The position numbers and the translations under genes are program-made. The notes below the pieces were generated by a model, which saw nothing but the letters and a program-made list of their open reading frames with translations, was not told the DNA's origin and searched no databases. This document shows, in pieces, positions 1 to 44,336 of a stretch of 44,336 nt of DNA; the stretch's first letter is position 1; every line of letters starts with the position of its first letter. The stretch comes from Actinomycetota bacterium (GTDB taxonomy: Bacteria; Actinomycetota; Geothermincolia; Geothermincolales; RBG-13-55-18), in the NCBI GenBank assembly GCA_013178005.1, contig JABLXL010000015.1, forward strand, positions 1-44,336, written 5' to 3'.

Positions 1-137
1 CATTTCCAGAAATAGGTGTAGAAGTCCTCGCCCTCGAAGAGCTTGCGGAAGGTGAGCTCCGCGTCCATGCCTAAGTCCCCGCCTAACTTGCTGCCCCCCA
101 CGCTGATGATGGCGATATCGTGCAGGCTGCAGCTCAT
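1..137 (-). CDS. Partial gene start, thiolase-like N-terminus fused to duplicated upstream sequence
   Basis: An ATG at 137 overlaps the TGA of the upstream gene (ATGA), so the two are probably translationally coupled. The first 20 or so residues (HDIAIISVGGSKLGG) resemble the N-terminus of SCP-x/thiolase-family enzymes, which usually begin with a VAIIGVG-x-TKFG segment and often follow HMG-CoA-synthase/DUF35 genes. From residue 24 onward the frame instead repeats the C-terminus of the upstream protein (LTFRKLFEGEDFYTYFWK), because bases 1-60 are identical to 168-227. Two rare TTA codons sit just before the junction. The gene runs off the window. It may be a real thiolase with a duplicated insert, or a join made at a repeat during assembly; the thiolase assignment rests on very few residues. 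Confidence 0.4.
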   Translation of the reverse strand, partial: MSCSLHDIAIISVGGSKLGGDLGMDAELTFRKLFEGEDFYTYFWK

Positions 138-1564
138 CCCCCGTCACCCCCTTCCCTCACGGGACGGCATTTCCAGAAATAGGTGTAGAAGTCCTCGCCC
201 TCGAAGAGCTTGCGGAAGGTGAGCTCCACCTCCATGTCCAGCTCCACCGCCTCCGGATCGCGGTCGGTCATGTGCAGGAAGACGCGGCCGCCTCCCTCCA
301 GGTCGACCAGGCAGAGGGTGGTGGGCGATTCCATGGACTCGAAGAGGCGGTCGTTGATGAAGTTGAAGAGCCTGCCGCGTCGGGCCAGGCGCACTTCCTC
401 GCCCTCCCCCCTGGTACGGCAGCGCGAGCAGACTATCTGGGGCGGGAAGCGCACCAGCCCGCACGCGCGGCAGCGCGAACCGTAAAGGGCATAGAGCTCC
501 CGGCGCTCGCGCCAGAGGATCACCGTGGAGCTGGAATACTCCGGCCTGCGCATCTCCAGGGCTTCGCGGTAGCGCAGGAATACCGGGTAGCTTTGCAGCG
601 GGGTCCGGGAGGAGAGGTAGCCGCGCAGGCCACGCCGGGGCGGAAGCTTATCTGCGGCCTCGGTGACCCGGAAGAACGAGACGTCCACGCCGTCGCCGTA
701 ATGGGCGAGCAGGACGAGGTCCCCGGCCTTGAGGCCGCTCTCCAGGGCGCCCGCCAGCATGAGCAAAGGCTGGGCGGTGCCCGTCCCTCCCACGAAGGCG
801 AAGAGAGCGTCCTGTACCTGGGTCGCGGGGTCAAATCCCAGCGCCTTGGCCACCGCCCCGTGGCTGCGGAAGTCGGGGGCCGAATACACCGCGCGCGCGA
901 TGTCCTCGGCCTTGACCCCGAGCTTTCCCATGGCCGACCTGATCCCCTCCACCATGCTCTTGCCGTACCCCTCCGTCTGCGCCATGCGGGCGTTGAACTC
1001 CTTGAGGGCGCGGTCGCGGGACTGGCGACGCCAGGTCATGTATATCTCGTCCGGCGCCGAGTAGGAGCCCAGGTGCTCCGCGATCACCCCGTCGCCGCTC
1101 CCCACCAGCGCCGCCCCGGCGCCGTCCCCCAGGGTCTGCTCCCAGGCGGTCATGGGATCGGAGGCCCTCGTATCCGCCGCCGTGACCAGGATATCGTCGG
1201 CCCTTCCCGCCTTCACCGCGTCCAGGGCCGCCGAGAGCGCCGAGGTGCTGGCGCGCAGGGAGACGGCGTAATCCGAGGTCAACGCGTCGCCCGGCAGATC
1301 GAGAACGGTGGCGATGAGCGTGGCGGCGGACTTCTCCGCGTAGGGCGGGGTGGTGCTGGCGAAGAACAGCCCTCCCGGCTCAAGCCCGTCCAAGCCCGCC
1401 AGGCAGTCCGACGCGGCTTCCCAGGCCATGGTGAGGCTGTCCTCGTCGAAGTTGGCCACCGCCACGGCTCCCGGCGCGCCGGGTATTCCCCAGGCGCGGG
1501 CGATGGCCGCGCGGTCCAACCTCAACCAAGGCACGTATGCCCCGAATGATTTGATGCCGACCAT
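134..1564 (-). CDS. HMG-CoA synthase-like / DUF35 (Zn-ribbon + OB-fold) fusion protein
   Basis: A 476-residue protein. Residues 1 to about 340 have the thiolase-like fold of 3-hydroxy-3-methylglutaryl-CoA synthase relatives; residues about 365-470 form a DUF35 unit, with a Zn ribbon (CRACG then CSRC) followed by an OB-fold that in this family binds acyl-CoA. At the position where true HMG-CoA synthases carry the nucleophilic cysteine the sequence reads SLRASTSAL (about 102-110) with no cysteine, so canonical condensation chemistry is doubtful. In archaea and actinobacteria such proteins often scaffold or assist an adjacent thiolase, which fits the overlapping thiolase-like start downstream. 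The ATG at 1564 is preceded by a strong GGGAGG. The role in acyl-CoA or steroid/fatty acid metabolism is inferred from family context only. Confidence 0.8.
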   Translation of the reverse strand: MVGIKSFGAYVPWLRLDRAAIARAWGIPGAPGAVAVANFDEDSLTMAWEAASDCLAGLDGLEPGGLFFASTTPPYAEKSAATLIATVLDLPGDALTSDYAVSLRASTSALSAALDAVKAGRADDILVTAADTRASDPMTAWEQTLGDGAGAALVGSGDGVIAEHLGSYSAPDEIYMTWRRQSRDRALKEFNARMAQTEGYGKSMVEGIRSAMGKLGVKAEDIARAVYSAPDFRSHGAVAKALGFDPATQVQDALFAFVGGTGTAQPLLMLAGALESGLKAGDLVLLAHYGDGVDVSFFRVTEAADKLPPRRGLRGYLSSRTPLQSYPVFLRYREALEMRRPEYSSSTVILWRERRELYALYGSRCRACGLVRFPPQIVCSRCRTRGEGEEVRLARRGRLFNFINDRLFESMESPTTLCLVDLEGGGRVFLHMTDRDPEAVELDMEVELTFRKLFEGEDFYTYFWKCRPVREGGDGG

Positions 1565-1844
1565 GTTTACCTCCCTCCCCAGGATCTATTCACGCGAACG
1601 GCGGCCGCACTATACGTCCCCTGTCGCGGCCCGGCAATCCTGTCCCGCCCAGACTTCGCGGGGAAGGCAATAAGACCTATCCGCCATGCTGGTTACGTGG
1701 TCTGCGGCGAACGAGAACCCCCTCCCCTCGAGTTCGTTCGCGCCTGAAAGCGCCCTCCGACTGCCGAGATAGTATGAACCGGAACTTAATGTTATCAGAG
1801 AACCCGCGGACGATGGAAGTTTCGAATATATAGGTATCAAATGT

Positions 1845-1873
1845 TTGACTTTTCAGTTACTTCATGGTAGCAT
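1845..1873 (+). promoter_or_regulatory. Sigma70-type promoter upstream of a non-coding transcript
   Basis: TTGACT (1845-1850) and TAGCAT (1868-1873) are separated by exactly 17 bp inside a locally AT-rich stretch. The predicted start is near 1880. The first feature downstream is an intrinsic terminator at 1997-2023, not a conventional gene. Confidence 0.5.
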
Positions 1874-1879
1874 TTGATA

Positions 1880-2023
1880 AACATGTTGTAGCCTTTATGT
1901 TCGCCCACTCCAACGGACGCGAAGAGGGCGGGCGCAAGGTGGGCAGGCGATGAACGAGGCGAAGACCACGGAAGCGATAAGGAAGGGCGTCAGGCGACCC
2001 GGCCTTGGCTTGGCCGGGTTTTT
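1880..2023 (+). ncRNA. Candidate small RNA or attenuated leader of about 144 nt
   Basis: The segment is bounded by a promoter-like pair (1845-1873) and a strong terminator (1997-2023). It holds long-range complementarity: GCCCAC at 1903-1908 with GTGGGC at 1939-1944, and GACGC at 1916-1920 with GCGTC at 1987-1991. A 42-codon frame starting at ATG 1950 with AAGGTG upstream runs through the terminator to a stop at 2076-2078; it could be a leader peptide or chance. I recognise no known RNA family. It could be an independent sRNA or a premature-termination leader for the secreted-protein gene at 2314. Confidence 0.3.
1997..2023 (+). terminator. Intrinsic terminator
   Basis: A perfect 8-bp stem ACCCGGCC / GGCCGGGT (1997-2004 with 2012-2019), a 7-nt loop TTGGCTT and a run of five T. 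It sits about 290 bp before the next coding start. Confidence 0.75.
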
Positions 2024-2118
2024 ACATAGGGCAGAGAGACTTACAAAGGAAGGGGGATCTGAGGGGCAGGCGACTTGACGGGCCATTGGGGAAACGAAGG
2101 GGTTCGCCTCCGGAGCCT

Positions 2119-2124
2119 TATAAT
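2119..2124 (+). promoter_or_regulatory. TATAAT box, probable promoter of the secreted-protein gene
   Basis: A consensus TATAAT at 2119-2124. The matching -35 position (about 2096-2101) reads GAAGGG, which is poor, so activator dependence or another sigma factor is possible. A transcript from about 2131 would have a leader of about 180 nt before the start at 2314. Confidence 0.4.
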
Positions 2125-2313
2125 CGGGACTGGGACTCGCTCGGCGTAGATGTCTTTGCCTTTCCGGAAGGGGAAGGGATAGCCACACTCAATGGTCACC
2201 CCCGGCGACTTTCAGCCCGTCGCGCCGTATCCGCGAAGGATCCCCGCGAAGGGATGGGGGAGCAAGCAAAGGATCGCCTCCGCCCATGAAACGAGATGAG
2301 GAGGTAGATGCGC

Positions 2314-3369
2314 ATGAGGAAGACGAAAAGATGGCCGGTCTTCGTGGTCATCGCTACCCTGGTGATCACCACCCTGCTGGCCAGCTCCGCGGTGGCGCTG
2401 GCCGAGGAGACGCAGGGAACCGCCTCGGGCGACACGGGGGGCGTCATCGAGGCGCTGGTCTGGGACGACTACAAGAGCCCGGACGGGAAATACACCGACG
2501 CCGACCTGGTGGACGGGATCAAGGTGAGCCTCTACCACCTTGAGGGAAAGCAATTGGTCGCCACCCTCGACCCCACGGCGGAAAGCTTCGAGGGACCGGA
2601 TCCCGAAACCTACCAATTCTATGTGGACTCCACAAACTTTTGGGGTGCGCCAGTCAGGGACTACTGGAACGGCGAATGGGTGCTGGTGGGGACCAAGGTC
2701 ACCGGCCCCGGCGGCTACGCCCTCGGGCAGGACAACACGCTGATCGAATACCAGCACGGATGGGTGGGTTGGAACAACCTGCCGCTCGATTCGTGGGGAG
2801 ATAACACGTTCTACAAGGTGGAGCTGGTGGACAACGGCACCTTCAAACCCCTGGACGGAGGGGAGAGGATCGCTCAGCTCAACCCCTGGAACCTGCACAC
2901 CAAGCAATACCTGCCACTTACCTTCAAGGACACGCCCCCCTTCGCCATCCAGTCCACCTCCGCCTACATCGGGGGCACGGTGTGGAGCGACGCCAACGCG
3001 GACCAGCAGCGGCAGTGGGCCGAAAAACCCCTGGAGGGATGCACCGTGGTGCTGACCAACCGCTATGGCTCGAAGGTGGCGACCGCCACCACCAACCGCT
3101 ACGGGTATTTCTACTTCCAGGGGCTGCAGCCCGGCACCTACAAGGTCTGGGTGATGAGCAAGAGGTACTTCAAGCAGGTGGCCCCATACTACAAGCTCCT
3201 GACCTGGCCTCCCAGCGGGTGCGAGAAGGGCCATTACGCCATCTCAGCCGCCAGGGGAAAGTACTACGACAACAACAACTTCGGGCTCCTGGACATGAAG
3301 GACTCCGTCTGGGCCAAGCTCTACTACGGCCTGTGGTGGCTCGGCCTGCTGCGCTACCAGTTCATGTAG
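2314..3369 (+). CDS. Secreted protein with SdrD_B/Cna_B-like beta-sandwich repeats
   Basis: A 351-residue exported protein. A basic N-terminus and a hydrophobic segment ending near AVALA form a signal peptide. Two prealbumin-like modules are visible. The first begins at the mature N-terminus (GVIEALVWDDY, then GIKVSLYHLEG). The second, about residues 220-290, reads IGGTVWSDANAD, CTVVLTNRYG, TNRYGYFYFQGL and GTYKVWV, the typical SdrD_B/Cna_B/carboxypeptidase-regulatory signature. There is no LPXTG or C-terminal membrane anchor. The mature chain is very rich in Tyr and Trp. Of the two start codons, ATG 2314 lies 8 nt after GAGGAGGT (2298-2305), whereas ATG 2308 is only 2 nt away, so 2314 is chosen. 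It is monocistronic, followed by a terminator. A role in the cell surface or matrix is likely; the ligand is unknown. Confidence 0.75.
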   Translation: MRKTKRWPVFVVIATLVITTLLASSAVALAEETQGTASGDTGGVIEALVWDDYKSPDGKYTDADLVDGIKVSLYHLEGKQLVATLDPTAESFEGPDPETYQFYVDSTNFWGAPVRDYWNGEWVLVGTKVTGPGGYALGQDNTLIEYQHGWVGWNNLPLDSWGDNTFYKVELVDNGTFKPLDGGERIAQLNPWNLHTKQYLPLTFKDTPPFAIQSTSAYIGGTVWSDANADQQRQWAEKPLEGCTVVLTNRYGSKVATATTNRYGYFYFQGLQPGTYKVWVMSKRYFKQVAPYYKLLTWPPSGCEKGHYAISAARGKYYDNNNFGLLDMKDSVWAKLYYGLWWLGLLRYQFM

Positions 3370-3410
3370 GAGGGCCCTGGCGGAAACAGCCAAGAGGCTT
3401 CTAACCTCGA

Positions 3411-3435
3411 GGCCCCGGTTCGGCCGGGGCCTTTT
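3411..3435 (+). terminator. Intrinsic terminator of the secreted-protein gene
   Basis: An 8-bp GC stem GGCCCCGG / CCGGGGCC (3411-3418 with 3424-3431), loop TTCGG, then TTTT, 42 bp after the stop codon. Confidence 0.85.
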
Positions 3436-3544
3436 ACTGCTCCATACCGATTCTGCTGTCCAGCGCTGGGTTCTAAGATGGCAGAGAAGGAGCATTGCAA
3501 AAGGACTCTTACTGCTCCATGGCAATTCTTCTATCCAGCGCGGG
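3431..3544. repeat. Diverged direct repeat of about 40 bp, offset 75 bp
   Basis: Copy 1 (3431-3470) and copy 2 (3506-3544) share TTACTGCTCCAT and TCCAGCGC, with scattered substitutions. The repeat starts on the T-run of the terminator and lies between two convergent genes; nothing coding is apparent in 3436-3619. Confidence 0.6.
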
Positions 3545-3619
3545 CAGAGCCTAGCGCACCGTCCTCATGCCCTGAAAACATAGCGATGCCATTTGAGGTC
3601 AAACGTTGCGGGAGCGGGC

Positions 3620-5773
3620 TCAGGGGAGGAAGGAGGCGGTCCAGGCAGACGGATCGGGCAAGGCCCCCGTCACCACCGCCTCCCTCCACGACGACGTGGT
3701 GTGCCGCTGGTCAGCGGGCCTCGCGAACTCGTAATAGGAGAATCCCGCTCCCACCGTGAGGGTGGGGCGCCCCTCCACGGGCGCGATCACGTAATAGGTG
3801 ACCGGCCTTCCCGTGGCGGCCTGGAGGACCTCGCCGTAAACCGGGTCGCGGTACAGGTCGATCACCGCGCAGGCGCAGGCGTCCCCGGACGGTTGCCCCC
3901 CTTCAGAATCGTCCAGTGGAAGGGAGCAGATGAAGGCGAGGGTCTCCCCCACCGACGCGATGGCGCCGTACTCCTCCGCGGTGGGAACCTCGTTGCGCAG
4001 CTCCTTCTCCGAAACGTTTTTCAGGGTTACAAGCAGGCCGTACAAAGCGTCAAGCCTTTCCTCGTATGAGGGATCGGAGAGGCCGCGTTCCCGAAGGCCG
4101 CGCCTTAGCATGTCCGTCAGCGCCGCGAGCTCCGCGTAAGCCGCGGGCAGGGGCTCCACGTACCCCTTGTCCCCGGCAACCTCCGCCGCCCCCGCGCCGC
4201 TTTCCCGCGCATCGCCCTGCGCTCCCCCGACGGCTTCGGCGGCATCGTCCCGTTCCAGCTCCACCCAGGAAGCGAGGAAGGAATACAGGCAACGGTCGAG
4301 CCAGGCCGTCCCCCGCGTGAAGGGAGGGTATCCCTCGCCGCGCGGCTCCAACGTCCCCCGGAGCGCCTCCCTCATCCCCTCATAGAGATCAGTGCGAGCA
4401 GGAGAAGGCGATTGCGCCGCCAATGCTTCGCGCAATCCCGACATGCTCTCACCATAACCCTCCATGCTCGCTTCGCCGTAGACCTCCTCCAGGAGCCGCA
4501 ACGCCCTTTCCGAGCCCAGGGCTGCGGGGAGGTCGAGCCCCCTGGGCAGGAAGCGTCCCGGCACTTTGTCCGCGACCAGTTCCGGAAACACCGCGTCCTC
4601 AAGCCTTGGGCGCGCGCCGAGGAGGCGGAAACACGGCGGGTCGCCTGCACCTATTCCGCCGGCCCCTGCAGCATAAACGGATCCGACCTCACCCACCGCC
4701 AACGATATCAGCTCATCCAAGGCGGTATCATCCTCGAGGTCCTCCAGCCTGAAGCTCGTTCCGTAAACCTCGGATACCAGCCGCGTCAGGAGGTAGGGGT
4801 TGAGTTCGCTCGCCGCCCCCGCCAGGAAGGCGTTGACCTGGTAGACCCGATCCCAGAGCTCGAGGGCTGGTTTCCCATCCGCCTCGGCCATGTGCAGGGC
4901 CGCCAACAGAAGGACGGCGCGCCTGGCCATGTCGCGACCCTCCACGATCTCCCGAAAGCCCCCTCCGGCTCGCACGGGAAAGCCAATCTCCCCCAGCCAG
5001 GTCACGGCCTGGTAATACCCCTCCATCCCCGATCCCTGGCCGTAACGTTCCTGGGGGCGGAAACGGCCGTAATCCACCCTCGTGCCCATGAGGGGGGAAG
5101 TCGCCTCCCCGCCCCCTCCCGAGATGAGCTCGAGCTCCTTCTCGGCGAGCTCGGCGGCCTCCCGTGGCAGCTCCGCCTCCTGGCCTAAAAGCCTTGACGC
5201 CACCCCCAGATAGGCGAGGTCGGCCGACGCCGCCTCCCTCACCGCCCCCCCGGCTTCCTCGTAGATGCCGCGCATACCCTCCAGCATCGAACGCAACAGC
5301 TCGCCCAGGTCAGCCGCCAGGACGTCACGTTCAAGCCCGTAGAGGATGCGTGATCCGAGGCTGTGAAGGGCGAAGAGGGCGGCGTCCAGGGTAACGAACT
5401 TCGGCGCGGATATATCACGGTAGGCGAGATCGAGCCGGCCCCGGGACCCGGCCACCGCGACGAAGCCATGGGCCGCCAGCGCCCGCCTCGCTTCCTGGTC
5501 CGTCGGTGCCGCGGAAGCGCCCGCGACGTTGGAGAGATCGGCGCTAACGGAGTAGGGCGCGACGCGCGCCGCGGTGGCGGAGGGCACCGGGTAGTAGAGG
5601 GCGAACGAGTCCTGAGACGCTTGCCGGGCGAGGCTGATGGCTCCTCCTTTCCGCCCGCCCCCGCACCCCTGGGAAAGGAGGGCGAGCGAGAGAACGAGCG
5701 CCGCCAGGCCTACGGCCAAAGGCGCCCTGCCCGGGGGACGCCCGGTTCCCCGCCCGTGATCGGTCCTCTTCAC
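3620..5773 (-). CDS. DUF3160-family exported lipoprotein
   Basis: A 717-residue protein matching the DUF3160 family: an N-terminal YRDISAPKFVTLDAAL-type segment, a long helical middle region and a C-terminal YYVIAPVEGRPTLTVGAGFSYYEF-type region. The N-terminus has arginines, a hydrophobic stretch and a lipobox-like LLSQGC with Cys37, so it is probably lipid-anchored outside the membrane. The GTG start at 5773 follows GGAGGT by 8 nt. A Gly/Ala/Glu-rich segment near residue 540 looks like an expandable linker. The family has no defined activity. It is convergent with the gene at 2314 and divergent from the lipoprotein at 6062, and appears to be transcribed alone. Confidence 0.8.
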   Translation of the reverse strand: MKRTDHGRGTGRPPGRAPLAVGLAALVLSLALLSQGCGGGRKGGAISLARQASQDSFALYYPVPSATAARVAPYSVSADLSNVAGASAAPTDQEARRALAAHGFVAVAGSRGRLDLAYRDISAPKFVTLDAALFALHSLGSRILYGLERDVLAADLGELLRSMLEGMRGIYEEAGGAVREAASADLAYLGVASRLLGQEAELPREAAELAEKELELISGGGGEATSPLMGTRVDYGRFRPQERYGQGSGMEGYYQAVTWLGEIGFPVRAGGGFREIVEGRDMARRAVLLLAALHMAEADGKPALELWDRVYQVNAFLAGAASELNPYLLTRLVSEVYGTSFRLEDLEDDTALDELISLAVGEVGSVYAAGAGGIGAGDPPCFRLLGARPRLEDAVFPELVADKVPGRFLPRGLDLPAALGSERALRLLEEVYGEASMEGYGESMSGLREALAAQSPSPARTDLYEGMREALRGTLEPRGEGYPPFTRGTAWLDRCLYSFLASWVELERDDAAEAVGGAQGDARESGAGAAEVAGDKGYVEPLPAAYAELAALTDMLRRGLRERGLSDPSYEERLDALYGLLVTLKNVSEKELRNEVPTAEEYGAIASVGETLAFICSLPLDDSEGGQPSGDACACAVIDLYRDPVYGEVLQAATGRPVTYYVIAPVEGRPTLTVGAGFSYYEFARPADQRHTTSSWREAVVTGALPDPSAWTASFLP

Positions 5774-5848
5774 GCCGGCATACCTCCACGTCCACGCGGA
5801 ACCAACTTACCGGAGGCTCCAACGCCGTAAGACAGGCGCTTTTTCCTC

Positions 5849-5947
5849 CCGGTTCCCTTGCCTTCAAGCATATGGCGGCTTCCAGAATCCACACCAAACG
5901 GTTGCACCGCTACCCCAACCGGCTCCCTTGCGTTCGAGCATGTGACG
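5849..5947. repeat. Direct repeat pair of about 29 bp, offset 70 bp
   Basis: Copies at 5849-5877 and 5919-5947 both follow the pattern CCGG-Y-TCCCTTG, then TTC-R-AGCAT, then GACG/GGCG. They lie in the divergent intergenic region 5774-6061, upstream of two lipoprotein genes. Confidence 0.65.
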
Positions 5948-5965
5948 ACCGCCCAAGCGCACGTC

Positions 5966-6041
5966 CCTCGGGTTTGACGCCATGAACGATTATCGGCCGC
6001 CACGATGCGCGCGCCTCGGGTTTGGCGCCATGAACGATTAT
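5966..6041 (+). repeat. Near-perfect 28-bp direct repeat overlapping a promoter, offset 48 bp
   Basis: Copies at 5966-5993 and 6014-6041 differ at one base (A or G in TTTGRCGCC). Each reads CCTCGGGTTTG, then CGCCATGAACGATTAT. In the second copy the trailing TAT is part of a TATAAT box at 6039-6044, while the first copy continues as TATCGG. The pair could be a duplicated operator or a duplicated promoter with one inactive copy. Confidence 0.7.
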
Positions 6042-6044
6042 AAT
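6039..6044 (+). promoter_or_regulatory. TATAAT box before the lipoprotein gene
   Basis: A consensus -10 at 6039-6044, with a predicted start near 6051. No good -35 lies at 17 bp; TTTGGCG in the 28-bp repeat sits 11-12 bp upstream. The start would be very close to the GAGGTG at 6051-6056. Confidence 0.5.
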
Positions 6045-6061
6045 TCACGTGAGGTGATTTT

Positions 6062-6652
6062 TTGGCGCATTCAAGGAAAGGGGCCGGGCAATCATTGAGC
6101 GTTAATAGGGTCGTCCCCCTGGTATTCTTGGCGGTGGCCTTAGCCACGGTCCTCATGCTGCCGGCGCTCCATGCGGGTTGCGGCGAGGCCGACACTCCCG
6201 CGCCGCCGGCGGAGGTGGAAAAGCCTCCGCCAGGCGATATCCCCGGTCTTTCCGCGGACCAGAGCAGGGCGGTGGCGGAATACGGCTACCCCGACCATTT
6301 CTTCATCTCCGTGGATCCCTACAGTTCCGACCGCGTCGAACGTTGGACCTACTTCCGCCTGGGCCAGGCGCTGGATTTCGACAACGGCCGCCTGTTCGGG
6401 AAGGAGCCGGTGGACGACCAGTCGTCCCAATACCCGCCCACCCGGCTTCACCCCCAGGATTTCGACAACACCATGACCCCGGCCGAAGCGACGTCGCTGC
6501 TGGGGGAACCCCTCTTCACTCACGAAACCAGCGACAGCCTCATGCCCGAGAACACCATCCTGGTATACGAAACGGCGGTGTTGCTCTTTCGCGGCGAAAA
6601 GCTCATGGGGGTGGACACCCAGGTCAAGCCGCCCGCCCTTCCGGCGCCATGA
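6062..6652 (+). CDS. Small exported lipoprotein of unknown function
   Basis: A 196-residue protein, or 185 if translation begins at the in-frame TTG 6095. A hydrophobic segment (VVPLVFLAVALATVLMLP) leads to LHAGC, an imperfect lipobox with Ala-Gly before the Cys, then a Pro/Glu-rich linker. The mature domain (YGYPDHFFISVDPYSSDRVE, with ERWTYF following) has no motif I can name. The TTG at 6062 has GAGGTGA a few bases upstream. TTG 6095 would follow an AGGAAAGGGG stretch and give a cleaner signal peptide, so the start is uncertain. The last codons and the stop are copied 82 bp downstream. The histidine-kinase-like gene follows at 6848. Confidence 0.6.
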   Translation: MAHSRKGAGQSLSVNRVVPLVFLAVALATVLMLPALHAGCGEADTPAPPAEVEKPPPGDIPGLSADQSRAVAEYGYPDHFFISVDPYSSDRVERWTYFRLGQALDFDNGRLFGKEPVDDQSSQYPPTRLHPQDFDNTMTPAEATSLLGEPLFTHETSDSLMPENTILVYETAVLLFRGEKLMGVDTQVKPPALPAP

Positions 6653-6767
6653 CCTCGGAGATGGACAGGAAAGTATATGGGGTGTTACACGGTCGGAGCA
6701 CAGGTCCATGCCGCCCGACCTTCCGGCGCCATGACCTCGGAGATGCATGGGAAGGCATATGGGGAAT
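6620..6767 (+). repeat. Direct repeat of about 65 bp spanning a stop codon, offset 81-82 bp
   Basis: Copy 1 (about 6620-6685) contains the final codons and TGA of the lipoprotein gene. Copy 2 (about 6701-6767) repeats CAGGTC, GCCGCCCG, then CTTCCGGCGCCATGACCTCG and a later TATGGGG with a handful of changes. The stretch 6653-6847 between the genes is otherwise empty, apart from AT-rich bases at 6766-6775 (TAATATAAC) that may be a -10 element for the next gene. Confidence 0.75.
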
Positions 6768-6847
6768 AATATAACCATAACCAGGTCCACGTTCGGGTAA
6801 CGGGAACCGCGATGCGAATCCGGTTCCCGGCGAGTCGGGGATATACG

Positions 6848-7837
6848 ATGCGGGCTAATTACAAGTACCGTTACGCCTTGTACGGCTTCCTGGTAGCCGC
6901 CGTCTATTGCGGCATGCTTTTCCTCCTGCACTACCTTTTCTCCTCGGGCACCCCCGGGCACCTGCTGCGCGAGTTTCCCGCCGCCGCAATCCTGGTGTTC
7001 CTCAGCCTCCCGGTCTGCCTGCTCACCGGCTACCTCCTGGGGGCGGAAAAGGACCAGCGGGCCTCGGCCAGGGAGTTGGAGGAAAAGCACCGGGAGCAGG
7101 AGGAGCTTCTGGAAAAGTATACCAGCCTTCTCGCCCAGAGCCTCGATGTCCGGCACATGGCGAGCATCGCGGTGCGGGAGATGAAACACCCCCTGACCTC
7201 CATAGTGGGATACGTCATGACCCTGCGGGAGTACTGGGATAAACTGGACGAGAACGCAAGGCGCGAGTTCATCGATTTCATCAAGGCGGCATCGTCTCGA
7301 CTGGAAGGTATTACCAACGACCTCATGCGCATAATGGAGTTGACCGCCCATTACCAGCGCCCGCGAGACGAAAAGGTGGACGTGACGGAGATCGTATCCG
7401 AGGTGTGCTCGCTCATGGAGGAGATCTTCGCGGAGCGCCGGATCAAGGTCGCCTTGCGTTTCCTGGACCGCATCCCTCCCCTGCGAAGCGACTCTTCCCT
7501 CCTCTTCGACCTTGTCTATAACGTGCTGGACATCTGCATGCGTTGCAGCGAGGACGGCGGGATGGTCTCGGTATGGTGTTCGCGCCGCGATTCCAGGGTC
7601 ACCATGCACCTGCGCTGCCATAAGTCGGCGATAGACGGGGCGATGCTCGAGCGGCTGGAGAGATGGCCGCCCGAGGAAAAAGAGGGGGAGACCGCCACCC
7701 TGGGCATGGAATACCATCTCGCCCGGGCCATGGTGGAGGAGCTGGCAGGAGAACTGAAGATGGACACGGTGGGGGAAAGCGGGTTATCCTTCATGCTGTC
7801 CCTGGAGGCGGTCGGGACCCATGCCGCCGGAAGCTGA
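6848..7837 (+). CDS. Membrane histidine-kinase-like protein with degenerate ATP-binding domain
   Basis: A 329-residue protein with two N-terminal membrane helices (about 9-31 and 44-65), a coiled linker (70-100), then a HisKA-like dimerisation helix with the phosphoacceptor motif EMKHPLTSIVGY (His114). An N-box remnant (FDLVYNVLDICMRC, Asn225) is present, but the D-x-G-x-G box and the glycine-rich G2 loop are missing: the corresponding part reads TLGMEYHLARAMVEELAGEL. ATP binding is therefore doubtful, and it may act as a pseudokinase or phosphotransfer/phosphatase partner. ATG 6848 is preferred to ATG 6812 because of GGGGAT 7 nt upstream and a better N-terminus. No response regulator is nearby. 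The next gene starts 38 bp downstream and is probably co-transcribed. Confidence 0.7.
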   Translation: MRANYKYRYALYGFLVAAVYCGMLFLLHYLFSSGTPGHLLREFPAAAILVFLSLPVCLLTGYLLGAEKDQRASARELEEKHREQEELLEKYTSLLAQSLDVRHMASIAVREMKHPLTSIVGYVMTLREYWDKLDENARREFIDFIKAASSRLEGITNDLMRIMELTAHYQRPRDEKVDVTEIVSEVCSLMEEIFAERRIKVALRFLDRIPPLRSDSSLLFDLVYNVLDICMRCSEDGGMVSVWCSRRDSRVTMHLRCHKSAIDGAMLERLERWPPEEKEGETATLGMEYHLARAMVEELAGELKMDTVGESGLSFMLSLEAVGTHAAGS

Positions 7838-7875
7838 GGAAAAAGAGGCTGCAAGCGCGGAGGCGGGAGGAAACG

Positions 7876-8979
7876 ATGGCCATGCGAACCTGTCGTGAAT
7901 GTGGATTCCCCTACTGGCTGAGCAAGCTCATAAGCTGGAACGAGAACGGCACCATCACCATGAAGGCCAATCCCCGATACCGCGTGGTGATCATCGAGGC
8001 GGATTTCCCCACCGACCTGTTTTCCCGCATCGAGGAGAGCATGGGGCACTCCATCTCCCACCTGGTCTTCGAGGCTCAGCGCAACGCCGCCATCGACACC
8101 ATCGGCTCGCAACTGGCCCGTTTCCCATACTCGCTGGGAAGGTTGGGTCCCAACCGGAGGCTGGTGGTACGAGCTTTCTGCCACCTCTCCTCGTGGCTGG
8201 GGCAGGCATACGCCAGGCCTCTATCCTACCGTCCCGGACATGGCGGGGAAGCGGTGCTTCGCAACCCCTACAACCGCGAGCTGATGGCGGCCATCGTCGT
8301 GGGGGCCTTCGAGAGCCTCGAGCGGCGCCCCTTCGGGTATCGATGGAAGGACGTGGAAGGGGAGCGGATCATCGAAGTGTACGCGACGGAAAGCAGGCCG
8401 GAGCTCTCCGAGCGCATGGCGCTGGAATATCCGCCCCTTCTCCCGGGACGCTTCTTCGTTCCCCGCTGCCCATCCTGCGGCGTGCCCCACGAGATGTCCC
8501 ACCTGCGCTGGAACGAGGATGAGGGCACCATAACGGACTCGCGCCGCGGCACGCGCGTGGTCTTCCTCGACGGTTTCGTCCCCGGCATCGTCTTCCGCGA
8601 GCTTGCCCGGGAGCTGGGCGAGGACATATATCCCCTTATCGTCGAGGCGGAAAAGGAGTACACCCACCGCCGCATGAGGGAGCTGGGAATGATCGGGGAC
8701 CTCGAGGGAGTGCTGCCCCGGCGTGAGCGCGAGAGCATCTACGAGAACACCCTCGCCACCCTCCCTCCCCGGGGACAGGGCAACCCGGTGCAGTACGAGT
8801 ACGGGTACGAAGGGCTCACGGTAACGGTGGAGAACCCCTATAACGAGCACCTCCTGGCCGGGCAGATGGCCGCCCTCTTCGAGGCGGCGGAGGGGCGTGA
8901 GGCCGAGATCGAATGGCATTCCCCAGGGCCATCCAGCGTGGTCTTCTCCGCGAAGGCGAGGGAGTCCCTGCCGGCTTGA
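7876..8979 (+). CDS. Twofold-repeated CxxC protein of unknown function
   Basis: A 367-residue soluble protein built from two homologous halves. Each half opens with a CxxC knuckle and a WNE-x-GTI strand: CRECGFPYWLSKLISWNENG near residue 5, and CPSCGVPHEMSHLRWNEDEG near 198. Each closes with an NPYN segment, then a helix and a beta-strand pair (NPYNRELMAAIVVGAFESLE; NPYNEHLLAGQMAALFEAAE). The C-terminal part of each half faintly recalls V4R/heme-NO-binding folds, but I cannot confirm this. Only two cysteines per half are conserved, so a metal site would need both halves or a dimer. ATG 7876 follows GGGAGG by 5 nt. It lies in an apparent operon with the degenerate kinase, suggesting a sensory partner. 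Confidence 0.65.
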   Translation: MAMRTCRECGFPYWLSKLISWNENGTITMKANPRYRVVIIEADFPTDLFSRIEESMGHSISHLVFEAQRNAAIDTIGSQLARFPYSLGRLGPNRRLVVRAFCHLSSWLGQAYARPLSYRPGHGGEAVLRNPYNRELMAAIVVGAFESLERRPFGYRWKDVEGERIIEVYATESRPELSERMALEYPPLLPGRFFVPRCPSCGVPHEMSHLRWNEDEGTITDSRRGTRVVFLDGFVPGIVFRELARELGEDIYPLIVEAEKEYTHRRMRELGMIGDLEGVLPRRERESIYENTLATLPPRGQGNPVQYEYGYEGLTVTVENPYNEHLLAGQMAALFEAAEGREAEIEWHSPGPSSVVFSAKARESLPA

Positions 8980-9010
8980 GCAGCGCCAATCGCTATTCGG
9001 CAAACGTCGC

Positions 9011-9025
9011 CCGTTATAATAACGG
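9011..9025. promoter_or_regulatory. Perfect 15-bp palindrome between convergent genes
   Basis: CCGTTAT-A-ATAACGG at 9011-9025, embedding a TATAAT string. It lies 31 bp after the CxxC gene and 46 bp before the end of the convergent gene. There is no T-run, so it is not a typical terminator; it could be a protein-binding site. Confidence 0.35.
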
Positions 9026-9071
9026 CATCCCTTCCGTTTACACATGCCCCCGGGGTTACTCTCCATCCCCC

Positions 9072-9449
9072 TCACGGCCAGTCCGTGCCATAGAAGGGGC
9101 GGGCATAGGGCGGGGCCTCGCGGTAGAAATAGATGAGGGCGGTGACCCGGTAGCCGCTTTCCAGCACCACCTCCATCTCCCCCTTCTCAAATCCCGCCTC
9201 GCCCTCGATGACGTCGATGATGCGCAACATCTCCTCGTACATGCCTTCGAGGGGCACCAGCAGGACCCCGTTGACCGGAGACCCGCCCTCGGCGCCCGGC
9301 TCCACCAGGAGGGGATATCCGAAGGGGGTTTCGTAAAGCTTTCCCGTGATGGAGGCGGGGATGGTCTCCCTGACCGTGTGACAGATATGGCGGAACATCT
9401 TCTCGCCCGGCTTTAAGGTGCCGTAAGCGAAAACCGGTATCACTTCCAT
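9072..9449 (-). CDS. Gamma-glutamylcyclotransferase-like (AIG2/GGCT fold) protein
   Basis: About 125 residues. The N-terminal PVFAYGTLKPGE is the hallmark YGTL motif that forms the substrate pocket in the GGCT/AIG2-like fold. A conserved Glu in the VIEGEAGFEKGE segment occupies the region of the catalytic acid. Relatives cleave gamma-glutamyl peptides or gamma-glutamylamines; the substrate here is unknown. The ATG at 9449 has GGGTGG a few bases upstream, while the in-frame ATG at 9470 has no suitable spacing, so the shorter form is chosen. It starts 49 bp after the stop of the FAD-oxidase gene and is probably co-transcribed with it. Confidence 0.8.
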   Translation of the reverse strand: MEVIPVFAYGTLKPGEKMFRHICHTVRETIPASITGKLYETPFGYPLLVEPGAEGGSPVNGVLLVPLEGMYEEMLRIIDVIEGEAGFEKGEMEVVLESGYRVTALIYFYREAPPYARPFYGTDWP

Positions 9450-9498
9450 CTCGCCACCCCGTCGCGTCATGCCTTTACGATTCTCACCCCGGCTTGGA

Positions 9499-11181
9499 TC
9501 ACTGCGGCGGGATCAATTTGCCCGGGTTCATGATCTCCTCCGGGTCGACGGTCTTCTTCACCGCCCGGATGGTCTCGATGGAGATGTCTCCGACCTCGCG
9601 CCTCATCCAGGGAGCGTGCTCGTATCCCACCCCGTGGTGGTGGCTGATGGTCCCACCGTATTCCATGATCGCCTCCGATGCCGCCCTCTTCGCCTTCTCC
9701 CACTGCTCCTCCTCCTTGCCCTCCTCGGCCATGGGCGCGAAGAAGGTGTAGTACAGGGATGCCCCCTCCCGGTAGGAATGGGAGACGTGGCACGCCACCA
9801 TGCTCCTCCCCCCTCCCTCCTCCAGCGAAGCGCGCAGGGCGCTGCGCACCTCGCCGTAAAGGTGCAGGAGGTTGTCCCAGGTGGTGGCGGTCTCCAGGGT
9901 ATCCACCATCACCCCCCAGTTGATGAGCTGCTCGCGGAAATAGGCGGTCTCGTGGCGGCTCTTGTACCACTGGCGCCCGGGGTTGGTGCCGAGGTGGAAA
10001 CCCCCCAACTGCCTGCAAAGGCGGAGGATGCCCACCCGCAGGTACTCCACCTCGTCGCGCTCTCCCTCCAGTCCCAGCACCATGAAGGCTCCGTCATCGA
10101 AGGAATAGCCCCGGCTTGCCAGCACCTTCAGGGCGGCGTCCTCCGCCTTTCTCTTCCACTTGCTGCCGGTGGTGGAGCGGAAGGCCTGGGCCAGGGCGGT
10201 CTCGGTGCGGTCAGAGAGCCTCACGCATGTGGGCACCATCCCCTGCTGCATCATCTCCCTGATGGCGGACACGCCCGCGGCGAAATTGCGGAAGATGATC
10301 CCCCGGTAGTCGATAACCGAGGGGAGGGGCCGAATCCTCATGGTCGCCTCGGTGATGACGCCGAAGAAACCCTCCGAGCCCACGCACAGCTGCAACACCG
10401 AGGGCCCCGCCGCCGTGGAGGGCACCTTGCGGGTGTCGATGACCCCGCGCGGCGTGACCATGCGCAGGGCCAGCACCATGTCCTCGATATCGCCGTAACC
10501 GGTGGACTGCCGCCCGGAGGCGCGCGTTGCCAGCCAACCCCCCAGGGAGGAATGGTCGAAGCTCTCGGGGAAATGTCCCAAGGTGTAACCGTGGGCGTTG
10601 AGCTGCTCCTCTATTTCCGGCCCCAGGGCGCCCGCCTGGATAACCGCCGTCTGAGAAGTGGCATCCACGCGCAGGACCCGGTTCAGCCTGGCCATGTCCA
10701 TGCTGATCACGCCGTCCCTGCCCTCTGCCAGGGGCTCCACTCCGCCCGTGACGCTGGAGCCGCCCCCGAACGGAATGACGGCGAGGTTGTTCTCCTCCGC
10801 GATGCGAAGCAAGCCGACGACCTCGCCCTCTTCGCGCGGCCAGACCACCACGTCGACCGGCCGCTCCACTTTGCGCATGCGGAAACGGAGGAGGTCGCGG
10901 TAGCTCTTGCCCATGGAATGACTCACGCGCTGGAACCTGTCGGTGGAAACGTTTTCCTTTCCGCACAAACGCTCGAAGGCCGCGAGCAGGTCCGGGCCGA
11001 TACGGCACGGGGCAAGGTCGATCTCGTCCAGCTCTGGGTCCGTGAAACGTTCGTGATCAAGCTCCATGCCGAGGTTCTGGCGCAGGAAGGGCAAGATGTT
11101 CTCGCGGTTCTCCACGTCGAACCTCTGGTCCAGGTTCCCCCAACCCCACCAGCGGGTCTTTCCCTCCACGTAATCGGACAT
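9499..11181 (-). CDS. FAD-linked oxidase, alkyldihydroxyacetonephosphate synthase-like
   Basis: A 560-residue PCMH/VAO-family flavoprotein. The FAD-binding region shows PFGGGSSVTGG (about 150-160) and FPESFDHSSLGGWLATRASG (about 200-225), followed by TGYGDIEDMV. The C-terminal region carries the HHHGVGYEHAPWM segment and the closing DPEEIMNPGKL. The long N-terminal extension and the histidine-rich motif match alkyl-DHAP synthase better than D-lactate or glycolate oxidases. That enzyme swaps an acyl for an alkyl group on DHAP in ether-lipid synthesis, using FAD without net oxidation. Bacterial homologues may have other substrates. ATG 11181 follows GGGGAGGT by 7 nt. Confidence 0.8.
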   Translation of the reverse strand: MSDYVEGKTRWWGWGNLDQRFDVENRENILPFLRQNLGMELDHERFTDPELDEIDLAPCRIGPDLLAAFERLCGKENVSTDRFQRVSHSMGKSYRDLLRFRMRKVERPVDVVVWPREEGEVVGLLRIAEENNLAVIPFGGGSSVTGGVEPLAEGRDGVISMDMARLNRVLRVDATSQTAVIQAGALGPEIEEQLNAHGYTLGHFPESFDHSSLGGWLATRASGRQSTGYGDIEDMVLALRMVTPRGVIDTRKVPSTAAGPSVLQLCVGSEGFFGVITEATMRIRPLPSVIDYRGIIFRNFAAGVSAIREMMQQGMVPTCVRLSDRTETALAQAFRSTTGSKWKRKAEDAALKVLASRGYSFDDGAFMVLGLEGERDEVEYLRVGILRLCRQLGGFHLGTNPGRQWYKSRHETAYFREQLINWGVMVDTLETATTWDNLLHLYGEVRSALRASLEEGGGRSMVACHVSHSYREGASLYYTFFAPMAEEGKEEEQWEKAKRAASEAIMEYGGTISHHHGVGYEHAPWMRREVGDISIETIRAVKKTVDPEEIMNPGKLIPPQ

Positions 11182-11308
11182 CTTCTTTACCTCCCCGTTG
11201 CGCGAACCCGGCCTTCAGGCAATATTTTACCCTAACCTCCGGCCCGGTAGAGCGACGCGCGCTTACAGGCAGGGTTAGATGATATCGGACGCGAGCAGGA
11301 CGTCGCCT

Positions 11309-12106
11309 TCAGGGCGAGAGCTGTAACTCCTCCGCCTGTGCGGCTTCCGCGGGAAGCTCCACTACGATGTCCTGGCCGTAGTCGTAGAGGTCCATGCGCA
11401 TGGAGCTTGTCACCTCTCCCACCTGGGGTATCCCGGCCATGGAGTAGCTTATCTCCATGCGCTCGATGAGCCGGCTCGAGGTGTCGATCCATACGCTGAT
11501 GTCGGCGCTGAAATCCGTTACCGATTCCTCCACCATACGCAACCAGTCCTCGGGCACTTCTTCTCCGCTCTCCTCCACGTACTCGCGATACATGCTCATG
11601 GAGGCGTCGAAGTATTCCTTTCCGAGGTGGAAGGAGACGCCGACCCTGCCGTCGCTTTCCTCGATGACCCTTGAATCGGCGGCCATCTTCGCCATGAGCT
11701 CCATCTGGTCCGCGTCCACAAGCCCCATGTTCATGTTCTGAGCCTTGTACAATCCGAGGCTCATCTTCCGCCAACCCTGCCCGGGCGCGTACTGGTAGTA
11801 GGTATCGCCGACTATGTAGGCCTCGGCTTCGAGGCTTCCCATCTCCACGAACATGTGCTGGCGCATCCCGTCCGGGGCGTTCTGGATCTCCGCCGTTATG
11901 GCCATGGCGACGGGCGCCGATCCCTCTCCCATGCCCATCTCGATATCGCCCTTCATGCGGTAGCCTCCCGCGGCGCTCGCCGCCTCGGTGGCCTCACTCA
12001 GCAGTTGCATCGCGTCGTACCGCGGCGAGTCGCCCTTGCAACCCGACACCAGCGACGCCGCCATCAGCAGGATCAGGATTGATGCGATCCCTTTCATAGT
12101 CTTCAT
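11309..12106 (-). CDS. Exported lipoprotein, LppX/DUF6612-like
   Basis: A 265-residue protein with a clear type II signal: KGIASILILLMAASLVSGC, Cys23. The mature part follows the LolA/LppX-like pattern of long antiparallel strands, with an YIVGDTYYQYAPGQGWRKM stretch typical of DUF6612-type lipoproteins. Such folds form a half-barrel that can bind lipid. A central acidic helix-rich insert lies about residues 170-195. ATG 12106 has GGAG nearby. It lies 127 bp upstream of the ether-lipid-like FAD enzyme on the same strand; a link to lipid handling is tempting but unproven. Confidence 0.7.
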   Translation of the reverse strand: MKTMKGIASILILLMAASLVSGCKGDSPRYDAMQLLSEATEAASAAGGYRMKGDIEMGMGEGSAPVAMAITAEIQNAPDGMRQHMFVEMGSLEAEAYIVGDTYYQYAPGQGWRKMSLGLYKAQNMNMGLVDADQMELMAKMAADSRVIEESDGRVGVSFHLGKEYFDASMSMYREYVEESGEEVPEDWLRMVEESVTDFSADISVWIDTSSRLIERMEISYSMAGIPQVGEVTSSMRMDLYDYGQDIVVELPAEAAQAEELQLSP

Positions 12107-12300
12107 GGCTCCAGTACCTTTCTTTCGTCACGACCGGACGGCGCCCCTCCGAGTTCCTTTCGCTTCCTAATCATAGCCCTCGCCATACAGACCCACAACC
12201 GCACGTACCCCTCCCGCCGCGCTCGGCCGGCGCCCCGAGAGGCGCGGTACCGCTTATGTCCCGCAAACCCGGGAGCGCATGCTTGCCCCCGAGGAGCTAC

Positions 12301-12350
12301 CCGGCATGCCGGTGTCCAGGGCTACTCCTCGGGCAGCCCTGGTATATAAT
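12301..12350 (+). promoter_or_regulatory. Promoter with overlapping inverted repeats
   Basis: TATAAT at 12345-12350 has CTACTC at 12322-12327 as a weak -35 with a 17-bp spacer. A perfect 8-bp inverted repeat, CCAGGGCT / AGCCCTGG (12316-12323 and 12335-12342, spacer 11), covers the -35 and abuts the -10. A perfect 12-bp palindrome CCGGCATGCCGG lies just upstream at 12301-12312. The arrangement suits a repressor operator. The predicted start is about 12357, giving a leader of about 19 nt. Confidence 0.55.
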
Positions 12351-12375
12351 CAAGGAGGACAGTTGGGGGTGAGAT

Positions 12376-13140
12376 TTGAGATACGCCGTTTTCTCCGACA
12401 TCCACGCGAACCTCGAAGGCCTCATGGCGGTGCTGGAGAAGTGCGAGCAGGTGGAGGCGGACGCCCTCGTCTGCTGCGGCGATATCATCGGCTACTGCGC
12501 CGACCCCAACGCCTGCGTGGAGCTCGTGCGCAAGAAAGGGGTGCGGTGCATACAGGGCAACCACGAGCGCGGGCTGCGGGATCTGGGCGAGGGAAGGGCC
12601 CCCAACATGAACCCCGTGGCCATGGAGGCGCTGGCCTTCACGCGGGAAGTCCTGGAGGCGGAAAACCTCGCGTGGCTGCTGTCGCTCCCGCACGAAGCGG
12701 AGATCGGCGGTTTCTTCCACGTCTTCCACGGCTCCCCCTCCGATCCCGACGAATACATCTTCGATGCCTTCGAGGCCGCGTACGCGTTCAAAGCCCTGGT
12801 CAACGAATATCCACCTCCCGGCAACATGCTCTGCTTCATCGGACATACCCACGTATGCGCCGCCTACGCCTTCGACCCGGTCAACCACCGCGTGGCCGAG
12901 CAAAAGGTTCGCGACGGGGACCTCTTCGCCATCAAGCCCGGGGCCCATTACATGTTCAACGTGGGAAGCTGCGGCCAGTACCGGGGAGGCCTTCCCGTGG
13001 CGACCTTCTGCCTGCTGGACGGCGACGAGATGACCCTCGAGTATCATTTTCTGGAATACGACCTGCGCTCCTGCCAGCGTAAGGTAATAGCGGCCGGGCT
13101 GCCCTCCATCCTGGCGCAGCGCCTTTCCCTGGGACAATAG
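12376..13140 (+). CDS. Calcineurin-like metallophosphoesterase (YfcE/MJ0936 type)
   Basis: A 254-residue cytosolic protein with the full set of metal ligands: FSDIH (Asp8, His10), CGDIIG (Asp36), GNHE (Asn62, His63), FHGSP and GHTH. This is a small two-metal phosphodiesterase of the YfcE-like branch; the substrate is unknown. An in-frame TGA at 12370-12372 leaves TTG 12376 as the start, with GGGGGTGA 3-4 nt before it. The AAGGAGG at 12351-12357 is probably upstream of, or at, the transcription start. The HEAT-repeat gene begins 26 bp after the stop but has its own promoter. Confidence 0.85.
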   Translation: MRYAVFSDIHANLEGLMAVLEKCEQVEADALVCCGDIIGYCADPNACVELVRKKGVRCIQGNHERGLRDLGEGRAPNMNPVAMEALAFTREVLEAENLAWLLSLPHEAEIGGFFHVFHGSPSDPDEYIFDAFEAAYAFKALVNEYPPPGNMLCFIGHTHVCAAYAFDPVNHRVAEQKVRDGDLFAIKPGAHYMFNVGSCGQYRGGLPVATFCLLDGDEMTLEYHFLEYDLRSCQRKVIAAGLPSILAQRLSLGQ

Positions 13141-13159
13141 CATGCGGATGGTTTATAAT
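13131..13159 (+). promoter_or_regulatory. Promoter for a leaderless HEAT-repeat mRNA
   Basis: TATAAT at 13154-13159 and GGGACA (4 of 6 matches to TTGACA) at 13131-13136, spacer 17. The predicted start is 13166-13167, coinciding with ATG 13167. The -35 overlaps the end of the phosphoesterase gene. Confidence 0.6.
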
Positions 13160-13166
13160 CATGGGT

Positions 13167-13970
13167 ATGAAGGACAGGGAAGATTTACATAAATTGGCAG
13201 CCAAGGGGGACCTGCCGGCGCTGGTGGAGGCCATGGGGCACTCCCAGCCTTTCATGCGCTTCGCCGCCTCCGACCTGCTGGCGGCCCAGGGGGAAAGCGC
13301 CCTGCCCCTCCTCCTCCAGGCCTTGACCCACGACAATCCGGACGTGCGCAAAGGGGCCGCCCGCGCCCTGGGGATCATCGGCGACCGCAGGGCCATAAAG
13401 CCGCTTCTGAACCGGCTGGAAAAGGAATCCCCCGGAGTGAGCCAGTTCATCGTCGACGCGCTTGCCGACATCGGCGATATCCAGGTGGTGGACGAGCTCT
13501 GCAAGGTGACGCGAAGCCACAGCCTCTCGCTGCGCTACAGCGCGGTGAGGGCGCTGGGGAAGCTCAGGGACCGCAAGGCCATCCCCTACCTCATAGAGGC
13601 CCTGGGGGACACGGCGAGCATCGTGCGGTTGCGCGCGGTAGAATCGCTCTCCGGCATGGAGGAGCCGAGCCTCTGGTCTCCCATAAGCGAGATGCTCGGG
13701 GACTCGTCGGCCGGCGTGAGGGCGGTGGCGGCGCGCTCCCTGGGGGAGATGCACTGCCTGCGCGCCCTCGAAAGCCTGCTGCCCCTGCTGGGCAGCGACA
13801 TCGAAAGCGACGTGCTCGAGGCCGCCAGGGCCTTGGGAAGAATCGGCAGCAGCAAGGCGGTGGAACCGCTGCTGGCGGCCATGGAGCGCGAGGGACGCGA
13901 GAACGTGCTCGCGGCCATTGCGGAAGCCCTGGAGGAGATCCAGGGCGCGGAGGGCGAGAACCAGGGCTGA
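13167..13970 (+). CDS. HEAT-repeat (PBS lyase-type) protein
   Basis: A 267-residue all-helical protein of about eight HEAT/armadillo-like repeats of about 31 residues, with the pattern DVRKGAARALGIIGD-x-RAIKPLL repeated to the C-terminus. The repeats are of the PBS-lyase HEAT type and form a solenoid scaffold; there is no catalytic motif or export signal. ATG 13167 lies at the predicted transcription start and there is no ribosome-binding site, so the mRNA is probably leaderless; ATG 13161 is an in-frame alternative that would lie upstream of the start. The partner is unknown. It is related in type to the much larger HEAT protein at 35077. Confidence 0.8.
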   Translation: MKDREDLHKLAAKGDLPALVEAMGHSQPFMRFAASDLLAAQGESALPLLLQALTHDNPDVRKGAARALGIIGDRRAIKPLLNRLEKESPGVSQFIVDALADIGDIQVVDELCKVTRSHSLSLRYSAVRALGKLRDRKAIPYLIEALGDTASIVRLRAVESLSGMEEPSLWSPISEMLGDSSAGVRAVAARSLGEMHCLRALESLLPLLGSDIESDVLEAARALGRIGSSKAVEPLLAAMEREGRENVLAAIAEALEEIQGAEGENQG

Positions 13971-14103
13971 TCGCCGCAAGCAGGGGGGACGGTCGTGCGC
14001 CCGCCGCGCATGTGGCACACGGTGATTTGCGGCTTGGCTAAAGGGAAAATCTTCACGGCATAGAATTATCTCATGTAAGCATGGGACCAGAAGGAGGTGA
14101 GTC

Positions 14104-14385
14104 ATGAACAAGGCGGAACTGATCGAAGCCGTGGCCAAGGACGCCAAGTTGAGCAAGAAGGACGCGGGGGCGGCCATCGACGCGATGGTCGACATCGTGA
14201 CCAAGACGCTCAAGAAAGGCGACAAGGTCACCCTGGTCGGTTTCGGGACCTGGGAGGCGCGCAAGCGCGCCGCTCGCAAGGGCGTGAACCCCAGGACGGG
14301 TGAGGCCATCAAGATCAAGGCAACCAAGGTCGTCTCCTTCAAGCCAGGCGCGGCGCTGAAGCAGGCCGTGGCGGGAAAGAAGTAG
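14104..14385 (+). CDS. hup: DNA-binding protein HU
   Basis: A 93-residue HU/IHF-family protein that bends and compacts DNA as a dimer. The N-terminal MNKAELIEAVAKDA helix, the GFGTWE turn and the DNA-binding arm with NPRTGE and the following IKIKATKVVSFKPG are all standard. The length is normal for HU without the long Lys/Ala-rich tail of mycobacterial HupB. The start follows AAGGAGGTGA with ideal spacing. A TAGAAT at 14061-14066 may be its -10 box. It is monocistronic and ends in a strong terminator. Confidence 0.95.
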   Translation: MNKAELIEAVAKDAKLSKKDAGAAIDAMVDIVTKTLKKGDKVTLVGFGTWEARKRAARKGVNPRTGEAIKIKATKVVSFKPGAALKQAVAGKK

Positions 14386-14428
14386 GTGGAATCGGCTTTT
14401 CAAGGCAACACATCGTATCCGAAGCCCA

Positions 14429-14454
14429 AAAGCCGCCCTGTATGGGGCGGCTTT
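14429..14454 (+). terminator. Intrinsic terminator of hup
   Basis: A 10-bp stem AAAGCCGCCC / GGGCGGCTTT (14429-14438 with 14445-14454), a 6-nt loop, then CCTTTG, 43 bp after the stop. Confidence 0.85.
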
Positions 14455-14495
14455 CCTTTGTACATATGATGCTTTATCGTTTCTGTAAATCTCCC

Positions 14496-14524
14496 TTGCC
14501 TTTTCGCTACCTCGACTCCATAAT
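14496..14524 (+). promoter_or_regulatory. Promoter of tRNA-Lys
   Basis: TTGCCT (14496-14501), a 17-bp spacer and CATAAT (14519-14524), placing the start near 14531, four bases before the mature tRNA. Confidence 0.5.
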
Positions 14525-14534
14525 ATATTGGCGT

Positions 14535-14611
<77 letters not shown>

Positions 14612-14618
14612 GTAAAAT

Positions 14619-14653
14619 ACCAGGTCAGGGGCCATATTTCCCGGCCTGGTTTT
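14619..14653 (+). terminator. Terminator of tRNA-Lys
   Basis: ACCAGGTC (14619-14626) pairs with GGCCTGGT (14643-14650), with a further GGG/CCC inner helix, followed by TTTT (14650-14653). It begins 8 nt after the CCA end. Confidence 0.7.
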
Positions 14654-14753
14654 CCTCTCTCTAGGTGGGGATGGATCCCGCTCCCGAAATACTCCCGAAG
14701 TTTGCGCCACGGGACGGGCATACGAGAGCGAGAAGGTCCTATGCGGAGGAGTC

Positions 14754-14960
14754 TCACTTCTTCTTATTCCCTTTCTTCCCCTGGCCCCTTAAAGGCACGA
14801 TCTTTCCCTCCTCCATCCCCCGGAATAGGGCGTCCATGCGGGCCGTCGCCTCCTCCATCTTCTCCTCGATCAGGTGTGAGTAGGTGTTGAGCGTCATGGT
14901 GACCGAGGCGCCGCCGGAGGTCGCCACAAGGCATAGCTCTATATATACGACCCTTTCGTA
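14754..14960 (-). pseudogene. 3' remnant of a tyrosine recombinase (phage integrase)
   Basis: Reading on the minus strand to the TGA at 14754-14756, the frame encodes GASVTMTLNTYSHLIEEKME followed by ATARMDALFRGMEEG and a Lys-rich tail. This is the C-terminal end of a tyrosine recombinase: the segment after the G-H-x-S box that contains the catalytic tyrosine (T-x-x-x-YSHL). The preceding part of the catalytic domain is gone: the frame is closed by TAA at 14961-14963, and the residues before GASV (YIELCLVATSG) are not integrase. The position beside tRNA-Lys suggests an element once integrated at this tRNA, since mostly deleted. About 50 residues are recognisable. Confidence 0.7.
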
Positions 14961-15095
14961 TTAATGAAGAGAAGAAGAATTCCCAATATAGATAAGACAT
15001 AATATAATATAAATATATAGGCGGGTGAAAAATGCTTCCAGCTGGTCTGGCATAAGTGGCTATCATTTGTCGGTCCTTGTTGGGGGAAAAGAGAG
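14940..15095. other. AT-rich intergenic segment, probable promoter region
   Basis: The stretch 14940-15025 is strongly AT-rich against a high-GC background, with overlapping TATAAT-like strings (for example CATAATATAATATAAATATA around 14999-15018). It probably contains the promoter of the surface-protein gene at 15096 and may mark the boundary of a deleted insertion. No clear -35 can be picked. Confidence 0.4.
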
Positions 15096-17816
15096 ATGTC
15101 ATTGAGGGAGGCACCCATATGTACAGGCTTGACCGCCGCCGCAAGGCCAGTGGCTTTCCTGGCGGCGCTCTTGCTGGCGGCCTCGGCCGTGCTCGTCACG
15201 GCTCCGTCACGGGCGCCATCGGCTACGGTGTGGACCACGCCGGTATCCGTTTCGACCACCTCGACGGCCAACATCCGGCCCCAGATATGCTTGGACTCCG
15301 CAGGCAACCCCCACGCCGTCTGGATAGGGAACGACGGCTCCACCAACCGTATCTATTACGCTTGCAATACGGGGGCGGGCTGGTCCGCGCCCGTACCGAT
15401 ATCGGACAATTCGGCGACCAACCCCGGGCCACGGATAGCCGTTGACCATGACGACAATCCCCACGTGGTTTGGGTAGGAAACGACGGCTCCACCAACCGT
15501 ATCTATTACGCTTACGAAACGGGAGGCGTATGGTCCACGCCTGTAGTGATATCCACGACTTCCACGAGCAACGATCACCCCCGCCTGGCGGTCGACGCGG
15601 GCGGCACGCCCCACGTGGTCTGGTACGGCAGTTCGGGGCATCCTTACTATTCGATGCAGGTGTACTACGCCAGCGACCCGGGGGGTGAGTGGTCCAACCC
15701 GGTGATGCTGTCCGCCCCAGGCGCGAGTTCTCATTACTCCCCCGAGATCGCCCTCGACTCGGGCGCTTATCCCCACGTCGTCTGGTACGAAGCCGCGGGA
15801 ACGTATCCGATCCAGTACTCCTTCCAGACGATGGGGGGATGGACGGGCCCTGAGACGGTGTCTGGCGTCGGCGGCTTTTACCCGGTGATCGCTCTGGATA
15901 CGGCGGACGTGCCGCACGTCTCCTGGTACAACACCAGCGCGACCTACAACGAGGCCGTCTATTATTCGTGCAGGAGCGGGGGAACGTGGTCCGCCGCGGA
16001 GCAAGTGTCCGGCAGCACCACCTCAAACCACTATCCCCGCATGGCGCTGGACTCGGGGGGGGTCCCCCATATCACCTGGAACGGAATCGACGGCTCGACC
16101 CCCTACAACTACTATGCCTGCCGCACGGGGGGTGCCTGGTCTTCGCCCGTGAAAATACCGACCGCGGGCGTCTATAACTACGAGGCCGAGATGGGGCTGG
16201 ACTCAACGGGCAAAGCCCACGTGATATGGAGCAGAAACGACGGGGGCGCCAGCGGCGACCAGATCTACTACAGCGACAACACCGCGGGCACGTGGTCGTC
16301 GGCGGTCAAGATATCCACCACCTCCACCGACAACTGGGCAGCCCTGGCGGTGAGCCCGAGCGGAGACTGCCACGTGGCCATCAGCGGCACCGAAAGCGGC
16401 ACCGAGAAGATACTCTACACCCTGGGAGTGATGGAGAACCCGGTGCCTTCTATCAGCGGCATCGACCCGCTTGCGGGCGTCAACCTTGGGGTGCAGTCGA
16501 TCGACGTCTCGGGCAGCGGCTTCTGTCAGCATTCCACGGTGCAACTGGACGACGGGCTGGGGCACGTGATAAACGGGAACGTCACTTCCTTCAGCGACAG
16601 CGAGTTGAGCGCGGATTTCGACCTCACCGGGGCGGCGGTGGGAGACTACACGGTAAGGGTGACCAACCCGGAGCCGGGGGGAGGCACCGACACCTATGAA
16701 TATTTCGTCATCGGTTATCCCGCGCCGGTCGTTACCTCCATCGCTCCCGACCGCGGGGTCACGGGAGGCACCGTCGGCGTGACCGTCGGGGGGCAACACT
16801 TCCGCGACGGGGCCCAGGTCTCCCTGCGCAAGTCCGCCCAGACCATCGCGGCTTCGGGAGAAGCGGTGGGAGGCGGGGGAACGACCATCTCCTGCAGCCT
16901 CGACCTCGCCGGGGCGGAGGCGGGCGCATGGGACGTCTGCGTGGAGAACGACGATGCCAAGATCGACACCCTGGCCGGCGGCTTCACCGTGGAACACCGC
17001 CCGCCGGACGTGACGGGCATAAACCCGTCGGCGGGATACCGCGGGCAGTACCTGGACGATGTTGTCATAAGCGGGGCTGACTTCAGGAACGTGTCGACGA
17101 AGGTGGAGCTGAGGCGGGGAGCGGAGAAGATCACGGCGGGCGACGTCAAGTACGTCTCCGCCAGCCGCATCACCTGCGATATCCCCATCCCCGGTGGGGC
17201 CACGGAGGGCCCGGGATGGGACGTCTACGTCAGGCACAACGACGATGGCAAGTCCGACATCCTGGCCGACTGCTTCAGCGTGGGAGAGCTGCAGGTGAGG
17301 GCATCCGTTAAGGGAGGCCACGGCGCGGTGTCCCCGGCCAGCCAGAACCTGGGCTGGGGAGGCACGGCGACTATAGACCTCATCCCCGAGGCCGGCTATC
17401 ACGTGGAGAGCATCACCGACAACGGGGTGGCGCAGGCGGTGTCCGACCCTTACGTTATAACCAACGTGCGGGTGAACCACGAAGTGGTGGTGACCTTCGC
17501 CCCTTCGGCCGCCACCTGGTACCTGGCCGAGGGCTGCACGGGAGGGGACTACGAGACCTGGGTGCTGGTACAGAATCCCAACCATAACGAGGTGAGCGTG
17601 GACCTCACCTTCATGACCTCGAGCGGGCCCATAGCGGGTCCCCAGGACTTCGTCATCCCCGGCAATTCAAGGCAGTCCTTCAACGTCAACTCCTACGTGG
17701 TGGACTTCAACGTCTCCACCAAGGTGGAGTCCACCGGAGGCAACGTGGTCTGCGAGCGCGCCATGTACGGGGGGAACAAAACCTGGGCCCACGACTCGGT
17801 CGGCTACACCCCCTGA
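15096..17816 (+). CDS. Large exported surface protein: beta-propeller-like repeats, IPT/TIG domains, InlB-B-like repeat, WYLAEG module
   Basis: A 906-residue protein. After a hydrophobic export signal (about 15-40) come about seven or eight repeats of 45-55 residues with the pattern LDSAGNPHAVWIGNDG, then IYYA and GGxWSxPVxIS, resembling beta-propeller blades. Residues about 440-740 hold three IPT/TIG immunoglobulin-like domains (starting PSISGIDPLAGVN, PVVTSIAPDRGVT, PDVTGINPSAGYR). Next is a divergent InlB-B/Flg_new-like repeat (VKGGHGAVSPASQNLGWGG). The chain ends with one module beginning TWYLAEGCTGGDYETW and closing with CERAMYG and WAHDSVGYTP. There is no LPXTG. ATG 15096 follows GGGGGA by 8 nt, but see the finding on a better-placed ATG in another frame. 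Probably an adhesin or surface-layer component. Confidence 0.75.
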   Translation: MSLREAPICTGLTAAARPVAFLAALLLAASAVLVTAPSRAPSATVWTTPVSVSTTSTANIRPQICLDSAGNPHAVWIGNDGSTNRIYYACNTGAGWSAPVPISDNSATNPGPRIAVDHDDNPHVVWVGNDGSTNRIYYAYETGGVWSTPVVISTTSTSNDHPRLAVDAGGTPHVVWYGSSGHPYYSMQVYYASDPGGEWSNPVMLSAPGASSHYSPEIALDSGAYPHVVWYEAAGTYPIQYSFQTMGGWTGPETVSGVGGFYPVIALDTADVPHVSWYNTSATYNEAVYYSCRSGGTWSAAEQVSGSTTSNHYPRMALDSGGVPHITWNGIDGSTPYNYYACRTGGAWSSPVKIPTAGVYNYEAEMGLDSTGKAHVIWSRNDGGASGDQIYYSDNTAGTWSSAVKISTTSTDNWAALAVSPSGDCHVAISGTESGTEKILYTLGVMENPVPSISGIDPLAGVNLGVQSIDVSGSGFCQHSTVQLDDGLGHVINGNVTSFSDSELSADFDLTGAAVGDYTVRVTNPEPGGGTDTYEYFVIGYPAPVVTSIAPDRGVTGGTVGVTVGGQHFRDGAQVSLRKSAQTIAASGEAVGGGGTTISCSLDLAGAEAGAWDVCVENDDAKIDTLAGGFTVEHRPPDVTGINPSAGYRGQYLDDVVISGADFRNVSTKVELRRGAEKITAGDVKYVSASRITCDIPIPGGATEGPGWDVYVRHNDDGKSDILADCFSVGELQVRASVKGGHGAVSPASQNLGWGGTATIDLIPEAGYHVESITDNGVAQAVSDPYVITNVRVNHEVVVTFAPSAATWYLAEGCTGGDYETWVLVQNPNHNEVSVDLTFMTSSGPIAGPQDFVIPGNSRQSFNVNSYVVDFNVSTKVESTGGNVVCERAMYGGNKTWAHDSVGYTP

Positions 17817-18241
17817 ATCAAAAAGCAGGGCTCGTATCTCCGCTCTTCGGCTTCCTGGCCAGGCAACGAGTCTGGAGATCGTCTATGCCTTGGGCAGAAA
17901 GATCAAGAGCCAAGAATAGAGGATAGGCCATGATCAAAGGGCCTCACAAGAGGTAAGGCTGCTATCATACATACCATGGATAGGCCCAATCCTCTGCCCG
18001 ACCATACTTTCCGAGATAGGGGCAATGGCATGGCTCAGAACGGCGAAGCAGCGCCCCTCCTATGCCAGGGCCTTGCCCCTCCATCTCTTGAGTCCTGGGG
18101 AAGGGAGAGGCATGGGATTATCACCAGACAGGGTCGTGCTGGCTGTGTCGGGGTTGGGGAAGGCTGCCACGAAAGCCTTTCACTGCCCCGAGCCGATGCA
18201 CAATTGCTACCTCAGGCTGAAGACGCATCCTAACTCTTTTC
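17817..18241. other. Intergenic region of 425 bp between convergent genes; no feature recognised
   Basis: The region separates the surface-protein gene (plus) from the subtilase gene (minus). Short open frames exist but lack ribosome-binding sites and coding character. I see no convincing terminator, RNA or repeat. Confidence 0.5.
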
Positions 18242-20371
18242 TCAAAGGACCTGCGCCACCAGGGCGAAGGGCTGGGGGGCGAAGGGGACGCTCCAGGCCG
18301 ATATCTCCACGCTGTACAAGCCGGGCTTTCCCTTCACGTCCACCACCACCCTTTCCACGTTGTTGAGGGGGTCGCGCGAGCTTCTCCCGTTGGGATAGAA
18401 CACCTCGCCGCCGGGCCCTACCACCCGTAAATCAAGGTCGTTGACGAGGTGGAGCCTCGCCTCCGGGAGGGAGGGGTAATCCGACCAGGCCAGGGTCACG
18501 CGCAACTCATCGCCCTCGACGACATCGACGCTGTACGTCCGAGCGTCCCCCAAGCGCAATCCCTCGCGGTCGTCCACCACCTTGGACCACGAGCCGGCCT
18601 GGCGAAAAGCGCTCAGGTCAAGGCTCCCCCATCCCTCCACCGCGTTGGGCGCGGGCGGAACCTCGGGGTTTTCGGCACCGTACTGTCCGGGGCTCATATC
18701 CGCCGCGCCGTTGACGGCGAAGGCCTTGACCAGGGCCGCGGTCGGCTCCCCGCCCAGCGCTCGCGCCAGGATCGGGCGCATCGAGGCCATCAGCGCCGCG
18801 GCGCGCGCCGCCGCCATGCTGGTGCCGTAGGCAATAAGCCATCCCGGGTCACCGGTGACCTGGAGCCCGGGGGCGGATATCTCCCCTCCCGACGCAGGGA
18901 CGGCGATCCCCGTGGCCACCTCCACCAGGTCCGGCTTTATCCTCCCGTCCCTGGTGGGACCGCGCGAGCTGAAAGCCGCCATACCCCTTTCTCCTCCCAC
19001 GCACGAGTCGTCGCGCAAGGGATTTGCCTCGAAGCGGCCCGCGAACTCCCCCTCCAGGGCGGCATAGGTGGGGTACCCCTGCTCCGGCGGCGCCAAACCC
19101 GTGCCGGCGCCCTCCCGGCCCCCCACGCTGATCGCGTTCTTTGCCGTCGCACCCCCCAGCAGGCTCCCCTCGTCCACCCTTCCGTTTCCGTCGACGTCGG
19201 TCCCCTCGTTGCCGGCCGCCTCCACCAGCGTCATCTCCGGATGCTCCCACGAGAAGGCGTCCCGCTGGGATGCGAAGACCCCGTATGCTCCGAGCGACTC
19301 GCGGCCCTCGGGCACGCTCCCGCACAGGAAGGTTCTCGCCCCCCTCGAATAGGCGTTCTCGAGCATGCCGTACAGGCTCAGGGGCTGCGGGGGAAGGGCG
19401 AGACCGTAGCCCACGGCGTAGTCGATCACTTGGACCTTTGTCCCCGCATCCCGCTCCAGCGCCACGCCTCCCGCACCCGCGAGCACACCCGCGGTCGCCG
19501 TCCCGTGTCCACAGCTGTCCGCGCCCCCGTCTCCACGCAGGGAATCGAGCGCCGCCACGGATGCCGCCAGGGGTTGAGGTATCCCGCCCATGCCGCCTTT
19601 CCCCAGGCCTGTATCGCAGAGCCCCACGACCTCGCCGCTTACATTCCCTTCCTGGTAATAAGTGTCATAGCGTGGGAAGCATCTTCCTTCACGCAACGCC
19701 GCCGCGAGGGTCCCCGGGCCGCACAACTCAATCCATTCCACCGCCTCCGAGGCAGCCACCTCGTGCAGCCTCTCCACCGGCATCCGCAACGCCAACAGCC
19801 CGCACCAGTCGTCCGCCGCGGCCCCCAGCACCTCGAAGGAGGCGGCGGAGAACTCGTCCTGTGCCTGCGCCAGGAAGCGGGGGGAGAATAGCATGGCCAG
19901 CACGGTAACCTCGCCGCCTTGCGAAAGGCGCAGTTGCAGAGCGGGCGAGAGCTTGAAATAAGGCTGGTAGAGGCCGTGCCACCTGATATGGCTCACCTCA
20001 TCCAGGCGCGAGCGCGCCTCCCCGTTCATTCCCGCCATGATGGTGTTGTAAGGAAGGTAGCCCCTGGGCTCAGCCCCGATAGCGCGCAGCTCCTCCACCC
20101 ACGCCTCTTTCAGCGGCCCATCGAACTGCAGGAGATAGGGCGCGACCGCGCTGGAGGGGTAGCCGTCCACCCTGAACTCGGACGGGAGGGAAGAAGGGTT
20201 ATAAGAGTCCGGGTAGATGGCGCCGTTGAGGAGCAATACCGGTAGCTGCGGGCTCTGGCTTCCGTTTTCGCCGAGCGAGGCGCCGCAGGGGAAGAACGCC
20301 GCGAGCAGGACAAGGGCGACCACAACGGCGACCCCACGCCCGGCCTTAACCGCTTTTCCCTGCATATGCAT
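18242..20371 (-). CDS. Exported subtilisin-like serine protease (S8)
   Basis: A 709-residue protein with a signal peptide (VAVVVALVLLAAFFPCGASLG), a propeptide-like region to about 225 and a subtilase domain. The triad is visible: Asp in VVGLCDTGLG, His in SCGHGTATAGVLAG, Ser in YGTSMAAARAAALM, with the oxyanion Asn in VEAAGNEG. The insert DVDGNGRVDEG between Asn and Ser looks like a calcium-binding loop. The last 140 residues form a jelly-roll domain (VTLAWSDYP, HLVNDLDLRVVGP, NNVERVVV), as in KP-43-type proteases. The domain order and all catalytic residues look intact, so it is probably an active secreted endopeptidase. ATG 20371 follows AGGAGGA by 9 nt. The UroD-like gene ends 41 bp upstream on the same strand, so an operon is possible. 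Confidence 0.9.
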   Translation of the reverse strand: MHMQGKAVKAGRGVAVVVALVLLAAFFPCGASLGENGSQSPQLPVLLLNGAIYPDSYNPSSLPSEFRVDGYPSSAVAPYLLQFDGPLKEAWVEELRAIGAEPRGYLPYNTIMAGMNGEARSRLDEVSHIRWHGLYQPYFKLSPALQLRLSQGGEVTVLAMLFSPRFLAQAQDEFSAASFEVLGAAADDWCGLLALRMPVERLHEVAASEAVEWIELCGPGTLAAALREGRCFPRYDTYYQEGNVSGEVVGLCDTGLGKGGMGGIPQPLAASVAALDSLRGDGGADSCGHGTATAGVLAGAGGVALERDAGTKVQVIDYAVGYGLALPPQPLSLYGMLENAYSRGARTFLCGSVPEGRESLGAYGVFASQRDAFSWEHPEMTLVEAAGNEGTDVDGNGRVDEGSLLGGATAKNAISVGGREGAGTGLAPPEQGYPTYAALEGEFAGRFEANPLRDDSCVGGERGMAAFSSRGPTRDGRIKPDLVEVATGIAVPASGGEISAPGLQVTGDPGWLIAYGTSMAAARAAALMASMRPILARALGGEPTAALVKAFAVNGAADMSPGQYGAENPEVPPAPNAVEGWGSLDLSAFRQAGSWSKVVDDREGLRLGDARTYSVDVVEGDELRVTLAWSDYPSLPEARLHLVNDLDLRVVGPGGEVFYPNGRSSRDPLNNVERVVVDVKGKPGLYSVEISAWSVPFAPQPFALVAQVL

Positions 20372-20411
20372 AACCTGATCCTCCTGCCGCCCGCACCGTT
20401 CTCTGGACCGT

Positions 20412-21458
20412 TTATGGGGTGGTGCGCCGACGCCATGCCCGGGCCTCCTCCACCATGGCCTCCAGGTTGGCTACGGGCGTGTCGTAGGGCACGTCGCATC
20501 CCGTGGACAGGATGAGGTTGCGCATCCCGCCCGTGTGGCGCAGAAGCCTCCTCACCTCCCAGCGCACGTCCTCCACCGTTCCACGACGCAGCACGCGGCC
20601 GGGATCGATGTTTCCCATCAGCACCAGGCTGGGAGGCACCCTGGCGGACTCGCGTGCCAGGTCCACCTTCGCGTCCAGCGCGATGCCCTCTACTCCCGCC
20701 AAGGAAAGTATTTCCAGGAGATGGGCGGAATCGCCGCATATGTGCAGCAAGCTTATGGCTCCCGAGGACCTTATGATGCCCGCAAGGCCGCTTACGAAGG
20801 GGCGATAAAGGATGTCGTACTGCGGCGCCTCCAGGGCGACGGACGCAGGGTCGACTATCATCACCAGGTCGACCCGCTGGGCGAGGGCAGCGGCGTACCC
20901 GCCCACCACCTCAGTCGCGAAACCTAGGGGCTCTACCAAGGTATCCCCTAAACGCACACGGTCGATGAGCTCCTCGGCTCCCAGCAACTGGGCAAGCAAT
21001 GTGAAAGGCCCGGTGACGAATGCCCCGCGCAACCCGCCGTCAATTCCCGGCAGGTCCTCGGCCACCCGCAGGAAGACCGGCATGCGCCCGGACTTTTCCG
21101 GATCGGGCGGACCCAGCTCGTAGAAACGCTCCAGTTTCGGCAGCCTCTGGTCCTGGAGGCTGGGAGGGCGGCGTTCATTAAAGTCCACCCCGAGCCCCAT
21201 GGCCTCTGCCTCCACCGTGAGGTCGAGGAGGGTAAAGACGATATCGGGTCGCAGCCTCGCGTCCAGAGCCCGCAGCGCCTCCAGCTGAGTCTCCGCGTCG
21301 TGCAGCGCCTCCTGGATGGAGCGGCCGACCAGTTTCACGCCCGGGTATCCGGCCACGGGCGCCACCATGCGACCGGCACTGCTCATCACGAGGTCAAGAA
21401 GGTTAATTGCCACGGCTTTCCGGTCACTCTCCTCTCCGCCCTGGATGCGGCGCGCCAA
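20412..21458 (-). CDS. UroD-family corrinoid methyltransferase-like protein (MtaA/MtbA type)
   Basis: About 348 residues with a UroD-like TIM barrel. The zinc-site pattern of methylcobamide:thiol methyltransferases is present: LLHICGDSAHLL (His-x-Cys) and STGCDVPYDTP near the C-terminus. The N-terminal arginines of HemE-type uroporphyrinogen decarboxylase are not evident. This points to methyl transfer from a corrinoid protein rather than haem synthesis, but no corrinoid protein or methyltransferase partner is encoded here. The TTG at 21458 has no ribosome-binding site; an in-frame GTG at 21413, after a GGAGAGGAG stretch, is an alternative. It is followed by the subtilase gene with a gap of 40 bp. 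Confidence 0.75.
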   Translation of the reverse strand: MARRIQGGEESDRKAVAINLLDLVMSSAGRMVAPVAGYPGVKLVGRSIQEALHDAETQLEALRALDARLRPDIVFTLLDLTVEAEAMGLGVDFNERRPPSLQDQRLPKLERFYELGPPDPEKSGRMPVFLRVAEDLPGIDGGLRGAFVTGPFTLLAQLLGAEELIDRVRLGDTLVEPLGFATEVVGGYAAALAQRVDLVMIVDPASVALEAPQYDILYRPFVSGLAGIIRSSGAISLLHICGDSAHLLEILSLAGVEGIALDAKVDLARESARVPPSLVLMGNIDPGRVLRRGTVEDVRWEVRRLLRHTGGMRNLILSTGCDVPYDTPVANLEAMVEEARAWRRRTTP

Positions 21459-21606
21459 AGATGTTTATCCACGCCCATTCCACTATTCCCTCCCTGGCGT
21501 GGATACATGCGCGCCTGGATCCAACTTCACCGACTCCCACCATTATACCCAGGCTTGGGGGTCAAAGCTGGCCATCGGCCTGACGTAGTCTCATACCTGG
21601 AGACGT

Positions 21607-21960
21607 GGGTTCATACCCGGACGTTGGGTCGTATCTTTACTTTTTCATTCGCCGGATCGAGAAAAAAAGGTCCATCGCCTCCATGGAACAAGAAAGTCAA
21701 AACACGGCCCGGGTTCATACCTGGGCATGGGGTCGTATCTTTACTTTTTCATTCCGCCGGATGGAGAAGAAAACGCCCATCGCCTCCACGGAACAAGAAA
21801 GTCAAGACACGACCCGGGTTCATACCTGGGCATGGGGTCGTATCTTTACTTTTTCATTCGCCGGATCGAGAAAAAAAGGTCCATCGCCTCCATGGAACAA
21901 GAAAGTCAAAACACGGCCCGGGTTCATACCCAGATGCGGGGCCATATATTCACCTTTTCT
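21607..21960 (+). repeat. 104-105 bp tandem repeat, 3.4 copies
   Basis: Units at 21607-21710 (104 bp), 21711-21815 (105 bp), 21816-21919 (104 bp) and a decaying fourth from 21920 to about 21960. Each starts GGGTTCATACC and contains TCGTATCTTTACTTTTTCAT, then CGCCGGAT, an A-rich run, ATCGCCTCCA and GGAACAAGAAAGTCAA. Units 1 and 3 are nearly identical, unit 2 differs at about ten positions. A trace of the first bases (CTCATACCTGG) precedes unit 1. CTTTTTC and GAAAAAAAG within each unit are complementary. The repeats lie in the 630-bp gap 21459-22092, which has no convincing gene; open frames across them look accidental. Confidence 0.9.
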
Positions 21961-22092
21961 TTAATACTGGCACATGGGGGAACTTCTGAGATGGACGGGT
22001 AGATGAGGAAATATCGAGGGATTGGAAAAAGACATAAGGAGCGTCGGCGCTCAACTACGCGCAGCGCATCCAGCATCCATATTAACTACGGT

Positions 22093-22305
22093 TCAAGCGC
22101 TGTGCCTGAGGCCATTCTTCAGGATGTCCCGAGGCAACCTCAGCTCCTTGGGGATCACGCGCACTTCCCGCGCGTCGAGATGGAGACGGCTGCCACGGCG
22201 GCAGTGCCCGCAGAAATAGGAGCCGCGCGTCATGCGAGCTCCGCAGAGGGGACAGTGTATGCCGCCATGGGCGAAGGGATAGCCGTAGTCGTGTCGCGCT
22301 TTCAT
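22093..22305 (-). CDS. Small zinc-ribbon protein
   Basis: A 70-residue protein with two CxxC knuckles (CPLCGARM and CGHCRRG) 15-20 residues apart, which forms a single zinc ribbon, then a basic C-terminus (LPRDILKNGLRHSA). ATG 22305 follows GGGAGAGGAG with tight but normal spacing; a longer frame upstream lacks such a site. The function is unknown. Its upstream region is shared with the first of two duplicated plus-strand promoter copies. Confidence 0.6.
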   Translation of the reverse strand: MKARHDYGYPFAHGGIHCPLCGARMTRGSYFCGHCRRGSRLHLDAREVRVIPKELRLPRDILKNGLRHSA

Positions 22306-22369
22306 CTCCTCTCCCTCTTTTCGACCCTTTTCGACATATCCAACGTCCCCAACGGCCGTTACTCTACAC

Positions 22370-22612
22370 AACCCTATATTCGCTCTTTCGACGCCCCGTA
22401 TAATTACCTGAAGGGTTGCCGCGGCCTCGCCGTACGGGGGATTTCACTCCATGGCCGATGTGACCGGGAACGCCCGACGGATGGAAGGTAAAAGCGATGA
22501 AGATGGAGCGGTTGTCCGCTCATAGATGGATAACCCTGTATTCGCTTTTTCACCGCCACGTATAATTGCCTGAAGGATTGTCGCGGCCCCGCCGCAAGGG
22601 AGGTTCAACCTC
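22370..22612 (+). repeat. Duplicated promoter segment, two 81-bp copies offset 162 bp
   Basis: Copy 1 (22370-22450) and copy 2 (22532-22612) are about 75-80 percent identical: AACCCT-R-TATTCGCT, then CGTATAATT-R-CCTGAAGG, then CGCGGCC and CGCCG. Both keep a perfect TATAAT (22399-22404 and 22561-22566). The -35 regions are poor in both. Copy 2 is the proximal promoter of the membrane-protein gene at 22657. Between the copies lies a 24-codon frame (ATG 22451) with no strong ribosome-binding site. Confidence 0.75.
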
Positions 22613-22656
22613 ACAGCGGGCTAGGAAGGGAAGTCGAATCGGATGAAAGGCGGAAA

Positions 22657-23256
22657 GTGACGGAAACGGACTCGTTGCGCGCTACTAATACCTCCGCCGG
22701 CCGGGGACACGGCCGTGTATGGGGAAACACGATAGTGGCCATAGGCTGCATTTTGTGCGTCTTCTCAGCACTGGCGCTGCCCTGGGCGCGCGTCTCGGTT
22801 ACCTGGAAAAGCCTTCTCTTCAAAGCGGACATGGACCTGGGTTCCTACACCTTCAAACTCACGGAGAACGCCTGGTTAACGGCGGCCCTGGTTTGCTTAT
22901 CCTGTCTGTGCCTCGCCGGACTGGCTTGGAAGCGCCGCTCGTGGAGCGTAGCGGCGATAGCCTCTCTCCTGCTCTCGGTGGGATGCGCCGTGTACTTGGG
23001 GCTTCTTTTCCGGGATGCCCTCGATTTCCTGGGCCTGTATAGACACCTCCTGGAGCTGATCCGCGCTATCCCCGTGGTGGGCCAGGCCGCCGAGGAGATG
23101 GTCAGGGAGAGGCTGGCCTTTCACGCCCTGCCTCACGTGGGCGTCTTCCTCTTCGCAGCGGGCACTTTACTCATCCTCGCGGGCGGCCTGCTCCTGCGGA
23201 ACTCCATCCGAAGCGTTGGGGCACCGGCATCCAGCAGGAGGGAGCATATAGGTTAG
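22657..23256 (+). CDS. Four-helix membrane protein of unknown function
   Basis: A 199-residue protein with about four membrane helices: about 23-45 (IVAIGCILCVFSALALPW), 70-90 (AWLTAALVCLSCLCLAGLAW), 95-118 (VAAIASLLLSVGCAVYLGLLF) and 162-180 (VGVFLFAAGTLLILAGGLLL). An extracytoplasmic loop follows helix 1 and a larger one follows helix 3. There is no signature of a known transporter. The GTG at 22657 follows AAAGGCGG by 4 nt; the ATG just before it is closed at once by TGA. Expression is probably driven by the duplicated promoter upstream. Confidence 0.6.
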   Translation: MTETDSLRATNTSAGRGHGRVWGNTIVAIGCILCVFSALALPWARVSVTWKSLLFKADMDLGSYTFKLTENAWLTAALVCLSCLCLAGLAWKRRSWSVAAIASLLLSVGCAVYLGLLFRDALDFLGLYRHLLELIRAIPVVGQAAEEMVRERLAFHALPHVGVFLFAAGTLLILAGGLLLRNSIRSVGAPASSRREHIG

Positions 23257-23296
23257 GTGCGCGAAAGAGGCACGGTAGCTGCGGGGCGGCTCCGGC

Positions 23297-23325
23297 TTAC
23301 TCCTCTCACGAAGGGAATGTATAAT
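23297..23325 (+). promoter_or_regulatory. Promoter for a leaderless cupin mRNA
   Basis: TATAAT at 23320-23325 with TTACTC at 23297-23302, spacer 17. Six bases separate the -10 from ATG 23332, so transcription should start on the A of the start codon. Confidence 0.6.
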
Positions 23326-23331
23326 AGCGGC

Positions 23332-23667
23332 ATGAAGGTGGTCCATTATTCCGAGGTGCCGGGGGAGGATGCCGGCGAAGAGACCAGTGGCGTCACCATC
23401 AGGTGGGTGATATCTGCCGAGGACGGAGCGCCCAATTATTACATGCGCGTTTTTGAGATCACCCCCGGGGGACATACCCCCCTGCACCGCCACGCCTGGG
23501 AGCACGAGATCTACATCCTGGACGGCGAGGCAGAGCTGGTGAGCGAGGAGGGAAGCTCGCGGGTCGGACCGGGGACCGCGATCTTTATCCCGGGAGAGGA
23601 ACTGCACCAGATAAGGAACCCCGGCGAAAGTTTGCTGCGTCTCATCTGCACCATCCCCAAGACCTAG
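23332..23667 (+). CDS. Small single-domain cupin
   Basis: A 111-residue cupin barrel. Motif 1 is GGHTPLHRHAWEHEIYILDGEAEL, giving two His, a Glu-equivalent and a third His for metal binding; motif 2 is PGTAIFIPGEELHQIRNPG with the final His. All ligands of a mononuclear metal site are present. Relatives include sensors, isomerases and dioxygenases, so the substrate cannot be named. ATG 23332 is chosen because it lies exactly at the predicted transcription start; the frame is open further upstream but without support. It converges with the phosphoesterase at 23715. Confidence 0.85.
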   Translation: MKVVHYSEVPGEDAGEETSGVTIRWVISAEDGAPNYYMRVFEITPGGHTPLHRHAWEHEIYILDGEAELVSEEGSSRVGPGTAIFIPGEELHQIRNPGESLLRLICTIPKT

Positions 23668-23714
23668 TTTTCGCTCTTTTCGGGCACTGTACGGGTCATG
23701 CCTGATCATGCAAC

Positions 23715-24620
23715 CTACAGACCTGGCCCTTGCGGGCCGGGGAGGAGGTCGTCGCCTTCCAGGAGGTGAATGACCTCCAAGCAATCCATTACCACATCCT
23801 GGTATTTCCTCTGCTCCCACCCCAGGTACCCCACGGGGCAGCGCACCGCGCGCACTCCCCTCACCAGCTGGTCCCGCTTATCGTGGATATGCCCCGAGAT
23901 GGAGGTGGTGACCTTGGGGTGGGCGAGCAATATGCCGCCCGTGTCCCGGGAACCCGGAAAAGGAACCCCTTCCACCGAAAGCTCCTCGAAGGGCGGGTAA
24001 TGGGTCACCGCCACGATCTCGTCAACCTCCGGATTCCTGGCCATGACCTCAATGTCCTGGTCCAGCCGCAAGTTGAATTCACGTGCCACCTCCCCGTCCG
24101 GCCTCCTTACCAGGGACGGCATCCCCTCCATCATGAGCGAGATGTCCCCCCAGCATGCCCAGCGCAAATCGTTCCATACGCTGTCCAGGAGGTAATGGTG
24201 CTCCCTCGGGAAACCCGCTTGGCTTTCCTTGCCGCCCTTATGGTCGTACCATCCCACGCTGCCCACGAATCCCACGCCCCGCAGGGCCACCGGCTCCATC
24301 CACAGCGGCACGAAGCCGTTTCGCCTGCAAGCCTCGGGAAGGTAGAAAAAATACTTCTCGTATGAGTCGTGTCCCAACTCCTGCATCTCCTCCGAGAGCA
24401 CCCATATGTCCTGGTTTCCGGGAACGAAGAGCTTCAAGCAACGCAGGGAGGAAAAACAATCCAGGGCGTACTCCAGGTCCCCCAGCTCGGGGCTCACGTC
24501 CCCGGCTATGATGAACACGTCCGGGTCAACGACCTTCAGCACCTCGACCAGGTATGGGACCAGTTCCCAGTTGCGCTGGGAGATGTCCACGTGCAAGTCG
24601 CTGGTGTAGGCGATCCTCAA
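23715..24620 (-). CDS. Metallophosphoesterase with altered GNH motif
   Basis: About 302 residues. Motifs in order: TSDLHVD (Asp8, His10), AGDVSPELG (Asp41), VPGNQD (Asn69), THYPP and SGHIHDKRD. In nearly all family members the Asn motif is GNHD/E; here the His, which helps protonate the leaving group, is Gln70. The metal ligands are kept. It may bind nucleotides or phosphodiesters with reduced or altered chemistry. TTG 24620 lies 6 nt after GGGGGTG and gives an N-terminus (MRIAYTSDLH) like that of the other phosphoesterase; the GTG at 24629 overlaps that site and is less likely. Confidence 0.8.
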   Translation of the reverse strand: MRIAYTSDLHVDISQRNWELVPYLVEVLKVVDPDVFIIAGDVSPELGDLEYALDCFSSLRCLKLFVPGNQDIWVLSEEMQELGHDSYEKYFFYLPEACRRNGFVPLWMEPVALRGVGFVGSVGWYDHKGGKESQAGFPREHHYLLDSVWNDLRWACWGDISLMMEGMPSLVRRPDGEVAREFNLRLDQDIEVMARNPEVDEIVAVTHYPPFEELSVEGVPFPGSRDTGGILLAHPKVTTSISGHIHDKRDQLVRGVRAVRCPVGYLGWEQRKYQDVVMDCLEVIHLLEGDDLLPGPQGPGL

Positions 24621-24629
24621 GATCTGCAC

Positions 24630-24852
24630 CCCCGATCGCGAGCGAACGACATCTCCATTCTACGGCACAACGGCTCGCGTTACGATCGTGGATCCGGGGC
24701 GCACCCTCTTGCCCTCAAGCCCGGGACGCATGCAACGCTAGCCTTGATACCCTGAACACGATCCCGCCGGGCAACCGGGTCGCGAACGCGAAGCGGCGAC
24801 GGGATCAGGCCGACGGCGAAACGGGGCGGCCCCTGGATATCGTGCCGCGTGG
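24630..24852. other. Intergenic region, nothing recognised
   Basis: About 220 bp between the phosphoesterase start and the end of the histidine-kinase gene, both on the minus strand. It should contain the promoter of the phosphoesterase gene, but I find no convincing -35/-10 pair or terminator. Confidence 0.4.
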
Positions 24853-27800
24853 TCAGGCCCTCGCCGCTTCCCCGCGGGACCCTTCGGCGCCCAGCTCGGG
24901 TTGGGGGAGGCGCACCAGGAAAGTCGACCCCCTGCCATGCTCGCTGCTCACCTCGATGCGCCCGCCTTGCGCCTCGACCAGACGGCTTACGATATACAGG
25001 CCGAGCCCCATGCCCTTGACGGAGCCGGCCTCGCTCTCCTCCGCGCGGCGGAAGGGCTGGAAGATGAGCTTGATGTTCTCCTCGCTGATTCCCTGGCCCT
25101 CGTCGCGCACCCCTAGCACAGCCTCGCGGAGGTCACGGCGCGCGAAGACCTCCACCAGGGAGCCGGGAGGGGAATACTTGAGCGCGTTCTCCATGAGATT
25201 GAAGAGGACGATCTCCAGCTTGTCGCGATCGGCGAATATCCTCTCCGCGCCCGGCTCCAGCCTTATCTCCAACGCGTGTTGCGAGGAACGCGCCTGCAGC
25301 TCGTCCCTCAAGCCCGCGAGGAGGACCCGCAGATCCACTTCCTCGGTCACCAGGGAGAGCTTTCCCGATTCCAGGCGCGATATCTCCATCATGTTCACCA
25401 CGCTGCGCCGCAACCTGTCAGCGGCTTTCACCAGCTTGGCGGCAACCTCGCGGCTCTCTTCCGCGTCCATGCTCTCCCCGTAATCGCGCATCACTTCGGA
25501 AAAGCCCATGATGAGGGTGAGGGGGTGGCGGATCTCGTGCGAGGCCATATTGATAAGGTCGGTCTTGGCCTTGACCCTCTCCTCCTGCGTCCGGCACATC
25601 TCCTCCAGCAGGCGTATACGCCCGCGCATGGCATCATGGCGCAACGGCACCCCTATAAAGGAGCCGACTATCCCCGCGACCCTTTCCACCAGCGCCGCCT
25701 CCCTCTCGCCGAAGGCACCGCCCCGGGAGCTGCCCACCAACATTACCCCCTGCAGGTCCTCTCCCCGCAGCTCCACGGCCATATAGGAGCGAACCCCCTT
25801 CATCGCCAGCTCGTCCTCGCCCGGGCCCCGCAAGAAGGAATTGAGGTTGTTCCTCACCAGCCTTCCCGCACGCGTGACCGTGAGCATGAGAGGGCCCTTT
25901 GCATCGAGGAGTTCGTCGAAGGCGCCGTTCTCCTCTTTTCTGCCCTTGAACAGGGCCACCCTCCTTATCCCCGCCTTGCCGTACGCGGAGACCAGGAGGA
26001 GATCCACGTCCATCCTCGCCGCGAGTTCCTCGTGCAGTCTTTCGCACATATCCTCGAGCGTCTGGGAAGACGGCAGGCGGGTGAAAACCCCCAGCAGCGA
26101 CTCGCTCTCGGACAGCGTGTTCTCCAGCGCGATCCCCTCGCGGCGTGACTCAAGCGCGGCCACGGCCTGCCCGGCCAGGAAGTGCGCGAGCCGGCGATGA
26201 AATTCCTGGAAGAAACCCTCCTGGAAAAATTTCTCGAAAACCAGCGCCCCCATCTTTCCCTTCCTGCCGATCAGGGGAACGGAGATGTACGAACGCGCCA
26301 CCGATTCGCCGTCGACCTCCTCCCCCACGCGTTCGGTGCCGCACAAGGCGTGTCCTCTCTCCAGCGCCAGGGCCATGCCCCGGCCGGAGAGGAAGCCCAA
26401 ATCCTCCATGCCCACGGTTTCCGGGGCGTCAACCGCCCCCTTGAGCGCGCCGCCTTCTTCGTCGTAGACCATGATGGCGGCGCGGTCACAACCCAGAAGC
26501 TCCCTGCCTCCCCGTGCGATGACTCGCAGGGCCTGTTCGGGATCGCAGCAGGCGCTCAGCTCCTCCTCTATCTCGGTAAGCGCCTCCAGGGAAGCGCGGT
26601 ACCTTTCCGCTTGGGCCCTCCCGGAAAGCCCCCGCGCCAGGCCCAGCACCACCGTGGTCATGGGCTGCAGCGAGTCCATCTCCGCCTTGGTCAACCTCAT
26701 CTCGGGGCGGAGGTAATAACCGCCAACCAGCACCGCTCCCGCATCCCTGGCCGGCACCAGCAGTATGGAAAGGTTTTCGAGGACGGCCTGATCGCTCGCC
26801 GGCATCTCCCTCAAGGCCGGGTTGCCGGGCTTCACCACCGCCATGCGCTCCAGGTGCTCCGCGACACGCTTCACCCCCGCAGTGTTCCTGAACAGGCTCT
26901 CCCCACCGTAAACGGACTCCGCATACCACTGGAAAGTCTCCGCCGTCTCCTCGCCCGCGGGCTCGCGGTAGTAGCTGAAGGCCATGGCCGCGCCCAGCTC
27001 GGCTGCCATCATACGCAAGGCCGCGGCGAGAAAATCCTCCACGCACGCCGCCCCGGAGGATACGCGCGTGAGCTGCTCGACCAGGGCCGGGAAATCCCGC
27101 TCCCCGCCCAGCACCCCTTCCAACCCCGCTTCTCCGCCCGCCTCCCCCGAGAAAAGCTCTCCCAGCTTCCGGGAGAGACGCACCAGCAATTCCATGTCCC
27201 GGGGCTCCATGGCCGTGTAAGCCCTGCCGAAGAGGGTGAGCAGGCCGACCAGCCTGTCTCGCTGAAAAATGGGGGTGAGAAGGAAACTCTTCACCTGGTT
27301 GGCGTGGAAATAGGGCTTGACCCCGGGGAAGAATTCGCCGATACGGCCAGCGTCCAGGCTGAACTCCCGCTCCTCCGCGCGGCGCATGGCCTGGAGCAAC
27401 TCCGAGAGGCGGTTCTCGAAGAGATGCTCGATTATCTCGGTCATCCCACCCCAGCCCCGAGAGGCCACCAGCACCGCCCTGTTCCCTCCACCACCATCCT
27501 CCACGCGATGCACCGTGCCCCCGTCCATGTTCAAGAGCTTGATGAGGAGGTCGAGCCCAAGGGAGGCAGCCTGCGCGGGCTCCAGACGCCCCGACAGGTA
27601 TTCCGTCAGCGCCCCTTCCTCCGGAGAACCCGGCTCCTCGCCGGAACGGTCTTTCCCATCCTGATCTTCGAAGGAAAACATCTCCAGTAATTTCTCCAGC
27701 ACCGCCCCCACGGCGGCGGTCCCGAAGGACTGCTGGTCCGGCAAGGCGGTCCCCGAGGGAATCGCAACCAGCAACGCCGCCTTGAGCTGCGCATGGCTCT

Positions 27801-28143
27801 TGACGGGGAAGAGCAGCAGGACATCGCCCGCGTCCATGCACAGATCCTGTAGCCCCAGCTCGCCCAGCTTGCCCTTTTCCACCAGGGCGTAATGGCGCGC
27901 CGGCTGCGCCTCAATCCAGTCCGACGAGATGAGAACGTCGCGCATGCCCTTGCGCCCTTCGGGCGAAACGCCCCAGGCCATGCGCAACTCCAGGAAGGGC
28001 GAGAGATCGCGCCGCGCGAATAGCGCCGCCCTGGTTCCACCCAGCGCCTCCGCGACGACTCCCAGGACCTCCTCGATGGAGAACCCCTGGGAATAGCGCC
28101 GCAGGATATCCCGGTACAGGTCAACGGCCTCTTTCAAGTCCAT
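24853..28143 (-). CDS. Large soluble multi-GAF sensor histidine kinase
   Basis: A 1096-residue protein with no membrane segment. About five GAF-like sensory domains precede the kinase core. The clearest are near residues 540-700 (LEALTEIEEELSACCDPEQA, then GCDRAAIMVYDEEGG) and 700-850 (LSESESLLGVFTRLPSSQTL). The HisKA box is NMASHEIRHPLTLIMGFSEV (His869). The ATPase domain is complete: N-box NLMENALKYSPPGS, G1 VRDEGQGIS, F-box IFQPFRRAEE, G2 GMGLGLYIVSRLVEAQGG. It should autophosphorylate, unlike the small kinase-like protein at 6848. ATG 28143 follows GGGGAGGGGCGG. No response regulator is adjacent, so it is an orphan. Several GAF domains carry single cysteines but none shows an obvious haem or bilin motif. 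Confidence 0.85.
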   Translation of the reverse strand: MDLKEAVDLYRDILRRYSQGFSIEEVLGVVAEALGGTRAALFARRDLSPFLELRMAWGVSPEGRKGMRDVLISSDWIEAQPARHYALVEKGKLGELGLQDLCMDAGDVLLLFPVKSHAQLKAALLVAIPSGTALPDQQSFGTAAVGAVLEKLLEMFSFEDQDGKDRSGEEPGSPEEGALTEYLSGRLEPAQAASLGLDLLIKLLNMDGGTVHRVEDGGGGNRAVLVASRGWGGMTEIIEHLFENRLSELLQAMRRAEEREFSLDAGRIGEFFPGVKPYFHANQVKSFLLTPIFQRDRLVGLLTLFGRAYTAMEPRDMELLVRLSRKLGELFSGEAGGEAGLEGVLGGERDFPALVEQLTRVSSGAACVEDFLAAALRMMAAELGAAMAFSYYREPAGEETAETFQWYAESVYGGESLFRNTAGVKRVAEHLERMAVVKPGNPALREMPASDQAVLENLSILLVPARDAGAVLVGGYYLRPEMRLTKAEMDSLQPMTTVVLGLARGLSGRAQAERYRASLEALTEIEEELSACCDPEQALRVIARGGRELLGCDRAAIMVYDEEGGALKGAVDAPETVGMEDLGFLSGRGMALALERGHALCGTERVGEEVDGESVARSYISVPLIGRKGKMGALVFEKFFQEGFFQEFHRRLAHFLAGQAVAALESRREGIALENTLSESESLLGVFTRLPSSQTLEDMCERLHEELAARMDVDLLLVSAYGKAGIRRVALFKGRKEENGAFDELLDAKGPLMLTVTRAGRLVRNNLNSFLRGPGEDELAMKGVRSYMAVELRGEDLQGVMLVGSSRGGAFGEREAALVERVAGIVGSFIGVPLRHDAMRGRIRLLEEMCRTQEERVKAKTDLINMASHEIRHPLTLIMGFSEVMRDYGESMDAEESREVAAKLVKAADRLRRSVVNMMEISRLESGKLSLVTEEVDLRVLLAGLRDELQARSSQHALEIRLEPGAERIFADRDKLEIVLFNLMENALKYSPPGSLVEVFARRDLREAVLGVRDEGQGISEENIKLIFQPFRRAEESEAGSVKGMGLGLYIVSRLVEAQGGRIEVSSEHGRGSTFLVRLPQPELGAEGSRGEAARA

Positions 28144-28464
28144 CCGCCCCTCCCCATCATCGCATCGAGGGCTTTTCTTTTCGCTTCCACGACACAAAAC
28201 AACGGCGGAAACAGGGTTTCCGCTCGCGGAAATAACCTTATACAATTATTATGCTTTCATCCATGGATTCCTTCCCTGAAGGGGTGGAATCTAACGGCGT
28301 TCGGGTTACCGTGCCTCCAGGTCCACCCGGGCAAGCGGGCAAAAGCACGAGCGCACTTATGGCCGTCTTGATGGCCTCAAGCCCCCGCCAGGCGGCAAAC
28401 GTCATGGGGTTACGAAGGACGCCGCTTATCGTCGCCGGTAGACGCCTCGTGGGTCCGCCTCGCA

Positions 28465-29976
28465 TCAACCTCCGGAGGCGTTAGAGAGAATCCCGGGCCT
28501 TTCCACCAGCCACCTTTCGCCGGACCAGTAAAGGGCCCAGGTCCCGAGGTTGACCCTCCTTCCCTCGGCCTTCGCCCACACCTCGAGGAGGATCACTCGC
28601 TCCCTTTCCTCCAACACTTTGCCCTCCATCGAGGTTATCTCGGCGGAACCACCCTGGTCCGGCAACTTCCTGCTCAGGGCGTCCAGGTCGACCTCCTCCT
28701 TCGCCTTTGGGGAGAGAAGGTCCGAAGCCCTTTCCAAGTCCCCATCTTTCAAGGCGGACAGGAACGCTTCCACCGCCTTCATGGGATCCGGCCTCGGCTG
28801 TTTATTCTCTCCGCCGTCCTTTAACAGCAGCAGCGTGATCGCCAGAGCAGCGCCCGCGACCAGGACCGGGATCAGGATGGCCGCCGCCAACAGACCTTTC
28901 CTCCTCTTCCCGGCCCGTGACGGCTTTTTCGATCGCCCTTCGTCTCCCGAGATGGGAATCGATCCGGCTTCTTGCGGGAGATGATCTTCTTCACCAACGC
29001 CAGAGGGAAGTCCTGCTTCGTCCCGGGCAACGGGAGTCGATCCCGCCTCCGGGCCCTCCTCGGCCGTCGCTATAACCTGTCCGGGCATCTCTCCCGAAGG
29101 CGGGCCCGCGAACGAGGCCAGCACTTCGTCCAGTTCGAGGGCCATCTCCTTCGCGTCCGCATAACGCCCGGACGCCTCCTTGCTTAAAGCTCTATCCAGT
29201 ATTTCCCTTACCCTAGGATGGTGAATGCCGTGTTCCGCGTCCAGGGGAGGTCTCCTCTCCAGGATGTTATAGATGGCCGTGGGAGGGGAATCGGCGGCAA
29301 AGGGATTTTTCCCGCTCAACATCTCGTAAAGCACGACCCCAAGGGAAAAGAGGTCGGAGCGGGGGTCTAGGGGATCTCCCCGCACCTGCTCCGGGCTCAT
29401 GTACTGGGGCGTGCCCATGGAATAGCCGGTCTGGGTGAGGGTGGCGGTGTCCATGGAGCGCGCGATGCCGAAGTCCCCCACCTTTACCTCTCCATCCTTC
29501 GAAACGAAGATGTTCCCCGGCTTGATATCGCGATGCACCACGCCGTGGGCGTGGGCGTACTCCAGAGCACGGCAGACCTGGAGGGCGACCCGCAAAGCCG
29601 CCGGCTCCTCCAGGGCACCCTCTTCCTCCAGGATGGAAGCAAGGGTCTTCCCCTCCATGAGCTCCATGGTGATGAAATGGTATTCGCCGTGTCGATCGAT
29701 GTCGAAGGTCGCCACAATATTGGGATGCATCAGCCTTCCCGCGAGACGGGCTTCCCGGTAGAAGCGCTGCACCGCCTCTTCGCGCGCCGCCTCCGACAAA
29801 CCCTGCGGAAGGCGCAGGACCTTCACCGCCACGCGCCGGTCCATGACCGAGTCGTGGGCCAGGAATACCGTGCCCATGGCGCCCCGCCCCAGCGTCCCCA
29901 GCAGGCGGTAGCGCTCCTTGAGCACCACCTCCGTTTGCCCTTCCCGTCCTTCTTCCCGTCTACCTTCTCGGGCCAA
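28465..29976 (-). CDS. Membrane Ser/Thr protein kinase (PknB-like) with NTF2-like sensor domain
   Basis: About 503 residues. The Hanks-type kinase domain spans about 20-280: glycine loop LGRGAMGTVFLAHD, catalytic Lys in VAVKVL, Glu-bearing helix FYREARLAG, catalytic loop HRDIKPGNI, DFG in VGDFGIA, and the activation-loop Thr stretch TATLTQTGYSMGTPQYMSPEQ. A juxtamembrane acidic linker leads to one helix (LLAAAILIPVLVAGAALAITLLLL). Instead of the PASTA repeats of PknB the outside part is a single domain of about 100 residues (AVEAFLSALKDGDLERASDL, then WALYWSGERWLVER), like NTF2/DUF4878. TTG 29976 follows GGGAGG by 4 nt; TTG 30009 has no such site. No phosphatase or FHA gene is adjacent. Confidence 0.85.
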   Translation of the reverse strand: MAREGRREEGREGQTEVVLKERYRLLGTLGRGAMGTVFLAHDSVMDRRVAVKVLRLPQGLSEAAREEAVQRFYREARLAGRLMHPNIVATFDIDRHGEYHFITMELMEGKTLASILEEEGALEEPAALRVALQVCRALEYAHAHGVVHRDIKPGNIFVSKDGEVKVGDFGIARSMDTATLTQTGYSMGTPQYMSPEQVRGDPLDPRSDLFSLGVVLYEMLSGKNPFAADSPPTAIYNILERRPPLDAEHGIHHPRVREILDRALSKEASGRYADAKEMALELDEVLASFAGPPSGEMPGQVIATAEEGPEAGSTPVARDEAGLPSGVGEEDHLPQEAGSIPISGDEGRSKKPSRAGKRRKGLLAAAILIPVLVAGAALAITLLLLKDGGENKQPRPDPMKAVEAFLSALKDGDLERASDLLSPKAKEEVDLDALSRKLPDQGGSAEITSMEGKVLEERERVILLEVWAKAEGRRVNLGTWALYWSGERWLVERPGILSNASGG

Positions 29977-30009
29977 TGCCCCTCCCGAGATGATCGCGTC
30001 CGGCCTCAA

Positions 30010-30307
30010 ACCCCTAGCGGCCGGCCCTTATGCGTCCCCATGAACGACGCTGGAGCCTTCCCCTCCATGGACCCCCGGCGCTCGCTTTCTCTCCTCTCAC
30101 GGCATGCCCCGCGTACCGCGTATCGCCATGTCCTGCGTACTCGTCTCTTCGCCGTCAGCCGCGCCGAAGGAGTCCTTGGTATAACCATGTATCGGCCGCT
30201 CGCGCTTATGGGGTTAAGACGCCGTTCCGCAGGACCCGCCCCTGGCCCGCGGCTAGCCAATTTCTGTCGTCGGAGCCTTCGGCAGGAGAAAAGGCGAGAC
30301 AGAACGG
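30010..30307. other. Intergenic region upstream of the Ser/Thr kinase
   Basis: Almost 300 bp with no supported gene. It should contain the kinase promoter on the minus strand and the 3' end of the transcript from 30369. A TATAAC string at 30179-30184 is the only promoter-like element I see. Confidence 0.35.
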
Positions 30308-30339
30308 TGGGGGCGGCGCCCGAGCCGGCGCCGCCCCCA
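30308..30339 (-). terminator. GC-rich hairpin after the repeat-protein gene
   Basis: A perfect 13-bp inverted repeat TGGGGGCGGCGCC / GGCGCCGCCCCCA (30308-30320 with 30327-30339), 6-nt loop, 29 bp past the stop of the gene at 30369. There is no T-run on either strand, as in the U-tract-less hairpins of high-GC actinobacteria. Confidence 0.55.
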
Positions 30340-30368
30340 CAGCCCGCTTGCCCGCAGCTATGGCGGCG

Positions 30369-33263
30369 TCAACCCAGCACCGGCCTGCGCCGCGCGGCCA
30401 CGCTTATGGACAGTATGGCGAGGATGACAAGGAGGGAGACGATCCCCGCCACCGCCCAGCTTTTCTTCGAGCCCTGCCCGTAGTTGTAGGTGGCCGGGGT
30501 CTGGTAGATGAAGGCGAGGTTGTTCTCCGCGTCCTCAGCCCTCCCAAGGATATGGTCGAACTCCTCACCGCGCTGCTTGATGGCCTCCAGTTGCGATTCC
30601 GTGAGGTAGAGGTCGGCGAGGTTTCCCGCCAGCCCCTCGTACATGGCGTTGATGCCCTCTTCGGAGATCCTCTTCAAGCCGGACTCCACCTGGTCGGCGC
30701 CGTAGAGCAGGGTATCGGGCGTGGTCGTGGAGCCGAGCCCGGAGACGGCCTCTCCCAGCCCGGAGGAGATCAACATCAGGCCCTCCTTGAGGCCGGGGTC
30801 GTTCATGTCGCCGCTGGAGAGGCCGGTCTTCATGCGGTACAGCCCGTGCTGCACCTGGGCCATGGCGTAGAGGAGGGTGTTTGGAGCACCTTCCGCCCCG
30901 ATGCCGGACTTCATCAGCTCGAGGCCGTTGCCCACCTGGGCGAGGGCGTAGAGGAGGCTGTCGGCGGTGGTCTCGCTCCCGATGCCCTCCTTTATCTGCA
31001 TGAGCCCGTCGCCCATGGCCGACATGGCGTAAAGCAGCGTGTCCTCCTTGTTGGCCGACCCTATCCCCGCCTTCATGAGCTTGAGCCCGTTTTCCACCTG
31101 GGCCACGGCATAGAGAAGGGAAGGGTTGGTGGTGGGGTCCCCGATACCGCTCCGTATCTCCTCCAGCCCCTTCTCCACCTCGTTGACGGCGAAGAGGAGA
31201 GAGGGGTTCTGGTCGATGTCCCCGATGCCACGCTTGAGCTCCTCCAGGCCTCCCCTTATCTGGGCGGCCGCGTAGAGCAACTTCTCCTCCCCACCGATGC
31301 CCTCCTTGATCTCCCGCAGGCCGTTGCGGATCTCGTTCAGGCCATAGAGGAGGGTGTCCGGGGTCCTGGCGGAGCCGATGCCGGAGATCATGTCCTCGAG
31401 GCCTTCCAGCATCATGCCCAGCCCGTAGTGCATGGAGGGATCGTCCGGGTCGGTGCTCAGGATGAGGCCTTGCTCCAGCTGGTCCACGATGGGGCCGGTC
31501 CAGAAAGCCAGCACCCTGATGAGCTCCAGCCCCGACCAGAGCTCGCTGCCCACCGACGTCTGCGCGTACATCTCCGAGACGCCGGCCTTCAACTCCTGTA
31601 TGCCTTCCAGCAGGCCGGGGTTCGAGGGATCGCCGCTGCTCACGCCCTTGGTTACCTCGGACACGCCGTAGAGCAGGGTATCGCGAGTGTTCTCCGAGCC
31701 GATACCGTCGAGTATCTGTTGCAGGCCATCGGCCATGGCGGCGATGCCGTAGAGCAGGGTGTCTGGGGTCCCGGCGGAGCCGATGCCCTGGCTTGCCTCC
31801 CGCAGGCCGCTCTTCATCTCGTTCATGGCGAAGAGCAGGCTGGGATCCGCGCCGGCCGCGCCTATGCCCGCCTTGATCTGGGTCAGGCCCTTCCTCATCT
31901 CGTTCATGGCGTAGAGGAGGGTGTCCTGCATGGCCGCGTCACCGATACCCTGGGCCATCTCCTGCAGGCCGGCGGAGGCCTGGTCCACGCCGTAGAGGAG
32001 GGTGTCCGGAGTCTCGCTGGAGCCGATGCCCGCCGCCATCTCACGCAGCCCCTGGCTCATGGCGTTGATGGCATAGAGGGCCGTGTTGGCGACGTCCGGT
32101 CCCCCGATTCCCCCCAGCATGCTGGTCAAGCCCACCGAAGTGGCGTCAATGGCGTAGCTCAGGGTGTCGGGCGTGCCGGGATCCCCGATGCCCGCGACCG
32201 CCTCCTCCACACCCGGTATGAGCTGGTCCTCGAGCGCCGCCTGGGCCTCGGGCAGGCCCGATGCCATCTGCTGCAACCCGTCGCTGATGGCATGGATGCC
32301 GTAGAGCAGGGTGTTCTCCGTCTCGGCGCTCCCCAAACCGTCGCGGATCTGCCTGACCCCGTCGAAGAGCATCTTGAGGCCGATGATGAACTCCGGCAGG
32401 GTATCGCGCTGGTTGGTCTGCGGGAAGATGAAGTTGGCGGAGAGCACCAGCGGCGGCATGCTGAAGTTCTTCACGTCGGCCTCCACCCATATGGTGTGGC
32501 TTTCCTCGGTGGCGGGAGGGAACAGGGGTATGGACCATCCCACCTGGTAATGTTCGGGCAGTTCGACCACCACCCCCGTGGGGTCAGCCTTGAGGTCGAA
32601 GAAGACGTCGTTGTCGAAGTACCAGTCATAGGGGAGGATGACCAGGGGCAGGTAGGTATCCACCTCCTCGGTCTTGATCTCCCCCGTCTCGGGATCCTCG
32701 TACTCCAGGGTCCTCCTCTCCTTGCTGGTGTTCTTCATCCTCAGATAGAGCTTGAAGTGGCCGTCCTGGCCCGTCTTCTCGTTGGGGTCGGAGATGATCT
32801 CGCCGTTCCACTCGTAGATGTATTCGATGTCCAGGGGAACGCGCATCCTCACCTCCCTCACCTGCTCCTCTTCGAGCGTGACGGAGCTCAGGTAGTTGGC
32901 GTTCCCCTTTACTTCCAGCCCCTTCCATACGAGCTGGTCTCCCTCCACCACAGGGGTGGTGAAACTTTTCACGCCCTGCCAGTTGCCGCCTTCCTGCAGG
33001 GACATGTCCTTTCTCACATCAACCTCGCCCTCGCCCTTGAGGCCGAAATAGGTTATCACCCTTCCCTTCTCTATGGCGCCCTTATGGTTGGTATCCAGGA
33101 TCACCGCCTCGGAGCTCATCACCTCGACGGCCTCCTCTCCGGTCTCCGCGCCGGCGGCGGGGAAAACCGCCAGCAGGGAGAAGCTGAGCACCGCCGCAAA
33201 AAGCGCGCCCGCCCCTATCTTCGCCGCGCGTCCGATCCGCTTCATCTTCATCACCGCCCTCAC
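30369..33263 (-). CDS. Exported, C-terminally anchored protein with about 17 repeats of 27 residues
   Basis: A 964-residue protein. A signal peptide (about 6-39, ending FPAAGA) is followed by a beta-rich domain of about 260 residues (FGLKGEGEVDVRKDMSLQ, then PYDWYFDNDVFFDLKADPTG). From about 309 to 870 run repeats of consensus GIGSxxTPDTLLYAMNxMxxGLxxMxx: eight, a 100-residue interruption, then nine. Lengths are mostly exactly 27, with single units of 24 and 28. A hydrophobic helix (about 935-957, AGIVSLLVILAILSISV) and RRR end the chain, so it is anchored with the bulk outside. The repeats recall the L-x-x-G heptads of YhgE/Pip proteins but have a distinct unit. GTG 33263 overlaps the stop of the upstream gene; ATG 33251 is an alternative start. 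Confidence 0.75.
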   Translation of the reverse strand: MRAVMKMKRIGRAAKIGAGALFAAVLSFSLLAVFPAAGAETGEEAVEVMSSEAVILDTNHKGAIEKGRVITYFGLKGEGEVDVRKDMSLQEGGNWQGVKSFTTPVVEGDQLVWKGLEVKGNANYLSSVTLEEEQVREVRMRVPLDIEYIYEWNGEIISDPNEKTGQDGHFKLYLRMKNTSKERRTLEYEDPETGEIKTEEVDTYLPLVILPYDWYFDNDVFFDLKADPTGVVVELPEHYQVGWSIPLFPPATEESHTIWVEADVKNFSMPPLVLSANFIFPQTNQRDTLPEFIIGLKMLFDGVRQIRDGLGSAETENTLLYGIHAISDGLQQMASGLPEAQAALEDQLIPGVEEAVAGIGDPGTPDTLSYAIDATSVGLTSMLGGIGGPDVANTALYAINAMSQGLREMAAGIGSSETPDTLLYGVDQASAGLQEMAQGIGDAAMQDTLLYAMNEMRKGLTQIKAGIGAAGADPSLLFAMNEMKSGLREASQGIGSAGTPDTLLYGIAAMADGLQQILDGIGSENTRDTLLYGVSEVTKGVSSGDPSNPGLLEGIQELKAGVSEMYAQTSVGSELWSGLELIRVLAFWTGPIVDQLEQGLILSTDPDDPSMHYGLGMMLEGLEDMISGIGSARTPDTLLYGLNEIRNGLREIKEGIGGEEKLLYAAAQIRGGLEELKRGIGDIDQNPSLLFAVNEVEKGLEEIRSGIGDPTTNPSLLYAVAQVENGLKLMKAGIGSANKEDTLLYAMSAMGDGLMQIKEGIGSETTADSLLYALAQVGNGLELMKSGIGAEGAPNTLLYAMAQVQHGLYRMKTGLSSGDMNDPGLKEGLMLISSGLGEAVSGLGSTTTPDTLLYGADQVESGLKRISEEGINAMYEGLAGNLADLYLTESQLEAIKQRGEEFDHILGRAEDAENNLAFIYQTPATYNYGQGSKKSWAVAGIVSLLVILAILSISVAARRRPVLG

Positions 33264-33811
33264 TCCGAGGCGGCCGGGACTTCCGCGGCCGCGGACTTTG
33301 CGGGGGAGAGGAGCAGCGCGTCAAGCACCGCCGCCAAAAGCAGGCCCACCAGGAGGGAGAGGGCGGTGCCGACCAGGGTGGTGACGGCGCGGTGGATGGC
33401 CTCCACCGGCTTTTCCGCCAGCAGGTAGTCGAAGCGGGCCACCGCCCCCAGGAAGCACCCCCATCCCACCAGGAGCATGGGGAGCATCTCCCTGAGCTTG
33501 GGGATGGAGATGAGCCCGGCTATGAGGATGAAGATGGCTCCCGCGATGGCCACCGAGAGCCCGTAGTAGAGCGGGAAGACCAGCATGAAGAGGACGAAGG
33601 TGAGCAGGCCCAGAAGCGTTCCCACCACCCCGCCCAGGGTCATCCAGGGCAGGGAGCGCGCCAGGGCCGGCCCGTAGGCCAGGCACACCCCGAAGGAGAC
33701 CAGCGCCACCCAGTATGCCTTGGCGCCGAGGTAGTCGAAGAGCCAGATCCAGAAGAATGCCACCACGGCCAGTACGACCGCGAGGATGGCGTTGCGCGCC
33801 ATCTTGTTCAT
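33260..33811 (-). CDS. Multi-pass membrane protein, DUF1097-like
   Basis: A 183-residue protein with about six membrane helices: ILAVVLAVVAFFWIWLF, AYWVALVSFGVCLAYGPAL, a glycine-rich pair (TLGGVVGTLLGLLTFVLFML, GLSVAIAGAIFILIAGLI), a fifth (MLPMLLVGWGCFLGAVA) and a sixth (LVGTALSLLVGLLLAAVL). The glycine-rich arrangement resembles DUF1097 proteins, which have no proven function. ATG 33811 follows GGGGGGAT by 5 nt. The TGA (33260-33262) overlaps the GTG start of the repeat-protein gene, which implies translational coupling and a fixed ratio of the two products. They may form one envelope complex. Confidence 0.65.
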   Translation of the reverse strand: MNKMARNAILAVVLAVVAFFWIWLFDYLGAKAYWVALVSFGVCLAYGPALARSLPWMTLGGVVGTLLGLLTFVLFMLVFPLYYGLSVAIAGAIFILIAGLISIPKLREMLPMLLVGWGCFLGAVARFDYLLAEKPVEAIHRAVTTLVGTALSLLVGLLLAAVLDALLLSPAKSAAAEVPAASE

Positions 33812-33900
33812 TGGTATCCCCCCCGGTGATCGTTTGTGAGCATCGAACCGCCGCCTTACTTGGGACACGGGAAAGTCCCGGTAGCGTAAAACTCATCTGC

Positions 33901-33924
33901 TCATAGAATCCCCCCATTCTATGA
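33901..33924 (-). promoter_or_regulatory. Perfect 9-bp inverted repeat in the leader of the 33811 operon
   Basis: TCATAGAAT and ATTCTATGA (33901-33909, 33916-33924) flank six C (six G in the transcript). It lies about 90 bp upstream of the start codon and 90 bp downstream of the predicted transcription start. It could be an RNA hairpin with a G-rich loop or an operator. It has no T-run. Confidence 0.5.
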
Positions 33925-34015
33925 TACGATGCGGAGAATCATGTGGCGCTTTCTCTGGCGCTTACCTCCGGCAATCCCCCTAGGGCGTCAGGAATAATAC
34001 ACTTAACCTACAGCT

Positions 34016-34045
34016 ATTATATACCGTACCAATCAAAGTTGTCAC
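34016..34045 (-). promoter_or_regulatory. Probable promoter of the membrane/repeat-protein operon
   Basis: On the minus strand GTGACA (34045-34040), an 18-bp spacer and TATAAT (34021-34016). The start would be near 34010, giving a leader of about 200 nt that includes the inverted repeat at 33901-33924. The rest of 33812-34264 holds no supported gene. Confidence 0.5.
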
Positions 34046-34264
34046 ATGTTTCTGCCCATGGCCGCCGGCCCATGGCCCCGATTTACGGCCTTGCAGATCA
34101 TGGGTGCATTCGATACATGATTGATAAGCCGGCGGGGACTCAAAGGCTCGCTACAGGGGGCGACTTCGCGCCGTACGACCCCAGGAGAGGCCCATGCGCC
34201 CAAGCCGGCCCGGTATCGCGGAAAGACCCAGGCGCCGAAAAGGCGGGTGAGCGGTCATCAATCC

Positions 34265-34768
34265 TTAAAAGCGCTTGAGGACGATATCATGCAGCGGCTT
34301 GCGGCTTGCGCTGCCCGGTTCCTCCGCGGGGTAGCCTATGGCCAGCACCGCCGCCAGCTCGCATTCTCCAGGCACATCCAGCAACTCCCCGACTTTCCTT
34401 TTCTCCTTGAGGATCTCGCCCAGCCATACCGCGCCGAGGCCGCGCGCGTGGGCGGCCAACAGGATGTTCTGGATGAAGGCTCCCACGGCCATGAGGTCTT
34501 TGTCGCGATCGTATGAGGCCTCCCGGTCCAGGAACACGGCCAGAAGAAGGGGAGCGCTCCTCACGATGGAGCCGTAGCGCGTACAGGCGGACAGCTCCTC
34601 CGCTTTCCCCCGGCCTTCGATCACCACCACGCGCCAGGGCTGGTTGTTGAGGCCCGAGGGCGCCCAGCGTCCCGCCTCCAGCAACGCCTCCAGATCCTCG
34701 CCGGAAACGCGCTCCGAGGTGAACCTGCGCACGCTGCGCCTGGTTAGCAGGGCTTTTTCCACGTCCAT
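34265..34768 (-). CDS. Nitroreductase-family flavoprotein
   Basis: A 167-residue protein of the FMN-dependent nitroreductase fold. It has the N-terminal RRSVRRF phosphate-binding motif, WAPSGLNNQPWRVVVI for the flavin ring and partner contact, and AAHARGLGAVWLGEI near the second FMN contact, ending in IGYPAEEPG. The size matches the compact single-domain group. The physiological substrate (quinone, nitro compound, or flavin or cofactor dehalogenation) cannot be told. ATG 34768 is preferred over GTG 34795, since a GGGAGG stretch precedes it and it aligns with the usual family start. The HEAT gene ends about 300 bp upstream on the same strand. Confidence 0.85.
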   Translation of the reverse strand: MDVEKALLTRRSVRRFTSERVSGEDLEALLEAGRWAPSGLNNQPWRVVVIEGRGKAEELSACTRYGSIVRSAPLLLAVFLDREASYDRDKDLMAVGAFIQNILLAAHARGLGAVWLGEILKEKRKVGELLDVPGECELAAVLAIGYPAEEPGSASRKPLHDIVLKRF

Positions 34769-34931
34769 TCCCTCGTTTCCTCCCTCACGTCCCACGACCT
34801 CCGAGCAGCTGAGCCATCCTCGTCACCCGCGGCCGTCCATTCCCGATCTCCCGTTATGGCCACGTCTCAGGTCGCGCCGCCGCGCCTGGTTGGCGATCGG
34901 AGATCTTGAAAAGTCCTGCTCCCGTTTGGCG

Positions 34932-34949
34932 CCCCGCCACCTTGCGGGG
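34932..34949 (-). terminator. Possible hairpin after the large HEAT gene
   Basis: CCCCGC / GCGGGG with a 6-nt loop (34932-34937, 34944-34949), about 130 bp past the stop at 35077 and without a T-run. The rest of the gap 34769-35076 shows only a TTGACA string (minus, 34984-34979) with no fitting -10. Confidence 0.3.
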
Positions 34950-35076
34950 GGAGAATGACCTTATGCCGACAGGCCAAATGTCAACACATGCCGTTTCCTC
35001 GCCGGCGTCCCGGAAAGCGGCACAATGGCATACATAATGCATACCCCATGCCCCGGTGACCTCCGGGCCGAGTGCG

Positions 35077-38000
35077 CTAATCTTCCTTCAGGCCACGCAG
35101 GAGTCTATCCAGCTCACGTGCGCCCTTTATCTCGTCGAGAACCAAGAGGGCGGCCTCTCTTACCTCCGGATCGGCGTCCCGTGACCTTTCCTCGAGCAAG
35201 GGCTCGGCCGCATTCCCGCAGTCCAATACCTTGTTCCACTGCCTGGTGGCTATCAAGTAGGCTGCCTTCTCGCGGTCGCTCTCCGGCTCCCAGCCCAACT
35301 TGTCCAGGACTTCCGCCGTCCTGGCCCTAACGTCGGCGTCCTCGTCATCGAGGGCACGCGCCAGACCCTTCGCGCTTTCCGGGTCGCCCGTCTTGCCGAG
35401 CGCCCAGACCGCTTTCCTGCGCACTTCCACGCTGCTATCATCGAGGGCCCCGAGCAGTGCCTCGACTCCGCGCCGGTCTCCGATGAGCCCAAGCACCGTA
35501 GCGGCCTGCCTGCGAACGTCCCCGTCCCCGTGGACGAGGGCCCGCGTGAGGGGTTTTACCGCCGGATACCCAAGTCTTGCCAGCTCCTCCCATCGCCCCT
35601 CTTCCACGAGCCTCTCGGCGGCCTCGGCCTCGTCTCCCTTCACCCATCCCAGTCTGGCCAGGATATCCGCTGCCGCCTTCCGCGCTTCGGGGCGAGGCCC
35701 ATCCAGCGCCTTGAGCAACTCTCCAACCGCCGGCTCCCCTATCTCTTCGAGCAAGAGGGCCGCCTTTCTCCGCACGCCCGCATCCGGATCGTCAAGCGCC
35801 CTGACCAGCGGCAGCACCGCCTTGTCTCCAGCACGCTTGACCGCTGCCCAATCGCGCTCCTCGATGCCACGTTCCACGTCCGATACGGTGAGCTCGGGGG
35901 CTTCCGGGGCGGGAGGCACGCTCATTTCCACGACAGGCTCGGGCACCGGGGCGGCCTCGGGGGCGGGCTCCTCGGGGGGCGCCTCCGCGGCCACCATCTC
36001 CTCCACTTCCTCGGCCACCGCCGGGGCGGCCTCCATCGCCGCCTCCTCGAGCACCTCCTCGGGGGCTTCCGGGGCGGGAGGCACGCTCACCTCCACGACA
36101 GGCTCGGGCACCGGGGCGGCCTCGGGAACGGGCTCCTCTGGGGGCGCCTCCCATCCCAGCATGCGCAGGGACTCCTCGGCGGCATCCCTGACTCCCTGGT
36201 CCTCGTCTTCCAGCGCTCGTACCAGCGGCTCGACGGCGGCTTTGTCGCCCAGCTTCCCGAGCGCCCAGGCGGCCTTTTCGCGCACCGCCGCCTCTATGTC
36301 GCCCAGGGTGAGGATGAGGGTGTCCAGCCCCCTGCGGTCGCCTATCTCCCCGAGCCCCCACGCGGCCTTTAGCCGGGTCTCTCCATCTCCCGTGAGCAAA
36401 GCGTCGATCAGGGATTCCACCGCCACGTCGCCCAGCCCGGCAAGCCGATCCCACTGGCGATCGGCTATCAGCTCCTGGATCTCCTCCGCCTCCTCAGGGG
36501 GTGTCCAGCCAAGTTTTTCCAGAACGAGCAACGCGACCCGCCGCACATCCTCGTCCGGGTCCTTGAGTGTTTCCACCAGCGGCTCGACGGCCCTCGCGTC
36601 CCCTATCTCGCCCAGGGCCCATACCGCCTTCCTCCTCATCTCGGCGTCATCGTCTCCCAGCGCAGCGTTCAACGGCAGGGTGGCCGCCTCGTCTCCGATG
36701 ACCCCCAGCGCCCAGGCCGCACCCCGTCGCACGGAATTATCCGGGTCCCTCAGCAGCGGAATAAGGGAGTCGCAAGCACGCCTGTCCCTTATGACCCCCA
36801 GGGCCCAGGCGGCTCCGCGCCTGGTTTCCGGATCATCGTCCACCAGGGCCGCCACGAGCTGGTCGAAGGCCCGCTGTCCCATGGCGGCGAGCCTCTCCCA
36901 CTCGCCCAGGGCTACCAGTTTCCGCGCCTCGTCGAACTCGCCTTCCTCAACACTCACGGGAGCTTCCTCTTCGACCTCGACGGCAACTCCCTCCTCGGGA
37001 AGCGCCGGCTCCACTTCCTCCATGGCCTTGAACACGGAGGCCGCAACCTCCTCCACCACCGGCATCTCGGCGGCTTCTCCTTCCGCCTCCTCCGAGACGG
37101 CCGCGGGGACTTCCTCCTCCGGAAGCGCCGGCTCCACTTCCTCCATGGCCTTGAACACGGAGGCCGCAACCTCCTCCACCACCGGCATCTCGGCGGCTTT
37201 CCCTTCCGCCTCCTCCGCGACGGCCGCGGGGACTTCCTCCTCGGGAGCCTCCTCCTCCGGCGCCTCGAGCGCCGGCGGAAGCTCAATAATGACCGACGCC
37301 TCCTCTGGGAAAGCTTCCGCCATGGGCGCAACGGGTTCGGGGGACGTTGCCCCGACGGCAGTGGGGACTTCTTCTTCCGAGGGTTTCCAGCCCAGGCGGG
37401 TAAGGATGGATGCGGCGAGCTGGCGCACCCCGGGCTCTTCATCGTGCAGGGCGCGCTGCAGGGATTCCACGGCTGGCTTGCCTATCTTTTCCAGGGCGTT
37501 CGCCACCCTGCCTCTGACCTTTTCATCCTCGTCACGCAAGGCCTTTATAAGCGGGGCTATGGCGCGTATATCCTTTATCTCCCCCAGGACGCGAGCCGCC
37601 TCACGGCGCAGGTCGGGATCCCTTGACCCCAGCGCTTCCACGAGAGAATCGACGGCGGGATTGCCGATTTTCTTAAGGGCCCCCGCAGCGTTCACCCTCA
37701 CGTCGCGCTCGGGATCGCCCAGGCTTTCCACCAGCGCGTCGACGGCCCTGACGTTGCCCAAGACCCCCAGCGCCCATGCGGACCTGCTCCTGACCTCAGC
37801 GTCTTTGTCCCGCAACGCCTGGATAAGGGGCTCGACCGCCGCCTCTCCCAGTTCCGTCACCTTGTTCCATTCATGTCGTTCTATGTAATAAGATGCTTTC
37901 TCTTCCTCTTCGCTGCGCCAAGATGCCTCTGCGCCCGAGGCCTCGACCGACAACTCCAGCGTTTCCGGCAACAGAACCTCCTCCGGCGACGCCAGGACCT

Positions 38001-39588
38001 CCTCCGCTTTCCCGATACCGGCTTCCACCGCCGGCATCTCCACCTCGGGTTCAGCTTCCGGCCTCTCCTCCCTTTCCCTGGAGCCAGCCCTCGCCAGAAT
38101 CTCCTCCACCGTCTCCCGCAGTTCGTCGTCCGCCAGGGCTTCGTTCAGCGCATCGGACGCCGTCTCGCCCATCTCCGCCAGCGCCCAGGCAGCTCCCCGG
38201 CGCACCTCCTCGTCTTCGTCCCGCAGGGCGCCGATGAGGGGATTCACGGCTTCCGCCGCCCTGATTACGCCCAGCGCCCAGGCCGCTCCCCTGCGCACCG
38301 CCGTTTCCCCCGCCTCCAGTTCGCGCAGAAGGGGCGCCACCGCCGTATCGCCCAGCCTGCCAAGGGCCCAGGCGGCCACGCGCCTCACGTCCTCATCCTC
38401 GTCCTTCAGGGCCGCCACAAGGGGCTCCACCGCCCTGGCGCCCCCCAATTCGCCCAGGGCCAAGGCCGCGTTCCTGCGCACGAACCAATCGCGGTTTTCC
38501 AGCGCGCCGAGGAGCGCGTCCACTACCTGGGCGTCGCCGTATTCCTTCAGCAACAGGACCGCTTCCCGCCTGATGTCCTCATCTTCGTCATCGAGCAGGG
38601 AGGCGACGGTTGCGGGCGCGATTTTCCCCTTATCCTTCAGCGCGGACGCCACCTGCCGCCTCGTCTCCCAACCCTCGCCCTTGAGGGCTTTGAGCAGCGG
38701 GCGCAAGGCGTCCTCGCCCAGGGCGGCGATCTCGTCCCAGCGCCGGTTGGCGATATAGAACTGGATCTTCTCGTCCTCTTCCTCGGGCTTCCATCCAAGT
38801 TTTCCCAGCACGAGGGCGGCCACCCTTCGCAGGCCTTCGTCACCTTCCTTGAGGTAACGACGCAGACCGTAGACGGCCTTCTTTCCGCCGATGGCCACCA
38901 GGGCCGCCCCTGCCTCTCGCCGCAGTCCTTCGTCCCCGTCCTTCATGGCGCCGAGGAGCGCGTCCACGGCGTTTTCGTCCCTGATGATCCCCAGGGCCGC
39001 CGCCGCGTCCCTGCGGGTTCCCGGATCATCCTCCGAAAGCGAGTTGATCAGCATCTTCACCGCGGCCGGGCCGATCTTCTCCAGCGCCCAGGCCGCTCCC
39101 CAGCGCACGTTGTCGTCCTCGTCCCTCAGGGCTTGCACCAGCGGCCTTACCGCCCTTATGTCGCCTATGGATCCGAGCACCAGTGCGACCTTCGCCTTTG
39201 CCTCTCCCGCCTCCGTCCTCAAGGCCTGGATGAGGGAGTCCACCACCGGTTTACCTATCTTCTCCAGCGCCCAAGCCGCCTTCCAGCGCACGTCGCCGTC
39301 CTCGTCATTGAGCACCTGGATAAGGGGGCGGGCAGCGGGCTTGCCGATCTCCCCCAGTGCCCAGGCCGCTCCCCAGCGCACGTCCTCGTCCTCGTCTCTC
39401 AGGGCCTCCACCAATGCCGCAACCGCGCGCGCCCGCTTAAGTTTGCCCAAGGCGAGCGCGGCGTTTATGCGCAGGTTGACGTTCTCATTCCTGAGCGCGT
39501 GAATGAGACCGTTGACATCCTTCTTGGCCTCCATCTTCTCGATGTTCGGCTTTCCGAATCCCGATTTCGACAACCTGAAGGCGCTCAA
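35077..39588 (-). CDS. Giant HEAT-repeat protein with seven or eight solenoid blocks
   Basis: About 1503 residues, cytosolic by sequence. More than 35 PBS-lyase-type HEAT repeats (DEDEDVRWGAAWALGEIG-like) are grouped in blocks. Several blocks end in LGWxPxxxE and the next opens with an (Y/L)I-x-x-R-x-W-x-x-(L/V)-x-x-LG-x-x-A helix (IQFYIANRRWDEIAALGEDA is one). Two Glu/Pro/Ala linkers separate blocks: one contains a 41-residue exact-type duplication (VVEEVAASVFKAMEEVEPAL twice), the other a 55-codon one (PEEPxPEAAPVPEPVVE twice). TTG 39588 lies 7 nt after GGGGAG and gives SKSGFGKPNIEKMEAKKDVN, matching the usual FGxPN-x-EK start of such proteins; ATG 39651 has no such support. It is a scaffold of unknown partner. 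Confidence 0.85.
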   Translation of the reverse strand: MSAFRLSKSGFGKPNIEKMEAKKDVNGLIHALRNENVNLRINAALALGKLKRARAVAALVEALRDEDEDVRWGAAWALGEIGKPAARPLIQVLNDEDGDVRWKAAWALEKIGKPVVDSLIQALRTEAGEAKAKVALVLGSIGDIRAVRPLVQALRDEDDNVRWGAAWALEKIGPAAVKMLINSLSEDDPGTRRDAAAALGIIRDENAVDALLGAMKDGDEGLRREAGAALVAIGGKKAVYGLRRYLKEGDEGLRRVAALVLGKLGWKPEEEDEKIQFYIANRRWDEIAALGEDALRPLLKALKGEGWETRRQVASALKDKGKIAPATVASLLDDEDEDIRREAVLLLKEYGDAQVVDALLGALENRDWFVRRNAALALGELGGARAVEPLVAALKDEDEDVRRVAAWALGRLGDTAVAPLLRELEAGETAVRRGAAWALGVIRAAEAVNPLIGALRDEDEEVRRGAAWALAEMGETASDALNEALADDELRETVEEILARAGSREREERPEAEPEVEMPAVEAGIGKAEEVLASPEEVLLPETLELSVEASGAEASWRSEEEEKASYYIERHEWNKVTELGEAAVEPLIQALRDKDAEVRSRSAWALGVLGNVRAVDALVESLGDPERDVRVNAAGALKKIGNPAVDSLVEALGSRDPDLRREAARVLGEIKDIRAIAPLIKALRDEDEKVRGRVANALEKIGKPAVESLQRALHDEEPGVRQLAASILTRLGWKPSEEEVPTAVGATSPEPVAPMAEAFPEEASVIIELPPALEAPEEEAPEEEVPAAVAEEAEGKAAEMPVVEEVAASVFKAMEEVEPALPEEEVPAAVSEEAEGEAAEMPVVEEVAASVFKAMEEVEPALPEEGVAVEVEEEAPVSVEEGEFDEARKLVALGEWERLAAMGQRAFDQLVAALVDDDPETRRGAAWALGVIRDRRACDSLIPLLRDPDNSVRRGAAWALGVIGDEAATLPLNAALGDDDAEMRRKAVWALGEIGDARAVEPLVETLKDPDEDVRRVALLVLEKLGWTPPEEAEEIQELIADRQWDRLAGLGDVAVESLIDALLTGDGETRLKAAWGLGEIGDRRGLDTLILTLGDIEAAVREKAAWALGKLGDKAAVEPLVRALEDEDQGVRDAAEESLRMLGWEAPPEEPVPEAAPVPEPVVEVSVPPAPEAPEEVLEEAAMEAAPAVAEEVEEMVAAEAPPEEPAPEAAPVPEPVVEMSVPPAPEAPELTVSDVERGIEERDWAAVKRAGDKAVLPLVRALDDPDAGVRRKAALLLEEIGEPAVGELLKALDGPRPEARKAAADILARLGWVKGDEAEAAERLVEEGRWEELARLGYPAVKPLTRALVHGDGDVRRQAATVLGLIGDRRGVEALLGALDDSSVEVRRKAVWALGKTGDPESAKGLARALDDEDADVRARTAEVLDKLGWEPESDREKAAYLIATRQWNKVLDCGNAAEPLLEERSRDADPEVREAALLVLDEIKGARELDRLLRGLKED
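35901..36150 (-). repeat. 165-bp (55-codon) tandem duplication in HEAT linker
   Basis: CTTCCGGGGCGGGAGGCACG begins at 35901 and again at 36066, and the following 80 bases are almost identical. The duplicated unit encodes the Pro/Glu/Ala linker between HEAT blocks and keeps the frame. Confidence 0.8.
37001..37246 (-). repeat. 123-bp (41-codon) tandem duplication in HEAT linker
   Basis: AGCGCCGGCTCCACTTCCTC begins at 37001 and at 37124. The two units are nearly identical over their full length and keep the frame, which indicates a recent in-frame duplication. Confidence 0.85.
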
Positions 39589-39734
39589 CTGTGCTCTCCC
39601 CTCTTCTTCAAGCCGCCCCGGGACCCTACAGTCCCGCGAACGAAACGGCAAACACCTGCTCGGGTTCGCGACTGATCTTGTCGACTCAAATCAGAATTGA
39701 CCAACCCCCAAGCGTTAATCCAGTATTTTTGCAG

Positions 39735-39762
39735 TTAAAACGCCATGCAACGTATCTATACT
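39735..39762 (+). promoter_or_regulatory. Possible plus-strand promoter
   Basis: TTAAAA (39735-39740), a 16-bp spacer and TATACT (39757-39762) in the AT-rich gap 39720-39800. It would start a transcript through the structured segment at 39806-39850, some 400 bp before divIVA. The same gap must also hold the minus-strand promoter of the HEAT gene; a TTGACA on that strand (39790-39785) lacks a -10 at normal distance. Confidence 0.35.
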
Positions 39763-39805
39763 ACTCTCTATTATATATTCAGGTGTGTCAAGATTAACAC
39801 AACTG

Positions 39806-39850
39806 CAGGGGTAGCGTAGCCGTCCAGAAAAGCAGGCTGCTGAACCCTAC
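39806..39850 (+). other. Segment with nested inverted repeats, possible structured RNA
   Basis: GGTAG near 39810 can pair with CTACC near 39847, enclosing GTAGCC / GGCTGC with the loop GTCCAGAAAAGCA. The nested helices suggest an RNA fold in the divIVA upstream region. I recognise no riboswitch family, and the rest of 39850-40040 holds no supported gene. Confidence 0.25.
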
Positions 39851-40050
39851 CAAACCTCGAGACGCCTTCTGCTATTGCCCGATGGCTCCACGGGAACGTC
39901 TTTCAAACTGGAGTCGCCGTCCCTCGCCCGCGGCAGCATAATGTCTTTCCAAGCCAAACCCCCGGATCCCTGCAAAGGCATGAATTAAAGGGAGGAAGGC
40001 ATGGAGGGTAGAATATAAAAACGTTTAGGAGTGGCGCTTCCCTGAACCGA

Positions 40051-40070
40051 CCATGCCGAACCCGGAAGCT
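40051..40070 (+). other. 5S rRNA-like fragment (helix III / loop C)
   Basis: CCATGCCGAACCCGGAAGCT matches the most conserved stretch of bacterial 5S rRNA (CCATGCCGAACNCGGAAG). Around it, CCTGAACCGA precedes and GCCGAGTCCACGGTAT follows, faintly recalling 5S helices II and IV, but the terminal helix is not apparent and no 16S or 23S gene is near. It may be a decayed 5S copy or chance. Confidence 0.3.
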
Positions 40071-40114
40071 CCCGGATATGCCGAGTCCACGGTATCGCAA
40101 AAGGGCGTGAAAGC

Positions 40115-40123
40115 TGGTATAGT
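40115..40123 (+). promoter_or_regulatory. Extended -10 promoter of divIVA
   Basis: TGG-TATAGT at 40115-40123 fits an extended -10 (TGnTATAAT) with no recognisable -35. A second TATAGT occurs at 40144-40149. Transcripts would have 60-85-nt leaders before ATG 40216. Confidence 0.4.
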
Positions 40124-40215
40124 AGCAGAAAAACGCGGGAGGCTATAGTATTTGTGAGTGAGGCGGAGCGTCTGCCCGCAAAGTGGCCTGGGCTTTACTG
40201 AAGGAGGAGATGGCA

Positions 40216-40890
40216 ATGGCGATAAGCCCGATGGACATCCATCTTAAGGAGTTCGGCACCGTGGGCTCCGGGGGCTACGACAAGGAAGAAGTCGACGCCT
40301 TCCTGGACGTTATCGCCGACGACCTCGAGAAGCTGATCACCAGAAACAAACAGCTCGAGGAGGCAATGGCCGGGATGGAGCGCAAGGTCGCCCAGTTCGA
40401 CGAGACCCAGAAGACGCTGGAGACGGCCTTGATGAACGCCCAGAAAAGCGCCGGGAACATCCTTCAGGAGGCGCGCAGCCAGGCGGCCGCGATCATCAAG
40501 AGGGCGCAGGAAAGGAGCGACCGTATCCTCGAGGACCTGGAACGGGAGAAGGCCCGTATCCTATCCTCCTTTTCCGCGATAAGGGAACAGATAATGCAGC
40601 AGATCGCTCCCATGCGGGAACTGCTTCTCAAGAGCCAGAGCTTGCTCATCGAATACGAGGAATACGCCACCAAGGCCGACCTGGCGGCGGCTGCGGAATC
40701 TCCCGAGGTCTCAAAGGAGGCTGCGGAGGAGACTAAGCCGGTGGTTGAGGCAAAACCCGATGAAGAGCCGAAAGCCGAGGCGGTAAAGCCCGCGGCGGTC
40801 GAGGAAGCGCCCGAGGCGCCGGCTGAGGCCGGAGGGGAACCGGCCGCGGAGGTGCCGGGAGAGGAAAAGGGCAAGTACGTGTGGGAATAA
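40216..40890 (+). CDS. divIVA: DivIVA/Wag31-family polar growth and septum protein
   Basis: A 224-residue protein. The N-terminal DivIVA domain is clear: SPMDIHLKEFGTVGSGGYDK, then EEVDAFLDVIADDLEKLITRN, with the membrane-binding tip and the GYD-x-x-EVD-x-FL motif. A long coiled coil spans about 40-165. The last 55 residues are Glu/Ala/Pro/Lys-rich and probably disordered, ending in KYVWE. DivIVA assembles at curved membranes and recruits cell-wall or division enzymes; in actinobacteria it drives polar growth. ATG 40216 lies 7 nt after AAGGAGGAG, while ATG 40210 is too close. It is not beside the usual sepF/ylm genes and stands alone between a terminator and an empty upstream region. Confidence 0.85.
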   Translation: MAISPMDIHLKEFGTVGSGGYDKEEVDAFLDVIADDLEKLITRNKQLEEAMAGMERKVAQFDETQKTLETALMNAQKSAGNILQEARSQAAAIIKRAQERSDRILEDLEREKARILSSFSAIREQIMQQIAPMRELLLKSQSLLIEYEEYATKADLAAAAESPEVSKEAAEETKPVVEAKPDEEPKAEAVKPAAVEEAPEAPAEAGGEPAAEVPGEEKGKYVWE

Positions 40891-40901
40891 GGACGCTCTG
40901 A

Positions 40902-40931
40902 AAAGAGGGCGCGGGAAACCGCGCCCTCTTT
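40902..40931 (+). terminator. Bidirectional intrinsic terminator
   Basis: A perfect 13-bp stem AAAGAGGGCGCGG / CCGCGCCCTCTTT (40902-40914 with 40919-40931) closed by a GAAA tetraloop. T-runs lie on both strands, so it serves divIVA and the convergent SDR gene. Confidence 0.9.
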
Positions 40932-40961
40932 CTTGCTTGCGGCGGCTTATGGCGAAAACCC

Positions 40962-41798
40962 TTACATCATCTTGAGAAACAGCTTCACGGATCTCGCCAG
41001 GAGGGCGTCGTTGATCCTTCGGCTGGCACGGTGCAGCCAGTCTCCAAGATAGGTCTCGGGGCAAACCCGCACCACACCCCTGTTGCTCTCCACCGCCTTG
41101 ACCACGGCCTGCGCGACGCGATCCGGGGTATACCCGCGCCGGCTATAGAGGCGCGCGATCCTTTCCTTGAGCTCGTCCGTGTTCGACCGCTCGGTGGGGG
41201 AACACAGTTTGGCGGATCTGGTGATTGGAGTATCGACGATTCCCGGGCAAATCACGGAGACGCTGATGCCGTATTGAGACGCCTCCGCCCTCAAGGTCTC
41301 CGAGAAACCCACCACGGCGTACTTGGTGCAACAGTACGCGGTCATCAGGGGCAAGGGCGCCAGGCCTGCGCCGGAAGCGGTGTTGACTATATGTCCTCCG
41401 CCCCCTTGCTTCACCATGCGGGGGTAGAAAAAATGGCAACCGTTAATGACGCCCCAAAGATTGACGCCCACTATCCAGCGCCAGTCATCCATGGAAAGGT
41501 CTTCGAAGCGGCCGGCCAATCCGACCCCGGCGTTGTTATGGAGCACATCCACCCTGCCCAGCTCGCGGTAGACCTCATCGCACCAGCGTTCCACCTGCCC
41601 CGCATGCGAGACGTCCACCGCCCAGTGGTACGCCTCGATTCCAAGACGCTCCAGATCTCCTCTCGTACGTTCCAGGCCCTCCTCGTCGATGTCCGCGACC
41701 ACGAGACGCGCTCCGCGCCGCGCGAATGCCAACGCTACCTCTCTCCCGATGCCGCTTGCCGCGCCGGTTACGGCCACAACCTTGCCGTTGAAATCCAT
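40962..41798 (-). CDS. Short-chain dehydrogenase/reductase (SDR), paralogue 1
   Basis: A 278-residue classical SDR. The cofactor loop is TGAASGIG, with VVADID at the end of beta-2 (Asp favours NAD(H)), then DVSHAGQV, NNAGVG, the catalytic Ser in NTASGAGLAPL, YCCTK (Tyr-x-x-x-Lys) and the CPGIVDTPI loop. A C-terminal extension (VVRVCPETYLGDWLHRASRR) resembles that of SDRs acting on hydrophobic acyl or steroid-type substrates. ATG 41798 follows AAGGAGAG by 7 nt. It starts 50 bp after the stop of a close paralogue with which it is probably co-transcribed; the substrate is unknown. Confidence 0.9.
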   Translation of the reverse strand: MDFNGKVVAVTGAASGIGREVALAFARRGARLVVADIDEEGLERTRGDLERLGIEAYHWAVDVSHAGQVERWCDEVYRELGRVDVLHNNAGVGLAGRFEDLSMDDWRWIVGVNLWGVINGCHFFYPRMVKQGGGGHIVNTASGAGLAPLPLMTAYCCTKYAVVGFSETLRAEASQYGISVSVICPGIVDTPITRSAKLCSPTERSNTDELKERIARLYSRRGYTPDRVAQAVVKAVESNRGVVRVCPETYLGDWLHRASRRINDALLARSVKLFLKMM

Positions 41799-41848
41799 GG
41801 CATCTCTCCTTGTCCTATGCCTCCATCCTACAGCCCGCAACGCAGGGA

Positions 41849-42688
41849 TCAGAACACGCGTCTGGCTGCAAACGCAACCGCCTTCATCATCGTGATATAT
41901 GCTCCCCGACTCCCCCGACAAGCCCAGTCCGTGAGATATGCTTCCGGTGTAATACGCACCAGGCCCACATCTTTCTCCACCGCCTTTACCACCGCTTCCG
42001 CTACGCGCGCCGGAGGGCAACCTCGCCTCTGCAAGAGGCGGTCCAACTTGAGCACCAGTTCCTCATGAGAGAGGCGCCCTGATCCTGATCTGATCCTGCT
42101 CCTTTTTACTATGGGGGTGGTTACTAACCCTGGGCATATCGCAGTCACCCCGATACCGTGAAGAGCAGCCTCAGCCCGCAGGGTTTCCGAGAGACCCACC
42201 ACTCCATGCTTGGTGGCGCAATACATTGCGAGTCCGGCAAAGGGAGCAAGTCCTGCCGCGGATGCCGTGTTCACTATATGCCCGCCCCCCTGCGCCACCA
42301 TGCGAGGGTAGAAGAAATAGCAACCGTGGATGACGCCCCAAAGGTTGACGCCAGTCTGCCATGCAAGGTCCTCTAGCGTCATGTGCTCGAAATCCCCTCC
42401 CAGCGCCACCCCGGCGTTGTTGCAGAGGATATCGACCCTTTTCATGGTTCGGTACAGCTCGTCGCACCAACGCTGCATCTGCCCGGCATCCGAGACATCC
42501 ACCACCGTCGTTTGGACCTCCATCCCCCCTTGTTCCAGGAGCCTTTTCTCAACCCGCCTTAGACCTTCGCCGTCTATATCTGCAATGCAAAGACTCGCGC
42601 CCCTTCTAGAAAAGGCGCTGGCGATCTCTTCCCCGATGCCGCTTGCCGCGCCGGTAACGGCCACAACCTTGCCGTTGAAATCACGCAT
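41849..42688 (-). CDS. Short-chain dehydrogenase/reductase (SDR), paralogue 2
   Basis: A 279-residue classical SDR closely related to the downstream gene: identical FNGKVVAVTGAASGIG start, CIADIDGEG, NNAGVA, NTASAAGLAPF with catalytic Ser, YCATK and CPGLVTTPI. The C-terminus (VRITPEAYLTDWACRGSRGA) is also shared. Differences cluster in the substrate loop after the CPG motif and in the loop preceding the Tyr, which suggests substrate divergence after tandem duplication. ATG 42688 aligns with the paralogue and has AAAGGA 8 nt upstream; ATG 42706 with GGGAG is an alternative start. Confidence 0.9.
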   Translation of the reverse strand: MRDFNGKVVAVTGAASGIGEEIASAFSRRGASLCIADIDGEGLRRVEKRLLEQGGMEVQTTVVDVSDAGQMQRWCDELYRTMKRVDILCNNAGVALGGDFEHMTLEDLAWQTGVNLWGVIHGCYFFYPRMVAQGGGHIVNTASAAGLAPFAGLAMYCATKHGVVGLSETLRAEAALHGIGVTAICPGLVTTPIVKRSRIRSGSGRLSHEELVLKLDRLLQRRGCPPARVAEAVVKAVEKDVGLVRITPEAYLTDWACRGSRGAYITMMKAVAFAARRVF

Positions 42689-42967
42689 TTGAGCCATCCT
42701 TTCCATCCCGCGAGCTCCCTGAAACCCATGATAACCCAACGGCTCCCCAAACGCCGACGCCTTATCGTCTCGGCAGGCGCTTTCCGGGTTGAAAAAGACT
42801 GAAAGGCCGGCCGTCCACTGAGGATGATAAACGAGGCGACTTACAGTAAAATCCACATAAGGACGAAAGGGGCCGGGCAACGCTTTCGCCATGCGGAGAA
42901 CCCGGTTCTCACAAAGTTGCAGCCGCCGAGGCGTGGCTTCGCGGGCGGCACGGGAAAAGGGGTGAGA

Positions 42968-44336
42968 ATGAGAAAAAGATTTTTAGTTCCTGCATGTATT
43001 CTGCTGCTGGCCTTTCTCCTGCCGGGCTTTATCGCTTCCACGGATCCGGCCGGCGCCGCTCCCAACCCCGACGCCTACAAGGTCGCCGTGGACGCCAACG
43101 GGGGTGACGTGGCCCCCGGAGACGTCATCAACTACTTCATCACCGTGGTGAACCTGGGGGATTCCGCCATAACCGACACGGCGGGAAACGAGTTCGAGGA
43201 CCCCATTCCCGATAACGCTTTTTACGTGCCCCTCTCCGCCCAGGTGGTCCAGGGAGGAGGGACCATCGCCTACGATATCGCCAACGGAATGGTGACCTGG
43301 AACGGGAGCATCCAGCCCGGGGCGGCGAACGCCCTTGTGATCTCCTTTAGCGTTATACTTTCCGGCTCCCTGAGCGATGGCGCGGAGGTTAACAACCAGG
43401 GCACCTTGTCGTGGGACGCAGACGGCGACGGCAACAAGGAGAGCAGCGAGCCCACCGACGACCCGCGCACCCTTCAGGCTGACGACGACCCCACGCGGGT
43501 GGTGGTGGGGGAATCGCTGGGGAACGTCTCGGCATTCAAGACCGCCATGGATCCCAACGGCGGATCCCTGCTGCCGGGAGAGAACATCCGCTACGACCTG
43601 GTGTTGGGGAACGCCAACCCCACGGCCATCGAGGCACGCCTGCAAGACGAGATACCCGCGCACACCTCCTACGTGGAGGACAGCGCCCAGGCGCTGAACG
43701 TGAACGGCGAGCCCGTGGGCACGGTTTCCTATGCACCGGGGGAAGGCAGCCTGACCTGGGAGGGCCAGGTACCCGCCACCGGGCTGGTTTTCATTTCCTT
43801 CCAGGTGATGGTGGACGCGGGAGCGCCGGAGGGCACGGTCATCTCCAACCAGGGGACACTGCAGTACGATTCCGACGGCAACGGGAGCCTGGACAAGGAG
43901 ATCCCCACCGACGATCCCAGGACGGATGACGCTGACGACCCCACGCTGATCACCGTATCTTCCCCGGCCATGCAGACCTGGTACCTCGCGGAGGGCTCCA
44001 CGGACGGGGGCATGGAGACCTGGCTGCTGGTGCAGAACCCCGGCGAAGACGCGGTGCACGTCACCGTCATACTGCAGACGGGCAGCGGGCCGGTCACGGA
44101 ACCGGACCTCGCCAACGTGGAGATACCGGCCCTCTCGCGTCAGAGTTTCAACCTGGGGAGCTACGTGACCGATTTCAACCTCTCCGCCCAGGTAAACTGC
44201 CTGGACGGACAGGTGATCTGCGAGCGCGCCATGTACGGGGACGGGAGGACGTGGGCCCACGACTCCATCGGGGTGACCTCTCCCTCCGCGTCGTGGTACC
44301 TGGCCGAGGGTTCCACCGGGGGAGGGATGGAGACCT
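42968..44336 (+). CDS. Partial exported surface protein: DUF11-like repeats and WYLAEG modules
   Basis: At least 456 residues, running off the window. A signal peptide (MRKRFLVPACILLLAFLLPG, cleavage after IASTDPAGA) is followed by two DUF11/TIGR01451-like repeats: KVAVDANGGDVAPGDVINYF, and AFKTAMDPNGGSLLPGENIR, each closing with EPTDDPRT or EIPTDDPRT and a DDPT strand. Then comes a WYLAEG module (TWYLAEGSTDGGMETW, SRQSFNLGSYV, CERAMYG, WAHDSIGV), and a second begins at the edge (SWYLAEGSTGGGMET). ATG 42968 follows GGGGTGAGA. The first codons are AT-richer than the rest. The same module ends the protein at 15096, so both may be displayed by the same system. Confidence 0.75.
   Translation, partial: MRKRFLVPACILLLAFLLPGFIASTDPAGAAPNPDAYKVAVDANGGDVAPGDVINYFITVVNLGDSAITDTAGNEFEDPIPDNAFYVPLSAQVVQGGGTIAYDIANGMVTWNGSIQPGAANALVISFSVILSGSLSDGAEVNNQGTLSWDADGDGNKESSEPTDDPRTLQADDDPTRVVVGESLGNVSAFKTAMDPNGGSLLPGENIRYDLVLGNANPTAIEARLQDEIPAHTSYVEDSAQALNVNGEPVGTVSYAPGEGSLTWEGQVPATGLVFISFQVMVDAGAPEGTVISNQGTLQYDSDGNGSLDKEIPTDDPRTDDADDPTLITVSSPAMQTWYLAEGSTDGGMETWLLVQNPGEDAVHVTVILQTGSGPVTEPDLANVEIPALSRQSFNLGSYVTDFNLSAQVNCLDGQVICERAMYGDGRTWAHDSIGVTSPSASWYLAEGSTGGGMET

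Follow-up and report, generated by a model that had tools for sequence, protein, structure and literature searches.

The minus-strand gene pair at 30369-33811 of the window (the whole 44,336-nucleotide stretch analysed here, contig C7 of the metagenome-assembled genome G000) encodes a membrane protein of the DUF1097 family and a long repeat protein which, judged from profile comparisons, does not represent a new family but belongs to the LxxG-heptad superfamily of envelope proteins, being secreted and anchored at its C-terminus. In the reading that we favor, with a probability of roughly 0.55, the repeat protein is an adaptor or stalk of this superfamily in which a DUF1097 protein of six helices has taken over from the MMPL neighbour and a 27-residue unit has arisen from the heptads. 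Homology, architecture, gene linkage, the difference in partner and concerted evolution are all observed for the pair. Its features are as follows.

33260-33811, minus strand: gene for the 183-aa DUF1097 membrane protein, with roughly six transmembrane helices predicted (Pfam PF06496, hydropathy)
33238-33811, minus strand: 574-nt tract identical to the second-locus copy on contig C37 (within-genome DNA comparison)
30369-33251, minus strand: gene of the repeat protein, 960 aa if counted from the probable ATG start (comparison of 22 loci around the start)
33147-33251, minus strand: signal peptide region of the repeat protein (sequence and alignment A1)
32364-33125, minus strand: beta-rich N-terminal domain (profiles; strands in a low-confidence model)
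31626-32339, minus strand: first repeat array, eight 27-residue-type units, with a 49-residue spacing after unit one
31383-31625, minus strand: non-repeat interruption between the arrays (about residues 547-627)
30660-31382, minus strand: second repeat array with nine units, one of which has only 24 residues
30474-30659, minus strand: conserved C-terminal domain, R-x-x-E-F-D-H-x-L-G-R ... F-x-Y-Q-T (profile; also in MMPL-paired relatives)
30393-30461, minus strand: C-terminal transmembrane helix, then a basic tail (KD19 2.77)

A reading of the open reading frames over the whole window found both genes where the first-pass annotation had placed a two-gene envelope system. The repeat protein runs from the signal peptide through the beta-rich domain, the two arrays and the C-terminal domain to the C-terminal transmembrane helix. 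The signal peptide and anchor that had been proposed are both clear, and the beta-rich domain is recovered by profiles as a conserved N-terminal domain. A GTGA overlap of the two genes had also been described. The TGA stop of the DUF1097 gene does overlap a GTG at 33263, from which the repeat frame would be 964 aa long (30369-33263, minus strand), but this GTG is unlikely to be the start. Across the 22 loci compared, the DUF1097 stop is in most cases followed by a ribosome site resembling GGAGGT and, about 9-12 nt downstream, by an ATG; the codon in this place is GTG in two, and a real gene overlap is present in some relatives, such as L055. From this arrangement, the repeat gene here probably starts with the ATG at 33251, and the overlap is therefore probably incidental. 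Genes at neighbouring loci were called with a simple ORF script.

The unit has the consensus G-I-G-S-x-x-T-P-D-T-L-L-Y-A-x-x-x-M-x-x-G-L-x-x-M-x-x in both arrays. Self-identity over residues 301-870 is 0.306 at a lag of 27, 0.25 at 54 and 0.233 at 81, and the best lag never exceeded 0.145 in 2000 shuffles. With a relaxed motif, 19 units are recovered, spaced by 49, 27 (six times), 21, 60, 27, 24, 27 (five times), 28 and 27, so that 13 of the 18 spacings are exactly 27 residues, and the near-constant unit length that had been reported holds. The array of about 17 units is real, and its count depends on the motif (19 relaxed, 15 strict) and the run is broken by the non-repeat stretch. Judged by its DNA, the array is old, since just 1.9 copies of 81 bp are recovered by Tandem Repeats Finder. 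Each unit combines a turn and a TLLYA segment with a pair of LxxG heptads, one at positions 15-21 and one at 22-28, and heptads of the form x-x-x-[LIVM]-x-x-G occur as 25 double heptads in the repeat protein. Among 193 distinct units, selected with a motif that itself fixes G at positions 1, 3, 21 and 28, position 18 is V, I or M in 89% and position 25 is M, I, L or V in 94%. The number of units varies among members from about 1 to 17. An AlphaFold model of a five-unit array has one helix of about 21 residues per unit at moderate confidence (pLDDT 65), consistent with the helical units proposed earlier; compared with PDB folds, this model gave nothing significant (best E 0.044). Prediction of the full chain from four closely related sequences was less successful, reaching pLDDT 38 with strands in the N-terminal domain.

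The first-pass annotation knew of no named family with this unit. Searches of Pfam, NCBIfam and PDB sequences with the repeat protein alone gave no match, which explains that impression; PDB profile searches returned nothing credible, and a plasmid search with the sequence found none. Profiles overturn the claim, since they place the end domains and the repeat core within the LxxG-heptad superfamily. Built from 31 relatives, an N-terminal-domain profile matched 54 of 396 genomes of the phylum, with E values down to 1e-28 outside the window's class, a little-known one among the actinobacteria; an HMM search with this domain had been suggested. The C-terminal domain is also shared with outside relatives and lies at their C-terminus (best E 1.3e-8), several of them being clearly above decoys. 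Comparison of the whole profiles A2 and A7 gave an E value of 1.5e-66, to which low-complexity repeats may add, while the aligned N-terminal domain carries the score. The survey covered genomes of the window's phylum and one plasmid match beyond it: by profiles, the homology of the end domains also reaches a Bacillota plasmid protein.

Several of the outside relatives are textbook LxxG-heptad proteins, matching TIGR03057 with E values as low as 5.7e-37 (L094). On the window's repeat protein, the same model scores 8 bits (E 3.6), below its curated cut-off of 18.6 bits; it reaches E<=1 in nine of 27 class members (best E 0.0069), and its search of the listed class genomes gave no match, with control matches in B. 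subtilis and L. lactis. The repeats have drifted so far from heptads that the standard models miss them. A model of the 27-residue unit, also suggested as a search, finds a single TPxTLLYG-like unit among ordinary heptads in L105 (LGDTSTPKTLLYGSNAIWQGLAKM, E 4.3e-7) and another single unit in L097 (GLGSAGTAGTILNGLAQVSGGLGQL, E 1.7e-10). Both stand above heptad-preserving decoys, the best of which reached E 0.08, and the context of the last unit is common to L097 and the class (SGDPNSPGVIEGLDAVAGGLAQVISGIGSVGTEDTL in L097 versus SGDMNDPGLKEGLMLISSGLGEAVSGLGSTTTPDTL in the window protein). The most fitting reading of the 27-residue array is therefore that a pre-existing unit was expanded. Searches of open-access papers found nothing on linkage of the N-terminal domain to MMPL, on what DUF1097 does or on a unit of 27 residues; TIGR03057 and the heptad name each turned up in one incidental mention, and DUF1097 in five single occurrences.

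The identification of the partner as DUF1097-like stands, with 29.2 bits against a PF06496 gathering score of 24.6 (E 1.2e-6), and the protein is conserved in alignment A3. It differs from DUF1097 at large in being a class-specific subfamily: with a profile of it, full-length copies in 392 phylum genomes occur only in genomes with a repeat protein. DUF1097 adjoins the repeat gene at 29 of 32 class loci (22 complete, seven cut by contig ends), across five families of the class, so the link between the two genes that had been proposed is real. A stoichiometric link is not supported, because the repeat protein occurs without an adjacent DUF1097 at the remaining three loci; in two of these cases (locus B of G005 and of G009), the genome has two repeat proteins and a single DUF1097. 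G001 carries a third copy of the repeat protein with no DUF1097 upstream (L057, G001:C24 7030-8301).

Outside the class, another membrane protein often stands in the place of DUF1097. An MMPL permease lies directly upstream in 11 of 18 outside relatives, which are the best-scoring profile loci and a few weaker ones and not a random sample, and several have a TetR gene too; at several of these loci, the MMPL label comes from BLAST against a set of four proteins that Pfam had confirmed as MMPL. The arrangement TetR, MMPL and relative was also found on a Clostridia plasmid. No class locus has an MMPL-like frame beside the repeat gene; DUF1097 stands there instead. The C-terminal transmembrane helix follows the partner: it is absent in all 11 MMPL-paired relatives (KD19 <0.65) and present in all seven outside relatives without MMPL, as it is in each of the 25 class members whose C-terminus is complete. 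Partner (MMPL or DUF1097) and matching absence or presence of the C-terminal anchor thus form a testable rule. Two simpler origins of the difference were rejected. MMPL has not been lost from the class, every relative searched having MMPL genes elsewhere in its genome, and DUF1097 is not a piece of MMPL, no homology being detectable (hhalign probability 0.3).

The nearest systems include two kinds of relative. MMPL-paired relatives (such as L102, L105 and L111) have a signal peptide, a homologous beta-rich N-terminal domain, a helical region and a homologous C-terminal domain, and their genes, too, come immediately after one for a membrane protein. They differ in the permease, in lacking the C-terminal helix (11 tested) and in having heptads or plain coiled coil in place of the 27-residue array. 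Unpaired, membrane-anchored LxxG proteins (such as L094, L099 and L100) share the signal peptide, the N-terminal domain, an LxxG array and the C-terminal helix with its basic tail; unlike the window protein, they have canonical 7-residue repeats and neither DUF1097 nor MMPL as a neighbour. The mycobacterial pump MmpS5-MmpL5 (MmpS5L5) combines a small beta-domain membrane subunit with a long helical or coiled-coil tube outside the membrane (PMC12501195). It is a functional parallel only: here a single chain carries both the beta domain and the helical array, and the window's repeat gene has no RND permease gene beside it.

The position of many outside members directly behind an MMPL (RND-type) permease suggests a role as extracytoplasmic adaptor or tube. 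The likeliest role of DUF1097 is that of an interchangeable partner, in the membrane, of such an adaptor or stalk, with transport as a putative function. The beta domain would most likely sit near the membrane with DUF1097, in what may be a physical complex, and the helices, one per 27 residues in the model, might form a rod or tube that projects into or through the wall, although this stalk geometry is conjectural, as is the idea that hydrophobic molecules of the envelope are moved or held by the protein. DUF1097 need not be energised. A broader version is less likely than not: LxxG-domain proteins would be modular extracytoplasmic adaptors able to swap their membrane partner (an RND/MMPL permease in many lineages, DUF1097 here), and the DUF1097-repeat pair would be a new kind of small envelope machine in which two different extracellular stalks share one membrane subunit homogenised by gene conversion. 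An area of envelope transport or adaptor function is thereby suggested for two poorly understood families, the LxxG-heptad surface proteins and DUF1097.

A structural stalk that has nothing to do with transport is possible but doubtful. Its own C-terminal helix would anchor the protein, the N-terminal domain would be held off the membrane, and DUF1097 would aid insertion or stability. The anchor in every complete class member, the seven outside relatives anchored without an MMPL neighbour and a number of units as variable as expected of a spacer all agree with this; left unexplained are the MMPL linkage of the relatives and the fact that the domains at both ends are strongly conserved. LxxG-type heptads are also found in the long extracytoplasmic region of YhgE/Pip and YueB/EsaA, and YhgE-type heptads had been named as the nearest known thing. 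LxxG heptads are indeed the nearest relative, and this repeat type (TIGR03057) is what would recommend a protein of the YhgE/Pip or YueB/EsaA type, that is, a phage receptor or type VII secretion accessory. YhgE/Pip itself gives no match: its N- and C-terminal models are absent among the families reported for the repeat protein and its relatives, and the membrane topology differs, with a cleaved-signal-like N-terminus, a beta domain and one C-terminal helix here. Because the terminal domains are missing, such an identity is largely refuted, and we give it hardly any weight. That the two genes are mere neighbours with no functional link is very improbable too; the three loci with an unaccompanied repeat protein would fit, but linkage at 29 loci in five families, the confinement of full-length DUF1097 to genomes with a repeat protein and the keeping of a DUF1097 copy at both loci speak against it.

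Two loci occur in family f1. Locus A has a UppS-like gene, aldolase II, DUF1097 and a shorter repeat protein, and locus B, that of the window, has a HEAT protein, nitroreductase, DUF1097, a long repeat protein and a histidine kinase. The conserved neighbours of locus A (aldolase II, UppS-like, DUF123 and DUF5719) point to no transport pathway. Repeat proteins group by locus in their tree, and DUF1097 behaves in the opposite way. In G000, its copies at the two loci match without a difference for 574 nt, and this identity has sharp borders, one just before the upstream ATG and the other several codons inside the repeat gene; comparable parts in G001, G002, G012 and G014 show no more than about one differing base. 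In these five genomes, the two DUF1097 copies are thus almost the same, whereas the difference between the repeat proteins is about 55%, an old divergence. DUF1097 differs over its first 180 nt by 3-5% between species of the genus and by about 11-12% between the two genera; from the numeric table, only the within-genome figures of G000, G002 and G012 were used, its between-genome 3' slices and G001 slice not being aligned for length. The economical reading of these comparisons is one shared, interchangeable DUF1097 membrane partner, apparently homogenised by gene conversion.

The DUF1097 copy at the window locus could instead have been pasted in from the other locus during assembly. The source is a MAG, the 574 nt are identical in both contigs, and one G001 contig joins the upstream side of locus B to the repeat gene of the other locus. 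A misjoin would, however, swap the flanks yet leave both repeat genes behind DUF1097. Moreover, two upstream and two downstream contig ends of G002 and two downstream ends of G012 break inside DUF1097, with single-base differences between the copies in both genomes; two real copies are therefore favoured, and an artefact is improbable.

Several minor observations were made along these loci. The G001 join runs via DUF1097 to the type-A repeat gene (L047, G001:C129) and reflects recombination or misassembly; misassembly may be the cause of this order of flanks. A frame shift near residue 700 of a locus-B repeat gene (L035 at about 10390-11100, G005:C15) is either a sequencing error or a broken gene. 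Upstream of the pair, window 35077-39651 encodes a 1524-aa protein that consists mostly of HEAT-like repeats and is conserved at locus B. Just downstream of the type-A repeat gene on G000:C37, a short-period repeat at L006 2906-3333 reads as SHISHPIYPIPYIP. Finally, a dispersed DNA repeat, about 78% identical and common to both contigs (window 21607-21962 and L006 9789-10083, G000:C37), consists of overlapping tandem copies of roughly 105 bp.
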